Source: Arthrobacter sp. zg-Y844
GTDB lineage: Bacteria; Actinomycetota; Actinomycetes; Actinomycetales; Micrococcaceae
DNA length: 64,000 nt
Direction: 5' to 3'
NCBI RefSeq assembly: GCF_024385465.1
Contig: NZ_JANFLS010000001.1
Coordinates: 930,001 to 994,000, forward strand
Below, one piece after another: positions 1-64,000 of this stretch. Each line of letters opens with the position of its first letter. The stretch's first letter is position 1. Below the pieces are notes generated by a model that did not search any database, was not told the DNA's origin, and worked only from the letters and a program-made list of their open reading frames with translations. The position numbers were made by a program, and so were the translations under genes.

Positions 1-42
1 TGCCATTCACCCTCCCGCCCACTATCGACCCCTGGGGTATTC

Positions 43-876
43 ATGAACTCGTCCACTGAACTCGACCTCGTGGCCAACGCCAGCGCGGCCCGCCAGGGAA
101 TCGGCGCCTTCAACGTGGTGCTGCTTGAGCATGCGGAGGCCATCGTGGCCGGAGCTGAGCGGGCGGGCCGGCCGGTGATTCTTCAGATCAGCCAAAACAC
201 GGTCAGTTACCACGGGTCCTTTGAACCCATCATGGCGGCAAGCCTGGCCATTGCGCGCACGGCAAGCGTGCCGGCAATCGTGCACCTCGACCATGCCGAA
301 GACCTTCAGCTTGTGTACACCGCCGTCGAATTCGGGGTGCAGAGCGTGATGTTTGACGGTTCCACCCTCGATTATGAGGAGAACGTGGCAACTACCCGCA
401 AAGTCGTTGAGTTCTGCCACGATCATGGGGTCTTCGTGGAAGCCGAGCTGGGCGAGGTCGGCGGAAAGGACGGCGTGCACGCCCCCGGCGCCCGAAGCCG
501 TCCGGACGAGGTGGCCGCCTTTGTGGCCGCCACCGGGGTGGATGCCCTCGCCGTCGCCGTGGGAACCTCACACGCCATGACCGCCCGGGTTGCGACCGTT
601 GACCGGGAGCTCATAGGAGAACTGGCTGCCTGTGCCGGTGTCCCCCTTGTTCTGCACGGCTCCTCCGGATTGAGCGATGAGGAGTTAATCGGCGCCGTCG
701 GTGCCGGGATGACCAAGATCAACATCTCCACCCATCTCAACGGGCTCTTCACCGCCGCGGCCAGGCAGGCGCTCAATGCCGATGCTGCACTCGTTGATCC
801 CCGCAAGTACATCACTCCTGCCCGGAACGCGGTGGCCGGCGAAGTCGCCCGCCTGCTGCGGTTGCTCGCTCCCTGA
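43..876 (+). CDS. Class II fructose/tagatose-bisphosphate aldolase family protein
   Basis: A 277-residue zinc-dependent aldolase of the FbaA/GatY/KbaY family, which cleaves a ketose 1,6-bisphosphate to dihydroxyacetone phosphate and an aldehyde in the cytosol. Visible family marks are HLDHAED at about 81-87 (His84 as zinc ligand), the acidic VEAELGEVGG at 132-141, GTSH around 174-177 and LHGSSGL at 204-210, followed by the phosphate-binding KINIST at 225-230. The ATG is preceded by GGGG about 7 bases upstream. The length fits GatY-like enzymes rather than the longer FbaA of glycolysis, so a role with tagatose or another sugar bisphosphate is possible; no kinase or sugar transporter is visible beside it, because the gene sits at the window edge. 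Confidence 0.9.
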   Translation: MNSSTELDLVANASAARQGIGAFNVVLLEHAEAIVAGAERAGRPVILQISQNTVSYHGSFEPIMAASLAIARTASVPAIVHLDHAEDLQLVYTAVEFGVQSVMFDGSTLDYEENVATTRKVVEFCHDHGVFVEAELGEVGGKDGVHAPGARSRPDEVAAFVAATGVDALAVAVGTSHAMTARVATVDRELIGELAACAGVPLVLHGSSGLSDEELIGAVGAGMTKINISTHLNGLFTAAARQALNADAALVDPRKYITPARNAVAGEVARLLRLLAP

Positions 877-1003
877 CCGTTCCGCCGGGCCGGTGCAAGG
901 GGCACCACGGCAGTTTGCTGCGTTCGGCCCTCCGCCGGAAATGGGTAAGAATGGCGAGAAGGATAGCCGCTCCCCGCCAACTGTTTCCAAGAAAGAGGCA
1001 ACC

Positions 1004-1993
1004 ATGCAGATGCGTACCGCCGACGTCGCAATCATCATGCGCACAAAGAACCGCCCGGTTCTGCTGAAGCGTGCAATCGGAGATGTGCTCGACCAGAAAT
1101 TCCAGAATTGGCATCTCGTCATCGTCAATGACGGCGGCCGGGCGGCCGTGGTCGATGAACTCGTGAATGGCTTCAAGGACAAACTCGAGGACCGGGTGAC
1201 CGTCATCCACCACGCCACCAGCCGTGGAATGGAAGCCGCTTCGAACGCCGGGATCGCGGCGTCGTCGTCGCAGTATCTGGTAATCCACGACGACGATGAC
1301 ACCTGGCACGCGGATTTCCTCGCCCGGACCGTCGAATACCTGGACAGCAGCACCGACGCCGCGGTGGGGGTGCGGACTGAAATCGTCTACGAGCGCCTGG
1401 ACGGGGAAACCATCACGGAAACCGGACGTGCACCGTTCGGCCCCGCAGTGCCGGCGCTTTTGCTGGGCGAAATCCTGCGCTACAACCGCTGCGTTCCCAT
1501 TTCCCTGCTGTACCGGCGCTCACTCCACGAGGAGGTTGGCGGCTTCGATGAGAACCTGACCGCCGTCGGGGATTGGGAATTCCTGCTTCGGGTCATGCAG
1601 GTGCACCCCGTCGGGTTCATCGACGGCGAGCCGCTCGCCTTCTGGCGGCAACGTTTGGAGGCCACAGACGAGACCGCGAACAGTGTCCTCGCGGGCAACG
1701 AAGCGCATAGGCTCTACGACCGGGTGGTCCGCGACCGTTACCTCCGGGAATATGCGGGCAGCCAGGGCATCGCCCCGTTGCTGCATCTGGAGGGATCGAT
1801 CGAGGAACACTTCCACCACCTGCACCAGCGGCTCAACTATTCCGAGAGCCTTCTGCACGAGCTGAAGGCCCAAGCAGAGAGGGCAGAGGAACGGGCGCGA
1901 CTTCTGGAAGCCGCAGTCAGCGACGCAAGCCTCGTTAGCCTCATCCGCCGCCGGTACCGCCGTCTCAAGGATCGTTTGCCCTCAAGGGCGTAA
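1004..1993 (+). CDS. Family 2 glycosyltransferase
   Basis: A 329-residue GT-A fold glycosyltransferase that would move a sugar from a nucleotide sugar to an unknown acceptor. The N-terminal strand VAIIMRTKNRP, VNDGG at 41-45 and the four-Asp run at 96-99 (nucleotide/metal binding) are typical of GT2. A later acidic DWEF motif is in the acceptor half. The last 50 residues are charged and look coiled-coil (SESLLHELKAQAERAEERA), ending in basic residues. The open frame extends 76 codons upstream, but this ATG has a good GAAAGAGG Shine-Dalgarno 5 bases away and the family homology begins directly after it. It stands alone with a strong hairpin behind it. No cell-wall or capsule genes are adjacent, so the acceptor cannot be inferred. 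Confidence 0.88.
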   Translation: MQMRTADVAIIMRTKNRPVLLKRAIGDVLDQKFQNWHLVIVNDGGRAAVVDELVNGFKDKLEDRVTVIHHATSRGMEAASNAGIAASSSQYLVIHDDDDTWHADFLARTVEYLDSSTDAAVGVRTEIVYERLDGETITETGRAPFGPAVPALLLGEILRYNRCVPISLLYRRSLHEEVGGFDENLTAVGDWEFLLRVMQVHPVGFIDGEPLAFWRQRLEATDETANSVLAGNEAHRLYDRVVRDRYLREYAGSQGIAPLLHLEGSIEEHFHHLHQRLNYSESLLHELKAQAERAEERARLLEAAVSDASLVSLIRRRYRRLKDRLPSRA

Positions 1994-2036
1994 GAGACGA
2001 CGTCCTCGGAGAGCAAGACGCCCGGCGCTCCGGCTA

Positions 2037-2066
2037 CCGGCCCGGTTTCGATGAAAACCGGGCCGG
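2037..2066 (+). terminator. Strong hairpin after glycosyltransferase
   Basis: A perfect 12-bp stem (CCGGCCCGGTTT paired with AAACCGGGCCGG) closes a 6-base loop 44 bases after the glycosyltransferase stop. There is no long T tract, as is common in high-GC actinobacteria. Confidence 0.7.
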
Positions 2067-2136
2067 CGCCGCCGCCTGGAGCAACCCCGACGCCGCGTGT
2101 ATCCAGAACCGGAATCCTTCGATAGCATCCGGCCCC

Positions 2137-3138
2137 ATGGAAATCCTTGAGTACCGCCCGCGTCCGGACCAGCTGGTGTACACCTTCGGCGGGGCTGAGC
2201 CCGTGATGACGGTCCGGCCGGGAACCGCGTTGAAGCTCTGGTCCGAGGACGCGTTCAACAACGCGCTGACCACGGTCGAGGACCTGTCCAGTGAGAAGGT
2301 CGACCTCAACTTCGTCAACCCGCAGACCGGGCCGTTCTACGTCGAGGGTGCCGAACCCGGCGATACGCTCGCCCTGCACATCGTGGAGCTGACCCCGGCG
2401 CGAAGCTACGGCGCTTCCGCCACCATCCCGTTCTTCGGCGGGCTCACCAGCACCGACCGGACCGCTTTCCTGCAGGATCCGTTGCCGGACACCACCTGGA
2501 TCTACCACGTGGACTCGGCCCGGTCCACCGTCGGTTTCTCCGCCCGGTTCGGGAACTTTGAGGTCGCCCTGCCGCTGGAACCCATGCTGGGAACGGTGGG
2601 GGTGGCTCCTCCCGGCGGGGAGGTCCGCTCCTCCCTGGTCCCGGAACGCTTCGGCGGAAACATGGACGCCCCGGAGGTGAAGGCTGGAACCACCGTGTAC
2701 CTCGGGGTGAACCAGCCGGGCGCACTGTTCTCCATCGGCGACGGGCACTACCGCCAGGGCGAAGGTGAAGCCTGCGGCACCGCCGTGGAAGGGTCCATGC
2801 ATTCCACGATCCTGGTGGAACTGATCAAGGGCGGCGCCCCGGCCTGGCCGAGGCTGGAGACCGATGCCGAGTGGATGGCCGTCGGTTCGTCCCGGCCCAT
2901 GGAGGATTCCTGGCGCATCGGCCAGGTGGAGATGGTGCGCTGGTTCGGTGAGCTCTTCGGCCTGCACCAGATGGACGCCTACCAGCTGCTCACCCAGACA
3001 GCGCAGGCCCCGATCGCCAACGCCGTGGACGCCAATTACTCCGTGGTGGTCAAGGCACGCAAGGCCCTGTTCCCGTCCGCCGCAGCCTACGACGGGCTGC
3101 ACGCCGACCTGCGCCGGCGCAGCGAAGAACTTCTCTAA
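2137..3138 (+). CDS. Acetamidase/formamidase family protein
   Basis: A 333-residue cytosolic member of the FmdA/AmdA family, which hydrolyses formamide, acetamide or related short amides to ammonia and the acid. The sequence has the family's beta-rich N-terminus with NPQTGPFYVEGAEPGDTL, the APPGGEVRSSLVPERFGGNMDAPE block and the GDGHYRQGEGEACGTAVE block carrying likely metal-binding Asp, His and Glu residues. The length is typical of the shorter family members. A TAGCAT hexamer lies 8 bases before the ATG and no Shine-Dalgarno is visible, so the transcript may be leaderless. An SDR gene follows 27 bases later, probably in the same operon. The physiological amide is not known. Confidence 0.88.
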   Translation: MEILEYRPRPDQLVYTFGGAEPVMTVRPGTALKLWSEDAFNNALTTVEDLSSEKVDLNFVNPQTGPFYVEGAEPGDTLALHIVELTPARSYGASATIPFFGGLTSTDRTAFLQDPLPDTTWIYHVDSARSTVGFSARFGNFEVALPLEPMLGTVGVAPPGGEVRSSLVPERFGGNMDAPEVKAGTTVYLGVNQPGALFSIGDGHYRQGEGEACGTAVEGSMHSTILVELIKGGAPAWPRLETDAEWMAVGSSRPMEDSWRIGQVEMVRWFGELFGLHQMDAYQLLTQTAQAPIANAVDANYSVVVKARKALFPSAAAYDGLHADLRRRSEELL

Positions 3139-3165
3139 GACCCGACAACCCGCTCCGGAGGAACC

Positions 3166-3927
3166 ATGGATCTGCAGTTGAACGGCAAGACGGCACTGGT
3201 CACCGGTGGAACCCGCGGAATCGGGCGGGCCATCGTGGAAGCGTTCGCCGCGGAAGGGGCCAACGTGGCCTTCTGCGCCCGGGACGCGGCGGAAATCACC
3301 GCCACCGAAACGGCGTTGGCCGGCAGCGGGGTGAAGGTGGAAGGCGCCGTCCTGGACGTGGGCGACGGCGATGCCGTGGCCGCCTGGGTGGATGCCGTCG
3401 CCGGACGCTTCGGCGGTTTGGACGCGGTGGTCAGCAACGTCAGCGCCCTGGCCATCGACGACAGCGCCGAATCGTGGGAAGCGTGCCTGCGGGTAGACCT
3501 GATGGGCACCGTACGCCTGATGCAGGCGGCGGTCCCGCATGTTGGGCGCAGCGAGTCGCCGTCGCTGGTGGCCATTTCCAGCGTCTCCGGCCGGGAGGTG
3601 GATTTCGCGTCCGGCCCGTACGGAACGGTCAAGTCCGCGCTGATCGCCTATATGGCAGGGCTGGCCTTCCAGTTGGCCGGGACCGGGATCCGCGCGAACA
3701 CGGTGTCGCCGGGCAACACCTATCACGACGGCGGCGTCTGGCAGAGCATGGAACGGAACAGTCCGGAGATGTTCGCCTCGTCCATGGCGCTGAATCCCAC
3801 CGGGCGGATGGGCAGCGCGCAGGAGGTGGCCGACGTCGTTGTGTTCGTCTCCAGCCCGCGCGCCTCCCGGATGACCGGAGCGAACGTCCTGACGGACGGC
3901 GCCCTCTCCCGGGGGATCCAGTTCTAG
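3166..3927 (+). CDS. SDR family oxidoreductase
   Basis: A 253-residue classical short-chain dehydrogenase/reductase using NAD(P)H. It has TGGTRGIG near residue 14 (cofactor glycine motif), SNVSAL in place of the usual NNAG, the catalytic Ser in AISSVSG, and YGTVK as the Tyr-x-x-x-Lys pair. The C-terminal SSPRASRMTGANVLTDGA is the usual end of the family. An excellent Shine-Dalgarno, GGAGGAA, precedes the ATG. It follows the amidase gene by 27 bases, so the two may share a pathway, but the substrate cannot be read from sequence. Confidence 0.9.
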   Translation: MDLQLNGKTALVTGGTRGIGRAIVEAFAAEGANVAFCARDAAEITATETALAGSGVKVEGAVLDVGDGDAVAAWVDAVAGRFGGLDAVVSNVSALAIDDSAESWEACLRVDLMGTVRLMQAAVPHVGRSESPSLVAISSVSGREVDFASGPYGTVKSALIAYMAGLAFQLAGTGIRANTVSPGNTYHDGGVWQSMERNSPEMFASSMALNPTGRMGSAQEVADVVVFVSSPRASRMTGANVLTDGALSRGIQF

Positions 3928-3981
3928 GAAATTGTGGTCCCGAGCATAAGCGGTGGCCCCTGGCGTGTGCCGCCTACACCG

Positions 3982-4992
3982 TCATTTCCTACCCGGCTTC
4001 GACGGCTGCGACGAGCTCTCCTCACCGGAATACTTCGCTTCAATATCCTTACTCCAAGCACGCGCGTAGATCCCGAGTGCCCCCTGTTCCCGGAGCGGGA
4101 AGCCCAGCTGTTTCAGTGCCAGCTGGCTGGCCCCGGTAGCCAGCTGCTGCGCACTGCGACTGATGCGTTGCTTGTCTGCCCGGTACAAATATTCATCGAC
4201 GGTCCTTGCCCAGCGCTTCCGCCAGACATCCACTGCCGACTCCGCGGCAAGGGCGGCCATCACCCTGTGCGCGGGCATAACCCGCGGTGCCATCTGCGCC
4301 ATCGCTGCCCTGCGCGCATACTCCGACTGCGAGCCAAAAGATCCTGTGCAGGCGTGCAGATGAGCGTTCCAGTAAAAGTCCCAGCTAGTGGTTCTGCGAT
4401 CGGGCCAAACAGCTGACCGGGGGCCGCGCATCATGGCGTGGCCGGTGTCGAAGAGAAGCAGGGCAGCCAGCATCGAGCGCATGTTGAGGCGGGGAAAGCG
4501 GTTGACTGCCCACAAAGCCAGGTCCGAAGACACCTCGGAAATCCCGGAAGCCAGTTCCAAGCCCTTTGGTCCACCGAACCGGGCAAGCCCCGCTTCCACC
4601 ACCTCAGGTACCGGTTCGCCCGGCCGTGGTGGATAAATGATGTCCGGCGCCTGTGAGATCTTCACGGGGCCCAGTGTGGCAGCGCTTTCCTCCGCCAGCG
4701 CGTGCGCAAACTTCCATAGGCGCTTAGCGACGTCATCGGTGGCAAGCAAATGCAGGAGTACGGCCGGATGGGCGGATTCCAGGTTGCGTGAAAACCGGAA
4801 CCGGCTCCCCTCCCCGACCCGCAGTTGGGAAGACAGCGGGCCCACAATACGGCGGACTATCTCATCACCCGCATCCCTCCGCTCGGGCTCTATGCTCAGG
4901 ACGGACCACAGGGTGGTTGTGCTGGCGTGGTGCTGCACCGGACGGGTAGTTGCCTCTCGATGAACAGTGTTTGATTGCACTATGTGGCTCAT
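3982..4992 (-). CDS. Orphan thiopeptide-type bacteriocin biosynthesis protein (LanB C-terminal-domain-like)
   Basis: A 336-residue protein resembling the small C-terminal domain of split lantibiotic dehydratases and thiopeptide enzymes (SpaB_C / thiopep_ocin type). In that family the domain removes glutamate from glutamylated Ser/Thr of a peptide to make dehydroamino acids; the related TclM/TbtD fold makes the pyridine ring. The visible signs are a domain-like start at TTLWSVLSIEPE (26-37), GPLSSQLR, and the diagnostic RFGGPKGLELASG (138-150) followed by SSDLALWAV. The ATG at 4992 has GGGGA 6 bases upstream; a longer TTG-start frame would run through the upstream repeats and is less likely. 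No precursor peptide, LanB glutamylation domain, cyclodehydratase or transporter is nearby, so it is an orphan and its substrate is unknown. The family assignment is by eye. Confidence 0.6.
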   Translation of the reverse strand: MSHIVQSNTVHREATTRPVQHHASTTTLWSVLSIEPERRDAGDEIVRRIVGPLSSQLRVGEGSRFRFSRNLESAHPAVLLHLLATDDVAKRLWKFAHALAEESAATLGPVKISQAPDIIYPPRPGEPVPEVVEAGLARFGGPKGLELASGISEVSSDLALWAVNRFPRLNMRSMLAALLLFDTGHAMMRGPRSAVWPDRRTTSWDFYWNAHLHACTGSFGSQSEYARRAAMAQMAPRVMPAHRVMAALAAESAVDVWRKRWARTVDEYLYRADKQRISRSAQQLATGASQLALKQLGFPLREQGALGIYARAWSKDIEAKYSGEESSSQPSKPGRK

Positions 4993-5034
4993 ATCATCCC
5001 CAAAATGATCGTCTTGGCTTCTGTAGGTGGGTTC

Positions 5035-5090
5035 CCAACACTGCATTCCCAACAGGGTGTCGCCAACACTGTGTTGCCAAAATATGAATG
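5035..5090 (-). repeat. Four 14-bp-period direct repeats upstream of the LanB-like gene
   Basis: CCAACA (CCAAAA in the last) recurs at 5035, 5049, 5063 and 5077, exactly 14 bases apart, so on the gene's strand each unit ends in TGTTGG or TTTTGG. The third unit is also an odd palindrome, CAACAC-T-GTGTTG (5064-5076). The array lies 43-98 bases before the ATG at 4992, where an activator or repressor would bind. No regulator is encoded beside it. Confidence 0.6.
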
Positions 5091-5280
5091 TCCATACGGC
5101 CTCTAGGAAATTTCATATTTGTGTCAGGGGGGCTTTTCCTTCGCATGCTGAGCGACTATGGGTTTTGCGAACCAGCGACGCCCACTGCACCACACCGGCT
5201 TCGGCGTCGTCACCACGCGCAGCGATGCCACCGCCTTGCTTCAGGAGGACACCTCGAGCTAGCTCCGGCGCGGCCCGGAC

Positions 5281-5286
5281 TACGCT
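5281..5286 (+). promoter_or_regulatory. -10-like hexamer for leaderless methyltransferase gene
   Basis: TACGCT is followed by 6 bases and then the ATG. No Shine-Dalgarno exists between them, so transcription probably starts at the ATG. Confidence 0.45.
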
Positions 5287-5292
5287 GGAACA

Positions 5293-5931
5293 ATGACACA
5301 CAGCTTCGACAAGGACTACTGGGAGCAGCACTGGCACGAGGCCCCGGACACCGCCCCGGCCGCCGGCCACCAGCCGCCCGCGAACCCCTACGTGGCGCGC
5401 CTCGCGGCGGAGCTCCCGGCAGGCACGGCGCTGGACGCCGGCTGCGGAACGGGCGCGGAAGCCCTGGAACTGGCCGTCCACGGCTGGACGGTAGTGGGTG
5501 CGGACGTATCGGCATCTGCCCTCGCCGCAGCGTCCCGGCGTGCCGAAGCGCAGACCCTGTCCGGCAGCGTGGACTGGATCGAGGCGGACCTGGTCTCCTG
5601 GGAACCGGGACGCCGCTTTGACCTGGTCACCACCAACTACGCCCACCCGGCGATGCCGCAGCTCGAGTTCTATACCCGGGTCGCGGAGTGGGTGGCACCG
5701 GGCGGCACCCTCCTGATTGTCGGGCACGCGCATGACGACGAGGCCACCACAGCGCACGGGCACCACCCGCCGGCCGACACGGTCGTGACTGCCGAAGCCA
5801 TCCGGGCGCTGCTGGATCCGGCGACATGGAGCATCACCGTCGCCGAGGAACATCCGCGCTCCATGACCGCGCCGGACGGCAGCCAGGTCACCTTGCGCGA
5901 CGTCGTCGTCCAGGCCGTCCGCGAGCGCTAA
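5293..5931 (+). CDS. Class I SAM-dependent methyltransferase
   Basis: A 212-residue Rossmann-fold methyltransferase. LDAGCGTGAEALELA near residues 46-60 is the SAM-binding motif I; VVGADVSASAL carries the acidic residue that holds the ribose, and DLVTTNYAHP is the motif IV region. The N-terminus (DKDYWEQHWHEAP) is typical of small-molecule methyltransferases related to the Tam/UbiE group. The acceptor cannot be inferred. The gene diverges from the LanB-like gene with 300 bases between, which hold the 14-bp repeats near the other gene and a -10-like TACGCT here. It converges on the baeRF gene with only 13 bases between stops. Confidence 0.9.
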   Translation: MTHSFDKDYWEQHWHEAPDTAPAAGHQPPANPYVARLAAELPAGTALDAGCGTGAEALELAVHGWTVVGADVSASALAAASRRAEAQTLSGSVDWIEADLVSWEPGRRFDLVTTNYAHPAMPQLEFYTRVAEWVAPGGTLLIVGHAHDDEATTAHGHHPPADTVVTAEAIRALLDPATWSITVAEEHPRSMTAPDGSQVTLRDVVVQAVRER

Positions 5932-5944
5932 TCCGCGGCTGCCC

Positions 5945-7093
5945 CTAGGTCGCGTTCCTGCCGGGAGCTTCGGGGCCGGTGGGCCAGCGCAGCAGCGCGG
6001 CGACGCCGGCTCCGGCGGGCAGGACGCCGTCGGGCACCAGAAGGAGGCGAGCATCGGTCAGGGCCGCCGCGCGCAGCAGGGCCACTGGAGCGGAAACCTT
6101 GCCCAGCACGTCTGAGCCCAGCGCCTGCTCCTCCGCAGTGGCCACCCACGGCTCGACGGCGAGGGCCAACAACCGGTGGTCGGCGAGCGCAGTGTCATTC
6201 AGGATCAGCATGTCCACCTGCGCCTGTTGAAGGGCCTGGACAACAGCACCGATGCCGGTGGTCGACTCGGGGTTGGCCTGCCCTTGCTGCAGGGCGAGGC
6301 GGTCCATGATCTGTTCCTGCTCGTCCGCCCACTGCAGGGCAATCAGTTCCTGGACGCGGTCCTCGAAACCCTCATGATGGGCACCGCCGGTACGGGTATG
6401 CGAATCGAGCATGCGGACCAGGTTCCGGTGCGCTTCGGCGAGCTGGTCCTGCACCAGTCCGCGGGCACGGACATCACCGGCGAGCACGATCAGCCGGGCA
6501 CCGCTGCTGTCCACGATGCTGTCGATCTGGCCGGCGACCTCGTCCGCGTTCCGGCGCCAGATGCCTTCGGTCCTGCGCTGCTGCTTGTCCTGCGCCCAGC
6601 CGTCGCCGGCGGAGAGTTTGCGGATGTCCTCGGTGGAGCCTGCGACATCCTGGATGCTGGCGGGACCGGGGCGGCCCACGTGTGCCAGCCGGATCTCGGC
6701 GCCTTCCCGCGACACTTCCGCAACGATGTACGGGAATTCTTCCGGACGGTGCTTGAGCAGCGGCAGCAGGTCCGGAACGGGCCCCACGGAAACGTGCTTC
6801 GGGCCGACAAGCGGGCCGGGCAGGAGTTCGTTCAGTTCCTCCGTCCCCTGCCGGACTAGGACGAAGCGCGACACCGGGGCGGGCACGCCGTAGGCAGGAG
6901 CCACCGCGGCTTCCATGGCCTCAAGGTCCGCCGGCGGAGCCCCCTTTTCCGCCAGCGCCCTCCGGACAGCGCCCGGGCGGACTTCGGCCGCTTCCCGGCC
7001 TTCCACCGTTCCGGCCCCGGCATCGACATAGGCCGCGCACCAGGGTCCTTGTTTCCGGTACAGGTCGGCGTATTTGTGGAGGTGTTCAGTCAT
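5945..7093 (-). CDS. baeRF family protein (eRF1/Vms1-like peptidyl-tRNA release factor relative)
   Basis: A 382-residue protein of the bacterial archaeo-eukaryotic release factor-like group (Rv2629-like, Vms1/ANKZF1 relatives), which are predicted to act on stalled ribosomes or peptidyl-tRNA. It starts with a region rich in Ala and charged residues, then the alpha/beta eRF1 domain-2-like part (LIVLAGDVRARGLVQDQL; AEAHRNLVRMLDSHTRTGGAHHEGFEDR in two pieces) and ends with an L7Ae-like domain 3 (QAQVDMLILNDTALADHRLL). The GAHHEGFEDRV segment resembles the flexible catalytic loop region of the family. The chosen ATG has GGAG 6 bases upstream, while the longer frame lacks one. Function remains inferred from family. 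Confidence 0.75.
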   Translation of the reverse strand: MTEHLHKYADLYRKQGPWCAAYVDAGAGTVEGREAAEVRPGAVRRALAEKGAPPADLEAMEAAVAPAYGVPAPVSRFVLVRQGTEELNELLPGPLVGPKHVSVGPVPDLLPLLKHRPEEFPYIVAEVSREGAEIRLAHVGRPGPASIQDVAGSTEDIRKLSAGDGWAQDKQQRRTEGIWRRNADEVAGQIDSIVDSSGARLIVLAGDVRARGLVQDQLAEAHRNLVRMLDSHTRTGGAHHEGFEDRVQELIALQWADEQEQIMDRLALQQGQANPESTTGIGAVVQALQQAQVDMLILNDTALADHRLLALAVEPWVATAEEQALGSDVLGKVSAPVALLRAAALTDARLLLVPDGVLPAGAGVAALLRWPTGPEAPGRNAT

Positions 7094-7211
7094 GGCGATC
7101 TCCATCCCGTACGGGTGTTCCCGCACATCGATTCAATCCGTGCCTCAAGCTAACACCGGCGTTCACGGCAACTAAAGGGCTGCGCCCGCCACACGCCTGC
7201 CGCCCGCCGGT

Positions 7212-7781
7212 CTAATCCGCGAGGTGCCGGAGAACCCGTGCCGGTGACCCGACGGCCAGGGCCCGCGCCGGAACGTCCTTGGTGACGACGGCGCCGGCGG
7301 CCACCACGGAATCGTCGCCGATCGTCACCCCCGGCAGGACCGTGACGTTGGAGCCGAGCCAGACGTTCCGGCCGAGCGTGACCGGCGCCGGATGCATGTC
7401 CGCCCGGCGTTTCGGTGCCAGATCATGGTTGAGGGTGGCCAGGACAACGTTGTGGCCGATCAGGCAGTCATCGCCGATGCGGATCCCGCCCTGGTCCTGG
7501 AACCGGCAGCCGGCGTTGATGAACACCCGTTTCCCCAGGCTGATGTTCTTCCCGAAGTCGGAGGAGAACGGCGGGAACAGGGCAACGGTGTCGTCCACCG
7601 GTTTCCCGGTCAGCCGGGAGAGCAGCTCCCGCACCCGGGCCGGTTCATGGTAGCCGCCGTTGAGCTCGCCGGTAACCTGCAGGGCGGCCTGGCTGGCGTG
7701 GTGCATGGCTTCATGCAGCGGTGATCCGGCGGTAACGGTTTCGCCTGCGTTGAGCGCCGCGAGCAGTTCCTCGAGGTCCAT
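7212..7781 (-). CDS. Sugar O-acetyltransferase (left-handed beta-helix)
   Basis: A 189-residue hexapeptide-repeat acetyltransferase of the maltose/galactoside/nodulation acetyltransferase group, which transfers acetyl from acetyl-CoA to sugars. The N-terminal Mac domain (DLEELLAALNAGE, then SRLTGKPVD) precedes the beta-helix with repeated hydrophobic hexads: VFINAGCRFQDQGGIRIGDDCLIG, in parts, and the catalytic His in NHDLAPKRRADMHPAPV. The C-terminal VAAGAVVTKDVPARALAVGSPA is diagnostic. The ATG has AAGGGG 6 bases upstream; the open frame continues 20 codons further without support. Confidence 0.9.
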   Translation of the reverse strand: MDLEELLAALNAGETVTAGSPLHEAMHHASQAALQVTGELNGGYHEPARVRELLSRLTGKPVDDTVALFPPFSSDFGKNISLGKRVFINAGCRFQDQGGIRIGDDCLIGHNVVLATLNHDLAPKRRADMHPAPVTLGRNVWLGSNVTVLPGVTIGDDSVVAAGAVVTKDVPARALAVGSPARVLRHLAD

Positions 7782-7853
7782 GGTGCCCCTTGTCGGTTGG
7801 CCTACCCGTCCTACCGTTGCACCGGTGCAGCGGGGTGGCAACAGCTCCCGGAT

Positions 7854-7887
7854 CGGCGGGGCGAATGCCGCGGCATTCGCCCCGCCG
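7854..7887 (-). terminator. Perfect 34-bp palindrome between TM2-Ltp and acetyltransferase genes
   Basis: CGGCGGGGCGAATGCCG is followed directly by its exact reverse complement, giving a 17-bp inverted repeat with no spacer. It lies 57 bases after the TM2-Ltp stop, so it is best read as that gene's terminator. No T tract follows. Confidence 0.6.
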
Positions 7888-7943
7888 TCGTCGTCCTCGG
7901 GTCGTCAGTCCGCCGGCCGGCATCGGAGTTTTGCGGAAGGGGA

Positions 7944-8711
7944 CTACTTCAGGTTCTGAATGGCGTAGTCGGCTTCCTCAGGGGTGAACATTGCGCCGTA
8001 CATATCGGTGCTGGCGAGGTAATCCCGCAGCTCATCCAGGGGCATCGGGTTTTCCTTCTGCAAAGACTTCGCGGCTTCCAGCGCGTTGGTCTTGTAATCG
8101 GCCTTGAGGTTATCGACGGCGTACTGCGCGGCCTCCGGGGTGTACTGGCCGTATTCCCCGCCCAGCTGGTCCTGGATGGCGGCCTTGCTCATGTGCAGGG
8201 AGTCGCTGTAGAACGTGGCACTGTTCAGCGCCTGCATATTGTCATTGTTCTTTGGAACGGCAGGAGCAGCTGGTGCCTCCTCGGTCGGTGCGGAGGAGAC
8301 CGGGGCCGGGCTGGACAGCGTAGTGCTGTTCGTCTCCGATGCCTTCTGGCTTTCCTGAACAGCCGCGCTAATTGTCGCCGTCATGGTGACAATCATGATC
8401 ACCGAAACAATGACGTTCAGGACCCACACGATGATGGTGACGATCCACGCCGTCTTCTTGCTCTGTTGATATCCGTCCAGCGGGCGGCCCTGCTTGTCCT
8501 TCTGGTTCCCGGTCAGGGTGATGATCAGGTCAACCAGCGTCCAGATGCCGAAACCGCCGCCCGTCAGGAGCTTCAGGACACCGGTCCCGATCTTGCCCAG
8601 GTAGAACCGGTCGATACCCAGCCCGCCTAGGAAGAGCGCGAGCAGCCATGTCACGACAAAGGACTTCCCGGTGCCGATAACGGGTTTATAGCTTGTTTCG
8701 GTAGTGCTCAT
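7944..8711 (-). CDS. TM2 domain membrane protein with C-terminal Ltp (host cell surface-exposed lipoprotein) repeats
   Basis: A 255-residue membrane protein. Residues 13-60 form a TM2 domain ([20 protein letters not shown], then [10 protein letters not shown]), a second hydrophobic segment lies at about 88-112, and a Ser/Thr/Pro/Ala-rich linker spans 120-155. The C-terminus carries two Ltp-like three-helix repeats: [20 protein letters not shown]..., with [13 protein letters not shown], then [10 protein letters not shown]...[13 protein letters not shown]. Ltp domains are best known from lipoproteins of lactic-acid-bacterium phages that block superinfection by stopping phage DNA injection. Here the domain is joined to TM2 instead of a lipobox, as in many actinobacterial proteins, so a defence role is only a possibility. 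It has AAAAGG upstream of the ATG. Confidence 0.85.
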
Positions 8712-8981
8712 TAAGGTGTATGCCTTTTCTGTTATCAGGGTTGTGCTTCAGTAGTCGACGATGTCAAAGCGTCATGTCTTCGCCGCAGCGGAGATTGCAA
8801 CTACGGTCGATTCCGAAGTTGCCGCACACCTGGCAAATACCGGAACAATTAGGTCGACCCGGACATATTATCCGACGGAGCACGCCTGCTCTCACGTCGA
8901 AAGCGCGGGATCTCCTACAAATTACTGATTGTCGGAGTTTCATGTTGCGATCAGCGATAAAATCAGGGGATATTGAAATCC
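8712..8981. other. Divergent intergenic region, relatively AT-rich
   Basis: This 270-base stretch separates the divergent TM2-Ltp and lipoprotein genes and is visibly richer in A and T than its surroundings (for example around 8860-8980). It must hold both promoters. I see no gene, repeat or hairpin I can defend. Confidence 0.5.
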
Positions 8982-9725
8982 ATGCCTCAAAGCCACCGTA
9001 TTCTTCAACCGGCAATCGCTGTGCTGGCCGTACTGTTTCTGGGGGCTTGCGCTCCGTCAGTCCCGGATGCCGAGACTGCGGGACCGGGGCCGACCGAAAC
9101 ACAAACCGCTCCGGCTGAGTCCCCCTCGAAGGAACAGGACCTACCCCAACCGGCGGTCTCCACACCCCGGGTTTCGACGTACGTTACCCCCGACGGCATG
9201 TTCGAGTTCGATTACCCCTCCGAATGGTCAGTGGTCTCCAATCCCGCCTCGGGCCCGAACGAAGTGTCCACGTCCCTCATCGTGCAGGATGCGCAAGGAA
9301 GGCAGATGGCTGCTTTTGTCGCAGGTTTTCCAGCAGTCAATGACTCGGTGGTCGCCGGGCCTGTCGCACCTGTTCCGCTCGAATATCAGAAAATCCCGGG
9401 TGAGCAGATTGCCCCAACCCATGAAGGGACGGCAATCGCTTATCACTATGAAACAAGGTTCAACCCGGTCCGTGGCGAAGTGGGTGCTGAAATGAGCATC
9501 AATACTTTCAAGTCAGACTTTCCGATCTCGTCCTCCCTGCCCGGCTTCAATATCGACTCAACAACCGGCGCATCCTTCTCTCGGTGGATTAGCCCTTCAG
9601 AGGACCTTCCTGATATCGATCCGAGCCTCAAAGCTACCGGGAACAGCAGCTTTTTCGAGGCGTATCAGCGCACTGCTGAGTATCAAGCCGTCAAAGAAAT
9701 GATGATCTCGCTCCGACGAACCTAG
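8982..9725 (+). CDS. Putative lipoprotein of unknown function
   Basis: A 247-residue exported lipoprotein. Residues 1-23 form a signal peptide with lipobox LGAC, then a Pro/Thr/Glu-rich linker (about 25-60), then a soluble domain opening with YVTPDGMFEFDYPSEWSVVS, a start shared by PsbP-like or DUF1795-like domains. I do not recognise it further. AGGGGA lies 11 bases before the ATG; a TTG at 8973 in frame is only 2 bases from the same box and is less likely. It converges with the tetR gene, their ends overlapping by 4 bases. Its base composition is lower in GC than its neighbours, which could mean acquisition. Confidence 0.75.
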   Translation: MPQSHRILQPAIAVLAVLFLGACAPSVPDAETAGPGPTETQTAPAESPSKEQDLPQPAVSTPRVSTYVTPDGMFEFDYPSEWSVVSNPASGPNEVSTSLIVQDAQGRQMAAFVAGFPAVNDSVVAGPVAPVPLEYQKIPGEQIAPTHEGTAIAYHYETRFNPVRGEVGAEMSINTFKSDFPISSSLPGFNIDSTTGASFSRWISPSEDLPDIDPSLKATGNSSFFEAYQRTAEYQAVKEMMISLRRT

Positions 9726-10423
9726 CCGTCGCGCCAGGAGCCCCGCAGGGTTTCGATGCCGTCCAACAGCACGTCGAGCCCGACGTTGAACTCGTCGTCG
9801 TAGTCGTAGCCTTGCTTCGCCAGCTCGCCCACCACTTCGAGCAGGTACGGATACCGGGCCGCAACCTCCGCCGATTCCCCGTTGAGGGTGTCGGCGGCGG
9901 CCTCGGCCGACTCCTCCGGGGTTTCGAAGGACAGCGTCTTCTGCTGCAGGGCGAAGCCGTACACGTAGGCATCCAGCAGGCTCATGACGTGGACTGCGGC
10001 GCGGAACGTGAATCCGCTCTGCCGCAGGCAGCCCAGCATCGCGTTGTGCTGGCGCAGGCTCTCCGGCCCCGGCCGGCCGGCCGCTTCCATCCGCCCCACC
10101 GCCCAGCGGTGCGTGACCAATGCGGCCCAGAGGGAGGCGGCGCGATCACGCACGGCCTGTTTCCAGCCGCGCGCACTATCCGGTTCCGTGACCTCGGCCC
10201 AGACCAGGTCCACCATGCCCTCAAGCAGTTCCTGTTTGTTGGCCACGTGCTTGTACAGCGCCATGGGAACCACGCCGAGTTCGTCTGCCAGCGTGCGCAT
10301 GGTGAAGCCGTCGGTGCCCACCTGGTCAGCCAGTTCGACGCCGGCGCGCAGCACGGCGTCCCGGTTCAGGCGCGGACGCCGCGCGGACGGTTCCTGCTGC
10401 CGTGCCTTGGATACCTGTCCCAC
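9722..10423 (-). CDS. TetR family repressor (TetR_C type)
   Basis: A 233-residue one-domain repressor. The N-terminal HTH is seen as RDAVLRAGVELADQVGTDGF-TMRTLADELGVVPMALYKHV, followed by a ligand-binding C-terminal half of the tetracycline-repressor C type (LLEGMVDLVWAEV, SLWAALVTHRWAVGRME). I place the start at the GTG at 10423, which has GGAAGG 7 bases upstream; an ATG at 10468 lies inside one of the operator palindromes and would add 15 unconserved residues. It diverges from the DUF4386 gene, which it most likely represses together with itself through the two palindromes at 10459-10505. Confidence 0.88.
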   Translation of the reverse strand: MGQVSKARQQEPSARRPRLNRDAVLRAGVELADQVGTDGFTMRTLADELGVVPMALYKHVANKQELLEGMVDLVWAEVTEPDSARGWKQAVRDRAASLWAALVTHRWAVGRMEAAGRPGPESLRQHNAMLGCLRQSGFTFRAAVHVMSLLDAYVYGFALQQKTLSFETPEESAEAAADTLNGESAEVAARYPYLLEVVGELAKQGYDYDDEFNVGLDVLLDGIETLRGSWRDG

Positions 10424-10458
10424 AGGGCCGCCTTCCCGGAAATCGATGCTTGACAGAG

Positions 10459-10505
10459 TGTACGACATACACCTAAGTTCATCGCATCCGGTGTACGTCG
10501 TACAC
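10459..10505. promoter_or_regulatory. Twin TetR operators
   Basis: GTGTACG-T-CGTACAC (10491-10505) is a perfect palindrome and GTGTACG-A-CATACAC (10459-10473) differs at one position in the right arm. They are 32 bases apart, about three helical turns, in the gap between the divergent tetR and DUF4386 genes. Confidence 0.8.
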
Positions 10506-10525
10506 CTTTGGCCTACAGGAGCGTC

Positions 10526-11242
10526 ATGCAGACCTCTAACCGCACGGCCCGGACCGCCGGGATCCTCTTCCTCCTCACCTTCGCCTCCGCCATCGCCGGG
10601 GCCGCACTGTACGCACCGCTGCTCACCGACCCCAACTACCTCGCCGGACCCGGCGCCGACACCCGGATCCTGCTCGGCGCTGTCTGCGAACTGGCGCTGA
10701 TCGTGACCAACATCGGGACCGCCGTCGTGCTGTTTCCCGTGCTGCGGCGCTACAGCGAGACTGCCGCTGTCGGCTATGTTGCGGCCCGGATCATGGAGTG
10801 CGCGCTTATTGCCTTCGGGATTCTCAGCGTGCTCACCGTGGTGACGCTGCGGCAGACTGGGGGTGCCGACGCCGGGCAATACCTGCCCGTGGCGCGGGCA
10901 CTGGTAACGGTGCATGACTGGACGTTCCTGCTCGGCCCGGGGTTCGTGGTGGGTATCGGCAACGGCCTGCTGCTCGGGTTCCTGATGTACCGATCGCATC
11001 TGGTGCCGCGGCCGATGGCACTGTTCGGCCTGGTCGGCGGTCCGCTGATGTCGCTGTCCGGTATTGCCGTGCTTTTCGGCGCCTACGAACAGTCTTCGGT
11101 TCCCTCCGCGCTGGCCACGCTCCCGGAGATCATCTGGGAGGCGTCGCTGGGGATCTACCTGACGGTCGTCGGTTTCCGACGGCCTCGGGAGACCGCCGCG
11201 GACCTGGCGGCCGACGTCGACAGCAGGCAGCAGGCGGCGTAG
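10526..11242 (+). CDS. DUF4386 family membrane protein
   Basis: A 238-residue integral membrane protein with six or so hydrophobic segments, starting at about 10-30 (TAGILFLLTFASAIAGAAL). Conserved polar residues include RILLGAVCE in segment two and RIMECALIAFG in segment three, the pattern of DUF4386. The function of the family is unknown. The ATG has AGGAG 4 bases upstream. The divergent TetR gene and its two operators suggest that expression is induced by a ligand, so an efflux or membrane-stress role is plausible but unproven. Confidence 0.82.
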   Translation: MQTSNRTARTAGILFLLTFASAIAGAALYAPLLTDPNYLAGPGADTRILLGAVCELALIVTNIGTAVVLFPVLRRYSETAAVGYVAARIMECALIAFGILSVLTVVTLRQTGGADAGQYLPVARALVTVHDWTFLLGPGFVVGIGNGLLLGFLMYRSHLVPRPMALFGLVGGPLMSLSGIAVLFGAYEQSSVPSALATLPEIIWEASLGIYLTVVGFRRPRETAADLAADVDSRQQAA

Positions 11243-11325
11243 ATTCCCGCAGGAACGGAATCACCCTCAGACGGGGGCCGCCCCGAGCCCGACGGAACCG
11301 GACCATTGATGATGAGGAGACACGC

Positions 11326-12366
11326 ATGCGCGGTTCAGCACTGATCGTCGGAGCGGGTATCGCAGGAACCGCCGTTGCGCGGGGGCTGCTCCGCGCAGGA
11401 TGGTCGGTCCAGGTGCTCGAACGCGGCGCAAACCTTCCCGGCAGCGGAACGGCGCTGGCCATGTGGCCCGAGGCGATGCGGGCCCTCGACGCATTGGGCG
11501 CCGGTGACGCAGTCCGCGCCGGCTCGGTGGTAGAGCAGGGCGCACGGATCCTGAAACCGGACGGCAGCCAGATCGCCGCCATGGGCCGCAGCCGGACCGC
11601 CCGCCTGGTGCCGCGCACCGTCCTGCTGGAGGCGTTGGCCGGGGACTTGCCTGCCGGGCTTATCCAATGGAATTCACCGGCTGCAGGGCCCTCAACCCTG
11701 CCCTCTGCGGATGTTGTTGTGGCCGCCGACGGAATCTTCAGCCGCCTGCGCACCGCCTGCAACGGAATACCGCCCCGGGCGCTGGGAACAGTGGCCTTTC
11801 GCGGCGTTGTACCCGGCCCGGCCGGCGGGGTCAGCGAGACGTGGGGGCGCGGCCGCCTGTTCGGCATTACCCCGCTGGATGCCGGTAGCACCAACTGGTT
11901 TGCCTGCCTCCGTTCCACAGACCTTCCTCCGCTGGGTTCCCCGGAGGCTATCGGCGCCCAGGGGGTAGAACTGCTGCGCAGCCTCTACCGCGGGTGGCAT
12001 CCGGACGTCGCCCGGGTCCTGGGGAAACTGGACGGAAGCCCGATGGATTACCGGGAACTGTTCGACGTTCCGCCGCTCCCGTCCTACGTTTCCGGCAACT
12101 TGGCACTGCTGGGCGACGCTGCGCACGGCATGGCGCCGAACCTTGGCCGCGGTGCCTGTGACGCTCTTCTGGACGCGGTGGCCCTGATCGACGCACTCAG
12201 TGCGGCTCCCGACGTCACCGCCGGCCTGCAGCGCTACGACGCCGGCCGGCGTCGGCGGGGAAACCTCATGGTCCGGGCGGCACGGCTGCTGAACCGTGTC
12301 GCCACGGCCGAGCACTTCACCGGAGCCCGGAACCTCGCGATGTCCGCCGGGGCACGGTTCGCCTAG
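11326..12366 (+). CDS. FAD-dependent monooxygenase (PHBH-like)
   Basis: A 346-residue flavoprotein of the aromatic-hydroxylase fold. ALIVGAGIAGTAVARGL at 5-21 is the FAD dinucleotide motif, VVVAADG near 130 is the DG motif, and LALLGDAAHGMAPNLGRGAC near 262-281 is the GD motif that binds the FAD ribose. It is shorter than most family members (370-400 residues), missing part of the substrate domain. GAGGAG precedes the ATG. The substrate cannot be told from sequence. Its neighbour encodes an F420/NADP-type reductase, but the two genes have a hairpin between them and may be separate units. Confidence 0.87.
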   Translation: MRGSALIVGAGIAGTAVARGLLRAGWSVQVLERGANLPGSGTALAMWPEAMRALDALGAGDAVRAGSVVEQGARILKPDGSQIAAMGRSRTARLVPRTVLLEALAGDLPAGLIQWNSPAAGPSTLPSADVVVAADGIFSRLRTACNGIPPRALGTVAFRGVVPGPAGGVSETWGRGRLFGITPLDAGSTNWFACLRSTDLPPLGSPEAIGAQGVELLRSLYRGWHPDVARVLGKLDGSPMDYRELFDVPPLPSYVSGNLALLGDAAHGMAPNLGRGACDALLDAVALIDALSAAPDVTAGLQRYDAGRRRRGNLMVRAARLLNRVATAEHFTGARNLAMSAGARFA

Positions 12367-12389
12367 CACTTTCCGCCCGAAAGCCGCCG

Positions 12390-12416
12390 TCGGGGGCGCC
12401 GCCGTCGACGCCCCGA
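12390..12416 (+). terminator. Hairpin after FAD monooxygenase
   Basis: TCGGGGGCG pairs with CGCCCCGA (one bulged G) across a 10-base loop, 24 bases past the monooxygenase stop. Confidence 0.45.
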
Positions 12417-12510
12417 AGGAATTCCTCCGCAGCACGGGCAGTTGCCTCCTTTAGGGACTGCCGGAGTACACCCGCGCCAGTCCAACGAAACATCATCGAA
12501 GGGATACGCC

Positions 12511-13227
12511 ATGCCGACATTGGGCATCATTGGAAGCGGAAACATCGGATCGGCAGTCGCGCGTCTCGCGGTTGCGGCGGGCATGAACGTCGTGATTGCC
12601 AACTCGAGGGGACCTGAAACGCTCACGGAACTGGTGGCCGACCTCGGGCCGCTGGCCCAGGCCGGAACGGTGGAAGACGCCGCAAAACTCGGCGACGCCG
12701 TCGTGCTTTCCATTCCGTTGAATGCGGTTTCCGCTCTTCCGGATGGATTGCTGGCCGGCAAAATCGTCCTGGACACCAGCAATTACTACCCGTCCCGGGA
12801 CGGACGGATCGCCGAGCTTGATGACAGCACGGTGACCACCAGTGAACTGGTGCAGAGCCGGCTTCCCGGGGCGCAGTACGTCAAGGCCTTCAATAACATC
12901 CTGGCCCATCACATTCCGCTTCTGGCCCGCCCCGCCGGGTCCGCTGACCGCTCCGCGCTGCCCATCGCCTCCGACGACGACTCAGCCAAGGCCGAGGCGG
13001 CCGCACTCATCGACGGACTGGGCTTCGACGTCGTCGACGCCGGCACAGTCGCCGAGAGCTGGAGGTTTGAGCCGGACTCCGCGGGCTACACCCGTCTTTA
13101 CCTCGCGGATGCCGGCACACCCGATGACCAGCTGATGAGTTCGGTTCCGGGCACAACACCCAAGGCGAAGGTCGAGTCCGCGCTGGCGTCGGCCACCCGG
13201 GTGAACGTGGCCGAACGCCTCTTCTAG
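12511..13227 (+). CDS. NADPH-dependent F420 reductase-like NAD(P)-binding protein
   Basis: A 238-residue Rossmann protein of the NADP oxidoreductase, coenzyme F420-dependent family. TLGIIGSGNIGSAVARLA at 3-20 is the nucleotide motif, NSRGPETL at about 31-38 is the region that selects NADP(H), and AQYVKAFNNILAHH is the conserved central segment. Members either reduce F420 with NADPH or act on other, undefined substrates; the typical HLxxC or catalytic signature to decide is absent. The ATG is preceded by GAAGGG; the open frame begins 23 codons earlier without support. Confidence 0.82.
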   Translation: MPTLGIIGSGNIGSAVARLAVAAGMNVVIANSRGPETLTELVADLGPLAQAGTVEDAAKLGDAVVLSIPLNAVSALPDGLLAGKIVLDTSNYYPSRDGRIAELDDSTVTTSELVQSRLPGAQYVKAFNNILAHHIPLLARPAGSADRSALPIASDDDSAKAEAAALIDGLGFDVVDAGTVAESWRFEPDSAGYTRLYLADAGTPDDQLMSSVPGTTPKAKVESALASATRVNVAERLF

Positions 13228-13239
13228 GCGGGAGCAGGG

Positions 13240-13274
13240 TGCGCGGCGGTTGGTTCCGATCCGGCCGCCGCGCA
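13240..13274. terminator. Bidirectional terminator hairpin
   Basis: TGCGCGGCGG pairs perfectly with CCGCCGCGCA across a 15-base loop between two convergent genes. Confidence 0.7.
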
Positions 13275-13285
13275 GAAAGCACGCC

Positions 13286-13837
13286 TCAGCCCACGGCGTA
13301 GGTCACCCGGACTCCCCCGTTGTCGAGGCGTTGTTCCCGCAGCAGGCGAAGGTCCAGCGGCAACCCGTCGGGCAGGGCCCGCGCACCGCCGCCGGCAATT
13401 ACCGGACAGATCACCAGCGACACAATGTCCACCAGCCCCATTCGCATAGCGCTCTTGGCCAGTTCCGGGCCGCCGATCATAACGTTTCCCGCGGCTTTGG
13501 CCCGTTCCACGGCTTCCGGAGTCAGGGTGCGTTCCAAAGTCGTCCGGCCGGTGAAAACATCCTGCAGTGTGGAGGAAAACACGACCTTGGGCACCGCCGT
13601 CCAGGCCGCCGCGAACCGGGCTGCCCCCGGCGGCCCCGCGGCCAAGGTTGGATCGGTTTCCCACACGGCCATGGTTTCGTACATGCGCCGCCCGTAGAGC
13701 ACGGCGGTCGCGTCTTCCAGGTCCTCGGAGTGTGAGGCAAGAAAATCTTCGGTCGGCTCCAACCAGGCGAAGTTGCCGTCAGCGTCGGCGCCGTACCCGT
13801 CCAGTGAGCAGTTCATGGAGTATGTAAGGGATCCCAT
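13286..13837 (-). CDS. Dihydrofolate reductase family protein (RibD C-terminal domain-like)
   Basis: A 183-residue protein with the DHFR/RibD reductase fold. The N-terminus LTYSMNCSLDGYGADADG, the YGRRMYETM segment near 50-58 and VMIGGPELAKSAM near 118-130, which binds NADPH phosphates, are typical of the YyaP/YwjB-like group rather than true FolA. The natural substrate of this group is unknown. The ATG at 13837 was preferred because family similarity begins there; the frame extends 24 unconserved codons upstream. Only a weak GTTGCGGG lies before it. Confidence 0.85.
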   Translation of the reverse strand: MGSLTYSMNCSLDGYGADADGNFAWLEPTEDFLASHSEDLEDATAVLYGRRMYETMAVWETDPTLAAGPPGAARFAAAWTAVPKVVFSSTLQDVFTGRTTLERTLTPEAVERAKAAGNVMIGGPELAKSAMRMGLVDIVSLVICPVIAGGGARALPDGLPLDLRLLREQRLDNGGVRVTYAVG

Positions 13838-13945
13838 CCCGCAACTCAACCCCCGGGTCTTTCCCTGCACAAGGGCGCTGGCGCGCATGCACCGCGAAGC
13901 ACTGCTCACGTAAGGCCCAGTGCGCCATCGAGTCTGCCGCCCGTC

Positions 13946-15490
13946 CTATTTCCGCGAATACATCACCAGCAGGACGCAGACCGCGGAAAAGACCGCCTGG
14001 GCCAGCAGCAGCACTACGGGAACGTAGCCGAGGAACAGGCCCAGCAGCAACGGCACCGCGGCCAGCAGGATCGCATCCAGCCCCTGGGCCAGGGATCCGG
14101 TCTGCGCTGTGGGCACCGGACCGAACACGGTTTCGGTCGGCGGAGCGGTCCAGTCCGGCAGCGGCCGGTACGCACCCCGGACCGCCGCAGCACCGAACCC
14201 GACCCCGGCGAGCGCGCCAAGCCCGATCAGCGCCGGGCTGCCCGCACCCAGCAGCACCAGGACGGCGCAGAACCCTGCGGACCACATCATCAGTGCGGCC
14301 GCGGGCAGGGCCGTCCGGCTCAGCCGCACCAGTGCCGGGGACAGCGGCAGCAGGGCGTCCAGCCCCGGTGTGATCGCGGTTTGCCGGGCCAGGGTGCCCA
14401 GCGCCGGAACCACCGCGCAGATGGTGAGCAGGATGATGACCAGCTGCAGCGGCGCGGGCTGCTGTCCGGCGGACAGCAGAACCGTGATGCAGAGCAGGAG
14501 CAGCAGTACGGGACGGCCCCAGGTCCCGGGGGTGCGCAGGAATGCGGTGGCATCCGCCCGCAGCAGTGCGCCGAACGGGGTGCGCGCTCCCCTGGCGTAC
14601 CAGCGCCGCGCGCGGGAGGTCGTCCGGACCTTCGGCGTGCCGGCGAACGCCCGGCCAAGCTCGTTGGTGTCCATCAGATACAGCGCAGCACCGGCGTGCC
14701 CGGACACCCCGCCGCCCCGGATCAGCTCACGGCCCGGGATCGCACCTATCCGTGCGAACACCAGCGCCCACAGTCCAACGACGGCGGCCAACGCTGCGGC
14801 GGCCGGCCACAGCTCCCCGGCGGCGGCCAGCCGGGGAACGAAACTCAGCAGGACCAGCAGCACCAGCCCGCCGGCCGTACCCGCTGTTCCGCCCGGGAAA
14901 CCGGTCCCCGCCGACTGCCGCAGGGCCGCCAGCAACAGTGCACAGACCGCCGCCAGCCCGAAGACGGCGGCACCGAGGAACTGGCCTTGCAATGGTGCCT
15001 GCAGGTCGCTGATGAAGCCGACCGGCAGATATAGCACCGCACCTCCGGCCCAGACCAGGCCTGCTCGGCGGAGCAGCGGTCCGGCCAGGAAGGGGCGACG
15101 GTCCACGGGCAGGCTCAGCCACCAGTACCCCTCGGCCGAGGCCACGGCCACCGGCCCGAGCTTCCGGGCACCGGCCAACACCGCAGCCAGGGCCGCGAAC
15201 AGCAGGACGGTCGCCGCGGCGCCGTCGTGCAGGGCGGTCCAGTCCGCGGTGATAACGGTGCGGCGGCTGCCGGTTCCGGAACCCAGGGCCTTCGCGACCT
15301 CGTTCCGCATCGCCAGCACCAGTCCCCCGGCCAGAGCGCCAATGGTTCCGACTCCCAGCAAGGTGGCATAGGCGTCCAGCAGCACATCCCGGACGCGGAC
15401 ACTGCCCCGGCGGTGTTCCCGCGAGGCTGCACGAGTGTAGCGGGCCGGGTTGAACTCCGTCGCCCTCGGGGCGGCTTCGATGCGGGTCAC
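13946..15490 (-). CDS. DUF6297-like polytopic membrane protein, ABC transporter partner
   Basis: A 514-residue membrane protein with about twelve hydrophobic segments, rich in Ala, Leu and Gly, and a cytoplasmic loop near 275-310 (TPKVRTTSRARRWYARGA). It resembles the actinobacterial DUF6297 group, which is found next to ABC ATPases and probably forms the membrane half of an exporter. The GTG start lies 3 bases after the stop of the ATPase gene, so the two are translated together. The substrate is unknown. No short signal is recognisable beyond the hydrophobic pattern, so the family name is less sure than the role. Confidence 0.75.
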   Translation of the reverse strand: MTRIEAAPRATEFNPARYTRAASREHRRGSVRVRDVLLDAYATLLGVGTIGALAGGLVLAMRNEVAKALGSGTGSRRTVITADWTALHDGAAATVLLFAALAAVLAGARKLGPVAVASAEGYWWLSLPVDRRPFLAGPLLRRAGLVWAGGAVLYLPVGFISDLQAPLQGQFLGAAVFGLAAVCALLLAALRQSAGTGFPGGTAGTAGGLVLLVLLSFVPRLAAAGELWPAAAALAAVVGLWALVFARIGAIPGRELIRGGGVSGHAGAALYLMDTNELGRAFAGTPKVRTTSRARRWYARGARTPFGALLRADATAFLRTPGTWGRPVLLLLLCITVLLSAGQQPAPLQLVIILLTICAVVPALGTLARQTAITPGLDALLPLSPALVRLSRTALPAAALMMWSAGFCAVLVLLGAGSPALIGLGALAGVGFGAAAVRGAYRPLPDWTAPPTETVFGPVPTAQTGSLAQGLDAILLAAVPLLLGLFLGYVPVVLLLAQAVFSAVCVLLVMYSRK

Positions 15491-15493
15491 GGG

Positions 15494-16180
15494 TTACCGG
15501 CCCGCGATCTCGGCCGCGGCCCGGGCCGGTTCGATCTCCTGCACCTGGTCATCGATCAGCAGGCAGCGTTCCGCGGTCGCCAGGAGCAACGCCGGATCGT
15601 GGGTCACAAGCAGAACCGTGCCGCCGTCGTCGGCGTATTGGCGGATCCGCTTCCCCACCCGTTCACGCATCACCGGGTCCAGGCGCTGTTCCGGTTCGTC
15701 GAGGATCAGCAGCGAGGACGGGCGGATCAGGGCCGAGGCAAGCAGCAGCCGCCGTCGCTGGCCGGACGAGACGGACTCCGGGACGGCGTCTGCGCGTTCC
15801 TGCAGGCCGAAGAAGTCCAGTTCCGCGTCGACGGCGGCGTCCGGGTCCGCGACCCCGTGCCCGCGGGCGACCAGCTGCAGATGTTCCCGCAGCGACAGGG
15901 AGGGGAAGAAGGCGTCCTCGTCGAAGAGTGCGGCCACCTGCCGGCGGAACGGGATGGCGTCCTCGTTGGCGGGCAGCCCGTGTACGCGCACCTCGCCGTC
16001 GAGCATCAGCTGTTTCCCGGCGATGGTGCGGGCGGCGGTGGATTTGCCGGCACCGTTGAAGCCCACGACGCCGAGGATCTCCCCCGCGTCCGCGTGCGCG
16101 GTGATGGCGCCGCAGACGGGTGCACCGGCGTAGCCCACCAGTAGGTTGGAAATCTCGAGCACGGCCCCCGCAGCAGTCAT
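15494..16180 (-). CDS. ABC transporter ATP-binding protein
   Basis: A 228-residue ATPase. Walker A is GFNGAGKST near 39-47, the signature is SSGQRRRLLLASALI near 137-151, and Walker B is SLLILDEPEQRLDP near 155-168, followed by the switch His in VTHDPALLL. The signature is SSGQ instead of the usual LSGGQ. It is the first gene of a two-gene unit with the membrane protein that follows directly and would power it. The organisation (one ATPase plus one long permease) is typical of exporters without a binding protein. Confidence 0.92.
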   Translation of the reverse strand: MTAAGAVLEISNLLVGYAGAPVCGAITAHADAGEILGVVGFNGAGKSTAARTIAGKQLMLDGEVRVHGLPANEDAIPFRRQVAALFDEDAFFPSLSLREHLQLVARGHGVADPDAAVDAELDFFGLQERADAVPESVSSGQRRRLLLASALIRPSSLLILDEPEQRLDPVMRERVGKRIRQYADDGGTVLLVTHDPALLLATAERCLLIDDQVQEIEPARAAAEIAGR

Positions 16181-16211
16181 GCCGTCTAATCTAGCGGGCC
16201 CGGGGCGCCGT

Positions 16212-16526
16212 CTAGTGGAGCGACTTCAGGCCGATCACGCCGCCCACAATCATCGCCAGGAACACGATCTTCAGCAGGGACACGGATTCCGCGCCGGTGG
16301 CCATGGCGTAGATGACGGTCAGCGTGGCGCCGATGCCCACCCAGACGGCATACGAGGTGCCCAGCGGCAGTTCCCGCATGGCGTAAGCGAGCCCGGCCAT
16401 GCTGGCCAGCAGCGCCGTAACGAAAATGGCCGATGGCCAGAACCGGCTGAACCCCTGCGATTTGTCCAGGGCGGTGGCCCACACCGCTTCCAGGACGCCG
16501 GACAGCACCAGAACAATCCATGACAT
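16212..16526 (-). CDS. gdx: Guanidinium exporter, SMR family
   Basis: A 104-residue small multidrug resistance protein with four membrane helices that works as a dual-topology dimer and exchanges guanidinium for protons. Visible marks are the membrane Glu in SGVLEAVWATALDKSQGF (residues 9-26), SYAVWVGIGA near 59-68 and the C-terminal GVIGLKSLH. The pattern WATALDKS and the guanidine-III riboswitch directly upstream assign it to the Gdx (SugE) subtype rather than to EmrE-like drug pumps. The ATG has AAGGGAG 6 bases upstream; the riboswitch probably controls access to this site. Confidence 0.93.
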   Translation of the reverse strand: MSWIVLVLSGVLEAVWATALDKSQGFSRFWPSAIFVTALLASMAGLAYAMRELPLGTSYAVWVGIGATLTVIYAMATGAESVSLLKIVFLAMIVGGVIGLKSLH

Positions 16527-16539
16527 GAGAGTCTCCCTT

Positions 16540-16581
16540 GGGCCGTCTTGTCGCACACCGGGTACGGCACCCCTCGTCCGG
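16540..16581 (-). promoter_or_regulatory. Guanidine-III riboswitch (ykkC-III) of gdx
   Basis: In the gdx leader, CCGGACGAGG, then GTGCCGTACCCGG and then GACAAGACGGC occur in the order and spacing of the guanidine-III aptamer (42 bases in all). CCGG pairs with CCGG of the second block, and the conserved ACGAGG and ACAAGACGG strands form the pseudoknot around the ligand. Its 3' end is 13 bases from the gdx ATG and next to the Shine-Dalgarno, which suggests translational control: guanidine binding would free or expose the site. Confidence 0.92.
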
Positions 16582-16735
16582 GAGACCGTGTCGCGGCCTC
16601 CCTTCCACGGTCGCACGTCCGGTTTTCCGGGGCAACCTGGCTTCGCGGCGGGTGAACCCGGGAATTTCCGGCCGGTTGGTAACCGGGAAGCGCAGACCGT
16701 CGACCAACCGGTCCGTTAGTGCCAGAGTTTTAGCC

Positions 16736-16975
16736 ATGACTGATGAACAGTTTGAGCGCGATGACCTGGACATTGCCCTCTGGTGGCCGATGCTCACCTC
16801 CGAGTCCCGCGAGTGGCTGACCGCCAATAACGGTGACGCCGTAGAGCCGTGGGTGGTGGAGGAGATCTCCCGCAGCCGCGGCATGGCTTCCGACGGCAGC
16901 GGGGCCTATTACCTGCCGGATGCCGCCGTGGACTGGATTGAGGCCCGGGCAAACGGCGAAGTGCCGGGGCTATGA
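16736..16975 (+). CDS. Small acidic hypothetical protein
   Basis: A 79-residue soluble protein, acidic, with two Trp pairs (IALWWPML and REWL near the N-terminus) and a C-terminal AVDWIEARANGEVP. I do not recognise a family. No Shine-Dalgarno is present; CAGAGT lies 7 bases before the ATG, so it may be leaderless. The next gene starts 7 bases after its stop and the two are probably one transcription unit. A longer upstream frame overlaps the riboswitch region on the other strand and is not supported. Confidence 0.65.
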   Translation: MTDEQFERDDLDIALWWPMLTSESREWLTANNGDAVEPWVVEEISRSRGMASDGSGAYYLPDAAVDWIEARANGEVPGL

Positions 16976-16982
16976 CTTCCGG

Positions 16983-18287
16983 ATGATCCGGCCGGGCACC
17001 GCAGCGGAGTCCGACGGCGGACCCGGCGCAACCGCCGTCGATTGGGCTTTCTTCACGTTCAGCGGCATCGGTGCAGCCTGGTTCGCCGTGCTGCTGCTGG
17101 AGGAAAGCCTGCAGCAGCGGCATATCTGGTTCCTGGTGGTGTTCTGGGCCGCGCTGGCGTACTTGGTGCTGCCGCGCCTGGACCGCGTCCTGACGCAGAT
17201 TTTCATTCCCAACTACTTCATGGGCCGCACCCGCACCAATGCCGGCCTGTTCGGCGACGCCGTCAACCTGGCCTTCCTTGGCAGCGAGGCGCAGCTGCGG
17301 GGCGCCTTGGAAAAGGCCGGCTGGCACCTTGCGGACCCGGTGACCCTGGCCAGCAGCTGGCGCATTGTCTCCTCCACCCTGCTGCACCGCAGCTACATCC
17401 ACGCCCCGGTGAGCCCCCTGCTCCTGTTCGACCGGCAGCAGGATTTTGCCTACGAGCAGGAAATGCACGGCAACCCGCGGCAGCGCCACCATGTCCGTTT
17501 CTGGCGCTGCCCCGAGGGCTGGATGCTCCCCGGCGGCATTGCCGCGGACTGGCTGGGTGCCGCGTCCTTTGACCGTGCCGTTGGTCTATCCCTGTTTACC
17601 CTGCAGGTCACGCACCGGGTCGGCGAGAACATCGACGCCGAACGGGACTACCTGATCAACTCCCTCCGGGAAGCCTCCCCCGCGGTGTCCGTGGAGGTCA
17701 TCAAGAACTTCTCCACCGGATACCACTCCCGCAACGGCGGCGGGGACTCAATTGTCACCGACGGGGACCTGCCGGTGGCGGACCTGAGCAGGCTCCCGGA
17801 GACCGGCCCGGCCGTGCCCGTCGACACAGCTGCCGCCCCGGACCGGCCGCCGGCTGCGGTTATTTTCGGTGCCGTTCTGGTGTTCCTGCGCGGATTCGCC
17901 TCCCTGGCGGTGGCGGCGCCCTTCCTGGTCCACTTGGCCGATGTCTCCCCGGTGATCAACCTGCTGGGCACCCAGAGCCGCGGCGTTGCCGAACTGGGCC
18001 GTGCCTATGCTCCCACCAGCGTCTCGCTCACCGTTTTCGCCGGGGTGGAGGTTGTGCTGGCAGTACTCATTCTGCGCGGCAGTAACCGGGCCCGGATCAC
18101 CGCGATGTCCCTGAGCTCGGTCGCCATTGCCGTGCAGGTGGCCGCCGTGTCCGCCGGACCCGAGGCCGCGCTGCGGACCAACTTGTTCGGCTACGCCTTT
18201 GACGTCCTGCTGATCCTCGCCCTGTCCGGCGATCAGGCTCGAATCTACGCCCACACCCGCCGTCGTCGTCCGGCCAGCGCGAGCTAA
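16983..18287 (+). CDS. LssY C-terminal domain membrane protein
   Basis: A 434-residue membrane protein. Two hydrophobic segments lie at about 22-70 (FFTFSGIGAAWFAVLLLEES and a following one). A soluble LssY-C-like domain follows with IFIPNYFMGRTRTNAGLFGD, a conserved Arg/Thr stretch, AGWHLADPVTLASSWRI and FAYEQEMHGNPRQRHHVRFW. The C-terminus has three or four helices at about 310-420. The LssY domain comes from a Legionella type I secretion-linked gene and has no known activity. The ATG at 16983 starts 7 bases after the previous stop with only a weak Shine-Dalgarno, so it may depend on translational coupling. Confidence 0.78.
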   Translation: MIRPGTAAESDGGPGATAVDWAFFTFSGIGAAWFAVLLLEESLQQRHIWFLVVFWAALAYLVLPRLDRVLTQIFIPNYFMGRTRTNAGLFGDAVNLAFLGSEAQLRGALEKAGWHLADPVTLASSWRIVSSTLLHRSYIHAPVSPLLLFDRQQDFAYEQEMHGNPRQRHHVRFWRCPEGWMLPGGIAADWLGAASFDRAVGLSLFTLQVTHRVGENIDAERDYLINSLREASPAVSVEVIKNFSTGYHSRNGGGDSIVTDGDLPVADLSRLPETGPAVPVDTAAAPDRPPAAVIFGAVLVFLRGFASLAVAAPFLVHLADVSPVINLLGTQSRGVAELGRAYAPTSVSLTVFAGVEVVLAVLILRGSNRARITAMSLSSVAIAVQVAAVSAGPEAALRTNLFGYAFDVLLILALSGDQARIYAHTRRRRPASAS

Positions 18288-19216
18288 TCCACCGGCTCCA
18301 GGGCCCGCACCCGGGACCGGTAATGCAACGGCGATTCGCCCACGCTGCGCTTGAACGCTGTACTGAAGGCGCTCTCGGACGAGAAACCCAGGTCCAACGC
18401 CAATGAACGGATCCGGGTATCCCCGGACCTCAGTTCCCGCTGCGCCACGAGCATGCGCCAGTTGTTCAGGTACGCGCGGGGCGGAGTGCCGGCAACGTCC
18501 CGAAACCGCTCCGCGAAGGCGGTGCGGGACATGGCGGCTGCGTTCGCGAGTTCCGCCAGGCTCGGCGGCGGAGCCCCCGGGGCATGGATCAGGGCCAGGG
18601 CCGGGCGGAGCCGTTCATCGGCTATCAGCTTCAGCCATCCCTGCGGGAGTTCGGCATCGGTGATGAAGGACCGGAGTACGTCCAGCAGCAGGAGCTGCGC
18701 ATATTGGCGGACCGCAAACCCGGAGCCGATCTGCTGCCGGGAAACTTCGTCGAAAAGACGCCGAATCAGCATGGGCAGGTGCGGTGCGGCTTCCGTGCCG
18801 GACCGGACGTGGGCCAAGGGCGGAAGCGCCTGCAGCAGCAGGTCCCTGCCCACGGTATTTACCGCCACCCGGCCGCCAATGATGATGTCCTCGGTTCCGG
18901 GCTCGCCCTCCCCCGCCCGGACAAAGGTGCCGCTGGCGGGCGGATCGACGCGGGCGGGCACTGCGTCTCCGCTGCCGCCGTGGAGCCGCAGCCAGGTGCG
19001 GCCGTTAAGTACGACGACGTCGCCCGCCTCCAAAAGCAGTGGTTCTTCAAGGCCGTCGGTCGCCAGTTTCATGCTGCCCTGCACCACGGCAAAGAACTTC
19101 ATGTCGTCGTCTATCCTTGCCTCCGTTTCCCAGCGGCCGTGCACGGCAATGCTGCCGGAAATGACGCCCCGGACTTGGATGAAATCAAGGACTTCGGATA
19201 AACGGTCGGAAACCAT
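18284..19216 (-). CDS. AraC family transcriptional regulator with cupin domain
   Basis: A 310-residue activator. Residues 1-190 hold a cupin ligand domain of the AraC_binding_2 kind (ISGSIAVHGRWETEARIDDD, LLLEAGDVVVLNGRTWLRLHG). The two HTH motifs are SLAELANAAAMSRTAFAERF and DTRIRSLALDLGFSSESAFS, with the family ending FKRSVGESPLHYR. It diverges from an SDR gene, so it probably activates that gene. Its stop overlaps the end of the LssY-like gene by 4 bases. The inducer is unknown. Confidence 0.9.
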   Translation of the reverse strand: MVSDRLSEVLDFIQVRGVISGSIAVHGRWETEARIDDDMKFFAVVQGSMKLATDGLEEPLLLEAGDVVVLNGRTWLRLHGGSGDAVPARVDPPASGTFVRAGEGEPGTEDIIIGGRVAVNTVGRDLLLQALPPLAHVRSGTEAAPHLPMLIRRLFDEVSRQQIGSGFAVRQYAQLLLLDVLRSFITDAELPQGWLKLIADERLRPALALIHAPGAPPPSLAELANAAAMSRTAFAERFRDVAGTPPRAYLNNWRMLVAQRELRSGDTRIRSLALDLGFSSESAFSTAFKRSVGESPLHYRSRVRALEPVD

Positions 19217-19330
19217 GTTTGTACTCTAGAGCAAGAAATGCGGACTTTTCCTTATTCCCAGTCCCGAATAGAGGAGACAGAGTGGAGGTATCTTCCACAA
19301 CCCGGAAGAAACCGCTTTTCAAGGAGTGCC

Positions 19331-20068
19331 ATGAATGACAGCATGATTTCCCTCGTCACGGGAGCCAACAAAGGTATTGGGCGGCAGATTGCCGGCCAGC
19401 TGGCGGCGCTCGGCCACACCGTGGTGGTAGCCGCACGGAACGCCGACGCCGGTGAGCGGGCTGCCGCGGCCGTGCGCGCGGAGGGTGGAGACGCCGTCGC
19501 CGTCGTCCTCGATGTGACCGATCCGGCCTCGGTGGCGGCCGCTGCGGACGAGGTCAAACGCCGCTTCGGGCGGCTGGATGCCCTGATCAACAACGCCGGG
19601 ATTGTGGCGACGCCGGGAGTCAGCTTTGCTGCCCAGCAGCCGGGCTCGGCGGACGTGAATGAAATCCGCTCCGTCTTCGAGACCAACTTCTTCGGGGTCA
19701 TCTCCGTGACCGCCGCCTTCCTGCCGCTGCTGCGCCTCTCCGAGGCCCCTCGGATCGTCAACGTCTCCAGCGTGGCCGGATCCCTCGCCGCAGTATCCGA
19801 TCGGGCCAATGCCGACCCGATCGCCGCCGGGTACGCCCCGTCCAAAACGGCCCTGACCTCCCTGACGCTGCAGTATGCGAAAGGGCTGGCGCCGGAGGGC
19901 ATCCTGGTCAATGCCGTTTGCCCGGGCTTTGTTGCCACGGATCTGAACGGTTTCCGGGGAACACGCACCCCGGAGCAGGGTGCCAGGGCCGCCGTCCGGA
20001 TGGCCACCATCCCGGCCAACGGACCCAGCGGCACCTTCAGCGATGAGGACGGGCCCCTGCCTTGGTAG
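19331..20068 (+). CDS. SDR family NAD(P)-dependent oxidoreductase
   Basis: A 245-residue classical SDR related to carbonyl reductases. The cofactor motif is VTGANKGIGRQIA near 9-21, LINNAGI is the structural motif, VNVSSVAGSL carries the catalytic Ser and YAPSKTAL the Tyr-x-x-x-Lys. The NKGIG form and the PSGTFSDEDGPLPW ending are typical of carbonyl reductase-like SDRs. AAGGAG lies 7 bases before the ATG. The divergent AraC gene, 114 bases away, is its likely regulator. Confidence 0.9.
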   Translation: MNDSMISLVTGANKGIGRQIAGQLAALGHTVVVAARNADAGERAAAAVRAEGGDAVAVVLDVTDPASVAAAADEVKRRFGRLDALINNAGIVATPGVSFAAQQPGSADVNEIRSVFETNFFGVISVTAAFLPLLRLSEAPRIVNVSSVAGSLAAVSDRANADPIAAGYAPSKTALTSLTLQYAKGLAPEGILVNAVCPGFVATDLNGFRGTRTPEQGARAAVRMATIPANGPSGTFSDEDGPLPW

Positions 20069-20172
20069 GACGAACCCGCGTCCGGACGGCTTAGCCCCGG
20101 CCTGCTCGCCAAAAAATGCGGCTATCTCCCCGGTCCCTGCTCGGCTATTGTCTGCGTAGACCGGGGGGACAC

Positions 20173-20817
20173 ATGAAAACTCGATTTACCGCAGCGATGG
20201 GCGTTGCCGCAGCCGGCGTCCTATTCACCGGCATGCTTGCGGGCTGCGGAACCACCGAAGCGGAACGAAACGAGGAAGCGGCCCGCGCCGAGGCCAGCGC
20301 CCGTCCCACCCCGGAACCCACAATGACCCTGCGGCCCTGCCCGGGCGGCGAAAGTCTGCGGATCGACCCGGCCGGGGGCTACGTGAGCATCGCACCCGAT
20401 TGCTTCGACCAGGCGGTGGCGGAAGCCATCGCCGAGTTCCCGGAGCCGCTGCCGGCCGGGATGGAATGGCGGATCGAACTCAGCAATTTCAGCGACCCCT
20501 CGTCCGGAACCCAGCAGGGAGGGATCAGCATCCAGGACGGAGTCCAGGACACCACGGTCGCCGGCTACTGGCTCTGCGCGTGGATGGATTCCTACCTCCA
20601 GGCCCTCGACAGCGGAGACGCGGCGGGCCAGGACCACAGCATGGAGTACCTGGCCAAGTACACCTCCCTGCCCTCAACGCAGGAGTTCATGGTCAACCCC
20701 GAAGTCTTTGATGCCTCCGTGATTGCCCCTGCACAGGCCGGAGATCCCGCTCAGCTGCGGGAGTATTTCAAGGGCGGCTGCTCGTCCTTCCGCAGGTCCG
20801 CGGAGTCCTCCCGCTAG
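20173..20817 (+). CDS. Putative lipoprotein
   Basis: A 214-residue exported lipoprotein with a typical signal peptide and lipobox LAGC at about residue 28. A charged Ala/Glu linker (AERNEEAARAEASARP) leads into a domain with two conserved-looking Cys (RPCPGG, APDCFDQAV) plus later LCAWMD and GGCSSF, so disulfides are likely outside the cell. I do not recognise the family. GGGGGGA lies 5 bases before the ATG. The stop overlaps a -10-like element for the next gene. Confidence 0.75.
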   Translation: MKTRFTAAMGVAAAGVLFTGMLAGCGTTEAERNEEAARAEASARPTPEPTMTLRPCPGGESLRIDPAGGYVSIAPDCFDQAVAEAIAEFPEPLPAGMEWRIELSNFSDPSSGTQQGGISIQDGVQDTTVAGYWLCAWMDSYLQALDSGDAAGQDHSMEYLAKYTSLPSTQEFMVNPEVFDASVIAPAQAGDPAQLREYFKGGCSSFRRSAESSR

Positions 20818-20820
20818 CAT
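20815..20820 (+). promoter_or_regulatory. -10-like hexamer for leaderless SDR gene
   Basis: TAGCAT includes the stop codon of the lipoprotein gene and ends 6 bases before the next ATG, with no Shine-Dalgarno in between. Confidence 0.4.
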
Positions 20821-20826
20821 GGCCCG

Positions 20827-21636
20827 ATGACTACCCCTCCCCTGACCGGCCGCACCGCCGTCGTCACCGGCGTGAGCCGCCGCCGGGGCATTGGCTTCGC
20901 CGTTGCCGCCCGCCTGGCCGATATGGGTGCCAGCCTGTACCTGCAGCACTTCGCGCCGCACGACCACGAACAGCCGTGGGGTGCCGAGGACATCGACGAA
21001 GTGATGGACCTGCTGCGGGCACGGCTGCAGCCCGGCGCCCGGCTTGCCCACGGTGAACACGATTTCGCCACACCCGAGGCGCCCGATTCCCTGATCCGCG
21101 ACGCCGCGGCAGCCCTGGGACACCTGGACATCCTGATCTGCAACCATGCCCGCAGCGGGGGCGACGGTCGGTTGCAGGCACTGGACGCCGCCATGCTGGA
21201 CACGCACTGGGCCGTCAATGCCCGCTCCGTGCTGCTCGCCACCGCCCGCTTCGCCGACCAGCACGACGGGCGTACGGGCGGGCGGGTCATCTGGTTCACC
21301 AGTGGACAGCTGCTGGGGCCGATGCCAGATGAAATTGCCTATTGCACCTCGAAGGCCGCCCTCGCCGGCATCACTCCATCAGTCTCGGCTGACCTCGCCG
21401 ACCGCGGGATCCTGCTTAACACCGTCAATCCGGGGCCGGTCAACACCGGTTACCTGGATCCGGCGACGGCGGACCGTCCGCTGGAAGTCCTCGACGACGT
21501 GGGGTCCGCTTTCCCGGGCGGCCGCATCGGCGCCCCCGATGATCCGGCCCGGCTGATCGCCTGGCTGGTGTCCGACGAGGGCCGCTGGGTGGTCGGCCAG
21601 ACGATCAGCACCGAGGGCGGTTTCCGGCGGGGCTGA
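20827..21636 (+). CDS. SDR family oxidoreductase
   Basis: A 269-residue SDR. The cofactor motif is a longer TGVSRRRGIG near 15-24, similar to that of SDRs annotated as 3-oxoacyl reductases in actinobacteria. NHARSG replaces NNAG, the catalytic Tyr is in IAYCTSKAAL, and the C-terminus LVSDEGRWVVGQTISTEGG is typical. The presence of an extra 40-residue segment (DHEQPWGAEDIDEVMDLL) after strand two suggests a relative of aminoglycoside-resistance-type SDRs, but the substrate is unknown. The gene starts 9 bases after the lipoprotein stop, from its own probable promoter. Confidence 0.87.
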   Translation: MTTPPLTGRTAVVTGVSRRRGIGFAVAARLADMGASLYLQHFAPHDHEQPWGAEDIDEVMDLLRARLQPGARLAHGEHDFATPEAPDSLIRDAAAALGHLDILICNHARSGGDGRLQALDAAMLDTHWAVNARSVLLATARFADQHDGRTGGRVIWFTSGQLLGPMPDEIAYCTSKAALAGITPSVSADLADRGILLNTVNPGPVNTGYLDPATADRPLEVLDDVGSAFPGGRIGAPDDPARLIAWLVSDEGRWVVGQTISTEGGFRRG

Positions 21637-21714
21637 ACCGTTTAGGGCTCCGGTCATCTTCACCCTCGTCGTAGGCGAAAGCCTCATCCGCGTCGGCAAA
21701 GGTCCCGCCCAGGG

Positions 21715-22416
21715 TTACTTGCTACAACGCTCGGAGAGCCAAGCGTCATACATCTCCGGGTACGCCTTCGCGATCAGGGGCTTAACCCGCGCTTCAAAAT
21801 CGGGGTCCGAAGGCCAAGTACCGGCCCGCGTGTTGCGATTGGTGAACTGTGGCTTGGGGTTCCCGGAAGAGTCGAACTTGATCAGGTCTTTGTCGCTGTC
21901 GTCCGGGTCGCAACCCGCAGAGAGGAACGGGGACAGGTCCTCGAAGATAACCACCTTTCCACGCGCCGGTCGGTCGTCGGCAAACGCACGGTCAAGCTGG
22001 TCCATCTTCTCTTGGGCCCTCGCTGTGGCGTCCGCATCCTCGATCCTGGACAGGTATCCCTGCGCCTGAAGCTGGTTGGTGCGGAAGTGGGACTCCCACT
22101 GAGCTGTCACCGCGGCCGTGAGGGCGGTGGCCTCCGGGGTATTCATCGCCGGGTCTTTCCAGAACTCATCGAACTCGTCGCCGTGGGGGTCGTCCACCTC
22201 GCCGGACACCATCGGGAGCAGCGAGTCGACCATGGTGTCCACCTTGTCTGCCCAATCACGGTCCTGATACCCGTCTCCACCCCTCGCGATGAAGACTCCT
22301 ACCGCCACTACGGCCATAACCAGCAGGAAAGCGGTCACTGCAATGGCGGTCTTTCCAACCGGTCCGAGTGACGCCTTCTTGGGCGGACTGGGCATGGGGT
22401 ACTGCGTATAGCTCAT
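21715..22416 (-). CDS. Single-pass membrane-anchored protein of unknown function
   Basis: A 233-residue protein with a short Pro-rich cytoplasmic start (YTQYPMPSPPKK), one membrane helix at about 24-43 (AIAVTAFLLVMAVVAVGVFI) and a 190-residue outside domain. The domain is acidic and Trp-containing (DRDWADKVDTMVDSLL, EFWKDPAMNTPE, WESHFRTNQLQAQGYL) with two Cys that may pair (SAGCDPDD, SERCSK). I do not recognise it. AAAGG lies 7 bases before the ATG. It is alone downstream of the hydroxylase terminator. Confidence 0.7.
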   Translation of the reverse strand: MSYTQYPMPSPPKKASLGPVGKTAIAVTAFLLVMAVVAVGVFIARGGDGYQDRDWADKVDTMVDSLLPMVSGEVDDPHGDEFDEFWKDPAMNTPEATALTAAVTAQWESHFRTNQLQAQGYLSRIEDADATARAQEKMDQLDRAFADDRPARGKVVIFEDLSPFLSAGCDPDDSDKDLIKFDSSGNPKPQFTNRNTRAGTWPSDPDFEARVKPLIAKAYPEMYDAWLSERCSK

Positions 22417-22476
22417 TGGTGCCTTTCGGATGGGTCCATACGGGGCAGTCTGCCAGCCGCACTGCCGTTAACGCGG

Positions 22477-22509
22477 GACGACGGCGGCACCTAAGGCGCC
22501 GCCGTCGTC
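22477..22509 (-). terminator. Terminator hairpin after the hydroxylase gene
   Basis: GACGACGGCGGC pairs with GCCGCCGTCGTC around a 9-base loop, 17 bases beyond the hydroxylase stop on the minus strand. Confidence 0.65.
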
Positions 22510-22525
22510 GTACGTTGGGAACCGG

Positions 22526-24424
22526 TTACGCCTGCTGGCGGGCCGGCAGCAGGGGCGCGAAGAACCCGGCGAGCTCGGCCGTGGCCGTCAGCGGCAGCAC
22601 GTTGGCCACGTACTGGTCCGGGCGGACCACCACCACGGCGCCGTTGCGGGAAATGCCGCGCGCCTCGAAGATGTCGGCTGTCGGGTCCGTGCCGTAGACC
22701 TTCGCCAGGTCGTCGAGCTGGAACGGTCCGACCTGCGGCTTGAACACCGCCGGCACGGCGCCGAGATCGATGCCCGCGTGGTCCTGCTGGTAAATCACCT
22801 TGACGTCGAACCAGGCATCCCGGTCCGCCCCTTCCGGCGTGGCCGCCAGCGGGGAGTCCGGCGCGGTGCCCAGCCATTCGGCCAGCTCGGTGACCGGCGA
22901 CGGGGAGCCGGCGGCCGCGGCGTCGGCGAAGACGTAGATCCGCCACTTGCCGTCCGCCCGCGCCTGGTGGCCCAGCTGCACCGGGTTGGTGTCGCAGACC
23001 CGCAGCACGGGTGCGGACTTGAAGCGCTTGCCGAGGGGGAAGCCGGCGGCCAGGTCCTGGTGCTTCGGCTCCGCAATGAGCATGGAGGGGGTGTATTCGG
23101 TCATGAATCCGGCCGGGAACTCGGCGGTGCGGACGTAGAAGTCCTCCAGATCCGAGGGGTTCTCGAACTCTTCAGGTTTCTTCGCCATGAGCGTGGACCA
23201 CTCTTTGTCGAAGTCGATGAGGTTCTTCGCCACCACCTGGCGTTCGGCCGAGTAGGTGGAGAGCAGGGTTTCGGGGCTGCGGCCTTCCAGCACGTGGCCG
23301 AGTTTCCAGCCCAGGTTGAAGCCGTCCTGCATGGAGACGTTCATGCCCTGGCCGGCCTTGGCGCTGTGCGTGTGGCAGGCGTCGCCGGTGATGAAGACGC
23401 GCGGGGTGCGGGTGCCGAGGTCCTCGGGCCGGACGTCGTCGAACCGGTCGGTGAGCCGGTGGCCCACTTCGTACACGCTGTGCCAGGCGACGTTGCGGAC
23501 GTCGAGCGTGTAGGGGGCCATGATGCCGTTGGCCTTGGCGATGATCTGGTCAACGGAGGTCTTCCGGACGGCGCCGTTGTCTCCTTCGGGCACAACGCCG
23601 AGGTCCACGTACATGCGGAACAGGTGGCCGCCCTCGCGCGGGATGAGCAGGATGCTGCCGCCGTTGGAGGACTGGATGGCGCACTTGGTGCGGATATCGG
23701 GGAAGTCGGTGTTGGCCAGCACGTCCATCACGCCCCAGGCGTGGTTCGCCTTGTCTCCGGCCATGGTGCAGCCGATGGCGTCGCGGACCTTGCTGCGGGC
23801 GCCGTCGGAGCCCACCACGTACTTGGCTTTAACCGTGCGTTCGGTGCCTTCGTCCGGGCCGGCCGTGGACAGGAGGGTGACGGTGACCGGGTACTCGGCG
23901 TCGTCGTCGACCGTCAGGCTGCGGAACTCGAACCCGTAGTCGGGCCGCATGCGGGTGGGTGAGTTGGCCATGAACCGGGCGAAGTAGTCCAGCACGCGGG
24001 CCTGGTTGACGATCAGGTGCGGGAATTCGCTGATTCCGGCGGGGTCGTCCAAGGCGCGGCCGGAGCGGACGATGTTTTCCGGGTTTTCCGGGTCCGGGCG
24101 CCAGAAGCACATCTCCGTGATGCGGTAGGCCTCGGCGGTAATTTCCTCGGCGAAGCCGAAGGCCTGGAAGGTTTCCACGCTGCGGGCCTGGATGCCGTCC
24201 GCCTGGCCGATGGCGAGGCGGCTGTCCCGGCGCTCCACGATTCGGGTGGTTACGCCGGAGAACTGCGAGAGCTGTGCGGCGGTGAGCATCCCGGCGGGAC
24301 CGGAGCCGACGATCAGCACGTCCACTTTGTCGGGCAGGTCTGCGGGGCGGTCGACGCCGGTGCCGGCGACGGGCTGGATGCGGGGGTCACCGGATACGTA
24401 GCCGTGGTGGTGGAACTGCACGGG
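22526..24424 (-). CDS. FAD-dependent aromatic hydroxylase, 3-hydroxybenzoate 4-monooxygenase/phenol 2-monooxygenase type
   Basis: A 632-residue flavoprotein hydroxylase. FAD binding is shown by VDVLIVGSGPAGMLTAAQL near 34-52, the DG motif in VVGSDGARSKVRDAIG, and the GD motif in FITGDACHTHSAKAGQGMN. The last 170 residues form the thioredoxin-like dimerisation domain found in phenol hydroxylase and MobA. The substrate region (GIQARSVETFQAFGF) is close to 3-hydroxybenzoate 4-monooxygenases, so a hydroxybenzoate or phenol is the likely substrate. The start is the GTG at 24424 with GAGGA 5 bases upstream, so the protein begins QFHHHGYVSG. Paired GTTCG-N5-CGAAC operators lie upstream; no ring-cleavage gene is adjacent. 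Confidence 0.87.
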   Translation of the reverse strand, partial: PVQFHHHGYVSGDPRIQPVAGTGVDRPADLPDKVDVLIVGSGPAGMLTAAQLSQFSGVTTRIVERRDSRLAIGQADGIQARSVETFQAFGFAEEITAEAYRITEMCFWRPDPENPENIVRSGRALDDPAGISEFPHLIVNQARVLDYFARFMANSPTRMRPDYGFEFRSLTVDDDAEYPVTVTLLSTAGPDEGTERTVKAKYVVGSDGARSKVRDAIGCTMAGDKANHAWGVMDVLANTDFPDIRTKCAIQSSNGGSILLIPREGGHLFRMYVDLGVVPEGDNGAVRKTSVDQIIAKANGIMAPYTLDVRNVAWHSVYEVGHRLTDRFDDVRPEDLGTRTPRVFITGDACHTHSAKAGQGMNVSMQDGFNLGWKLGHVLEGRSPETLLSTYSAERQVVAKNLIDFDKEWSTLMAKKPEEFENPSDLEDFYVRTAEFPAGFMTEYTPSMLIAEPKHQDLAAGFPLGKRFKSAPVLRVCDTNPVQLGHQARADGKWRIYVFADAAAAGSPSPVTELAEWLGTAPDSPLAATPEGADRDAWFDVKVIYQQDHAGIDLGAVPAVFKPQVGPFQLDDLAKVYGTDPTADIFEARGISRNGAVVVVRPDQYVANVLPLTATAELAGFFAPLLPARQQA

Positions 24425-24462
24425 GGTCCTCACTTCGTTGTGCCGTTGGTGCCGCCGATCGT

Positions 24463-24497
24463 GTTCGTTATTTGAACAGAACGTTCGATAGTCGAAC
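24463..24497. promoter_or_regulatory. Paired IclR-type operators upstream of the hydroxylase gene
   Basis: GTTCG-ATAGT-CGAAC (24483-24497) is a perfect inverted repeat and GTTCG-TTATT-TGAAC (24463-24477) differs at one base. They are 20 bases apart. The pattern resembles sites of IclR-type regulators of aromatic catabolism (PcaU/PobR class). No such regulator is in the window. Confidence 0.65.
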
Positions 24498-24675
24498 CGC
24501 CGGCGGTGTAGTCACCGTACCGGAGACATGACGTGGGTCACAAGCGGAACGGTTCGGCGTGACTTCCGGCCTCGTTTTCGGTCGGCCTGCCGGAGCCGGG
24601 AGCCGTATTTGCCGCCGGGCGCGGTACTTTGTTCCCAGCCGTCCCCCGTCCGTCTATCGCAGCAGGGAAGAGTTC

Positions 24676-25632
24676 ATGACCGTTACATGCGCAGTGCTCG
24701 ACGACTATCAGCACGCCGCCACCCGGTTCGGCGATTGGGATTCGCTGCACGATCAGGTTGAGCTCACTGTCTTCTCGGACCACCTGGCCGACGAGGACGA
24801 CGTAGCCGCGCGCCTGGCCGGGTTCGACGTCGTCGTCATCATGCGCGAGCGCACCCCTTTTCCCGCGAGCCTGCTCGCCCGGTTGCCCCGCCTGAAACTG
24901 CTGGTGACCACCGGGGCGCGCAACGCCTCGATCGATCTGGCCGCGGCCCGGGAGCGGGGTGTGACTGTCTGCGGCACGGCGAGCAGTTCGACGCCGCCCG
25001 CGGAGCTGACCTGGGCGTTGATCCTGGGGCTGTCCCGGCACCTGGTCCCGGAGGCAACTGCGCTCCGCGACCGCGGACCCTGGCAGCAGACCATCGGCAC
25101 CGATCTGCATGGTGCCACGCTCGGCCTGCTGGGGTTGGGGAAGATCGGGGTGCAGGTGGCACGGGTAGGCGCTGCGTTCGGGATGGAGGTCCTCGCCTGG
25201 AGCCAGCACCTCACCACCGAGCGGGCCGAAGCCGCCGGAGCCCGACTCGCTCCCTCCAAGGAGGCGCTGCTGGCGGCGTCCGACGTCGTGTCCATCCATC
25301 TGGTGCTGAGCGACCGGACACGCGGGCTGATTGGGGCCGGGGAGCTGGCGCTGATGAGACCGAACGCCTTCCTGATCAATACCTCCCGGGCCGGGATCGT
25401 GGACCAGGCGGCCCTGCTCGATGCCCTTCGCCGGCAGGCGATTGCCGGCGCCGGGCTGGACGTGTTTGCCGAAGAACCCCTGTCCGCAGATTCCCCGTTC
25501 CGGGAGCTGCCCAACGTCCTGGCGACGCCGCACCTCGGGTACGTCACCGAGCGGAACTACCGCACGTTCTTTAGGCAGGTGGTGGAGGACATCTCGGCGT
25601 TCCTGGCCGGCACCCCGATCCGGGAACTCTAG
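24676..25632 (+). CDS. D-2-hydroxyacid dehydrogenase family protein
   Basis: A 318-residue NAD(P)-dependent dehydrogenase. The nucleotide motif is LGLLGLGKIGVQVARVG near 150-166, the catalytic Arg is in LINTSRAGIVDQ, the Glu in GLDVFAEEPL, and the His in ATPHLGYVTERN. The N-terminus VTCAVLDDYQHAATRFGDW is characteristic of a subgroup often annotated as phosphoglycerate dehydrogenase-like. Its exact 2-hydroxy or 2-keto acid is unknown. The ATG has GGGAAGAG 4 bases upstream; the longer frame is unsupported. Confidence 0.9.
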   Translation: MTVTCAVLDDYQHAATRFGDWDSLHDQVELTVFSDHLADEDDVAARLAGFDVVVIMRERTPFPASLLARLPRLKLLVTTGARNASIDLAAARERGVTVCGTASSSTPPAELTWALILGLSRHLVPEATALRDRGPWQQTIGTDLHGATLGLLGLGKIGVQVARVGAAFGMEVLAWSQHLTTERAEAAGARLAPSKEALLAASDVVSIHLVLSDRTRGLIGAGELALMRPNAFLINTSRAGIVDQAALLDALRRQAIAGAGLDVFAEEPLSADSPFRELPNVLATPHLGYVTERNYRTFFRQVVEDISAFLAGTPIREL

Positions 25633-25692
25633 GCGCCGGCCGGTCTTACGGTTTTCCGCCCGCATCGTCTTCTGGCCGGGGCCGCGGACTTC

Positions 25693-25698
25693 TATTCT
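25693..25698 (+). promoter_or_regulatory. -10-like hexamer before ltrA remnant
   Basis: TATTCT is followed by 7 bases and an ATG. The longer string CTATTCTTTG recurs at 25881-25890, where it may be the promoter of the DUF2252 gene. Confidence 0.4.
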
Positions 25699-25705
25699 TT
25701 GTGCC

Positions 25706-25828
25706 ATGCCGCATCTGCCGCATGCCCACATTTCGGATGAAACGCACCGGGTCACCACCTTCGAGTTGCTGTACCGCGAGGTCCGGCACCGGGTGCGGGG
25801 TGCGCAGGCGGCCGGGCCCGAAGGGTGA
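25706..25828 (+). pseudogene. Probable N-terminal remnant of a low temperature requirement A (LtrA)-like gene
   Basis: A 40-codon frame whose residues 8-24 (HISDETHRVTTFELLYR) match the start of LtrA-like membrane proteins, where HRVTTFELFYDLVFVF is usual. After FELLY the sequence changes to a basic, non-hydrophobic stretch (REVRHRVRGAQAAG) and stops, so all membrane segments are missing. The intact leaderless-type start (TATTCT, 7 bases, ATG) suggests the remnant kept its old promoter. It sits in a 335-base gap that otherwise holds only the upstream region of the DUF2252 gene. It could be chance similarity, because the match is short. Confidence 0.45.
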
Positions 25829-25967
25829 GCTTTCGCCGCATTCCGGACGCCGGACCCATCCCCTCGGAGAGGCCAATCCGCTATTCTTTGGACGTCGGCG
25901 CTCAGAGCCCGGCCCCCGCAGGACCTGCCGGATGGCGCAACAAGCCGTTGCAGAGAGGTCGCCGATC

Positions 25968-27404
25968 ATGGCCAGTATCGAGGTTCAGCACCCGAGCGTT
26001 ACGGAACGCGTGGCAGCAGGCAAGGACCGCCGGGAGACAATACCCGTCTCCGTCCATCAGGGCTGGGTTCCCGCGCCCGACCGCCCGGACCCCGTCGCGC
26101 TCATCGAAGAGCAGAACCTCACCCGCGATCCGGACCTCGTGCCGGTGCGCCACGGCCGGATGCTTGACTCGCCGTTGACCTTCTACCGCGGTGCGGCCAA
26201 GATCATGGCTGCCGACCTTAAGGACACGCCTCGATCCGGCCTGACCGCCCAGTTGTGCGGCGACGCCCATTTGTCGAATTTCGGGGTATTCGCCTCCCCC
26301 GAGCGGATCCTGATGTTCGACCTGAATGACTTCGACGAAACGCTTCCGGGACCATTCGAGTACGACGTGCTGCGGATGACCGCGAGTTTCACCATTGCGG
26401 CCAGGAACAACTCCTTCTCCAACGAAGACGCGCGCTCGGCAACCCTCGCCGCGGTTCGGGCTTACCGCGAAGCGATGCGTGAGTTCGCACAAATGGGAAC
26501 CATGGACATCTGGTACGCGCGTCTGACGGAGCAGGATATTTTGTCGACGATCCAGCTGGGGGCGGACACCGGCAAGGGCAAGGCGGCGAAAAAGGCGGCG
26601 AAGCAGATCGGAAAGACGGCGGAGAAAACCGCCCGGAAGGCACGCTCCCGGGACAGCCTGCAGGCGCTCGCGAAGCTGGCTGAGCTCGTGGACGGGAAGT
26701 ACCGAATCGTCAGCCAGCCGCCGATCGTCATCCCCCTCAGGGAGTTCGGTGATTCATACGGTTTATCCGCGGACCAAATGTGGGAGGAATCCCGCGAGCA
26801 GCTCCGGTCCTACCGGGCCACTCTGCAGGACGACAGGCGCCACCTCCTCGAGCGATTCGAAATCGTCGACATCGCCCGCAAAGTGGTGGGTGTGGGCAGC
26901 GTCGGCACCCGGGGCTTTATCGCGTTGCTTCAGGGCCGCGATTCAGACGACCCGCTGTTCCTGCAGGTCAAGGAAGCAACACGGTCAGTCCTTGAGGACC
27001 ACCTGCCCAAAAGCAGATACCGCCAGCCGGGACAGCGCGTAGTGCAGGGCCAGCGAAGGATGCAGGCCGCCAGCGACATTTTCCTGGGCTGGACCAAGGG
27101 CGTGCAGGAAAACCGGTACCTGTACTGGCGCCAGCTGCGGGATATGAAGGGCTCAGTGGTCGTGGAAACGATGAAACCCCGCGGGATGGAGTTTTACGCC
27201 CGCACCTGCGGCTGGACACTGGCCCGGGCCCACGCCAGATCGGGAGACCCGGTCGCGATCGCGGCCTATCTTGGCAAGAGCGAGAAGTTCGATAAGTCGA
27301 TCACCGACTTCTGCGAGCGGTACGCAGATCAAAACGAGCAGGACTACCAGACCTTCGCGGACGCGGTACGTTCCGGGCGCCTGCCCGCGGTCGAAGGGGT
27401 CTAG
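25968..27404 (+). CDS. DUF2252 family protein
   Basis: A 478-residue soluble protein of DUF2252, which has a distant protein-kinase/aminoglycoside-phosphotransferase-like layout but no shown activity. Landmarks are VPVRHGRMLDSPLTFYRGAA near 62-81, the strongly conserved LCGDAHLSNFGVFASPE near 98-114 and DLNDFDETLPGPFEYDVLRM near 119-138, which look like a catalytic Asp-His-Asn and a metal Asp. A Lys/Ala-rich insertion (KGKAAKKAAKQIGKTAEKTA) lies around 200-220. AGAGAGG lies 9 bases before the ATG. It converges on the uvrA-like gene. Confidence 0.85.
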   Translation: MASIEVQHPSVTERVAAGKDRRETIPVSVHQGWVPAPDRPDPVALIEEQNLTRDPDLVPVRHGRMLDSPLTFYRGAAKIMAADLKDTPRSGLTAQLCGDAHLSNFGVFASPERILMFDLNDFDETLPGPFEYDVLRMTASFTIAARNNSFSNEDARSATLAAVRAYREAMREFAQMGTMDIWYARLTEQDILSTIQLGADTGKGKAAKKAAKQIGKTAEKTARKARSRDSLQALAKLAELVDGKYRIVSQPPIVIPLREFGDSYGLSADQMWEESREQLRSYRATLQDDRRHLLERFEIVDIARKVVGVGSVGTRGFIALLQGRDSDDPLFLQVKEATRSVLEDHLPKSRYRQPGQRVVQGQRRMQAASDIFLGWTKGVQENRYLYWRQLRDMKGSVVVETMKPRGMEFYARTCGWTLARAHARSGDPVAIAAYLGKSEKFDKSITDFCERYADQNEQDYQTFADAVRSGRLPAVEGV

Positions 27405-27409
27405 GAGCG

Positions 27410-27440
27410 GCTGCCGCTGGGGAAAAACCCTGCCGGCAGC
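27410..27440. terminator. Hairpin between convergent DUF2252 and uvrA-like genes
   Basis: GCTGCCG pairs with CGGCAGC, with an inner GGG/CCC pair around an A-rich loop. Confidence 0.5.
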
Positions 27441-27444
27441 AAAC

Positions 27445-29841
27445 CTACCCCGCCACGTACGCCGCCAGATGCTGGCCGGTCAGCGTAGACGCGTCCGCCA
27501 CCAGATCCGCCGGGGTCCCCTCGAACACGATGCTCCCGCCGTCGCGCCCGGCCCCGGGGCCCAGGTCGATAATCCAGTCCGCATGCGCCATCACCGCCTG
27601 GTGGTGCTCGATCACGATCACGGACTTCCCGGCATCCACCAGCCGGTCCAGCAGGGCCAGCAGTTGCTCGACGTCGGCCAGATGCAGCCCGGTGGTCGGC
27701 TCGTCCAGTACAAAGACGCCTTCCTTGCCGCCCATATGCGTGGCCAGCTTCAGCCGCTGCCGCTCGCCGCCGGAAAGCGTGGTCAGCGGCTGCCCCAGCC
27801 GCAGGTACCCGAGCCCGACGTCGGCCAGCTGGCTCAGGATCTTATGTGCGGCCGGGGTGCGGGCTTCGCCGTCGCCGAAGAACTCCTGCGCCTCGGCCAC
27901 TGACAGGGCCAGCACCTCGGCAATATCCTTCCCGCCCAGCGTGTATTCCAGCACCGACGCCTGGAAGCGGCGGCCTTCGCAGTCCTCGCACACCGATTCC
28001 ACCGTGGCCATCACGCCCAGCTCGGTGTAGATCACGCCGGCGCCGTTGCAGGACGGGCACGCCCCTTCGGAATTGGAGGAAAACAGGGCAGGCTTCACCC
28101 CGTTGACCTTCGCGAACGCCTTGCGGATCGGTTCCAGCAGACCGGTGTACGTGGCCGGGTTGCTGCGCCGGGAGCCGCGGATGGCACCCTGGTCCACCGT
28201 CACCACGCCGTCCCGCCCGGACACCGACCCGGTGATCAGCGAGCTCTTGCCGGAGCCGGCCACCCCGGTGAGGACCACCAGCACGCCCAGCGGAATGTCG
28301 ACGTCGACGTCGCGCAGGTTGTTGGTGGCGGCACCGCGCACTTCCAGGGACGACGCCGCCGGCCGCACCGAGTCCTTGAGCCGCGCCCGGTCCCCGAGGT
28401 GGCGGCCGGTCAGGGTGCCGCTCTGCCGCAGTCCCTCCAGCGGTCCCTCGAAGGTCACCGTGCCGCCTTCGGTGCCGGCGCCCGGCCCCAGGTCCACCAC
28501 GTGGTCCGCAATCGCGATGGTTTCCGGTTTGTGTTCCACCACCAGCACCGTGTTGCCCTTGTCCCGCAGCTGCAGCAACAGCTGGTTCATCCGGGCAATG
28601 TCGTGCGGGTGCAGGCCGATGGTCGGTTCGTCGAAGACATAGGTGACGTCGGTCAGCGAGGAGCCCAGGTGACGGATCATCTTGGTCCGCTGCGACTCCC
28701 CGCCGGAGAGGGTACCCGAGGGGCGGTCCAGGGAGAGGTAGCCCAGCCCGATTTCGGCGAAGGCGTCCAGCAGGTGCTGCAGCCCGGCCAGCAGCGGCGC
28801 CACCGAGGGTTCCTTCAGGCCGCGCACCCACCCGGCGAGGTCGCTGATCTGCATGGCGCAGACATCGGCGATGTTGAGGCCGCCGATCTTCGAGGACCGT
28901 GCCTCCGGGCTGATCCGGGTGCCGTCGCATTCGGGACAGGTGCTGAAGGTGATGGCCCGTTCCACGAAGGCGCGGATGTGCGGCTGCATCGCTTCGGGAT
29001 CCTTGGACAGCATGGACTTGGAGATCTTGGGGATCAGCCCTTCATAGGTGAGGTTGATGCCCTCCACCTTGATCTTGGTGGGCTCCTTGTACAGCAGGTC
29101 ATGCAGCTCGCGCTTGTTGAACTTTGCAATCGGCTTGTCCATGTTGAAGAACCCGGAGCCGGCGTAGATCCGCCCGAACCAGCCCTCCATGCTGTAGCCC
29201 GGCACCGTGATGGCGCCTTCGGACAGTGATTTCGCGCCGTCGAACAGTGCCGTGAGGTCGAAGTCGGTGACCGCTCCCGTCCCCTCGCAGCGCGGGCACA
29301 TGCCGCCGAGCCGGTTGAACACCGCCTTTTCCGCCCGGGTCTTACCGTCGCCCCGCTCCACCGTGATGGCGCCGGATGCCTTCACGGACGGGACATTGAA
29401 GGAATACGCGTTGGGCGGGCCGATGTTCGGCTGCCCCAGCCGGCTGAACAGGATGCGCAGCATCGCGTTGGCGTCGGTGGCGGTACCCACGGTGGAGCGC
29501 GGGTTCGATCCCATCCGTTCCTGGTCAACAATGATCGCGGTGGTCAGCCCCTCAAGCAGGTCCACCTCCGGCCGGGCCAGGGAGGGCATAAACCCCTGCA
29601 CAAAGGCACTGTAGGTCTCGTTGATCAGCCGCTGGGATTCGGCAGCCACGGTCCCGAATACCAGCGAGCTCTTGCCGGAACCGGACACTCCGGTAAACAC
29701 GGTCAGCCGCCGCTTGGGAATCTCGATGCTGATGTCGCGCAGGTTGTTCACCCGTGCACCCTGCACCCGGATCACGTCATGGCTGTCCGCGGCGTGCGCC
29801 GCCGCCCCGGTGCCCGTGCTCGTCGTCGTGTCCGTGCTCAT
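27445..29841 (-). CDS. Short UvrA-like excinuclease ATPase paralogue
   Basis: A 798-residue protein with two complete ABC cassettes of the UvrA type. Cassette 1 has GVSGSGKSSLVFGTV and LSGGESQRTKMIRHLG; cassette 2 has GVAGSGKSSLITGSV and LSGGERQRLKLATHMG. Zinc motifs are present as CPRCEGTG, CPECDGTR and CPSCNGAG with CEDCEGRRF. It is 150-200 residues shorter than housekeeping UvrA, so it is a UvrA2/DrrC-like paralogue that may remove drugs or adducts from DNA or give drug tolerance, without replacing UvrA. The start at 29841 (GGAG upstream) drops 67 low-complexity codons of the longest frame. No uvrB or uvrC is nearby. Confidence 0.9.
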   Translation of the reverse strand: MSTDTTTSTGTGAAAHAADSHDVIRVQGARVNNLRDISIEIPKRRLTVFTGVSGSGKSSLVFGTVAAESQRLINETYSAFVQGFMPSLARPEVDLLEGLTTAIIVDQERMGSNPRSTVGTATDANAMLRILFSRLGQPNIGPPNAYSFNVPSVKASGAITVERGDGKTRAEKAVFNRLGGMCPRCEGTGAVTDFDLTALFDGAKSLSEGAITVPGYSMEGWFGRIYAGSGFFNMDKPIAKFNKRELHDLLYKEPTKIKVEGINLTYEGLIPKISKSMLSKDPEAMQPHIRAFVERAITFSTCPECDGTRISPEARSSKIGGLNIADVCAMQISDLAGWVRGLKEPSVAPLLAGLQHLLDAFAEIGLGYLSLDRPSGTLSGGESQRTKMIRHLGSSLTDVTYVFDEPTIGLHPHDIARMNQLLLQLRDKGNTVLVVEHKPETIAIADHVVDLGPGAGTEGGTVTFEGPLEGLRQSGTLTGRHLGDRARLKDSVRPAASSLEVRGAATNNLRDVDVDIPLGVLVVLTGVAGSGKSSLITGSVSGRDGVVTVDQGAIRGSRRSNPATYTGLLEPIRKAFAKVNGVKPALFSSNSEGACPSCNGAGVIYTELGVMATVESVCEDCEGRRFQASVLEYTLGGKDIAEVLALSVAEAQEFFGDGEARTPAAHKILSQLADVGLGYLRLGQPLTTLSGGERQRLKLATHMGGKEGVFVLDEPTTGLHLADVEQLLALLDRLVDAGKSVIVIEHHQAVMAHADWIIDLGPGAGRDGGSIVFEGTPADLVADASTLTGQHLAAYVAG

Positions 29842-30027
29842 TGCCGCTCCATCCGCCCAAGCCGGTACCCGGGCCTCATTGTCCCGTGCCTTCACCGACG
29901 GTCCGATTCTGCCCGGTCGCTTCCGGCGCGGCAACGGCTGACGGGAACGACGACGGCGGGTCCCGGCAGGCGCGGCCTTTCCGCACGCGCGGAAGGCCTG
30001 GCCGATCCTGCATATCGGCGCCTGAGC

Positions 30028-30033
30028 TACACT
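30028..30033 (+). promoter_or_regulatory. -10-like hexamer for leaderless membrane-protein gene
   Basis: TACACT is followed by 7 bases and then the ATG at 30041, without a Shine-Dalgarno. Confidence 0.45.
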
Positions 30034-30040
30034 CGGGCGC

Positions 30041-30448
30041 ATGCCCGCATACGCTGCACCCCCTCCTCAGGCGCCGCTGACCTTGGCCATGATCGTGTGG
30101 GCCATCTGCGGGGTACCGGCCCTAATCGGGGCGGTCCTGGCTGCAGCTTCCCTCCAGTCCGCCCTCGCCGGGACGGGCTCCACCTGGGACCAGGCTCTGC
30201 GCTTCCTGCCCTTTCTTCTCACGTTTTTCGGGGCGGTAGCTGCCTATATCGTGTTGCGGCGTGCCACCTCTGCGGGCCAGGCCTGGCTATGTTCAACACT
30301 CACCGGGATGCTGCTCCTTGTGGGTGCGCTTCCCGTTACGCTGAGCCTCGGCGGGGCGTTGGTGAGCGAGTGGTGCGAGGGTGCCCCGGGCGGCCGGGGG
30401 TATAGCCCGTCGGGAGCAGCGGAGGAAGTTCCCTGGCTGTGCCGGTAA
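30041..30448 (+). CDS. Small membrane protein of unknown function
   Basis: A 135-residue protein with three hydrophobic segments at about 12-40, 53-72 and 80-107, a short Pro/Ala-rich start and a Gly/Ser-rich soluble tail with two Cys (SEWCEGAPGGRG, VPWLCR). I recognise no family. It appears leaderless. The esterase gene follows 18 bases later and may be cotranscribed. Confidence 0.65.
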   Translation: MPAYAAPPPQAPLTLAMIVWAICGVPALIGAVLAAASLQSALAGTGSTWDQALRFLPFLLTFFGAVAAYIVLRRATSAGQAWLCSTLTGMLLLVGALPVTLSLGGALVSEWCEGAPGGRGYSPSGAAEEVPWLCR

Positions 30449-30466
30449 GCAGAAGGAAGGTTCACG

Positions 30467-31429
30467 ATGGCAAAGCTTGATCTCCGGGTGCTGCTGGTGG
30501 GCAAGGTGCTGGGCAGGGTGTCGGTGGCGCACAAGAGCGAGGAACAGATCCTCGCTGACCAGCAGCGCACCATCAAGCACAACCCGGTTCTGGACTGGGT
30601 GCTGGGCGGCGTCGCATCCGGCGTAAAGCTGAAGGACGACACCGCCGCGGGTGCGGAGGGCCGGATCCCCGTCCGGGTGTACCGGCCGAAGGACGCCGAC
30701 GGAACGTTGCCCCTGGTGGTCCTGATCCACGGCGGCGGCTGGACCGTCGGCAACCTGGATATTTATGACTCGCTGGCCAGCACCATCGCCCGGGACGCAC
30801 GCGCCGTCGTCGTTTCCCTCGAGTACCGGCTGGCGCCGACGCATCCCTGGCCCGCCGCCGCCGAGGACTGCTATGCGGCGCTGCTTGAGGTGGCCGCCCG
30901 TGCCGATGAATGGGAGGCCGACGCCGGCCGCCTCGCCGTGGTGGGCGACAGTGCCGGAGGCAACCTGGCGGCGGTGCTGACGCTGATGTGCCGGGACCGG
31001 TCCGGTCCCGCCATCGCGTTCCAGGGGCTGATCTACCCCGCCACCGATATGACCTTGGGCAGCCCGTCAATCGAGGAAAACGCCAACGCACCCATCCTCA
31101 CCAAGAAGGACATCCTCCGCTACGGCAGCCTCTATGTCCCTGACCTGAAAGACCGCAGCAACCCGTACGCCTCACCCCTGCTCGCACTGGACCACACCGG
31201 GCTGCCGCCGGCACTGATCCAGGTAGCCGAGCATGATCCCATCCGCGACGACGGGCTGCGCTACGCCGAAGTGCTGCGCAAGGCGGGCGTTCCCGTCCGC
31301 GTCACCACCTATGTAGGGATGCCGCACGGCTATCTGGCCTTCCCGCGGCTGTGCCGCAGCGCACCGCAGGCGCTGGCGGAACTGTGCGCGGAGCTGCGAC
31401 GGCAACTCGCGCCCGCAACGGTGCGATAA
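30467..31429 (+). CDS. Alpha/beta hydrolase of the hormone-sensitive lipase family
   Basis: A 320-residue esterase/lipase. The oxyanion-hole motif LIHGGGWTVG lies near 84-93, the nucleophile elbow VVGDSAGGNLAAV near 162-174, the catalytic Asp in VAEHDPIRDDGLRYAE and the His in GMPHGYLAF. These are the marks of HSL-type (family IV) carboxylesterases acting on short acyl esters in the cytosol. A Shine-Dalgarno AGAAGGAAGG precedes the ATG. Confidence 0.92.
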   Translation: MAKLDLRVLLVGKVLGRVSVAHKSEEQILADQQRTIKHNPVLDWVLGGVASGVKLKDDTAAGAEGRIPVRVYRPKDADGTLPLVVLIHGGGWTVGNLDIYDSLASTIARDARAVVVSLEYRLAPTHPWPAAAEDCYAALLEVAARADEWEADAGRLAVVGDSAGGNLAAVLTLMCRDRSGPAIAFQGLIYPATDMTLGSPSIEENANAPILTKKDILRYGSLYVPDLKDRSNPYASPLLALDHTGLPPALIQVAEHDPIRDDGLRYAEVLRKAGVPVRVTTYVGMPHGYLAFPRLCRSAPQALAELCAELRRQLAPATVR

Positions 31430-31464
31430 CTGCCGCGGCCGGATCTGGCTTGAGGATGACGGGG

Positions 31465-31470
31465 TACCCT
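31465..31470 (+). promoter_or_regulatory. -10-like hexamer for leaderless DUF4232 gene
   Basis: TACCCT is followed by 6 bases and the ATG at 31477. Confidence 0.4.
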
Positions 31471-31476
31471 CGCTGC

Positions 31477-32592
31477 ATGGGGAACACTGCCGCAGGATTG
31501 AAACCGCTGCTCCTTCCCGCCGTCGTCGCCGCGCTCTGGCTGCTGTCCGGACTGGGATACTCGGTGCTGGTGAATGACGGCCGGCTACCGGCCGCCTTCA
31601 CCGCTTTGGTATTCCCGGACACGCTGCCGATCCGCGCCCAGGTGCTGCTGGACAATTCGGGACGGGTGCTGGTGGCCGGGCTTACCGCGCTGGCCGTAGC
31701 GGCCGCCGCACTGGCGCTCCTGCCGGCACCGGGAAGGACTGGCGCCACGCCGCGGCACACCACCTTCCTCGCAGCTTGGATGGCCATCGCTCTAGCGGCC
31801 GTAGCGGGGTCGGCGGTGCTGGGCACTGGATTGGTGCTGGCTGACTGGCCGATGGCACGCAAGGCATGGGTATTCGATCTGATCTCCCCGGTGCTGCTTA
31901 CCGGGGCGTACTGGGGTGTCGTCTGGGGGTGGCTGCCCGCGTTACTGGCCTCCCGCACTCACGACGACGACGCCCTACCGCCGGAGCGCAGAATGGCTCC
32001 GCAGCGCGGATGGGCCCTGGGCGCCTTCGTCCTGTTCTCGGCGGCCGTGCTGGTGGCGTTGCCGCTTACCGCCCGCGGCGATCCCTCGCAGCCGTCCCCG
32101 GAGCCTGTTGCGACGCCCGCTCCGGAGCCAACGGTTTACGGTGCCGCCCCGGTGGGCGCCGCCCTCTCCGAGCCGGACCCGCTGTGGTGCACCGGTGAAG
32201 AAGTAGAGCCGTCGATCGGTGGATGGGATGCGGCAACGGGTCATCGGGCAGCGCAGATCACGCTACGGAACACCGGCACCCGGTCCTGCACGGTGCAGGG
32301 CTACCCTGACCTCGACTTTGAAAGCAGCGACGGTTGGGTCATGGGCATCACCGCGGTGCACGGCGGCTCCCACATGACCCAGGACGCTCCGGTAGAGCCG
32401 GTGACGCTGGCTCCGGGCGAGGAAGCTACGGCCTCGATCGGCTGGCGCGGTACCGCCGGCGCGGGCGTGGTTCGGGTAGGCACCTTGCTGGTGGCCCCCT
32501 ACTCCGGGACCCAGCGCCAGGAACTGGAGGCGGACATCGACTTGGCGGAACCCGGCTTCCTGACGGTCACCGCCTGGGCTCCTGCCGGCTAG
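31477..32592 (+). CDS. Membrane protein with C-terminal DUF4232 domain
   Basis: A 371-residue protein with five hydrophobic segments in the first 210 residues, then a Pro/Glu linker (SQPSPEPVATPAPEPT) and an outside DUF4232 domain from about 235 to the end: WCTGEEVEPSIGGW, ITLRNTGTRSCTVQGYPDL and the beta-rich rest with APGEEATASIGW. The two Cys (WCTG and SCTVQGYP) are conserved in the family and likely form a disulfide. DUF4232 domains are found in actinobacterial cell-surface proteins; their role is unknown. The ends of this gene and the repeat microprotein gene overlap by 4 bases. Confidence 0.8.
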   Translation: MGNTAAGLKPLLLPAVVAALWLLSGLGYSVLVNDGRLPAAFTALVFPDTLPIRAQVLLDNSGRVLVAGLTALAVAAAALALLPAPGRTGATPRHTTFLAAWMAIALAAVAGSAVLGTGLVLADWPMARKAWVFDLISPVLLTGAYWGVVWGWLPALLASRTHDDDALPPERRMAPQRGWALGAFVLFSAAVLVALPLTARGDPSQPSPEPVATPAPEPTVYGAAPVGAALSEPDPLWCTGEEVEPSIGGWDAATGHRAAQITLRNTGTRSCTVQGYPDLDFESSDGWVMGITAVHGGSHMTQDAPVEPVTLAPGEEATASIGWRGTAGAGVVRVGTLLVAPYSGTQRQELEADIDLAEPGFLTVTAWAPAG

Positions 32593-32831
32593 GGCTTGCC
32601 CGCGGCCATAACCCCGGCCTTCGACCGCGCGGACATTATCGACCCGACGGACAGCCAGGACATCACCGCCGCCGCGGACAGTGCGGACCCGATGGACAGC
32701 ACCGACCCAAACGATCCGATCGAACCGATGGAACACGCCGATCCCACACTGCCGATCGACAGCACCGAGTTCTTTGATCCGATGGACAGCACCGACCCGG
32801 ATGACCACAACGACAGCCTTGAATGTCCCAT
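32589..32831 (-). CDS. Ser-x-x triplet-repeat microprotein
   Basis: An 80-residue protein in which Ser recurs at every third position for more than 40 residues: SGSVLSIGSKNSVLSIGSVG and then SACSIGSIGSFGSVLSIGS. The units are mainly SVL and SIG, with a near nine-residue higher period. Such a pattern suggests a small beta-solenoid or an amyloid-like or membrane-associated strand. The end is basic (SARSKAGVMAAGKP). AAAGGAG lies 6 bases before the ATG, which is an excellent Shine-Dalgarno and supports this strand over the Asp-rich frame opposite. The function is unknown. Confidence 0.68.
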   Translation of the reverse strand: MGHSRLSLWSSGSVLSIGSKNSVLSIGSVGSACSIGSIGSFGSVLSIGSALSAAAVMSWLSVGSIMSARSKAGVMAAGKP

Positions 32832-32936
32832 ATTCCACTCCTTTACCTGGCGGTGTGCCGTTCGTGGCGCACCGGTCCCTGCACGGTAGCCGCAGCGAAC
32901 GCAAAATACGCGAGTACCGGGAGCCGTAAAAAGATC

Positions 32937-32985
32937 GTGTCAACAAACACTTGACGTTTCGAAGGTGTCAAGCTTTGATTGACAC
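32937..32985. promoter_or_regulatory. Two GTGTCAA-N7-TTGACAC operator sites
   Basis: GTGTCAA-GCTTTGA-TTGACAC (32965-32985) is perfect, and GTGTCAA-CAAACAC-TTGACGT (32937-32957) matches at 12 of 14 arm positions. They are 28 bases apart and the second one ends directly before the start codon at 32987. They lie between divergent genes. Confidence 0.7.
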
Positions 32986-32986
32986 C

Positions 32987-33232
32987 ATGAGAACTTTCCG
33001 CATCTTCACCGCCGTTTACGCCGCACTGATGTTTCTGGTTGGTGTTGCACTATTTGCCATCTGGCTGCTGCTGGACCTGCACGGCTTCCCAAAGGGACTC
33101 TGCCAGGGCGGCGGCGGCGCCCTGATCGTGCTCAGCGTGTACCTTGCCGTCACGCAGGTCCGGCGGGGAAACACGGACAGCAGCGGCACCGAATACTGGC
33201 TGCCCAGCCGAGATGCCGGGGAACAGCCGTGA
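32987..33232 (+). CDS. Small two-helix membrane protein
   Basis: An 81-residue protein with hydrophobic segments at about 6-28 and 37-55 and a polar C-terminus (VRRGNTDSSGTEYWLPSRD). I recognise no family. The ATG directly follows the second operator palindrome, leaving no room for a Shine-Dalgarno, so the transcript must be very short-leadered or leaderless, and a protein bound at the operator would block the start. Its stop overlaps the GTG of the HTH gene, so the two are translationally coupled. Confidence 0.7.
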   Translation: MRTFRIFTAVYAALMFLVGVALFAIWLLLDLHGFPKGLCQGGGGALIVLSVYLAVTQVRRGNTDSSGTEYWLPSRDAGEQP

Positions 33233-33768
33233 CCCGCGGCCCGGTCACCGATCTGCAGGAACAGATCGGCGCACTGATCCTCGGCGACTACGACGACGCC
33301 GGGACCCTCACCGAGGAGGACCACCTCGCCCTGGTGGCTAGGGCGGGAGCCGCCGAGCAGGCCAGCCAGCAGCTGCAGCACCGTGCCGTCGCGGCGGCCC
33401 GGAGCGCGGGAGTCAGCTGGGCCGCATTGGGCCGTGAGCTGGGGATGACCCGGCAGGCGGTGCAACAGCGTTTCGGTGCCCGCCCGGAGGAACAGGCCCC
33501 CGGTTCCCGCGAGCGCTGGCTCGGCCCGGTCACGGCCTTCGATGAAATGCCCGAGCTGGAACTGGCCGGGCGGCTCGGCTGGCGCACCATCGGCGTCGAC
33601 ATGCTCCGGCACCGGATGCTGCAGACGGACACCCAGTGGGAACACCGCCGCGTCCTCTGGACCCGGCCGTCCTCCCACTACGAAACGGACGGCTGGCAGG
33701 TGGGGAGCCGGTCCTTCCCATGGCTCTACCTCGTGCGGGACCTGCATCGGGCGCCCGAAACGAAGTAA
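33229..33768 (+). CDS. Helix-turn-helix protein of unknown class
   Basis: A 179-residue protein. The N-terminal half is helical, with a clear HTH at about 60-82 (AGVSWAALGRELGMTRQAVQQRF), the form seen in sigma-like and AsnC-like DNA binders. The C-terminal half (WLGPVTAFDEMPELELAGRLGW, then VLWTRPSSHYETDGWQVG) is a compact, Trp-rich domain I do not recognise. The GTG start overlaps the stop of the membrane-protein gene (GTGA), so the two form an operon. It is the best local candidate to bind the GTGTCAA palindromes. Confidence 0.78.
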   Translation: MTRGPVTDLQEQIGALILGDYDDAGTLTEEDHLALVARAGAAEQASQQLQHRAVAAARSAGVSWAALGRELGMTRQAVQQRFGARPEEQAPGSRERWLGPVTAFDEMPELELAGRLGWRTIGVDMLRHRMLQTDTQWEHRRVLWTRPSSHYETDGWQVGSRSFPWLYLVRDLHRAPETK

Positions 33769-33786
33769 GACACCCGGGCGCCCGAA
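33748..33786. terminator. Repeat-pair hairpin between convergent genes
   Basis: CGGGCGCCCGAA occurs at 33748-33759 and again at 33775-33786. Each copy is nearly self-complementary, so the pair can fold into a hairpin at the junction of the convergent HTH and AKR genes. Confidence 0.45.
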
Positions 33787-33787
33787 C

Positions 33788-34633
33788 CTACTCCAAAGTG
33801 ACCCCGCTCAACCGGGCCACAGCCTCGGGGTCCCGGTGGTCGAAGAACATGGACTTCCCGGTGTCCAGGTCGGCAATCGCGGCCATTTCCTGGGGGCTGA
33901 GCTCGAAGTCGAACACGTCGAAGTTTTCCGCCATCCGGTCCGGCCGGACCGATTTCGGGATCACCACTATCCCGCGTTGGATCAGCCAGCGGAGCACTAC
34001 CTGGGGAATGGACTTCCCATGCGCCTCGCCGACGGCCGAGAGAGTGGGATCGGAGAAGAGGTTGTTCTTCCCCTCGGCGAACGGTGCCCAGGACTCGTGC
34101 CGGATGCCGCGGTCGCTCATCAGCTGGTTTTCGACCGCCCGCTGGTAGAACGGGTTGGTTTCAATCTGGTTCACGGCCGGAACCACGTCGTGGTGAATGA
34201 CCAGGTCCACCAGCCGGTCAGGGGCGAAGTTCGAGACCCCGATGGCCCGCGCCGCGCCGTCGCTGTAGAGCTGTTCCATCACCCGCCACTCGCCGTAGAC
34301 GTCTCCGAAGGGCTGGTGGATCAGGTACAGGTCCACGTACTCCGTACCCAGGTTCTGCAGCGAGGCCTCGAAGGCCCGCGTGGTGGTGGCCTCACCGTTG
34401 TCCTGGATCCAGAGCTTAGTGGTGATGAACAGTTCGTTGCGTGCCAGGCCGCTCTTCTGCACTGCACGCCCCACGGCGGCCTCGTTTTGGTAGGCCGCGG
34501 CGGTGTCCAGCGAGCGGTATCCCGCGGCCAGCGCGTTGGTCACGGCCTCTTCGGTCTCGTCCGGCGGGACCTGGTACACGCCGAAGCCTAGGATCGGCAT
34601 TTCGACGCCGTTGTTCAGGGTCACGTTTTCCAT
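33788..34633 (-). CDS. Aldo/keto reductase
   Basis: A 281-residue NADPH-dependent aldo/keto reductase, the short form like 2,5-diketo-D-gluconate reductase. The catalytic residues are visible: Asp and Tyr in [13 protein letters not shown] (Asp44 region, Tyr49 region), Lys in [10 protein letters not shown], and His in [11 protein letters not shown]. The cofactor end [19 protein letters not shown] is typical. The second ATG (34633) was chosen because GAGAGGA lies 6 bases before it. It follows a cupin gene by 28 bases in the same direction, so the two may be an operon. Confidence 0.92.
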
Positions 34634-34661
34634 CGGCATTCCTCTCGTTGGTCATCCGAAA

Positions 34662-35066
34662 TCAGGGCCGGGTACCGTATTCCTCGTCGGTGACCAGGTC
34701 GCCCCAGTCGGACTCCGCGCCGTCGTCGAGCGGGGCCTCCCACATGGCCAGGTGGGTCATGAGGTTGTCCGGGGCGGCGCCGTGCCAGTGCCACTCCCCC
34801 GGCGGGGTGTAGACGGTGTCTCCGGGGCGCATCGTCAGGATGTCCCCGCCCCGGGACTGAATCAGGCCGTAGCCTTCGGTGACGTGCAGGGTCTGCCCAA
34901 CGGCGTGGACGTGCCAGGCGGTGCGGGCGCCGGGAGCAAAGTGCACGGCGTTGACACGCATCCGGGACGGTGCCGGCTGCGGTGCCGCAATGACTTCGAA
35001 CCAAACGTCGCCGGTGAACATGTGTGCCGGTCCCTTGGTGCTGGGTCTGCGCGGTTCCAGTTGCAT
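34662..35066 (-). CDS. Single-domain cupin protein
   Basis: A 134-residue cupin. The first motif is HFAPGARTAWHVHAVGQTLHVTEG (about 42-65, with His52, His54 and His60-type metal ligands) and the second PGDTVYTPPGEWHWHGA (about 82-98). The C-terminal LDDGAESDWGDLVTDEEY is typical of cupins next to aldo/keto reductases and carboxymuconolactone decarboxylases. A metal-dependent enzyme or small-molecule binder is likely. AGGGAG precedes the ATG. Confidence 0.88.
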   Translation of the reverse strand: MQLEPRRPSTKGPAHMFTGDVWFEVIAAPQPAPSRMRVNAVHFAPGARTAWHVHAVGQTLHVTEGYGLIQSRGGDILTMRPGDTVYTPPGEWHWHGAAPDNLMTHLAMWEAPLDDGAESDWGDLVTDEEYGTRP

Positions 35067-35262
35067 GGGGGCTCCCTGGGCGAACGGGTTCGGCGGGGTG
35101 TACGGGTGGCCGCGGATGCTGCGGTCATTCGGCCGCCATGGGCCTTTCGAGATTACAAGCTGTGACCGGCAGGCGGGAGGCTCTCCGCACCGTTTCTACG
35201 CCGGACGGCCAAATTTGGTGCCGGCAGTTCCGCGCCGGCACCGGCCCTTCTGATCAGCGGCC

Positions 35263-35664
35263 TTAGACTGCTGCCGCCGACGCCCGGCGCTCCTCGTCGC
35301 TGCGCAGGATGCAGAATTCGTTGCCCTCCGGATCGGCGAGCACCACCCACCCGGTGCCGTCCGCGTTGCGCCGGTCGTCCACTTCGCGGGCGCCCAGCCC
35401 TCGCAGGCGCTCGAGTTCCTGGTCGCGGGTACCTTCGGCGGGCTTCAGGTCCAGATGGACGCGGTTCTTAATCTGCTTGGCGTCCGGAACCTCGATGAAC
35501 AGCAGCCGCTGGGTGCCGTCCTGGGAGAAGATCATGCATTCCTCCTCGCCGGGCCGGTTCGGGTCCTCCGGGTCTTCCCGGAAGCCGAGGATCCGCCGCC
35601 AAAACACGGACTGCCCGTAGGCGTCGAGGCTGTCGAAGGAGGTGTGGGAGATCAGGGATGCCAT
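35263..35664 (-). CDS. VOC family (glyoxalase-like) protein
   Basis: A 133-residue protein of the vicinal oxygen chelate fold with two beta-alpha-beta-beta-beta units: ISHTSFDSLDAYGQSVFWRR at the start and KNRVHLDLKPAEG with VVLADPEGNEFCIL in the second half. The His and Glu positions of a metal site are partly kept. Members include resistance proteins and isomerases, and the role here is unknown. The Shine-Dalgarno is weak. The 196 bases between this gene and the cupin gene hold no gene that I can see. Confidence 0.85.
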   Translation of the reverse strand: MASLISHTSFDSLDAYGQSVFWRRILGFREDPEDPNRPGEEECMIFSQDGTQRLLFIEVPDAKQIKNRVHLDLKPAEGTRDQELERLRGLGAREVDDRRNADGTGWVVLADPEGNEFCILRSDEERRASAAAV

Positions 35665-35829
35665 GAGGAGGAGCCTAAAGGGATTCCTGCGGATATGACA
35701 CTGCCCACAACGGGGCCCCTCCGCCGGATATTGCCCGATTCCGCCGCCGTACGATCGAAAAAGGGCCCCGCCCCACCCCAGCGCCGAACGTGCCGTGGAA
35801 ACCGGCAATCCAACCAGGAGGATCCAACC

Positions 35830-36582
35830 GTGAGCGAACGACTCAAAGACAAAGTAGCCCTGATTACCGGCGCAGCCAGCGGTATGGGCGCTTCCCATGC
35901 GCGCGCTTTCGTGCGTGAAGGCGCCAAGGTGATGATCGCCGACATCAACGACGACGCCGGTGCCGCCCTGGCCGCGGAACTGGGCGACGCCGCCCGCTAC
36001 GTGCATCTGAATGTCACCAGCGCCGAGGACTGGGCGGCCGCCGTGGCAGCCACGCTGGACACCTTCGGCGGGCTCAACATCCTGGTGAACAACGCCGGCA
36101 TCCTCGACGGCGGCCCGCTCGGCCAATACCCGGCGGAGCGCTGGCAGCGGGCACTGGACATCAACCTGACCGGACCCTTCCTCGGCATGTCCGCAGCAGT
36201 CGAGGCGCTCAAGGCGTCCGCGCCGTCGTCGGTCATCAACATTTCCTCCACCGCCGGGCTGGAGGGCATTGCCGGAATGCACGGCTACACGGCGTCGAAG
36301 TTCGGCCTGCGCGGACTGACGAAGTCCACCGCACTGGAACTCGCCGCGTCCCACGTGCGGGTCAACTCGGTGCACCCCGGGTCCATCCAGACCCCGATGA
36401 CCGCCGTGATGGGCAGGCAGAAGCCGATCGACTTCACCGAAACCACCCTCACCCGGCCGGCGGCTCCGGAAGAGGTCACCAGTGTGGTCGTCTTCCTGGC
36501 CAGCGACGAGTCCAGCTTCTCCACGGGCGCGGAGTTCGTGGTGGACGGCGGGATCACCGCCGGGAAGATCTACAACGTCTAA
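35830..36582 (+). CDS. SDR family, 3-alpha/20-beta-hydroxysteroid dehydrogenase-like
   Basis: A 250-residue classical SDR. The motifs are ITGAASGMGASHARAF near 12-27, LVNNAGILDGG, ISSTAGLEG with the catalytic Ser, and YTASKFGLRG with Tyr and Lys. GMGxxHAR and VNSVHPGSIQTPM place it with glucose 1-dehydrogenase/3-alpha-20-beta-hydroxysteroid dehydrogenase. The start is a GTG with a full AGGAGG 8 bases upstream; the long upstream frame is a shadow of the VOC gene opposite. Confidence 0.9.
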   Translation: MSERLKDKVALITGAASGMGASHARAFVREGAKVMIADINDDAGAALAAELGDAARYVHLNVTSAEDWAAAVAATLDTFGGLNILVNNAGILDGGPLGQYPAERWQRALDINLTGPFLGMSAAVEALKASAPSSVINISSTAGLEGIAGMHGYTASKFGLRGLTKSTALELAASHVRVNSVHPGSIQTPMTAVMGRQKPIDFTETTLTRPAAPEEVTSVVVFLASDESSFSTGAEFVVDGGITAGKIYNV

Positions 36583-36594
36583 AGCGGCGGAGAT

Positions 36595-36627
36595 CCGCGG
36601 ACCGGCGCACCCGGCGCCGGTCCGCGG
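36595..36627. terminator. Strong bidirectional terminator
   Basis: CCGCGGACCGGCGC pairs perfectly with GCGCCGGTCCGCGG around a 5-base loop, between the convergent SDR and MerR genes. Confidence 0.8.
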
Positions 36628-36650
36628 TGCTTGTCCTCGGGCAGGTTTCC

Positions 36651-37454
36651 TTACGCCGGCTGGACGGGCTGCTGCAGCTCCGTGACCCAGTCCGACTGGT
36701 CATCGGAGGCCGCACGGATATACACCTCGCGGCACGGACCCGAGAGAACAAAGCCGCGGGCAATGGTCTCTGTATGCACGGCCTGCCAGCTTTCCCCTAT
36801 GCGGTCCATGGCGCCGAGGTGGACACCGCAGATGGCCGTCGGGACGGACGGCAGATCCACCAGCTCCACGCCGTCGGGACCTGCAGTGGAGACGGCATAC
36901 CCGGCCATGATGTGCATGCCGTTTTCGCTCGTCTCGTACTGGGCGATCGGCCTATCCAGGGATGCGCCGGTGGGTGCCAGGGCCTTCGCCACGGCGTCGA
37001 ACAACGGCCCGACGACGGCGGCCACCTCGTGCTGTTCGGAGACGACGGCGGTGCGGGCGGCCAAACGGACCGCGGGCAGGGACTTCTGCACAATTTCGAT
37101 CTGGGACATGGCATTTTCCTTTTCAATGAGATGGAGCCGTCGTTCCACGTCGAGGAGCCTCGCGGCCGCTGTCCGCTGTTCGCTCTCCACCTCGGCCCGC
37201 CGGATGCGGAGCATCCGGGCGATCCGGTCGGCGTCGACGCCGGCATCGAGGATGGAGGCAACTTCCTCCAGGCCGAAGCCGAGCTGGCGGAGGGCGACGA
37301 TCCGGTGCAGCCGTTCCAGCTGCGAGGGATCGTAGGAGCGGTAGCCGCTGAACTCGTTCACGTGGGCCGGGACGAGCAGCCCGGCGGTGTCCCAGTGCCG
37401 CAGCATGCGGTGGGTCACCTGGCCGATCTGCGCGAAGGCTCCGATGGATAGCAT
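36651..37454 (-). CDS. MerR family regulator with GyrI-like effector domain
   Basis: A 267-residue regulator. Residues 1-70 form the winged HTH (LSIGAFAQIGQVTHRMLRHW, LVPAHVNEFSGYRSYDPSQL), 75-120 a dimer coiled coil, and 125-267 a GyrI/BmrR-like small-molecule domain starting SQIEIVQKSLPAVRLAART. This layout is that of BltR/BmrR-type sensors of drugs. AGGAG lies 9 bases before the ATG. Directly upstream there is a TTGACC box overlapping a palindrome, so it probably regulates itself; a target transporter is not adjacent. Confidence 0.92.
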   Translation of the reverse strand: MLSIGAFAQIGQVTHRMLRHWDTAGLLVPAHVNEFSGYRSYDPSQLERLHRIVALRQLGFGLEEVASILDAGVDADRIARMLRIRRAEVESEQRTAAARLLDVERRLHLIEKENAMSQIEIVQKSLPAVRLAARTAVVSEQHEVAAVVGPLFDAVAKALAPTGASLDRPIAQYETSENGMHIMAGYAVSTAGPDGVELVDLPSVPTAICGVHLGAMDRIGESWQAVHTETIARGFVLSGPCREVYIRAASDDQSDWVTELQQPVQPA

Positions 37455-37469
37455 GTCTCAGTTCTCCTG

Positions 37470-37491
37470 CCTGCCACTGTGTCAGGGTCAA
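37470..37491 (-). promoter_or_regulatory. MerR-type operator with -35 box
   Basis: CCTGCCACTGTGTCAGG (37470-37486) is an inverted repeat with one mismatch, and TTGACC (37491-37486 on the minus strand) overlaps it. This is the usual site for a MerR protein, before its own gene. Confidence 0.55.
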
Positions 37492-37495
37492 GCAC

Positions 37496-37882
37496 TTAGA
37501 TGGCGCGGCCCCCAAACCCGGTAACCGCGGCGAACACCAGGAAGTAAATCAGCGTCTGGAAGATAGCCACGGTGATGGCGCACATAACCACGTTGACCCA
37601 GCCGAGCACCTTGCCCGCAGTTGCAGGGACATTCAGCGCCTCGGCTTTCTGGGCGTAGTAAATGGCCATGGGACCGAGGACGAATCCAGCGACAAACAGG
37701 CCGAGCACACCGAAGAGCAGCGACTGGTTCTTAAAGCCCTCCCCCGCTGCACGCCCGCCGGGCAGCTGGGCAGACGCCGGGTAGGACGGGAATTGAGCCG
37801 ACGCCGGGGGACGATCCCCCGATTCCGCTGTTGTTGGGTAGGGGTAGTGGTCGTTCTGCGGATCAGGGTGGGGCGTGGACAC
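37496..37882 (-). CDS. DUF4190-like membrane protein
   Basis: A 128-residue protein with a Pro/Tyr/Gln-rich cytoplasmic start of about 48 residues, then two hydrophobic segments (LLFGVLGLFVAGFVLGPMAI and VVMCAITVAIFQTLIYFLVF) separated by a charged linker (YYAQKAEALNVPATAGKV). This is the shape of DUF4190 proteins of actinobacteria. GTG start with only a weak Shine-Dalgarno. Its function is unknown. Confidence 0.72.
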   Translation of the reverse strand: MSTPHPDPQNDHYPYPTTAESGDRPPASAQFPSYPASAQLPGGRAAGEGFKNQSLLFGVLGLFVAGFVLGPMAIYYAQKAEALNVPATAGKVLGWVNVVMCAITVAIFQTLIYFLVFAAVTGFGGRAI

Positions 37883-38054
37883 GGGGCCTCGTTTCTACGG
37901 TGCTGTGTTTCTGCTGCGCTTCGGGACTGCGTTTATCCTAGAGCTCGTCGGTCCCATCCGGAGCGTAACGCGTAAGTTCAGGCCGCGTTGCCGCCGGCCG
38001 CGCGCCGTCGTCCGTGGACCATTTCCCAACCGTCTCGCGGAGAAGCACGTTGGG

Positions 38055-38060
38055 TAAGCT
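38055..38060 (+). promoter_or_regulatory. -10-like hexamer for leaderless GAF-ANTAR gene
   Basis: TAAGCT is followed by 6 bases and the ATG at 38067, with no Shine-Dalgarno. Confidence 0.45.
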
Positions 38061-38066
38061 GTTGCA

Positions 38067-38795
38067 ATGACAGCCCTTACTCGCGGAACCTCAGTTGCGG
38101 CGCAGCTGCAGCAACTCATTCTGGACAACCCGGGCATGGAGCTTTTTCTTGAAGCCTTCGCCGGACAAGCTGCGGAACTCTTCAGCGACCCGGACCAGCT
38201 CTTCTGCAGCATCACCCTGAAGCGGGACAAACGCGCCCAGACCGTGGCCAGCAGCAGCACCGAGGCCAACAAGCTCGATGAACTCCAGTACGGGTACGGC
38301 GACGGTCCGTGCCTGTACGCGGCGGAGAGCGGAGAGCTGACGCTGGTGCCGGATACCCGCACCGGTTCCCGCTGGATTGAGTACTTCGAGGCTATCCATG
38401 GCCTGGGCTGCTATTCCATGCTCGCCGTCCCCCTGCTCATTGGTGACGACGGCGGCGCGGCCCTCAACCTGTACGGCAAGAGCACCGGTATTTTCACCGA
38501 TGATTTCGTGCATGCCGTGGAGGACTATGCGGCGGAAGCTGCCGTGACGCTGCAGGTTGCCGTTCAAATCGCCAACCACAAAGACGACAGCGACGATCTG
38601 CGCAAAGCCATGGAATCCCGCACCGCCATCGACATTGCCGTCGGTATCGTTGCCGGACAGAACCGCTGCAGCCAGGAGGAAGCCTTTGGCATCCTCCGGC
38701 GGGCGTCCAGCCACCAGAACATCAAGCTGCGCGAGCTGGCTGAACGGCTGGTCGAGTCGGTGACCGCTGCCAAGGTAGCAACCCACTTCGCGTAG
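38067..38795 (+). CDS. GAF and ANTAR domain transcription antitermination regulator
   Basis: A 242-residue cytoplasmic sensor. Residues 20-165 form a GAF ligand domain (LFCSITLKRDKRAQTVASSS, YGYGDGPCLYAAESGE, LAVPLLIGDDGGAALNLYG), and residues 175-235 an ANTAR RNA-binding domain (AIDIAVGIVAGQNRCSQEEA, LRRASSHQNIKLRELAERLV). ANTAR proteins bind paired hairpins in mRNA leaders and prevent termination; this family is much expanded in actinobacteria. No target hairpin pair is obvious nearby. The transcript appears leaderless. Confidence 0.92.
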   Translation: MTALTRGTSVAAQLQQLILDNPGMELFLEAFAGQAAELFSDPDQLFCSITLKRDKRAQTVASSSTEANKLDELQYGYGDGPCLYAAESGELTLVPDTRTGSRWIEYFEAIHGLGCYSMLAVPLLIGDDGGAALNLYGKSTGIFTDDFVHAVEDYAAEAAVTLQVAVQIANHKDDSDDLRKAMESRTAIDIAVGIVAGQNRCSQEEAFGILRRASSHQNIKLRELAERLVESVTAAKVATHFA

Positions 38796-38818
38796 GAAAA
38801 CCTCCTGGCCGCGGCCAA

Positions 38819-39961
38819 CTAGGTAGCGGTATTCCGAATACTCTCCCGCAGCTCCCCGAACGGTTCCCAGAAGAAATCGAAATGCTCCTGCGGGCTACCC
38901 ATGAACCGCTGGGTGAACACAACGCCGATGTCCCCGTCGGGATAAACGGCGGCGCTGGTGCCGGATCCGCCGGCCCAGCCCCACATGCCCGGCTCCGACC
39001 AAGGCGCCCCGCGCCCGGTCTGCACGGCGGTCATGAACCCCCAGGACTCGTCCGGACCTGCCACTTCAGCCACGCCGACCTGCTGCGGGGAGGTCAGCTG
39101 GTCCGCGGTCATCTGGTGCCGCAGCTCGGCCGGCAGCACCGTGTCATCCGCGAGCCCGGTGAGAAAGCGCATGAAGTCCGGCACGGTGGAGACCATGCCG
39201 CCGCCCAGGGACGCGAACTTCGGCGGTCCCGCCATGGCATCCCGGTAGGACACCGCCTCGAACAACGCGCCGTCGTCGTTAACCGCGTACACCACCGGGA
39301 AATGTTCGGTGCCCGTCGGGAAGCCGGTGCCAGTCAGCCCGAACGGTTCGCTGATCCGCTCCTGCACCAGCTGGTCCAGGGGTGTGACAGTGGCTGCCGC
39401 GAGCAGGACCGAGAGCACGTCCGCGCTGGCGTGGTACATCCAGCGCTCCCCCGGCTGGTAGGCCAGCGGCAGGCTGCCGAGCCGGGCCAGATACTCCTCG
39501 GGGGTCATGTCCGGCGGGTTGGGTCCCCAGAGGAAGTCCTGGGTGGCCGCCACGTACGGGGTCGGATCGAAGTCGACGCCGAGGCCGGCGGTGAAGGTCA
39601 GCAGGTGGCGCACCGTGACGGGGCCGCGGGCCGGGACCGTCAGCGTCAAAGGGGCATCCGGCGTGGGAAGCACCCGCAGGTTTGCGAGCCCCGGCAGCCA
39701 CCGGCCGGCCTCGTCATTCAATCCCAGCGCGCCGTCGGCCACCAGGCTCATGGCCAGGGCGCCGCCGATCAGCTTGCTCAGCGAGGAGATGCGGAACGGA
39801 GTGTCCTCGGCCATCGGCTCGGACTGGTCGAGTCCCAGTGACCCGGTGGCGAAGACTTCGGTCTGCCCGTTGATCCGGACCCCTGCCACCAGTCCCGGGC
39901 ACCAGCCCGATTGGACGGTCTCGGTCAGCCTGTCCCAGAGGGGTGCGGCGATGCCTGGCAT
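38819..39961 (-). CDS. Serine hydrolase, class C beta-lactamase-like
   Basis: A 380-residue serine hydrolase of the beta-lactamase/transpeptidase fold. The nucleophile motif is SLSK (in FRISSLSKLIGGALA near 51-65), the second motif is YHAS near 180 (in WMYHASADVLSVLL), and the C-terminal GWAGGSGTSAAVYPD stands for the KTG region. There is no signal peptide, so it acts in the cytosol, which is usual for EstB-like esterases. A true beta-lactam substrate is unlikely. Confidence 0.88.
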   Translation of the reverse strand: MPGIAAPLWDRLTETVQSGWCPGLVAGVRINGQTEVFATGSLGLDQSEPMAEDTPFRISSLSKLIGGALAMSLVADGALGLNDEAGRWLPGLANLRVLPTPDAPLTLTVPARGPVTVRHLLTFTAGLGVDFDPTPYVAATQDFLWGPNPPDMTPEEYLARLGSLPLAYQPGERWMYHASADVLSVLLAAATVTPLDQLVQERISEPFGLTGTGFPTGTEHFPVVYAVNDDGALFEAVSYRDAMAGPPKFASLGGGMVSTVPDFMRFLTGLADDTVLPAELRHQMTADQLTSPQQVGVAEVAGPDESWGFMTAVQTGRGAPWSEPGMWGWAGGSGTSAAVYPDGDIGVVFTQRFMGSPQEHFDFFWEPFGELRESIRNTAT

Positions 39962-40057
39962 TCCTCAACTGTCCGCTTCCGCGGGGCGGGGCGTCAACGG
40001 ACGAGGGCCGCGTGTGTGCCGGAGCGGATGATTGCGGGTGCACCGTCCCGGCGCCAG

Positions 40058-40624
40058 CTACCCCTCGTATCCCCTGACCGCTCCATAGACCAGCAGGTCC
40101 CGCCGCTGCCCGGAAATCTCCATGTAGCTGCGCAATAGTCCTTCGCGCGCAAAACCCGCGAGTTCGGCCGTGCGGATGGAGGCGGTATTCCAGGGCTCGA
40201 TGTACAGCTCCACGCGGTGCAGTTCCGGAATGGTCCAAGCGAACTCCAACGCGGCGAGAAGCGCCGAGGCGGCAAACCGGTGGCCGCGGGCCGACGGAGT
40301 TATCCCGTAGCCGGCCTGGGCGCGGCCCGTCGCCAGCTCCCGGAGCCACAGCCCCAGCTGACCCACGCAGCGGTCGGTGCCGGCGTCAGCCACCGCAAAA
40401 GAAAAGCCGGCGCCCTCCGCGTACCGGTTCCGCTGCCGCTCCACCCACTCCATCGCCTGCTCCACACTGGCGTTCCCGGCAAGAGTGCCAATAGCGGGGA
40501 AATACTCGTCCCGGGACATCTCCATGACCGTGGCCGCGTCCTCATCCCGGAAGGGCCGCAGGCGCACGTTGCCGTGCTGCGGATCGACGGACGGCCAGGC
40601 TGGCATGCCGGTGCTGGTTTCCAT
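40058..40624 (-). CDS. GNAT family N-acetyltransferase (RimJ/RimL type)
   Basis: A 188-residue acetyl-CoA-dependent transferase. The N-terminal strand NVRLRPFRDEDAATVMEMS, the central CVGQLGLWLRELATGRAQAG and the acetyl-CoA segment YGITPSARGHRFAASALLAA, then HRVELYIEPWNTASIRTAEL, are the pattern of the ribosomal-protein acetyltransferase group. The target is unknown. The ATG at 40624 was chosen over a longer frame because the family match begins close to it. Confidence 0.9.
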   Translation of the reverse strand: METSTGMPAWPSVDPQHGNVRLRPFRDEDAATVMEMSRDEYFPAIGTLAGNASVEQAMEWVERQRNRYAEGAGFSFAVADAGTDRCVGQLGLWLRELATGRAQAGYGITPSARGHRFAASALLAALEFAWTIPELHRVELYIEPWNTASIRTAELAGFAREGLLRSYMEISGQRRDLLVYGAVRGYEG

Positions 40625-40689
40625 GCCGACAGCCTGCCACAGCCGCACCTGCCGAGGCCGGAGGCGCGGCCTGCCCCGGACGGCCTGCC

Positions 40690-40875
40690 TTACTTCCGCC
40701 CGAACAGTTTCCCCAGCCATCCGCCGGACGGCTGCGCGCCGACTGTAGCTTTCGCTTCCGCGCCGCAGCTGCAGCGGTCCGTCTTCGGCACCCCGCGCAT
40801 CACCTGGTCAACGTGGTTTCCGCATCCGGCCCACGTGGTCTTGCCGCATTTGCCGCACTTTACTGCTCTGCACAT
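40690..40875 (-). CDS. Small zinc-ribbon protein
   Basis: A 61-residue protein with CGKCGKTTWAGCGNH near 7-21 and CSCGAEA near 35-41, which could bind one or two zinc ions. The tail has a Gly/Trp/Lys end (WLGKLFGRK). Similar short proteins are common in Arthrobacter and unnamed. AAGGAA lies 8 bases before the ATG. It diverges from cstB, and the three CstR operators lie between, so it may be under the same control. Confidence 0.75.
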   Translation of the reverse strand: MCRAVKCGKCGKTTWAGCGNHVDQVMRGVPKTDRCSCGAEAKATVGAQPSGGWLGKLFGRK

Positions 40876-40935
40876 TTTGCTTGTTCCTTGGCTCGATTTC
40901 CTACCGGACTTGGTGCCCCTCCACCATCGTGGCAG

Positions 40936-41030
40936 ATACCCCCTAGGGTATGCAAAAGCATGCTCCTCCGGTTTGCCTGCATACCCCCGGAGGTATTACC
41001 GTCAAAGCAGACGGATACCCCAGGGGGTGT
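40936..41030. promoter_or_regulatory. Three CsoR/CstR-type operators before cstB
   Basis: ATACCCCCTAGGGTAT (40936-40951), ATACCCCCGGAGGTAT (40981-40996) and ATACCCCAGGGGGTGT (41015-41030) are near-palindromes of the ATACCC-N4-GGGTAT kind bound by CsoR-family tetramers. Confidence 0.88.
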
Positions 41031-41054
41031 CCAAAACCCCCAAAAGGAGATTCC

Positions 41055-42452
41055 ATGTTGCTTGAACGCATCTATGACGAGGACCTGGCCCAGGCAAGCT
41101 ACTTCATCGGCTGCCAGCGCCAGGGCGAGGCCGTGGTGGTGGACGCCCGCCGCGACATCAACACCTACCTGGAGCTCGCCGCCGCCAACGGCATGCGCAT
41201 TGTCGCAGTCACCGAAACCCACATCCATGCCGATTACCTCTCCGGCACCCGCGAGCTCGCGGCCGCCACCGGCGCCGAAATGTACGTTTCCGGCGAGGGC
41301 GGCACCGACTGGCAGTACCGGTTCGAGGCAGCCCGACTGCACGACGGCGACACCGTTTCCCTCGGAAACATCACCCTCCAGGCCCTGCATACCCCGGGCC
41401 ACACGCCGGAACACCTCTCCTTCCTGGTCACCGACGGCGCCTTCAGCAGCGAACCCGGCTACCTGCTCTCCGGTGACTTCGTCTTCTCGGGAGACCTGGG
41501 CCGCCCCGACCTTCTGGATGAAGCCGCCGGCGGCGTGGACACCCGCTTCGAAGGCGCGCGGCAGATTTTCCGCAGCCTGCAGGAGAAGTTCCTGACCCTG
41601 CCCGACCACATCCAGGTCTACCCCGGCCACGGCTCGGGCAGCGCCTGCGGCAAGGCGCTCGGCGCACTCCCCTCCACCACCGTGGGCTACGAACGCCTCT
41701 ACGCATGGTGGGGCAAGTACCTTGCCGCCAATGACGAGCAGGGCTTCGTGGATGAACTGCTCGACGGGCAGCCCGATGCGCACGCCTACTTCGGCCGGAT
41801 GAAGCGTGAAAACCGGCAGGGTCCGGCCGTGATGGGCGAACGCGCACCGCTGCAGGAACTATCTACGGACGACGTCGCCCGCGGGCTGGCGCAGGACACC
41901 CTCACCTTCGTGGACACCCGTCCGAACGGCCAGGTCCACAAGGGAACCGTCTCCGGATCGGTCAACATCCCCGCAGGCACCAAGACCGCCAGCTTCGGCG
42001 CCTGGGCCGTCGACCCCGAAACCGACCAGCGCCCGCTGGTGCTGCTCGCCGCCGATCAGGGCTCTGCGCAGGAGATGTGGGACCACCTGGTCCGGGTCGG
42101 CATTGACCGGGTGGCCGGATTCACCACCACCCTGGACGGCCTGCCGCAGGCTCTGCCGCGCCTGATCCAGCCGGAGGAGCTGGACGGCTTCGACGCTGCC
42201 CTGGTCCTTGATGTCCGTAACCGCACCGAGCACGCCGCGGGCCATATCCCCGGATCCAAGCAGCTCAGTGCCGGCCGGGTGCTCTGGAACCTGGACCAGC
42301 TGCCGGACGAGGGGACCATCGTGACGTACTGCCAGAGCGGCGTGCGCAATTCCGTGGCCGCCAGCGCCCTGCGCCGGGCCGGGTACGACGTCGTCGAACT
42401 GGACGGCAGCTACGCCGGATGGACCGGCATGCAGGCCCGCAACAACAGCTGA
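41055..42452 (+). CDS. cstB: CstB-like persulfide dioxygenase-sulfurtransferase (MBL, pseudorhodanese, rhodanese)
   Basis: A 465-residue cytosolic enzyme that oxidises low-molecular-weight persulfides to thiosulfate or sulfite. The metallo-beta-lactamase part (1-250) has iron ligands in THIHADYLSG near 55-64, the later HTPGHTPEH and SGDFVFSGDLGRPD. The HIHADY form (Tyr for the usual His) is that of staphylococcal CstB. A rhodanese fold without catalytic Cys (about 270-355) and a C-terminal rhodanese with Cys in TYCQSGVRNS follow, the exact three-domain order of CstB. AAAGGAG lies 6 bases before the ATG. Three CstR operators precede it. Confidence 0.92.
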   Translation: MLLERIYDEDLAQASYFIGCQRQGEAVVVDARRDINTYLELAAANGMRIVAVTETHIHADYLSGTRELAAATGAEMYVSGEGGTDWQYRFEAARLHDGDTVSLGNITLQALHTPGHTPEHLSFLVTDGAFSSEPGYLLSGDFVFSGDLGRPDLLDEAAGGVDTRFEGARQIFRSLQEKFLTLPDHIQVYPGHGSGSACGKALGALPSTTVGYERLYAWWGKYLAANDEQGFVDELLDGQPDAHAYFGRMKRENRQGPAVMGERAPLQELSTDDVARGLAQDTLTFVDTRPNGQVHKGTVSGSVNIPAGTKTASFGAWAVDPETDQRPLVLLAADQGSAQEMWDHLVRVGIDRVAGFTTTLDGLPQALPRLIQPEELDGFDAALVLDVRNRTEHAAGHIPGSKQLSAGRVLWNLDQLPDEGTIVTYCQSGVRNSVAASALRRAGYDVVELDGSYAGWTGMQARNNS

Positions 42453-42460
42453 TTTCCGCT

Positions 42461-42492
42461 GGCAGGGCGGCAGGCGAACCGCCGCCCCTGCC
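42461..42492. terminator. Hairpin between cstB and cstR
   Basis: GGCAGGGCGGC pairs with GCCGCCCCTGCC (one bulge) between the convergent cstB and cstR genes. Confidence 0.6.
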
Positions 42493-42494
42493 GC

Positions 42495-42752
42495 CTAGGC
42501 CAGGGAGAGGAAGAGCTTTTCGAGGTCCTTCTTGTCCATCGAGCCGTCCTCCTTGAGCAGGCACTGCTCCAGGCCGGCCGCGATGACTGCGAATCCTGCC
42601 TTGTCCAGGGCCTTCGACACAGCAGCCAGCTGCGTGACGATGTCCTTGCAGTCCCGCCCCTCCTCGAGCATGCGGGTGACGGCGGCCAACTGCCCCTGAG
42701 CCCGCTTCAACCGGTTGATGACGGGTGCGAGTTCGTTGCTGTCCAGCTGCAT
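42495..42752 (-). CDS. cstR: CstR persulfide-sensing repressor (CsoR/RcnR family)
   Basis: An 85-residue, all-helical repressor of the CsoR family. It has Cys35 (GRDCKDIV) and Cys64 (LEQCLL), spaced 29 residues apart as in CstR, while the His of copper-sensing CsoR, four residues before the second Cys, is Gly60. This means it cannot bind copper in the CsoR way and should instead form a di- or trisulfide bridge with reactive sulfur. It converges on cstB and diverges from the rhodanese gene. Its own start region carries the fourth ATACCC operator, so it probably regulates itself and both units. Confidence 0.93.
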   Translation of the reverse strand: MQLDSNELAPVINRLKRAQGQLAAVTRMLEEGRDCKDIVTQLAAVSKALDKAGFAVIAAGLEQCLLKEDGSMDKKDLEKLFLSLA

Positions 42753-42789
42753 GGATTTCTCCTCCGGTGGTGGTTTTCCTACCGGAAGT

Positions 42790-42805
42790 ATACCCCCAGG
42801 GGTTT
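42790..42805. promoter_or_regulatory. CstR-type operator between cstR and rhodanese gene
   Basis: ATACCCCCAGGGGTTT has the ATACCC-N4 form with a diverged right arm and lies 38 bases from the cstR ATG. Confidence 0.75.
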
Positions 42806-42854
42806 CGCTCCAGCGTTCCCCGCAGACCTACCTACCTACAGAAATGAGGGCCCC

Positions 42855-43445
42855 ATGGCCTCCTCCGCCTCCCCCGTGACCGAGCTCGACGCCGCCACCC
42901 TGCAGAACTGGATGGGCCGGCACGAGGACCTCGTGATCCTCGACGTCCGTTCCGCTGCCGAGTTTGAAAGCATGCACATCCGGGGCTCCTACAACGTGCC
43001 GCTGCCGCTGCTGTCCGAGCACACCGATGAACTGGCCACACGCCTGGGCGACCGCGTGGTGCTGGTCTGCCAGTCCGGTGTCCGCGCCGAACAGGCCCGC
43101 GGGCGGCTCAGCGGCACCGGCATCAACACCGCCCAGGTCCTCACCGGAGGAGTTCCCGCGTTCGCCGCAGCCGGCGGCGACGTCGTCCGAGGGGCCCAGC
43201 GCTGGTCCCTGGAGCGCCAGGTCCGTATGGCCGCAGGCTCCCTGGTGATCGCCGGCCTCGCCGGCGGCCGGTTCGTCTCCCCCAAGGTGCGGCTGCTGGC
43301 CGGGGGAATCGGTGCCGGACTGACGTTCTCCGCTGCGACCAATACCTGCGCCATGGGCCAGGCCCTGTCGAAGATGCCGTGGAACAAGGCGGCATCCGAG
43401 CCCACGGCGGAGTCGGCAATTAGCGCGTTGCCCGCAAAGCGCTGA
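42855..43445 (+). CDS. Membrane rhodanese (rhodanese plus DUF2892-like)
   Basis: A 196-residue sulfurtransferase. Residues 9-110 form the rhodanese domain (LVILDVRSAAEFESMHIRGS) with the active Cys72 in VCQSGVRAEQ. Two hydrophobic segments follow (AAGSLVIAGLAGGRFV, and LLAGGIGAGLTFSAATN), as in YgaP. A conserved Cys in TNTCAMGQ is in the DUF2892-like tail. It would carry sulfane sulfur at the inner face of the membrane. It is the first gene of the unit with the TauE-type exporter and starts 49 bases after the CstR operator. Confidence 0.9.
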   Translation: MASSASPVTELDAATLQNWMGRHEDLVILDVRSAAEFESMHIRGSYNVPLPLLSEHTDELATRLGDRVVLVCQSGVRAEQARGRLSGTGINTAQVLTGGVPAFAAAGGDVVRGAQRWSLERQVRMAAGSLVIAGLAGGRFVSPKVRLLAGGIGAGLTFSAATNTCAMGQALSKMPWNKAASEPTAESAISALPAKR

Positions 43446-43492
43446 CCCGGCCCGCATCCACCACCACTGCCCCACTTTCAAGGACACCACCC

Positions 43493-44251
43493 ATGACCGT
43501 TCCCCTCGCCGCGACCCTCCTGCTTTCCGTGCTGATCGGGCTCTCGCTCGGCCTGCTCGGCGGCGGCGGGTCCATCCTCACCGTCCCGATCCTGACCTAC
43601 GTGGCCGGCATGAGCCCCCGCGAAGCCATTGCCTCCTCCCTGTTCGTTGTTGGCGCCACCTCGGCCTTCAGCGCCGTCGGACACGCCCGCAAGGGCCGGG
43701 TGAAGTGGCGCACCGGGCTGCTCTTCGGCGCGGCCGGGATGGCTGGGGCGTTTGCAGGCGGCCTGCTCGGCGGGCGGATACCCGGAGCGGTGCTGATGGT
43801 CGCCTTCGCCCTGATGATGATCGCCACCTCGGCGGCGATGATCCGCGGGCGCCAGGGCGGGGCCGTGGAATCCCATAGCAAGGAACTCCCGGTGGGGAAG
43901 GTCATTGCCGAAGGCCTGGTGGTGGGTTTGGTGACCGGCCTGGTGGGCGCCGGCGGCGGCTTCCTGGTAGTCCCGGCACTGGCCCTACTGGGCGGGCTTT
44001 CCATGCCCGTGGCGGTGGGAACTTCGCTGGTGGTCATTTCCCTGAAGTCCTTCGCCGGCCTCGCCGGCTACCTCACCACCGTGTCCCTCGACTGGGCGCT
44101 GGTGGGCGGTGTCACCGCTGCGGCCATCGTCGGATCGCTCATCGGTGCCCGGCTGGTCGGGCGCATTCCCGAGGCCGCCCTGCGGCGGGGCTTCGGAATC
44201 TTCGTCCTGGCCATGGGCATTTTCGTCCTGGCCATGGAACTGCTGGCCTAA
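43493..44251 (+). CDS. TauE/SafE family sulfite/organosulfonate exporter
   Basis: A 252-residue membrane protein with eight hydrophobic segments. The two inverted family repeats are seen as GLLGGGGSILTVPILTYVAG near 17-36 and GLVTGLVGAGGGFLVVPALA near 144-163. In cst operons the TauE protein exports the sulfite made by CstB; the same job is likely here. It follows the rhodanese by 47 bases. Its stop overlaps the stop of the opposite DUF2254 gene. Confidence 0.9.
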   Translation: MTVPLAATLLLSVLIGLSLGLLGGGGSILTVPILTYVAGMSPREAIASSLFVVGATSAFSAVGHARKGRVKWRTGLLFGAAGMAGAFAGGLLGGRIPGAVLMVAFALMMIATSAAMIRGRQGGAVESHSKELPVGKVIAEGLVVGLVTGLVGAGGGFLVVPALALLGGLSMPVAVGTSLVVISLKSFAGLAGYLTTVSLDWALVGGVTAAAIVGSLIGARLVGRIPEAALRRGFGIFVLAMGIFVLAMELLA

Positions 44252-45630
44252 ACCGAGCGGGTCTCCCCCGCCCGGTCCCCGAAGGCGGCTTCCAAGTCCC
44301 CGGCCAGGGCCTCCTCCACCCGGCGGGCCATGTCGCGGACCTCCTGCCCGTCAGCCACCGCCAGGTTCCGCGAGGTGTTCTCGAGCACCAGCGAGGACTG
44401 CCGGCGGATCTCTTCGCGCTGGTTCTCATTGACGGCAGTGGCCGCGCAGTCACGCAGCAGGCGCTGCACGGCGGTGAGCACAATCGGTTCGGAATCCGCG
44501 AAGCGGCGGACCGGCCCGCAGACGAGGTCCAAGAAGTACCGGTAGTCACGGCCCACAGTGACCAGGCGCAGCACCCCGTCGCGATCTTCCTGCCCCTCGG
44601 GGCCGAGCCGCCGGCGCGAGATGTCCACCAACAGATCCGCACAGTAGCCCAGCGCGTGGGCGGCGGTGATCGGATCATTGATGCTCGGGGAAATGGCCTT
44701 GACCGCAATGTCGGTCAGCTGGCGCAGCCCCAGCGCGGCGTCCTGCTCCGGTGTCCGTTCATAGCCGATCTCCAGCGCACCCGCCAGAGACTCGCGCACG
44801 GCACCCAGCGGGACCGGGCCGCCGTCGTCGCTCCAGACCCGGGCCACCGGCGTGCCGATGGTGACGTGGTCGCCTGGCTGCACCTCCATCCGCATAGTCA
44901 GCCCGTGTTCGTGCAGCATCTGGACCAGGGGCTTCGCGTGCACTGCCTGCACGATGCCGCTGCGGCCGACCGGCACGGGAGTGCCGCCGTCGGGCCGGGG
45001 AAAGTCCTGCACCTCGCCGGTATCGGATGCGGGATAGGTTTCGCGCAGCACCGCCAGGCAGCCCTGATGCGCGTTGAGCATCATGGTGTCCACCCGCAGC
45101 GACCGGGTGATGTGCCCGATGAACAGGAGCAGCACCACGCCGCTGGCAATCCCCAGCACGTAGACCAGGCCCACCACCAGCACCGGGACGGAGCGGTCCA
45201 CCTCCATCCCGTAGAGGCCGGTGACGGACGCCATAAACGTTCCCATCAGCACGCCCAGGATGGTCTGGGTCCGGGCATCCCGGGCAAAGTCGCGCAGCAG
45301 CCGGGGCGAAAACTGCTGCGAGGCCAGCTGCAGTGCCACCACGGTCAGGGAGAACGTCACGGTCGCGGCCGTCATCACGCTGGTGGCCACGGTCTGCAGC
45401 AGGCTGCTCGCGGCATCGACGCCGGCCGGCCAGATCCAGCGTGCCCACGCGACGTCGTCGCCCGGGCGGACCTGCAGCAGCAGCAGGGTCAGCAGCACCG
45501 CTGCAAGCGAGGCGCAGGTGGGCCAAAACCAGAGGGAGGCACGCAGCGCCTCCCGGGACACCCGGAAGCGCGGCTCCAGGCCCGGGTGGTGCGGCGGGAA
45601 GGTGGACGAACCATGCACGGTATTGCTCAT
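44248..45630 (-). CDS. DUF2254 family membrane protein
   Basis: A 460-residue protein. Four hydrophobic segments lie in the first 175 residues (SLWFWPTCASLAAVLLTLLL, TVTFSLTVVALQLASQQFSP, then VLVVGLVYVLGIASGVVLLL). The conserved QFSPRLLRDFARD and the soluble C-terminal half with ALGLRQLTDIAVKAISPSIN and DPITA are the marks of DUF2254. The role of the family is unknown; the layout resembles channel-like proteins. The ATG at 45630 has AAGGGG 7 bases upstream, and the 25 codons before it are unsupported. Confidence 0.88.
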   Translation of the reverse strand: MSNTVHGSSTFPPHHPGLEPRFRVSREALRASLWFWPTCASLAAVLLTLLLLQVRPGDDVAWARWIWPAGVDAASSLLQTVATSVMTAATVTFSLTVVALQLASQQFSPRLLRDFARDARTQTILGVLMGTFMASVTGLYGMEVDRSVPVLVVGLVYVLGIASGVVLLLFIGHITRSLRVDTMMLNAHQGCLAVLRETYPASDTGEVQDFPRPDGGTPVPVGRSGIVQAVHAKPLVQMLHEHGLTMRMEVQPGDHVTIGTPVARVWSDDGGPVPLGAVRESLAGALEIGYERTPEQDAALGLRQLTDIAVKAISPSINDPITAAHALGYCADLLVDISRRRLGPEGQEDRDGVLRLVTVGRDYRYFLDLVCGPVRRFADSEPIVLTAVQRLLRDCAATAVNENQREEIRRQSSLVLENTSRNLAVADGQEVRDMARRVEEALAGDLEAAFGDRAGETRSV

Positions 45631-45793
45631 CGGTGCCCCTTGGAAAGCGGAATCTCGGCCACCCTTCATTGTGCCCGGCTTCACCGCTGCGCGCTCCGAT
45701 CCCACAGCCGGAAGACGACCTCGTCACCTTCCCCCATGAGATCAGTCACCGAGGGGCGCATCTGGTCAGGGCAGCAAAAACCCCGGACGTACC

Positions 45794-45809
45794 GTTGATT
45801 TAAATCAAC
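45794..45809. promoter_or_regulatory. Perfect 16-bp MarR-type operator
   Basis: GTTGATTTAAATCAAC reads the same on both strands and lies 33 bases before the MFS ATG. The MarR gene is right downstream of that transporter gene. Confidence 0.8.
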
Positions 45810-45842
45810 CTTTAACCGTCGTTCGGCTTTTTGGAGTACCCC

Positions 45843-47609
45843 ATGTCCGTTTCCCCTGCCCCGCAGGGCGCCGCACCCACAACCCGAGCCGAGGTGCGGG
45901 CTGAAGCAAAACGCAAGCACCGTGCCGTTCTCCAGGCCCTGACCGGCCTGCTGCTGGGCATGTTCGTCTCGATGCTGGCGAATACGGTGGTGAGCACCTC
46001 GCTGCCGGTGATCATCTCGGACCTCGACGGCGACCAGGCCGCCTTCACCTGGGTGGTCACCGCCACCCTGCTGGCCACCGCGGTTTCGACCCCGATCTGG
46101 GGCAAGCTCGCAGACCTGCTCAACCGCAAGGTCCTGGTCCAGCTGGCCCTGATCATCTTCATTGTCGCCAGCGCCGCGGCAGGTTTCGCGCATAACACCG
46201 ACTGGCTGATCGCCATGCGCGTGGTGCAGGGCATCGGCGCCGGCGGCCTCGGCGCGCTGACCCAGATTGTCATGGCGGACATTGTTTCGCCGCGCGAACG
46301 CGGCCGGTACATGGGCCTGTTCGGCGCCGTGATGGCCCTGTCCACGGTGGGCGGGCCGCTGATCGGCGGCGTCATCACGGACACCGTCAACTGGCGTTGG
46401 AACTTCTACGTCGCCGTGCCGCTTGCCGCCGTCGCCCTGGTGATGATCCAGAAGACCCTGCACCTGCCGCCGCTGAAGAAGCGCAAGGTGCAGATCGACT
46501 ACGCCGGCATCGTGCTGCTTTCGGCATCCGTGTCCTGCCTGCTCATCTGGGTTTCCCTGGTCGGCACCGACTTCGGCTGGGCCAGTGCGGCCACCGCATG
46601 GATGGTCGGCGGTTCACTGCTGGGCCTGGCGGCGTTCGTGGCCGTGGAACTGAAGGCCCCGGAGCCGCTGATCCCGCTGACCCTGTTCCGCAACCGGACC
46701 TTCACCTTCGCAGTGATCGGCTCCCTCGCCGTCGGCGTCGCCATGTTCGGCACCACCGTGTTCCTATCCCAGTACATGCAGCTGGCCCGCGGCGCATCCG
46801 CGACCATGTCCGGGCTGATGACCATCCCGATGATGGCAGGCCTGCTGATCATCTCCACCATCGTGGGCCGGATGATCACCAAGAGCGGCAAATGGAAGGC
46901 CTACGTGGTGGTCGGTTCCGTGCTGCTGACGGCGGGCCTGGTCCTCATGGGCACCATCGAATATGACACGAACTTCGGGCTGGTTTCCCTGTACATGTTC
47001 CTGCTCGGCGCCGGCGTGGGCATGGTGATGCAGAACCTGGTGCTTGTGGTGCAGAACGACGTTTCCACCCGGGATCTCGGCGTCGCCAGCTCCAGCATCA
47101 ACTTCTTCCGCACCATCGGCGGCACCGTCGGAGTTTCCGCGCTGGGCGCGGTGCTGGCCACCCAGGTGACGGACCGTCTGGCCGAGAAGCAGGGCGAGCT
47201 GATGGCCGCCATCGGCGCGCTGGGCGAGGAGGGCAAGGCGGTCGCCGCGTCGCTGGCCTCCGGCAGCATCCCGAATGTGAAAGCGCTGCCCGAATCCGTG
47301 CGCCTCATTGTGGAATCCGTGTACGGCTCCTCGGTGGCGCACATCTTCATGATCGCCGCCCCGCTGGGGATCCTGACCCTGCTGGCGGTGCTCTTCCTGC
47401 CGAACCTGCCGCTGGGCAGCCTGACCCGGCACGAGAAGATGCAGGCCGAAGAAGCTGCTGCGGCGTCCGGCAAGGACTCCGGGGATAAGTCCGCGAAGGA
47501 CTCCGGGACCACTGCAGAAACGGTAGCCGCCGTGTCCGAAGAGGCAGCCGGGCAGGATCCGGACGTAGCGCCCGGAAAGGATGTTCCGGCCGGGAAGAAC
47601 AACGCATAG
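45843..47609 (+). CDS. DHA2 family MFS multidrug exporter
   Basis: A 588-residue proton-driven drug exporter with 14 hydrophobic segments, like EmrB, QacA and LfrA. Motif A-like ATPIWGKLADLLNRK lies near 82-96 and the antiporter motif C-like region is GAVMALSTVGGPLIGGVITD near 161-180. The C-terminus is a 60-residue Lys/Asp/Glu/Ala-rich tail that is likely disordered. GGAG lies 8 bases before the ATG. The MarR gene follows after a single base and a perfect palindrome precedes it, so the pair is likely autoregulated by drugs. Confidence 0.93.
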   Translation: MSVSPAPQGAAPTTRAEVRAEAKRKHRAVLQALTGLLLGMFVSMLANTVVSTSLPVIISDLDGDQAAFTWVVTATLLATAVSTPIWGKLADLLNRKVLVQLALIIFIVASAAAGFAHNTDWLIAMRVVQGIGAGGLGALTQIVMADIVSPRERGRYMGLFGAVMALSTVGGPLIGGVITDTVNWRWNFYVAVPLAAVALVMIQKTLHLPPLKKRKVQIDYAGIVLLSASVSCLLIWVSLVGTDFGWASAATAWMVGGSLLGLAAFVAVELKAPEPLIPLTLFRNRTFTFAVIGSLAVGVAMFGTTVFLSQYMQLARGASATMSGLMTIPMMAGLLIISTIVGRMITKSGKWKAYVVVGSVLLTAGLVLMGTIEYDTNFGLVSLYMFLLGAGVGMVMQNLVLVVQNDVSTRDLGVASSSINFFRTIGGTVGVSALGAVLATQVTDRLAEKQGELMAAIGALGEEGKAVAASLASGSIPNVKALPESVRLIVESVYGSSVAHIFMIAAPLGILTLLAVLFLPNLPLGSLTRHEKMQAEEAAAASGKDSGDKSAKDSGTTAETVAAVSEEAAGQDPDVAPGKDVPAGKNNA

Positions 47610-47610
47610 G

Positions 47611-48075
47611 GTGACGACGTCGGCAGCCGGGGACGCTGACAACATCACCTTCGAGTCCGCCGTCCTGGAAGTGGAGCGCGAGTTTTCGGTGATGCTTGCC
47701 GCCGCTCGGGGGACGTTCAAGGACGCCGCCTCAGCGGTTCATCCGGGCGTGCAGCCGCTGGGGTTCACGGTGCTGATGACCCTGTACCGCGGCGGCGAAT
47801 GTCCGCAGGGCAGCGTGGCCGAGGCCCTTCAGGTGGACAAGGCCCTGCTCAGCCGGACCGTGTCACAGCTGGAAACCCTGGGCCTGGTGGTCCGCCGGGC
47901 GAACCCTTCCGACGGGCGGGTCCAGCTGCTGGACCTGACGCCGGAAGGCCGGGCCCGTTTCGAGAATGCCCACTCGGCGAAGCGGGCCCTCCTGCGGGAC
48001 CGGCTCGGGAGCTGGACTTCGTCCGAGCTGCAGAACCTTACCGACCTGCTGAAGAAGCTTAACGAGCGGGACTGA
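47611..48075 (+). CDS. MarR family transcriptional regulator
   Basis: A 154-residue winged-HTH repressor. The DNA helices are seen as QGSVAEALQVDKALLSRTVS and the wing as VRRANPSDGRVQLLDLTPEG. It starts with a GTG one base after the MFS stop, so it is translationally coupled to the exporter. It likely binds GTTGATTTAAATCAAC before the exporter gene. Its 3' end overlaps the end of the opposite histidine kinase gene by 17 bases. Confidence 0.9.
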   Translation: MTTSAAGDADNITFESAVLEVEREFSVMLAAARGTFKDAASAVHPGVQPLGFTVLMTLYRGGECPQGSVAEALQVDKALLSRTVSQLETLGLVVRRANPSDGRVQLLDLTPEGRARFENAHSAKRALLRDRLGSWTSSELQNLTDLLKKLNERD

Positions 48076-49690
48076 TTCCGGCCGCGGTTTCCGCGGCCAG
48101 GGGCAGGGGCAGGGACACCGTGAACTCGCTTCCCTGCCCCGGACTGCTGACGAAGCTCAGCTTTCCTCCGTGCGATTCCACAATGTTCTTGGTGATCACC
48201 AGGCCCAGCCCGACCCCGGGCACCGCCGAGGCGACAGCACGGCGGGACCGGAAGAACTTGGTGAATACCTTTTCCTGTTCTGCTTCGCTCATTCCGATCC
48301 CGGTGTCTGCCACGGAAAGGCGGACCGCGTGGTCGTCCTGCCCGAGGCGGATTGTCACCGTTCCCCCGTCCGGGGAGTACTTCACGGCGTTGGACAGCAG
48401 ATTATCGACCACCTGGGCCAGGCGCTGCGGATCCGCATCAGCCGTCAGCGAGGCCGGAATCTCCGACACCAGGTCCACCCGTCCCGCAGTTGCCTTCGGG
48501 GATACCGACACCACGCCTGCCCGCACGATTTCGGCCAGGTCCACCGGCCGGCGGTCCATTTTGGTGGCTCCGGACGCTACGGACAGCAGATCGGACACCA
48601 GCGCCAACAGTCGTTCCGAGTTGCGCAGCGCAACATTCAGCGCTGAGGTCACCACCGGGGACAGTCCCTCCTCGTCCAGTGCGAGGTCAAGGTAACCCAT
48701 GATCGACGTCAGCGGGGTCCGCAGTTCGTGGGACACACTCGCCACGAATTCCTCCTGGGCCGCGACGGCATGGACCAACCGGCTGACATCGCTGTAGACG
48801 ATCACCGATCCGGAAACCGCTCCTTCCGCCCTGATGGGCCGGGCGGAGACATTGAGGGCCATCTGGTTTCCACGGTCCAAGGACCCGAACCATACCAACC
48901 GGTTCGAGAAGGACTCACCCGCGACGGCCCGCCTCACCGGACTCTCGACATCGGACAGGGGCGTGACGCGGTCCGGACCGAAAATCGGCCGGTCCCCGCC
49001 CGGGGTGACATCCGTTTGCACCCTGTTCCAGGCGGACTGGAGGTGGGCGTTTGTCAGCATGGTCCTGCCCTGCGCATCCACCACAAGCAGGCCGACGTCG
49101 ATCGTGTTGAGCACCGTGTCCAGTAAGGCTTCGCGCTCCCTGCTCTTCGCCAGATTCGCCTGCAGGACGCGGTCTTTCTCCTCCAGTGCCTTCTGCTTTT
49201 CCCGGGTTTCTTCTTCCGCTGCGGCCCGCGCTGCTTCAGCCGCCTCGGCTTTGCGCAGGGCAGCCACCAGCTCCCGCTCGTAGAGCCTGCGTTCGGAGGC
49301 GTTAAAGACGGCGATCCGGTCCACGCCGGCCCCGTCTCGGGCGTCTTTTTCCTCCGAGCGCACGCCGGAGAGGAGAACCGGAATCAGGTCCCCGTCTGCG
49401 GATACCAGCTCCGCCGCCATTTCGTTGAAGCATCCCGCCACGGCCAGCTGCGGTACGGCGTAGGAGGTGAAGACCACCTGGTCTGCCAACGGCATCAGGT
49501 CAATGATGTTGCCTCCGAGCAGCCCCTCCCGGGAATGCCCGGTCCAGGAGGCCAGCGTCCGGTTGGCATCCAGGATCGTTCCGTCCGTGGTGAGGACGAG
49601 GTACCCGGAAGCCGCCGCGTGGAAGTGCTCCTCGTACACGCCGTCGCCGGCCTTCGGACCATCCGCCGCTGCGCTGGTCGCGCCGGTCAT
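48059..49690 (-). CDS. PAS domain sensor histidine kinase
   Basis: A 543-residue soluble kinase with no membrane segment. A PAS domain lies at about 18-125 (EEHFHAAASGYLVLTTDGTI), a coiled coil at 130-185 (Ala/Glu/Arg-rich), and a second PAS at about 185-295 (LLDTVLNTIDVGLLVVDAQG). HisKA follows with the phospho-His in SVSHELRTPLTSIMGYLDLA near 315, then HATPase with VVDNLLSNAVKYSPDGG and ADTGIGMSE. Its ATG overlaps the stop of the RsbQ-like gene (ATGA), so the two are made together. No response regulator is in the window. The 17-bp overlap with the MarR gene end is unusual but convergent. Confidence 0.93.
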   Translation of the reverse strand: MTGATSAAADGPKAGDGVYEEHFHAAASGYLVLTTDGTILDANRTLASWTGHSREGLLGGNIIDLMPLADQVVFTSYAVPQLAVAGCFNEMAAELVSADGDLIPVLLSGVRSEEKDARDGAGVDRIAVFNASERRLYERELVAALRKAEAAEAARAAAEEETREKQKALEEKDRVLQANLAKSREREALLDTVLNTIDVGLLVVDAQGRTMLTNAHLQSAWNRVQTDVTPGGDRPIFGPDRVTPLSDVESPVRRAVAGESFSNRLVWFGSLDRGNQMALNVSARPIRAEGAVSGSVIVYSDVSRLVHAVAAQEEFVASVSHELRTPLTSIMGYLDLALDEEGLSPVVTSALNVALRNSERLLALVSDLLSVASGATKMDRRPVDLAEIVRAGVVSVSPKATAGRVDLVSEIPASLTADADPQRLAQVVDNLLSNAVKYSPDGGTVTIRLGQDDHAVRLSVADTGIGMSEAEQEKVFTKFFRSRRAVASAVPGVGLGLVITKNIVESHGGKLSFVSSPGQGSEFTVSLPLPLAAETAAGISPAR

Positions 49691-50499
49691 GCCTGAACCG
49701 TCGGCAGGTACTGGAGGATGGCCTCGGCCGTCTCTCGGGGGTTGATGATGTGCGGCATGTTGCCGCGCGTTTCCAGTTCCACAAGCGTGCTGCCGGGGAG
49801 ATGCCGGTGCAGGTACAACGACGCCGTTTCCGGGGTCAGCGGGTCGGCCCGCGACTGCAGCACCAGGGTCGGAACAGATACCAGGGGCAGCAGGTGCCGG
49901 ATGTCCGTGGCAAAGCTCATTCGCAGGAAGTCCCGCACGTACTCCGGATGCAACCGGCACAGCCGGTCCGCCAATATGTCATTGATCTCCGGGCCTGCGT
50001 CCGCTCCCGCTATGCCCGCGCTCATCGTCCTCGCCCAGAGGGGGTAGTTGGCCTCCACCGCATCAATAACCTTCTGGATGTCGCCGGGGGCGAATCCACC
50101 CGAATAGCCCTCGTCGTTGACGTAGCAGGGCGAGGTGCAGAGCAGGATGAGGCGTGCAATCCGAGGGGTGCGCGCTGAGGCGGCCAGCGCCATGGTGCCG
50201 GCAATGCTGTGCCCCACGATGGTGGCGTCCTGCACATCCAGGGCATCCAGCACCTCGATGAGGTCGCCCAGATAACCTTCCAGATCAGCGTATTTTGCTG
50301 CGTTGTAAGCCTCCGGATCGGCCTCCCCGGTTCCTACATGATCAAACAGCACCACTTTGTAGGCGTCCGTGAAGAACGGCAGGATCGGGTCCCAGATCAC
50401 CTGGTCGCAGCCAAAGCCCTGGACCAGCAGCAGCACAGGGCCATCGGGGCGTCCAAGCACTCGGACGTTGTTGCGCTGGATTACTGCCTGGGCATTCAT
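49687..50499 (-). CDS. RsbQ-like alpha/beta hydrolase, catalytic His replaced by Asn
   Basis: A 270-residue protein closely like Bacillus RsbQ, the partner of the PAS phosphatase RsbP in energy-stress signalling, and a relative of the plant receptors D14 and KAI2. It shares LVQGFGCDQVIWD, VLFDHVGTGEADPEAYNAA, GHSIAG with Ser98, the lid SPCYVNDEGYSGGF and the Asp in LQSRADPLTP. In RsbQ the His of the triad is in RGHCPH; here the codon is AAC, giving RGNMPH. The hydrolase is therefore probably inactive or uses another His, and may only bind a ligand. Its stop overlaps the kinase start. The ATG has AGGTGCAGG right before it. Confidence 0.88.
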   Translation of the reverse strand: MNAQAVIQRNNVRVLGRPDGPVLLLVQGFGCDQVIWDPILPFFTDAYKVVLFDHVGTGEADPEAYNAAKYADLEGYLGDLIEVLDALDVQDATIVGHSIAGTMALAASARTPRIARLILLCTSPCYVNDEGYSGGFAPGDIQKVIDAVEANYPLWARTMSAGIAGADAGPEINDILADRLCRLHPEYVRDFLRMSFATDIRHLLPLVSVPTLVLQSRADPLTPETASLYLHRHLPGSTLVELETRGNMPHIINPRETAEAILQYLPTVQA

Positions 50500-50872
50500 C
50501 CTGCACCTGCTTTCGGTTGATTTGTTCGAAGCGTGAGCGGGGCGGTTCAGCGGATGGAAAAGAGCGAGAAAGGGACGGGCATCCCGTGGGGCGGCTGCGG
50601 CAGCTGCTGTGTACGCTGGCCGTCCTGCGCCGGTGCCCTACAAGGCGCGGGCAGGATTCGGGGGCGGCGATGAACTTAGTGCGGGCCGTGCCGGGGCTGC
50701 GAAACCAGCCCGGGTGAGGGACTTACCGCTCGTTTTACACATGAAATAGAGACCTTATATCGAGACTTTTTTCAATCACCGGCAAATTGCTGCCAAGGAA
50801 GGCACGCAGCAATGCGTGGAATTCCCGTTCGAAATCTAACAGAGCGACCGCCACAGGAGAAAATCAGGCTGC
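50500..50872. other. 373-base gene-free region
   Basis: The stretch between the RsbQ-like gene and the marR gene must hold the promoter of the RsbQ-kinase unit. The part around 50730-50800 is richer in A and T than its surroundings. Short frames on the plus strand lack Shine-Dalgarno and family support. I see no gene, repeat or terminator that I can defend. Confidence 0.5.
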
Positions 50873-51376
50873 TTAGCTTTCGATCATGTTTTGCCGGGAC
50901 CCGTCCCTGCCTCCGCCAAGTTCCCCCAGGATCCGCGCCAGCTCCGCCCGGTCACCCGGCTCCAGGACGGAAAAGAACTCGTCCGCCTCGCGCTTCCGGT
51001 CTGCCAGCACCGTTTCCCGCAGCCGCTCCCCTGCCTGCGTCAGCGTCAGCAGGGTAGCCCGACGGTCGGTCGGATGCGCCCGGCGCTCCACCAGCCCCTT
51101 GGCAGTCAACTGGTCCACCACCTCCGTGGCCGAGCGCGGGGCAATGCGCAGCCGCTCCGCCAGTTCCTTCAGCCGCAGCCCCGGCTCGCAGCCGACCCCG
51201 GCCGTGTCCGGTGCCGCCCCGTGCGCCGCTGCCCGTGCCACGGCGCTCAGCGCCCGGAACTGGTGCGGCGTCAGGTCATACGGGGCCAGCTGCTGCATCC
51301 AGCGCTTCCGCAGTCCGCGGAACGCCGTATGCATCAGTTCCCCCAGGGCGGCCGGATCGGCAGAAGCATCAGTCAT
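50873..51376 (-). CDS. MarR family transcriptional regulator
   Basis: A 167-residue winged-HTH repressor. It has LTPHQFRALSAVARAAAHG at the start of the DNA domain, the recognition region LKELAERLRIAPRSATEVVD and the wing VERRAHPTDRRATLLTLTQAG. A longer loop than usual (AAPDTAGVGCEPGLR) contains a single Cys, which could be an oxidation sensor. It diverges from an ABC exporter gene 93 bases away, which it most likely represses through the GAGGTAACCTC-type sites between. Confidence 0.92.
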   Translation of the reverse strand: MTDASADPAALGELMHTAFRGLRKRWMQQLAPYDLTPHQFRALSAVARAAAHGAAPDTAGVGCEPGLRLKELAERLRIAPRSATEVVDQLTAKGLVERRAHPTDRRATLLTLTQAGERLRETVLADRKREADEFFSVLEPGDRAELARILGELGGGRDGSRQNMIES

Positions 51377-51398
51377 GAAAACAGTCTACCCATTTCGC

Positions 51399-51424
51399 GG
51401 TAACCACATAATGAGGTAACCTCT
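51399..51424. promoter_or_regulatory. Likely MarR operators
   Basis: GAGGT-A-ACCTC (51414-51424) is a perfect palindrome and GCGGT-A-ACCAC (51398-51408) a close copy; the shared GGTAACC occurs at 51399 and 51415, 16 bases apart, between the divergent marR and ABC exporter genes. Confidence 0.65.
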
Positions 51425-51469
51425 GCATTAGCTGCCGAATCGCATCTTCCGGCAGCGACAGGAGGAACC

Positions 51470-53332
51470 ATGGCTATTCCCGAAGCGGCCCCCGAAGGCC
51501 CCGGAAGCGGCAGGGGACCAGGCGGCGGCCGCGGCCCCGCAAAGCTGAATCCCGCCGACCAAAAGCAACTGAACCGGCATCCGGTTCACCTGCGGCGCAT
51601 CGCCGCACTATTCGCCCCGCACAAGGGGACCATCGCCGTCGTCGTCCTGCTGATCACCGCCTCGTCGGTGGTCGGCCTGGCACAGCCGTTCCTGGTCCGC
51701 GCGGTGATTGATGACGCACTGCCGCACGGCAACACCCGGCTGCTGCTGTTCCTGACCGCATCCATGGTGGGCGTGGCAGCCCTGACCGCCGCCATCGGCG
51801 TCGTCCAGACCTGGCTGGCCACCAGCATGGGCCAGCGCGTTATGCACACCCTGCGCGTGGATCTCTTCACCCATCTGCAGGCCCAGTCGCTCGGCTTCTT
51901 CACCCGCACCCGCGGCGGGGAGGTGCAGTCCCGGCTCACGCACGATATCTCCGGCATGCAGTCCGTGGTCACCACCACCGCCACGGGCGTGGCATCCAAC
52001 CTCACGACGGCGGTCGCCACCGCCGTGGCGATGGTGGCACTCTCCCCCGGGCTGAGCCTGATTTCGCTGGTGGTGCTCCCGCCGGCCATCTGGCTCTCCC
52101 GCCGCGTGGCGATGATCCGCCGCGACGTCACCGACGAACGCCAGCGCGAGCTCGCCGCCCTGCACACCCAGGTGGAGGAGGGCCTCTCGGTCTCGGGCGT
52201 CCGGCTGGCCAAAACGCTGGGCACCGTTCCGCGCGACGCCGACCGGTTCCGCGCCCGCTCCGAAACCCTGGTGGGACTGGAACTGCGCAGCCAGCTCGCC
52301 GGGCGCTGGCGGATGGCCACCATGCAGATTGTCTTCGCCGCCATTCCGGCCGTCATCTACCTCGCCGCCGGCTTCCCCGCCACCAGCGGCGGCATGACCA
52401 TCGGCACCCTGGTGGCGTTCACCGGACTGCAGGCCGGCATCTTCCGGCCGGTCATGGGGCTGCTGAACATCGGCGTGCAGTGGGTGACCGCACTGGCGTT
52501 CTTCAGCCGGATCTTCGAGTACCTGGACCTCGAGCCGCAGATCCGGCCGGCCGAAAATCCGGTCCGGCTGGACCCGGCAACCGTGCGCGGCGACGTGCGG
52601 TTCGAGGACGTGCACTTTGCGTACGACGACGGCACGGAAGTCCTGCACGGCATCGACCTGACGCTGCCCGCCGGGACCACCACCGCCGTCGTCGGCCCCA
52701 CCGGCTCCGGCAAGAGCACCCTGGCGTCCCTGCTGCCGCGGCTCAACGACACCGGTTCCGGCCGCGTCACCATCGACGGCGTGGACGTGCGCGACCTGGC
52801 CCCCGAGGACCTCGCCCGGATTGTCGGCGTCGTCTCGCAGGAGACCTACCTGATCCACGCCTCCATCCGCGAGAATCTGCTGCTGGCCGAGGCGGACGCC
52901 ACCGACGACCAGCTCTGGTCCGCGCTTGCCGCCGCGCAGATGGCCGACACCGTCGGCGCCCTGCCGGACGGCCTGGACACCCTGGTGGGTGCGCGCGGCC
53001 ACCGTTTCTCCGGCGGGGAGCAGCAGCGGCTCGCCATTGCCCGCACCATCCTGCGCAATCCGCCGGTGCTGGTCTTGGACGAGGCCACCTCGGCGCTGGA
53101 CAACACCACCGAAGCGCAGGTGCAGCTGGCCCTCGAGCGGCTGTCCGCCGGGCGCACCACGCTGACCATCGCGCACCGGCTCTCCACCGTGGAGAACGCG
53201 GATCAGGTGGTGGTGCTCGACGCCGGCCGGGTCATCGAAGCGGGCACTCCGGCCGAGCTGCGGGCAGCCGACGGTGCGTTCGCCCGGCTTGCCGCGCACA
53301 CCGCCACATTGGAGGACAACCTCGCCCGCTAA
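51470..53332 (+). CDS. ABC exporter, fused membrane and ATPase domains
   Basis: A 620-residue half-transporter. An N-terminal Gly/Pro-rich start leads to six membrane helices at about 45-330, then the ATPase: Walker A VGPTGSGKSTLASLLP near 408-423, the signature RFSGGEQQRLAIARTIL, Walker B VLVLDEATSALDN, and the switch His in LTIAHRLSTVENAD. It works as a dimer exporting drugs or lipids. The Shine-Dalgarno AGGAGGAACC precedes the ATG. The divergent MarR gene suggests drug induction. Confidence 0.94.
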   Translation: MAIPEAAPEGPGSGRGPGGGRGPAKLNPADQKQLNRHPVHLRRIAALFAPHKGTIAVVVLLITASSVVGLAQPFLVRAVIDDALPHGNTRLLLFLTASMVGVAALTAAIGVVQTWLATSMGQRVMHTLRVDLFTHLQAQSLGFFTRTRGGEVQSRLTHDISGMQSVVTTTATGVASNLTTAVATAVAMVALSPGLSLISLVVLPPAIWLSRRVAMIRRDVTDERQRELAALHTQVEEGLSVSGVRLAKTLGTVPRDADRFRARSETLVGLELRSQLAGRWRMATMQIVFAAIPAVIYLAAGFPATSGGMTIGTLVAFTGLQAGIFRPVMGLLNIGVQWVTALAFFSRIFEYLDLEPQIRPAENPVRLDPATVRGDVRFEDVHFAYDDGTEVLHGIDLTLPAGTTTAVVGPTGSGKSTLASLLPRLNDTGSGRVTIDGVDVRDLAPEDLARIVGVVSQETYLIHASIRENLLLAEADATDDQLWSALAAAQMADTVGALPDGLDTLVGARGHRFSGGEQQRLAIARTILRNPPVLVLDEATSALDNTTEAQVQLALERLSAGRTTLTIAHRLSTVENADQVVVLDAGRVIEAGTPAELRAADGAFARLAAHTATLEDNLAR

Positions 53333-53360
53333 TCTGCGGGGCTCCGGCTGCCGCGGCGGG

Positions 53361-53726
53361 CTAAGCCTGGCAGAGGCAGAACGGGTGACCCGCCGGATCC
53401 AGGAACACGCGGAAGGTCCTGCCCAGCTGGCGCTCATGTTTAGTTGCTCCAAGCGCGAGGACCGCCGCTTCCCCTTCGTCCAGATCGTCCACATCGACAT
53501 CGATATGCATCTGCTGGGGAACATCCTGGCCCGGCCAGGCCGGCGGCGTGTAGTTTTCCACCCGCTGGAAAGCGAAGCGCTGGCCGGTGACGTCGGAGAT
53601 TTCGGTCCAGTCGCCGTCGTACCCGTCCAGGTCCACCTTCCAGTCCAGGAGGGCGCCGTAGAAGAGGGCGAGTGCCTCGGGGTCCGGGCAGTCGATAACC
53701 GTGCTGGGTACTCGTGCAATAGCCAT
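53361..53726 (-). CDS. VOC family protein, tandem copy 1
   Basis: A 121-residue glyoxalase/bleomycin-resistance-fold protein. VPSTVIDCPDPEALALFYGA opens the domain, and MHIDVDVDDLDEGEAAVLAL and RVFLDPAGHPFCLCQA form the second half. By eye it is about 85% identical to the next gene, from which it differs by a two-residue insertion (DGYDGDW against DDDGW) and scattered changes. Such small proteins sequester or modify antibiotics or act as isomerases; the role here is unknown. It converges on the ABC exporter gene. Confidence 0.9.
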   Translation of the reverse strand: MAIARVPSTVIDCPDPEALALFYGALLDWKVDLDGYDGDWTEISDVTGQRFAFQRVENYTPPAWPGQDVPQQMHIDVDVDDLDEGEAAVLALGATKHERQLGRTFRVFLDPAGHPFCLCQA

Positions 53727-53814
53727 GGCTGGAACCTTAGAGCACCCTGCCGCCGGCTGTCACGGAATTTCTGCCCACCCGATGCCGGGCGGGCGCCGGG
53801 CTTCAGTCATCCTG

Positions 53815-54174
53815 CTAGCCGACGCAGAGGCAGAACGGATGGCCGGCCGGGTCAAGGAACACCCGGAAGGTCTCCCCCGGCTGGTACTCGTGCTTGGTGG
53901 CGCCAAGGGCGAGGACAGCGGCTTCCGCCTCATCCAGGTCGTCCACATCGACGTCGATATGCATCTGCTGGGGAACATCCTGGCCGGGCCAGGCCGGCGG
54001 CGTGTAGTCCTCCACCCGCTGGAAGGCGAAGCGCTGGCCGGTGACGTCGGTGATGTCCGCCCAGCCGTCGTCGTCCACACCCACCTTCCAGTCCAGGAGG
54101 GTGCCGTAGAAGGTGGCGAGTGCCTCGGGATCCGGGCAGTCGATAACAGTGTTGGGAACGCGTGCGATAGCCAT
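53815..54174 (-). CDS. VOC family protein, tandem copy 2
   Basis: A 119-residue paralogue of the gene 88 bases downstream, with the same motifs (CPDPEALATFYGTLLDWKV, MHIDVDVDDLDEAEAAVLAL, FRVFLDPAGHPFCLCVG). The shared core FAFQRVE-YTPPAWPGQDVPQQ carries the conserved metal-side residues. Because it has the same upstream sequence as copy 1, both may be expressed in the same way. The gene is probably functional, since no stops or frameshifts are seen. Confidence 0.9.
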   Translation of the reverse strand: MAIARVPNTVIDCPDPEALATFYGTLLDWKVGVDDDGWADITDVTGQRFAFQRVEDYTPPAWPGQDVPQQMHIDVDVDDLDEAEAAVLALGATKHEYQPGETFRVFLDPAGHPFCLCVG

Positions 54175-54268
54175 GGCCGGAAGCTTAGGACCCCATACCG
54201 CCGGCTGTCACGGGAATTTCGGCTGCCGGTTTACCTTTCTGCTGCCGGTGTGAACCGGCAGCAGGCGT

Positions 54269-54724
54269 TCAGCCCCGGGCCTGCATGGTGCGGTTCAGGG
54301 CAACCAGCGCCCCCGATGCCGCCGCCAACGCTTCCCGCTGGTCGGCATTCAGCCGCTCGATCCCGGCACGGATCGGCCCCGCCCAGGCGTGGGCAATGAC
54401 CTCGTTCTGCGCCCGCGCCTCTTCCGTCGGCAGCAGGAGGCTGACCCGCCGGTCCGTCGGGCTGCTAGACCGCGTCACCAGCCCGCGGTCGGCCAGCGTA
54501 CGGACGGCGGCGCTGGCATTGCTCTGCTTCAGCCCCATCAGCCGGGCGAGTTCCGTGACCGTCAGGCCCGGGTTGTCCAGCACATGCTTGAGCACGGCCA
54601 GCTCTGTGTTGGGCAGCGGTTCGATCCCGGTGATCTCGGGCGCCTTCCGGTGGATGTTCCAGGAAAGATCGCGCAGCAGGTCCGCAATTTCGCGCGTTGC
54701 CGCCGATGCGCCGTCGTTCGTCAT
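54269..54724 (-). CDS. MarR family transcriptional regulator
   Basis: A 151-residue winged-HTH repressor with LPNTELAVLKHVLDNPGLTV, the recognition part TELARLMGLKQSNASAAVRT and the wing VTRSSSPTDRRVSLLLPTEE. It diverges from the Bcr/CflA transporter gene 89 bases away and probably represses both genes through the AT-rich palindrome between them. The ATG at 54724 was chosen because the frame before it would run through that operator. Confidence 0.9.
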   Translation of the reverse strand: MTNDGASAATREIADLLRDLSWNIHRKAPEITGIEPLPNTELAVLKHVLDNPGLTVTELARLMGLKQSNASAAVRTLADRGLVTRSSSPTDRRVSLLLPTEEARAQNEVIAHAWAGPIRAGIERLNADQREALAAASGALVALNRTMQARG

Positions 54725-54741
54725 GCCACCGATCCTAGCGC

Positions 54742-54777
54742 ATATCTTAGGATATATATGTCTGCATATGCTATGCT
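54742..54777. promoter_or_regulatory. AT-rich operator and -10 box for the Bcr/CflA gene
   Basis: ATATC-TTAG-GATAT (54742-54755) is a perfect inverted repeat, GCATATGC (54764-54771) is a second palindrome, and TATGCT (54772-54777) is a -10-like hexamer. The AT content stands out in this GC-rich window. Confidence 0.65.
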
Positions 54778-54813
54778 CGCTCGGCACTTACACGGTTTAG
54801 AAGAAGGATTTCC

Positions 54814-56055
54814 ATGACGAGCACCACGCTCCCCGCACCGCCCTCCAAGCGGCCCACCGCCGGCATGCTGACGGGCATCCTGGCCCTGCTCACCGCAGTG
54901 GCCCCGCTGTCCATCGACATGTACCTGCCGGCCTTCCCGCACATGGCGGATGACCTGAACACCAGCGCCACCGGCATCCAGCTCACCATGACGGCGTTCC
55001 TGGTGGGCCTGGCCCTCGGTCAGCTGGTCATCGGCCCGCTCTCCGACGGCGTCGGCCGCCGCAAGCCGCTGCTGGTCGGCTCCTTCGTTGCCTTGCTGGC
55101 CACCGTGCTCTGCGCCGTTGCCCCGAACGTTGAAATCCTGGCCACCGCCCGCTTCCTGCAGGGCCTCGGCGGCGCCGCCGGCATTGTGCTGGCCCGCGCC
55201 ATTGTCTCCGACACCTCCCGCGGCGCGGCAGCCGCCAAGCTGCTGGGTGTGCTGACCATGATCAGCGTCATTGCCCCCGTGATCGGCCCGCTGGCCGGCG
55301 GCGGCATCATTGCCGCCGGCGGCTGGCGGATGGTGTTCTGGGTCCTCGCGGTCCTGGTCCTGATGATGTTCCTGGGCGCACTGTTCGGAGTGAAGGAAAC
55401 CCTGCCCGACGCCGACCGCAACCGCGGCGGTCTCAAGACCACCTTCCGCGTGGCGGGAGAAGTACTCCGCAACCGCAACTACACCGGCTACCTGCTGACC
55501 TTCTGCTTCTCCTTCGCCGGCCTCTTTGCGTACATCGCCGCCTCCCCGTTCGTCATCCAGAACATCCTCGGCATGTCCGAAACCCGGTTCTCACTCGTGT
55601 TCGCCATGAACGCCGTCGCCATCACCATCGTCAGTGCCGTAGCTGCCGCCCTGGCGGGCAAGGCACCGTACCGCCTGATGATCGCCGTTGGCCTGTCCGT
55701 CGCCGTCCTGGCGGCTGCCGGCATGCTCATTTCGGTGTCCAACGGCACCCCGACAGTCCCCACCCTGGTGCTGTTCGCCGTCTTCCAGGGTTCCCTGGGC
55801 CTGATCTTCGGCAACGCCACGGCGCTGGCGCTCGAAGAGGCCGGGCACCACGCCGGCACCGGCTCCGCTTTCCTGGGCTCCCTGCAGTTCCTGCTGGCAG
55901 CCCTCGTGTCCCCGCTGGTTGGCCTGTGGGGCGAAGAGACCGGCGTGCCGATGGGCGTCGCCATGCTCGGCTTCCTGGTCCTGGCCGCCGCGTCCTTCCT
56001 GCTGCTCACGCGTGCGTCCGTGGAAGCTCCGGCCGAAGAGGCCGCAGCCGTCTAG
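54814..56055 (+). CDS. Bcr/CflA family MFS drug exporter
   Basis: A 413-residue exporter with 12 hydrophobic segments. It has the Bcr opening LLTAVAPLSIDMYLPAFPHM near 22-41 and motif A in GPLSDGVGRRKPLLVGS near 70-86. The motif C-like RAIVSDTSRGAAAAKLLGVL and the following VIGPLAGGGI are also typical. Family members export bicyclomycin, chloramphenicol, sulfonamides or cysteine. AAGGA lies 6 bases before the ATG. The divergent marR and the AT-rich operator control it. Confidence 0.93.
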   Translation: MTSTTLPAPPSKRPTAGMLTGILALLTAVAPLSIDMYLPAFPHMADDLNTSATGIQLTMTAFLVGLALGQLVIGPLSDGVGRRKPLLVGSFVALLATVLCAVAPNVEILATARFLQGLGGAAGIVLARAIVSDTSRGAAAAKLLGVLTMISVIAPVIGPLAGGGIIAAGGWRMVFWVLAVLVLMMFLGALFGVKETLPDADRNRGGLKTTFRVAGEVLRNRNYTGYLLTFCFSFAGLFAYIAASPFVIQNILGMSETRFSLVFAMNAVAITIVSAVAAALAGKAPYRLMIAVGLSVAVLAAAGMLISVSNGTPTVPTLVLFAVFQGSLGLIFGNATALALEEAGHHAGTGSAFLGSLQFLLAALVSPLVGLWGEETGVPMGVAMLGFLVLAAASFLLLTRASVEAPAEEAAAV

Positions 56056-56090
56056 GCACGCTCTTCCCTGGCTCCCATTCCCGGAACCAA

Positions 56091-56128
56091 AAAGGTGCCG
56101 CCCTTCCCGAAGGAAGGGCGGCACCTTT
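56091..56128. terminator. Strong bidirectional intrinsic terminator
   Basis: AAAGGTGCCGCCCTTCC pairs perfectly with GGAAGGGCGGCACCTTT around a CGAA loop. T residues at one end and A residues at the other make it work for both convergent genes. Confidence 0.95.
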
Positions 56129-56151
56129 TGTTCTCAGGAAACGGGCGGAAA

Positions 56152-58671
56152 CTAGCTCCGGACCGGTTCCTCCACCTCTGAGTGCTTCTCATCGACGTGC
56201 GGATGGCGGCGTTCCAGGGACGCGCCCTCGACGTCGACGTCCGGCAGGATCTTGTCCACCCACTTCGGCAGCCACCAGGCCTTGTCGCCGGCAAGGTGCA
56301 TCAGGGCCGGGATCAGCAGCATCCGGACCACGAAGGCATCAACCAGGACACCGAAGGCCAGGGCGAAACCGATCGGCCGGATCATCGTGCTGTGCGAGAA
56401 GATGAACCCGCCGAACACGGACGCCATGATGATGGCTGCCGCGGCGACCACGGAGCGGCCGGCGCGGAAGCCCTGCGCCACGGCGAGGCGTGCAGGGGCT
56501 CCGTGGACGTAGGCCTCCCGCATGCCCGAACCGAGGAAGAGCATGTAGTCCATGGCGAGTCCGAAGAGGATGCCCGCCAGGATGGTCGGCAGGAAGCTCA
56601 GGATCGGGCCGGGGGTTTCCACCCCGAAGATGCCGGACAGCCAGCCCCACTGGTAGATGGCCACCACGCCGCCGAGGGCGGCGAAGTAGGACAGGATGAA
56701 GCCGAGCGTGGCGATGATCGGAACAAAGATGGACCGGAACACCAGGATCAGGATCAGCAGGGACAGTCCCACCACCACGCCGAGGTAGAGCGGCAGGGCT
56801 TCGCCCAGCTTCTCGGAGATGTCGATGTTGCCGCTGGCGGAGCCGGCCACGCCGATCTCGTAGTCGCCGTTCTCACCCTCAATCGGGGACATGCCGCGCA
56901 GCGAGTTCACCAGGGCCTCGGTGGATTCGCTCGTGGGGCCTTCTTCCGGGATCACCTGGAAGGCGGCCACGCTGCGGTCCTCGGAGGTACCGATGGGGGC
57001 CACTGCCGCCACATCGTCCTGGTCGAAGATGGCGCTGGCAATCTCGTTCTGGGCTACCAGTGCTTCCTCTTCGCTGGGCTCGCCGGGCAGCTCGGCCACC
57101 AGCAGCAGCGGGCCGTTCTGGCCTTCCCCGAACTTCTCAGAGACTGCAGCGTAAGCCCGGTACTGGGTGGTGTCGTGGGATTCGGAAGAACCGTCGGGAA
57201 GGTTCAGCCGGAGGTCCATGGAAGGCACCGCCAGCAGCAGCAGCGCGGCAATGGAGGCAACAACCGTGATCACTGCACGGCCGGTCGACATGGGCTTGGC
57301 CTCGGCGAGCTGCGGGCGGCCTTCCTTGGAGTCGGCGCCCTCGGCCGGGGTGATGGCAGCGCGTTCCTTGCGGCTGAGGATGCGCATGCCTACAAGCTTC
57401 AGCAGTGCCGGAGTCAGGGTGACCGCAACCAGGACAGCGATGGCAACACAGGCTGCCCCCACGGTTCCCATGAGGCCCAGGAACGGGATGCCCGTGATGT
57501 TCAGGGCGAGCAGGGCGATGAACACGGTGGCACCGGCGAACACCACGGCGTTGCCGGAGGTGCCGTTGGCCAGCGCAATGGATTCCTGCAGGGAGAGGCC
57601 GGTCTTGAGCTGCCGGCGATGCCGGTTGACGATGAACAGTGCGTAGTCAATGCCCACTGCCAGGCCAAGCATCAGGCCGAGTACGGGGGTTACCGACGCC
57701 ATTTCGACGACGCCGGAGAAGGCCAGCGCGCCCAGGGCGCCGATGCCCACACCGATCAGGGCGGTCAGCAGCGGCAGGCCGGCGCCGATCAGGGTCCCCA
57801 GCATCACAAACAGGACGACTCCTGCGATGACGAGGCCAACTACTTCACCGATGCCGAAGAGTGCAGGCACCGCGGCGGAGATCTCGGCGGAGTAATCCAC
57901 TTTCACCCCGTCGATAGGCTCGTCTTCAAAGACGGCCACCAGGGCGTCCTTGGTTTCCTCCGTCACTTCCATCTGCGTATCCGTGAAGGTCACGTTCAGG
58001 ATGGCGGCGCTGCCGTCCTCGGAAACCATGCGGATCTCCTCGGCCATTTCCAGCAGGGCTGCACCCTCTTCGGCCTGCACGGCTCCGGCTTCGAGCTCTT
58101 CACTGCCGGCGTCCAGTTCCGCGCGCTTGGCATCCAGTTCGGCCTGCTGCGCGTCCAGCGCCGCCATCATTTCGGCGGGGGCGCCGGCTGCTTCGGCCTG
58201 CTGCCGTGCGGTGTCGAGCTGGGCCTGCCCGGCCTCCAGCTGGGCGCGGCCGTCCTCGATCTGGGCGCGGCCCGCCTCAACCTGTGCCAGGCCTGCCTCG
58301 AGCTCCTGCCCCTGCTTGGCGCGGTCCGCCTCGGTGGCGAACGGATCGATGACGTTTTCCACGCCGTCGATCTCAGCGGCCTTGTTGACCAGAGCGGTGA
58401 TTTCCTGCTGCTGGGCGTCGGTGAAGCGGGAGCCGTCCTCCGTCTGGACCATCACGGAGCCGGAGCCGCCCGATGCCTGCGGAAGCTTTTCCTGCAGGCG
58501 TTCGGTGACCTGGGTGGTGGGCGTGTCGGGAATGGAGAACGCGGTGGTGAGGGTACCGCTGAAGAGCGTGAAGGCCACGCCGGCCACCACGAGCACTGCG
58601 AACCACGCCGCCAGCACAGTGCGTGCACGGCGGGCTGCAGCTGCTCCGAGGCGGTAGAGGAATTCAGCCAT
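56152..58671 (-). CDS. MMPL family RND-type transporter
   Basis: An 839-residue transporter with 11-12 membrane helices in two halves. The first outer loop (about 120-215) is a heptad-like coiled coil with repeats of EAGLAQVEAGRAQ, EDGRAQLEAGQAQLD and AELDAKRAELDAGSEELEAG. The two membrane blocks have MLGLAVGIDYALFIVNRHRR and GLAMDYMLFLGSGMRE, the Asp-Tyr motifs of the proton relay. It may export lipids, drugs or siderophores. Its ATG overlaps the end of the tetR gene by 8 bases, so the regulator is upstream in the same operon. Confidence 0.93.
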   Translation of the reverse strand: MAEFLYRLGAAAARRARTVLAAWFAVLVVAGVAFTLFSGTLTTAFSIPDTPTTQVTERLQEKLPQASGGSGSVMVQTEDGSRFTDAQQQEITALVNKAAEIDGVENVIDPFATEADRAKQGQELEAGLAQVEAGRAQIEDGRAQLEAGQAQLDTARQQAEAAGAPAEMMAALDAQQAELDAKRAELDAGSEELEAGAVQAEEGAALLEMAEEIRMVSEDGSAAILNVTFTDTQMEVTEETKDALVAVFEDEPIDGVKVDYSAEISAAVPALFGIGEVVGLVIAGVVLFVMLGTLIGAGLPLLTALIGVGIGALGALAFSGVVEMASVTPVLGLMLGLAVGIDYALFIVNRHRRQLKTGLSLQESIALANGTSGNAVVFAGATVFIALLALNITGIPFLGLMGTVGAACVAIAVLVAVTLTPALLKLVGMRILSRKERAAITPAEGADSKEGRPQLAEAKPMSTGRAVITVVASIAALLLLAVPSMDLRLNLPDGSSESHDTTQYRAYAAVSEKFGEGQNGPLLLVAELPGEPSEEEALVAQNEIASAIFDQDDVAAVAPIGTSEDRSVAAFQVIPEEGPTSESTEALVNSLRGMSPIEGENGDYEIGVAGSASGNIDISEKLGEALPLYLGVVVGLSLLILILVFRSIFVPIIATLGFILSYFAALGGVVAIYQWGWLSGIFGVETPGPILSFLPTILAGILFGLAMDYMLFLGSGMREAYVHGAPARLAVAQGFRAGRSVVAAAAIIMASVFGGFIFSHSTMIRPIGFALAFGVLVDAFVVRMLLIPALMHLAGDKAWWLPKWVDKILPDVDVEGASLERRHPHVDEKHSEVEEPVRS

Positions 58672-59368
58672 TGAGAGTCTGTCCTTTAGAGGGATGGTTG
58701 GAGGAAACTACGGAACTAGGGCAGGGTTGGCCGGCCTGGCCGGCCGGTCCGGCGGCATGGCCGGTACGGACGGTTTCGAGGAGCTGGTCCAGCATCCGCG
58801 CCCAGCTGCGCCGGGACTCCGGGGTGTCGACAGCGCCGGTGGCGCAATGCCAGTGGTGGTACAGCACCCCAAGCCCGCTGGTCAGGGCGCCCACCAGAAG
58901 GTGCACGCTGAGCTTGTCGGCCTCGGGGTGGCGGCTGAGCATCACGGCTGACAGCCGTTCGCTGAGCTCGGTGAAGGCCCGCAGGGCCATGGGATGTGCC
59001 GTCACTGCCGGCCCGCCGTCGCCGAGCACGCGGTTCAGGTAGGCCATGGGCGCCACCAGGTCCGCGTTGCGGAAGGCCTCGGCAATTTCGTCCAGCGCGG
59101 CCGGGCCGTCGGACGCCGGAACGGCGGTCAGGCTGGCGACGGCGGCGCTGAGTACGTCGCTGCAGACCTCCGAAACAATGTCATTGATGGAGGCAAAGTG
59201 GTTGAACACCGTGCGGCGCGAAACGTCTGCGCGCTGCGCCAACTCGTCCACGGTGAAGTCCGTGGCCTGGCGCTCGTCCATCAGCGCGGCCGCGGCAGCA
59301 ACAATGTCCTGCCGGTGGCGGCTTTTCAGCGCTTTGCGGCGGTCTTCAACCGGGAGGGTGGTCAGCAC
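58664..59368 (-). CDS. TetR family transcriptional regulator
   Basis: A 234-residue repressor. The HTH is DFTVDELAQRADVSRRTVFNHF near 37-58, the ligand-binding half is helical, and the C-terminus is a Gly/Ala/Pro/Ser-rich tail. The start is the GTG at 59368. Palindromes built on GTGCA lie right upstream, so it should repress its own operon with the MMPL transporter, whose start lies inside its last codons. Confidence 0.92.
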   Translation of the reverse strand: MLTTLPVEDRRKALKSRHRQDIVAAAAALMDERQATDFTVDELAQRADVSRRTVFNHFASINDIVSEVCSDVLSAAVASLTAVPASDGPAALDEIAEAFRNADLVAPMAYLNRVLGDGGPAVTAHPMALRAFTELSERLSAVMLSRHPEADKLSVHLLVGALTSGLGVLYHHWHCATGAVDTPESRRSWARMLDQLLETVRTGHAAGPAGQAGQPCPSSVVSSNHPSKGQTLNG

Positions 59369-59381
59369 GTTTCTACACTAC

Positions 59382-59403
59382 GTGCATCATTGCACTCGGT
59401 GCA
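59382..59403. promoter_or_regulatory. Overlapping GTGCA palindromes before tetR-MMPL
   Basis: GTGCA-TCAT-TGCAC (59382-59395) and TGCAC-TCG-GTGCA (59391-59403) share the central TGCAC. They begin 13 bases before the GTG of tetR. Confidence 0.72.
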
Positions 59404-59485
59404 AACGATTCCGGAAGGCGTCGATACCCGAGCAGGTCCGCGCGGATCCGGCGGCAGTGGGCGGGGCCTGACGCGATCCGCCTGA

Positions 59486-60463
59486 TCAGTACCGGGCGCC
59501 CTCCGGCTGCGGTGCGTCATTGAGCAATGCCAGGTCCTCGCCACTGAGCACCAGGTCCCCGGCACCCACGTTTTCGCGCAGGTATTTGGGGGTCTTGGTG
59601 CCGGGAATCGGAATTACCCGCCGGCCCTGGGCCACCGTCCACGCCAGCGCCACCTGGGCGGGCGTGGCCCCCACCCGTGCCGCGACGTCGTGCACCCGTT
59701 GCACAATGGCGAGGTTTGCCTTGAGGTTCTCCTGCTGGAAGCGCGGAAGCCTGCGGCGCATGTCATCAGCGGGCAGGTCGTCGAAGGAGGTGAAGCGGCC
59801 GGTGAGGAAACCGCGGCCCAGCGGCGAGAAGGGCAGGAACGCCATACCCTGCTCCTCGCAGTAGGGCACGACGTCGGCCAGCCGGTCCCGGGTCCAGAGC
59901 GAGAGTTCGGACTGCACGGCGGTCACCGGATGCACCGTCTGCGCCAGCCGGATCTGTTCCACACTGGCCTCGGACAGGCCGATGGCCCGGGCCTTGCCGT
60001 CACGGACCACCTGGGCCATGGCCCCCCAGGATTCCTCCAGCGGCACCTGCGGATCCACCCGGTGCAGGATGTATAAGTCCACGTGATCGGTGCCGAGCCG
60101 GCGCAGGCTCGCATCGATGGATGCGCGGATGTGCTCGGGGCGGCCGTCCTTCTTCAGCCCGGGCATGGTTCCGGCGGCCGGGGCCTCGTTGCTGACCTCC
60201 AGCCCTACCTTGGTAGACAGCACCACCCGCTCCCGGTAGCCGTCCTTCAACGCCCGGCCCACGAGTTCCTCGTTGGTGTAGGGGCCGTACACGTCGGCGG
60301 TGTCAATCAGGGTGGTCCCGAGTTCGATCGCTCCGCGGATTACCGAGATGGAGGTTTCGTCGTCACGTTCCGCATTCATGTCGTAGGCGTAGCTCATGCC
60401 CATGCAGCCCAGGCCGATGACGCCGACCTCTGGACCATTGGCTCCCAGTGAAGTTGTACGCAT
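59486..60463 (-). CDS. Aldo/keto reductase, long form
   Basis: A 325-residue NADPH-dependent reductase of the AKR13/YakC kind. The opening is VGVIGLGCMGMSYAYDMNAE, the catalytic Asp and Tyr are in LIDTADVYGPYTNEELVGRA, the Lys in VVLSTKVGLEV and the His in DLYILHRVDPQVP. The cofactor end RRVIPIPGTKTPKYLRENVG is typical. AAGGAG lies 7 bases before the ATG. It follows the DUF2231-Rieske gene by 32 bases in the same direction and may share its transcript. The substrate is unknown. Confidence 0.93.
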   Translation of the reverse strand: MRTTSLGANGPEVGVIGLGCMGMSYAYDMNAERDDETSISVIRGAIELGTTLIDTADVYGPYTNEELVGRALKDGYRERVVLSTKVGLEVSNEAPAAGTMPGLKKDGRPEHIRASIDASLRRLGTDHVDLYILHRVDPQVPLEESWGAMAQVVRDGKARAIGLSEASVEQIRLAQTVHPVTAVQSELSLWTRDRLADVVPYCEEQGMAFLPFSPLGRGFLTGRFTSFDDLPADDMRRRLPRFQQENLKANLAIVQRVHDVAARVGATPAQVALAWTVAQGRRVIPIPGTKTPKYLRENVGAGDLVLSGEDLALLNDAPQPEGARY

Positions 60464-60495
60464 TGCAGGCTCCTTGCGTAGTGCAGCGGACAGGT

Positions 60496-61380
60496 TTAAG
60501 GCTTAACGCTCACTTCCAGCAGACCGTCCCGGATCCGGGTGGAAAAAACCGGCTGCGGGGAGGTAGCCGGACCGTGCCCCACTTCGCCCGACTGCACGGA
60601 GAACGTGCTGCCGTGCCAGGGACAGACAATGCACAGCTCGTTTTTCACTTGGCGGAGCTCACCTTCGTGCAGGGGTCCGCCGAGATGGCTGCACGTGTCC
60701 GCCAGGACGGAAACCGCACCGTCCGCGGCGCCGTCGGTCCGGTTAAGCACCATGAGGTTCACCGTTCCGAGCCGGGCCGTCTGCGGAACGCCCGAAGCGA
60801 ACGACGCCGCAGGCCCCAGCGAGTGCCAGCCTTCCGGCACCTTCTCGGCGAAGTCCCCATTGCGGTTGACTCCCGCCCCCTGCCGGTAGGACAGGTGTCC
60901 GCCCAGGAAGCCGCCGGCACCGGTGACCGCAAGGCCGGTGAAGGCCAGGACCCGGCCCAGGCCCGTCCGGCCCCGCCCCCGCACCAGCCAGGAGGCGGAA
61001 TAGAGGCCGACGGCGAGTGCGTTGGCGCCCTGGTGCACAATTCCGGTGCGCCGCTGTTCGGTATCCAGCTGGGAGAAGTCCGCGGCGCCCGCGAGCGCCG
61101 TGGGACCAGCCGCTGCTACGCCCACGCCAACCAGGGTCCGGGCGGCCCGCTCGTTACCGGGCAGCACGTCCAGCACGGCAGCGGAAACCCACGCTCCCAG
61201 CGGCACCACGATCATCAGCGGGTGCAGGGGATGTCCCAAGGGGACGCCGTGCAGGACGTCCCGGACGGCAGGCCAGGGCAGCACCGACTTCACGGTCTTC
61301 GCCATCCAGCCGGCTGCAGGGTCCAGCCAGCCCGCGTTTTCCAGTTTGTCGGCAACAGTAACCAAGGGCAGTCGGCGCAT
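60496..61380 (-). CDS. DUF2231-Rieske [2Fe-2S] fusion protein
   Basis: A 294-residue protein. Residues 35-165 form a DUF2231 membrane domain of four helices (GVPLGHPLHPLMIVVPLGAW with conserved His residues), and residues 185-290 a Rieske domain with CSHLGGPLHEG and CIVCPWHGSTFSVQSG, which bind a 2Fe-2S cluster. Such fusions occur in actinobacteria and probably form a small membrane electron-transfer unit, with the His residues able to hold haem. No partner is adjacent. The ATG is preceded by a weak GAGG. Confidence 0.9.
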   Translation of the reverse strand: MRRLPLVTVADKLENAGWLDPAAGWMAKTVKSVLPWPAVRDVLHGVPLGHPLHPLMIVVPLGAWVSAAVLDVLPGNERAARTLVGVGVAAAGPTALAGAADFSQLDTEQRRTGIVHQGANALAVGLYSASWLVRGRGRTGLGRVLAFTGLAVTGAGGFLGGHLSYRQGAGVNRNGDFAEKVPEGWHSLGPAASFASGVPQTARLGTVNLMVLNRTDGAADGAVSVLADTCSHLGGPLHEGELRQVKNELCIVCPWHGSTFSVQSGEVGHGPATSPQPVFSTRIRDGLLEVSVKP

Positions 61381-61511
61381 GGCCCCTCCTCACGGGGATA
61401 AACAGCTGGTGGACTGCACAGGGTAGGCCCCGTCTGGGGCGTGCGCCACCGAAACCCCGGCACCGCGGCGCCCCCGGCTACTGTTGCGCCGGTCCCGGGG
61501 GCCGGCCCGGC

Positions 61512-62900
61512 CTAGAGCGCCTTTCCCGGGTTGAGGATGCCCAGCGGGTCCAGGGCGGTGCGGATGGTGTGCATGACCTCGAGGGATACCTCGCCCAGCT
61601 CCTCTGCCAGCCAATCCCGCTTGAGCAGCCCGATGCCGTGTTCGCCGGTGAGGGTGCCGCCCAGTCCATGGGCAAGGTGGAACATCTCCCCCAGGGCCGC
61701 TTTCGCCGGACCGGTGGTGACCGAGTCCTCCGGATCCAGCACGATCATGGGATGCAGGTTCCCGTCGGAGGCATGCGCGATGGTGAAGATGCGGACCCCG
61801 GTGCGCGCGGAGATTTCTTCGAGCCCAGTCACCACTTCCGCCAGCCGTCCCCGGGGAACGCCGATATCGCCGATCGACACCCGGCCCAGCTTCTCCAGTG
61901 AGGGGATGGCTTCCCGGCGCGCAGTGATCAGCGCGGCGGCGTGCTCGTCGTCGACGGCCCTTTCGCAGCTGCCCAGCGTCGTCAGGACGTCCATCACCAC
62001 GTCCTGCTCAAGGAACGCACCGTACCCGTCCGTCTGCACCAGCAGGAACGCTCCGCCCTTTGAGCGGTAATCCGTCCCCATGGCCATATCCACCGCTTCC
62101 AGCGTTTGTCCGTCCATCAGCTCCATCACGGACGGCTGGATCCGGGCGGCTACGACGGCGGACGCGGCCTGGGCAGCGGCGGTGACGTCCGGGAAGAAGG
62201 CAGCCACTGTGGCGGTATGCACCGGTAGCGGGCGCAGCCGCAGCGTGGCTTCGACCACCACCCCCAGTGTCCCCTCCGAACCGATCATCAGGGCGTTGAG
62301 GTCATAGCCGCTGACACCCTTGATGGTTTCGCGGCCGGTCCGCAGTTCCCGTCCGTCCGCCAGGATCACCCGCAGGGCCAGCACCGATTCCCGGGTGACG
62401 CCGTACTTGGCGCAGCGCATGCCGCCGGCGTTCGTGGCGATGTTGCCGCCGATGCTGCAGATGGCGGTGCTTGCCGGATCCGGTGCATAGAAGAGCCCAT
62501 ACTCCGCCGCGGCCGCATTGAGGTCGGCGTTGAGCACTCCGGGCTCCACCACGGCCAACTGCTCCACGGGGTCGATGCGCAGGATCCGGTTCATGCCCGA
62601 AACATCGAGCACCAGTTCCCCGGCCCGGGAGGACGACGCCGCGGCGAGCCCGGTGCCGGCTCCCCGCGGAACCACGGGTATGCGGTGTTCGGTGGCCAAC
62701 TTGAGGGTGGCGACGACGTCGTCGGCGGTGCGGGCGAGCACCACGCCGTCCGGCAGCGATTCCGGAACGAAGCCGGACCTGTCGGTGCTCACCCGTTGCC
62801 GGTCCGCTTCCAGGAAGGAAACGGAAGGGAAGCCGCTTAGGACGGTGCTGCCGGAGCCGGCAGTGTTAGCGGGAACCGGGTTGAGGGAGTGCGTGCTCAC
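61512..62900 (-). CDS. FAD-binding oxidase, D-lactate/glycolate dehydrogenase type (GlcD-like)
   Basis: A 462-residue flavoenzyme that oxidises D-lactate or glycolate to the keto acid. The FAD (PCMH) domain has VVPRGAGTGLAAASS near 75-89 and STAICSIGGNIATNAGGMRC near 143-162. The C-terminal FAD-oxidase domain has IAHASDGNLHPMI and LTGEHGIGLLKRDWL. It begins with a GTG; AAGGAG lies 8 bases upstream. It follows the lactate permease gene by 42 bases in one operon, which favours lactate as the substrate. Confidence 0.92.
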   Translation of the reverse strand: MSTHSLNPVPANTAGSGSTVLSGFPSVSFLEADRQRVSTDRSGFVPESLPDGVVLARTADDVVATLKLATEHRIPVVPRGAGTGLAAASSSRAGELVLDVSGMNRILRIDPVEQLAVVEPGVLNADLNAAAAEYGLFYAPDPASTAICSIGGNIATNAGGMRCAKYGVTRESVLALRVILADGRELRTGRETIKGVSGYDLNALMIGSEGTLGVVVEATLRLRPLPVHTATVAAFFPDVTAAAQAASAVVAARIQPSVMELMDGQTLEAVDMAMGTDYRSKGGAFLLVQTDGYGAFLEQDVVMDVLTTLGSCERAVDDEHAAALITARREAIPSLEKLGRVSIGDIGVPRGRLAEVVTGLEEISARTGVRIFTIAHASDGNLHPMIVLDPEDSVTTGPAKAALGEMFHLAHGLGGTLTGEHGIGLLKRDWLAEELGEVSLEVMHTIRTALDPLGILNPGKAL

Positions 62901-62942
62901 GGGTTTACTCCTTGTAGTTCGGGGAGGTGGTTCGGGCAGGGA

Positions 62943-64000
62943 TTAGGGGACCATCCAGCCAAGAATCGACGTGGACTGCAGCCAGATCAGCACGGTGATG
63001 AACGCCAGCAGGCCAAGGCTCCAGCCGATGAGTTTGCGCAGCAGGGTTCCTTCCGCCCCTTCCAGGCCCACAGCGGCGGAGGCGATGGCCAGGTTCTGCA
63101 GCGAAAGCATCTTGCCCATAACGCCTGCGGAGGAGTTGGCTGCGGCCATGAGCGTGGGCGACAGCCCGGTTTCGTTGGCCGCGGCTACCTGCAGGGCGCC
63201 GAACAGGGAGTTCGAGGAGGTGTCGGAACCCGTAAGGGCCACGCCGATCCACCCCAGCAGCGGGGAAAGCAGTGCGAAGAAGCTTCCCGCGGAGGCCAGG
63301 GCGACCCCGAGGGTGGTGGTCTGGCCGGAAAGGTTCATTACGAAGGACAGGGCCAGCACGGAGCAGACGGTCAGGATGGTCCAGCGCAGCTGCTTCAGCG
63401 TTTCTCCGTAGACGCGTACTCCGCGGCCCGCCGCGATCCGGTACAGCACCATGGTGATGATGCCGGAGAAAAGCAGCAGGGTGCCGGTGGCCCGGATGTG
63501 GTCAAAACGCAGTGTCTGGGCAGCCGCCGGTTTGCCGTTGTTTCCGGTGACGTCGAGTCCCGGCCACAGGAACGTGGTGCTGCCGATGCTGGTCAGCCAG
63601 GTCTTGACCACGGGAACCTGGGCAATGGAGAACACCACGATGATCACCAGATAAGGTGCGATGGCCATCCAGACATCGTGTCCGGAGGGCCGTCCGGTGG
63701 ACGAGGTGGTGCCGCTGGCAGCTCCGTCTCCCTCCCCGCCGTCGGCTCCCGCGCCCACGGCGGTTGCTCCCCCGGCAGCCCCTCCGCTTGCGGCACTGGT
63801 TCCGGCACTGGTTCCGGCCCCTGGTGCGGAACCGCGGCCCGCTCCGGTGAGGGTGTCCGTTCCGACGGATTCCGTTTCCGACACCGCCGCGGTTTCCCCT
63901 GCCTTCTCGGCCTCGCGGGTTTCACCGGTCATGCCGATGATCTCGGACGGCTGCCAGACCCTGAGCATCAGGAGTACTGCCACCACTGTCACGACGGCGG
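62943..64000 (-). CDS. L-lactate permease, C-terminal part, cut by window end
   Basis: The C-terminal 350 or so residues of a LctP family membrane transporter; the 5' end lies beyond position 64000. The family marks are the conserved ATGTLLLFSGIITMVLYRIA, SVLALSFVMNLSGQTTTLGVAL (in parts) and TGSDTSSNSLFGALQVAAAN near the end, then GWSLGLLAFITVLIWLQ. A low-complexity Gly/Ala/Ser/Thr linker of about 70 residues (positions 63690-63900) is inserted in one loop. It is the upstream gene of the lactate oxidase and would bring in the substrate. Confidence 0.93.
   Translation of the reverse strand, partial: AVVTVVAVLLMLRVWQPSEIIGMTGETREAEKAGETAAVSETESVGTDTLTGAGRGSAPGAGTSAGTSAASGGAAGGATAVGAGADGGEGDGAASGTTSSTGRPSGHDVWMAIAPYLVIIVVFSIAQVPVVKTWLTSIGSTTFLWPGLDVTGNNGKPAAAQTLRFDHIRATGTLLLFSGIITMVLYRIAAGRGVRVYGETLKQLRWTILTVCSVLALSFVMNLSGQTTTLGVALASAGSFFALLSPLLGWIGVALTGSDTSSNSLFGALQVAAANETGLSPTLMAAANSSAGVMGKMLSLQNLAIASAAVGLEGAEGTLLRKLIGWSLGLLAFITVLIWLQSTSILGWMVP

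Follow-up and report, generated by a model that had tools for sequence, protein, structure and literature searches.

A derived, paralogous RsbQ-PAS pair with predicted histidine-kinase output and an altered catalytic triad in Arthrobacter

The closest described systems are the RsbQ-PAS pairs, of which Nadezhdin, Brody and Price (2011; PMC3183031) reported 45 with phosphatase, kinase or diguanylate cyclase outputs. The published kinase outputs came from Gram-negative bacteria, and a coiled-coil linker led to the output in 36 of the 45 pairs. The same paper described the RsbQ catalytic triad as highly conserved and gave C10, L13, L48, Q53, F55, C56, Y59, E72 and P86 (and P62) as residues of the PAS class; by its own account, the assignment of the module to energy stress is an assumption (PMC3183031). 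For RsbQ and its plant relatives, the receptors D14 and KAI2, it has been debated for years whether the signal is a reaction product or a conformational change on binding.

We analysed a stretch of 64,000 nucleotides from Arthrobacter sp. zg-Y844 (hereafter, the window). A sequence-only reading had placed an RsbQ-like gene, joined by an ATGA overlap to a PAS histidine kinase gene, at 48059-50499. This arrangement was confirmed, with the RsbQ-like gene at 50499-49687 and the kinase gene at 49690-48059, both on the minus strand. The features of the pair are as follows.

49687..50499, minus strand: RsbQ-like alpha/beta-hydrolase-fold gene, 270 amino acids, start ATG; Pfam Abhydrolase_1
50419..50421, minus strand: Gln27 codon (CAG), replacing the His of the HGFGCDQ motif clade-wide
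50206..50208, minus strand: Ser98 codon, catalytic nucleophile equivalent, kept
49843..49845, minus strand: Asp219 codon, catalytic acid equivalent, kept
49759..49761, minus strand: Asn247 codon (AAC), at the catalytic His position
49687..49690, minus strand: ATGA, where the kinase start overlaps the RsbQ-like stop
48059..49690, minus strand: soluble PAS-PAS-HisKA-HATPase_c histidine kinase, 543 amino acids
49286..49636, minus strand: PAS1, RsbP type, kinase residues 19-135; Pfam PAS
48776..49108, minus strand: PAS2, kinase residues 195-305; Pfam PAS_4
48572..48760, minus strand: HisKA dimerisation/phosphotransfer domain, kinase residues 311-373; Pfam
48728..48730, minus strand: His321 codon, predicted phosphorylation site in HELRTPL, by motif check
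48101..48433, minus strand: HATPase_c ATP-binding domain, kinase residues 420-530; Pfam

The best solved relative of the RsbQ-like protein was B. subtilis RsbQ (1wom, E 1.9e-60), and the RsbQ/D14-type likeness spanned the full length of the protein (residues 5-266). The earlier description of this protein as the same sensor as RsbQ is not quite accurate, because the catalytic His247 is Asn in it. Since the protein carries Ser98, Asp219 and Asn247 in place of the Ser-Asp-His triad, we did not file it as a catalytic RsbQ. The kinase agreed with its prior description as a soluble two-PAS histidine kinase: PAS, PAS_4, HisKA and HATPase_c were recognised, Pfam and a motif check together identified all the boxes of an orthodox HisKA kinase (H, N, G1, F and G2), and no hydrophobic segment was found (no Kyte-Doolittle 19-residue window above 1.6). 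Neither protein had an over-cut-off NCBIfam match, among the best 25 of 27 and the best 25 of 84 families. Separately, two VOC-like genes showed a measured likeness of 86%.

A relationship between PAS1 and the RsbP-type PAS was borne out by a PAS1 profile run across the surveyed loci, which ruled out an unrelated PAS. The profile scored above 15 bits on 184 ORFs lying directly after RsbQ versus one other ORF, itself adjoining RsbQ; it also gave 64 bits on one kinase of the same genome that lacks an RsbQ (L278). The RsbP-type PAS is the most N-terminal domain of the window kinase, the RsbQ homologue lies immediately upstream, and PAS1 ends VDRIAVFNASER, a terminus that lacks the DIT motif. Placed by spacing rather than aligned to RsbP, Gln71, Phe74 (hydrophobic), Tyr77, Pro80, Glu90, Pro104 and Leu65/Met66 fit the class residues, and Val73 at position 55 and Ser28 at C10 do not; this spacing gave no counterpart for L13. 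Compared by sequence with solved structures, PAS1 gave nothing significant (best E 0.53). The linker stretch, residues 131-192, is charged and helix-like, with a best a/d heptad hydrophobicity of 0.53 versus 0.42 overall by heptad scoring.

The pair is conserved among relatives. When downstream partner frames were chosen by domain content, a kinase with an RsbP-type PAS1 lay directly downstream of 42 of the 43 RsbQ-like genes analysed in Arthrobacter, a count that leaves out two copies from a genome of the same species as the window (G020); with this frequency, the pairing is not due to chance. Among other sampled actinobacteria in which an RsbP-type partner was recognised, the outputs were GGDEF(-EAL) or PP2C. 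Pairing of RsbQ with a PAS kinase has nonetheless been known since 2011 (PMC3183031), which rules it out as a new arrangement and removes the novelty claimed for a kinase replacing the phosphatase; nor is anything in our analysis evidence for the stress signal that had been proposed. Literature searches found nothing on RsbQ with two-component systems in actinobacteria (weak evidence of absence, most subscription papers being uncovered), a single parasitic-weed review for RsbQ in Arthrobacter, and, among the matches listed, no pseudoenzyme paper on a clade such as the one described below; the latter two are likewise weak evidence of absence. An RsbP-type phosphatase was sought elsewhere in the genome through the PP2C family PF07228, with three weak matches (best E 6.7e-7). 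We read the locus, by homology, as a sensing module of the RsbQ-PAS kind that has diverged as a paralogue and has a predicted histidine-kinase output.

The window RsbQ-like protein belongs to a clade of paralogues seen in Arthrobacter alone. Of its 16 intact members, 15 have Asn, Ser or Thr at residue 247 and one retains His (L049, genome G008), versus a Ser-Asp-His triad kept in all 172 assessable sequences outside the clade; among 24 sequences sampled from the order, one of which was not new, none had lost His247. Asp219 is invariant in the clade and Ser98 is kept in most members; three genes (L053, L054 and the G022 copy) have Thr as the nucleophile, and Leu replaces Phe136 or Phe196 in several. 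Position 27 is Gln in 16/16 clade rows versus His in 25/25 canonical rows from the genus. No clade-wide replacement His was found by the criterion used: His231 is the only clade-enriched His, yet B. subtilis RsbQ has a His there as well, and the canonical copies share His250, so rescue of catalysis by either was rejected. The RsbQ-like genes and the kinases each form a single clade (support 100/100), on a long stem, and a candidate ATG or GTG kinase start overlaps the RsbQ stop (-4 to -14) in 17 of 17 members, the broken G022 copy included. The clade of pairs evidently arose by joint duplication of both genes, and the catalytic His was lost within it while the Asp was kept and the Ser mostly so.

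Pooled over four close clade pairs, pN/pS came to 0.27 among RsbQ-like genes and 0.20 among kinases, a nonsynonymous deficit with binomial p of about 3e-16 and 7e-57, respectively; these ratios point to purifying selection on both genes. The RsbQ-like gene was unbroken in 16 of 17 cases, the exception being the frameshifted G022 copy, and 16 of 17 kinases had complete motifs, the exception being a tandem copy in G016 with a degenerate kinase. A canonical RsbQ coexists with the clade copy in most clade genomes; G007 and G019 yielded no RsbQ besides the clade copy (E up to 1e-30).

A search for the cognate response regulator had been suggested; none of the genome's 16 receiver matches lay beside the pair. 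The best candidate target, on sequence grounds, is an OmpR-type regulator on another contig (G000:C4:260694-261506), flanked by two membrane PAS-HisKA kinases (G000:C4:258914-262740). PAS2 is related to the PAS of these neighbouring kinases, and the kinase core is 49-56% identical to the two of them and to one further soluble kinase. Phosphotransfer helix 1 was identical to that of one flanking kinase at 27/27 positions and to the other at 22/27. Helix identity is no proof of target, as one (C1:1053) of five kinases of the same genome with other regulators nearby shares 19/27 positions and the receiver-fused kinase C3:85060 shares 21/27.

Most likely the RsbQ-like protein serves the kinase as a subunit that docks or binds ligand without hydrolysing it, and it probably senses by binding rather than cutting. 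It would no longer hydrolyse its ligand but would still dock on PAS1; an occupied or reshaped pocket would alter that contact (Model 2 of Nadezhdin et al.), and the change would reach the kinase core by way of the helical linker and then PAS2. The phosphoryl group would then pass to the OmpR-type regulator, which may be common to the window kinase, the two membrane kinases and the canonical RsbQ-linked kinase. We give the whole explanation, from docking on PAS1 to the regulator on C4, an even chance. A broader reading is tentative and falls somewhat short of that: bacteria would here have an RsbQ/D14/KAI2-type receptor in which, after duplication, one copy dispensed with hydrolysis and needs only a bound ligand and contact with the PAS in order to signal.

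The docking explanation is favoured by the kinship with RsbQ and D14/KAI2, the RsbP-type PAS1, the conserved pairing, the clade-specific loss of His247, the purifying selection, the two genomes with no other RsbQ and the likeness of kinase core and helix to the flanking kinases, as well as by the fully supported grouping of both genes, by the presence of the OmpR-type regulator in 29/29 Arthrobacter genomes, and by AtD14 D218A, which is hydrolase-dead and still signals. Counting against it are the Val or Leu that clade members carry at the RsbP-PAS Phe55 position, a residue on which RsbQ contact depends in B. subtilis; the Ser at class Cys10 in 14/16 members; the long stem; the frameshifted G022 copy and the degenerate tandem kinase of G016; and one kinase of the window's genome that groups with the clade yet has no RsbQ. 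AtD14 H247A, the closest experimental analogue, also weighs against it, having shown no complementation, no ligand-induced Tm shift and weaker ligand binding, so that loss of the His may cost binding besides catalysis. On this evidence, joined by the permissive active site (Asn, Ser, Thr or His at 247, the Thr nucleophiles, the Leu substitutions) and by the kinase that lacks any RsbQ, both catalysis and ligand binding might be gone; the protein would then partner PAS1 only structurally or as a stabiliser, and the signal would come in at another point such as PAS2. We consider such a ligand-independent subunit unlikely, given the invariant Asp219, the mostly conserved Ser98 and the purifying selection on the RsbQ-like gene.

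It is improbable that we are looking at a superfluous duplicate of the pair in the course of decay. Its pN/pS exceeds that of the canonical RsbQ (0.13), a weaker constraint that also counts against the docking explanation, and the long stem, the frameshift and the degenerate tandem kinase fit decay; however, pN/pS lies well below 1, nearly all copies are intact, and two genomes have no other RsbQ. Because the catalytic His is lost, the PAS is unlikely to receive a product of hydrolysis, as the sequence-only reading had suggested it could. An active enzyme of unusual mechanism, using another residue or water as base so that product still reaches PAS1 (Model 1), would account for the retained Asp and mostly retained Ser, and one member still has His247. 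We judge it decidedly improbable, since every other intact member has lost His247 and no clade-specific substitute His was found, hydrolase activity fell drastically in each of the four AtD14 triad mutants assayed (H247A included), and B. subtilis RsbQ triad substitutions were null in earlier work as cited in PMC3183031. That null phenotype also counts against the non-hydrolytic docking subunit, which we nevertheless prefer.

If the broader reading is true, the clade offers a natural test of the model with RsbQ itself as the sensor. The clade copy, which kept its kinase and several pocket residues and lost the His, and the canonical copy form a matched pair for testing product against shape change. 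The locus also joins the RsbQ-PAS module, within actinobacteria, to a kinase core common to membrane kinases, with a candidate regulator named.

Compared with the kinase modules of 2011, the window pair shares an RsbQ homologue directly upstream, an N-terminal RsbP-type PAS, the absence of a DIT motif, a predicted kinase output and a linker that is helix-like by heptad scoring, but it is actinobacterial and without the catalytic His. With B. subtilis RsbQ-RsbP it has in common the RsbQ fold by sequence (1wom) and the PAS class by profile, not by direct comparison with RsbP; it differs in having a kinase for the PP2C phosphatase, Asn for His247, and two PAS domains. By sequence, plant D14 and KAI2 fall with the window protein in one family of hydrolase receptors (AtD14 E 1.1e-54), and in D14 catalysis and signalling are separable (D218A); unlike them, the window protein has lost the His itself, the residue whose AtD14 mutant failed complementation, and its partner is a PAS kinase rather than an F-box protein. 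The two membrane PAS-HisKA kinases share the PAS2-kinase core (49-52% identical), with hydrophobic N-terminal segments instead of an RsbP-type PAS and with no RsbQ. The canonical pair encoded by the window's own genome (G000:C1:818423-820790; L008 6406-7221 and 7229-8791) has the same gene order and domains and is 51% (RsbQ) and 52% (kinase) identical to the window pair, whereas its Ser-Asp-His is intact and its kinase starts 7 bases past the RsbQ stop.

An RsbQ-like gene and a kinase gene, both on the minus strand, fill the interval from 48059 to 50499:

50499-49687, minus strand: RsbQ-like alpha/beta-hydrolase-fold gene, 270 aa
49690-48059, minus strand: kinase gene, 543 aa, with PAS, PAS_4, HisKA and HATPase_c domains
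47581-48075, plus strand: MarR-type gene (assigned by eye), convergent with the kinase gene (48059-49690, minus), with a 17-base overlap at the 3' ends

The sequence-only reading had described an RsbQ-like sensor overlapping by ATGA with a soluble two-PAS kinase, and these features hold: the ATGA is present at the gene junction, and the kinase has both PAS and PAS_4 domains, no hydrophobic segment, and a full set of kinase boxes by motif check. Residues 5-266 of the RsbQ-like protein match B. subtilis RsbQ (E 1.9e-60); Arabidopsis D14 was also matched (E 1.1e-54). Elsewhere in the window, two adjoining small minus-strand ORFs (53361-53726 and 53815-54174), VOC/glyoxalase-like by eye, are 86% identical over 119 aa and form a recent tandem duplication.

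RsbQ-like proteins (E up to 1e-30) were found in 28 of 29 genomes of the window's genus, Arthrobacter. The pairing itself is conserved, since a PAS-PAS-kinase directly follows the RsbQ-like gene in 42 of 43 genus genes, counting the split gene of genome G022 as one and leaving out two copies from G020, of the window's species. The sole exception is L066, in G014.

The catalytic triad of B. subtilis RsbQ is Ser96, Asp219 and His247 (PMC3183031); in alignment with it, the window protein shows Ser98, Asp219 and Asn247 at these positions. Among 191 distinct sequences, 173 had Ser-Asp-His. The others were nine S-D-N, three S-D-S, one S-D-T, two T-D-N, two halves of the frameshifted G022 gene (T.. 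and.DN), and L194, not assessable because its alignment ends before the His position. Every His-less sequence groups with the window protein, in a clade where one member (L049 of G008) keeps the His, so that 15 of 16 intact members lack it. Outside the clade, the triad was kept in 172 of 172 assessable sequences, and in 24 of 24 further sequences from the window's order (one already in the sample). The HG of HGFGCDQ is QG in all 16 clade rows. No clade member was found outside Arthrobacter; across the 295 genomes of a family sample, matches from beyond the genus did not exceed 47% identity.

Because a branch with 100/100 support separates the same 16 intact clade rows from the rest in the trees of both the RsbQ-like gene and the kinase (rooted for drawing only), the two genes were, most simply, duplicated together. 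On these sequences the clade is under constraint, less tight than that on the canonical (Ser-Asp-His) copies. Pooled from four close pairs, pN/pS in the clade was 0.27 (RsbQ-like genes) and 0.20 (kinases); the canonical RsbQ genes and kinases gave 0.13 and 0.10. At E up to 1e-30, G007 and G019 yielded no RsbQ besides their clade copy. Against the vigour of the clade stand the frameshift that breaks the RsbQ-like gene of G022 and the absence of N, F and G2 boxes from one of two tandem G016 kinases (9700-11262, minus strand, in L051, where two clade pairs lie ~2.9 kb apart). By the same motif test, canonical kinases were complete in 23 of 25 cases; L062 and L064 miss the G1 pattern only. Between the window and L044, kinases are 92% identical and RsbQ-like proteins 75-77%, and the window's place within the clade differs between the two trees. 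Recombination or a faster RsbQ may lie behind this discordance.

Three samples made up the wider set: every one of the 19 matches that the family gave beyond the genus, 60 of the 74 at class level and, for named genomes, the best 80 of 576 relatives. The next gene was tallied for RsbQ open frames over all loci, with Pfam run on sample frames; PAS1 is the first, RsbP-type PAS of the window kinase and PAS2 the second.

Gene following RsbQ in 203 RsbQ frames, duplicates included.
PAS1-PP2C: 108
PAS1-PAS2-kinase: 49
PAS1-GGDEF-EAL: 14
PAS1-GGDEF: 6
PAS1 alone: 5
PAS1-kinase: 3
GGDEF-EAL: 1
Nothing recognised: 17

All 49 PAS1-PAS2-kinase cases in the sampled loci were from Arthrobacter; the G022 kinase enters this count twice, and six kinases recur in it through named-genome records. 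The PAS1-kinase cases came from Rhodocytophaga, Ferruginibacter and a Cytophagales MAG (L205, L249, L273), which we take to be Bacteroidota. At the actinobacterial locus L187, RsbQ precedes a large hybrid kinase (2241-5408, plus strand) that carries a receiver and several PAS domains, none of them recognised as RsbP-type. No kinase output was added by 24 further loci from the window's order, one of them already in the sample. Intact-triad RsbQ genes with no recognised adjoining PAS partner occur at 12 loci (L096, L099, L100, L102, L103, L105, L206, L209, L217, L223, L227 and L259), in Pseudarthrobacter and other family genomes, some named Arthrobacter.

A PAS1 profile built from genus kinases scored above 15 bits in 184 frames directly downstream of RsbQ versus one other frame (L203), itself adjoining an RsbQ; this control is limited, as the loci cover RsbQ surroundings only. 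It scored 64 bits on L278, a kinase without RsbQ in the window's genome, G000. Residues typical of RsbP-PAS are named in the 2011 paper (PMC3183031). Placed by spacing, several of these class residues (Gln71, Tyr77, Pro80, Glu90 and Pro104) are present in PAS1. At the positions matching Phe55 and Cys10 the class residue is not conserved, and PAS1 of the window kinase lacks a DIT motif. The relation to RsbP-PAS, a comparison proposed in the sequence-only reading, thus stands at the family level and is incomplete at the residue level.

The genome gave 16 receiver matches, and the pair has none of them as a neighbour. Besides its direct paralogue, three other G000 kinases have cores 49-56% identical to that of the window kinase:

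L276 1900-6302 (G000:C4): gene of an OmpR-type regulator; related membrane PAS kinases, encoded on the opposite strand, lie to either side of it
L278 1727-3367, minus strand (G000:C1:1063256-1064704): third related kinase, a soluble PAS-PAS kinase

The two flanking kinases have hydrophobic N-termini, and the regulator (C4:260694-261506) has Response_reg and Trans_reg_C domains. The C1:1063256 kinase has no RsbQ beside it and groups with clade kinases (93/88); together with the RsbQ-linked kinases it lies on one side of a branch versus the regulator-flanking kinases (97/98), a branch that gives no age order. Over phosphotransfer helix 1, the window kinase matches one flanking kinase at 27 of 27 positions and the other at 22. 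The shared positions number 25 for the canonical RsbQ-linked kinase, 22 for the C1:1063256 kinase and 21 for C3:85060, a receiver-fused kinase; for five kinases having other regulators nearby they range from 8 to 19. All 29 genus genomes have the C4 regulator, and relatives of it occur in 50 of 120 family genomes; the window's own aside, all 29 returned regulator loci (L281-L309) hold a frame in which the PAS2 and HisKA-type core recurs. We predict that the C4 regulator is the target common to RsbQ-linked and regulator-flanking kinases.

Two models are put forward in the 2011 paper (PMC3183031): in the first, the PAS receives a product made by RsbQ; in the second, RsbQ itself is the sensor and contacts the PAS. 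In AtD14, the hydrolase-dead D218A mutant still signals, but H247A shows no complementation and weaker ligand binding (PMC6331613). The first model therefore suits the clade less well than the second, or than a role as a structural partner alone, but by analogy with the plant protein ligand binding is not favoured once the His is lost. We put the chance that the clade protein acts as a non-catalytic docking or binding subunit at about even; what remains falls mainly to a ligand-independent subunit, with which the weaker binding of H247A would agree. Among the matches listed, the open-licence literature held no description of kinase output in an actinobacterium or of the His-less RsbQ clade. 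The type of module, an RsbQ homologue beside an RsbP-type PAS protein, is already known.
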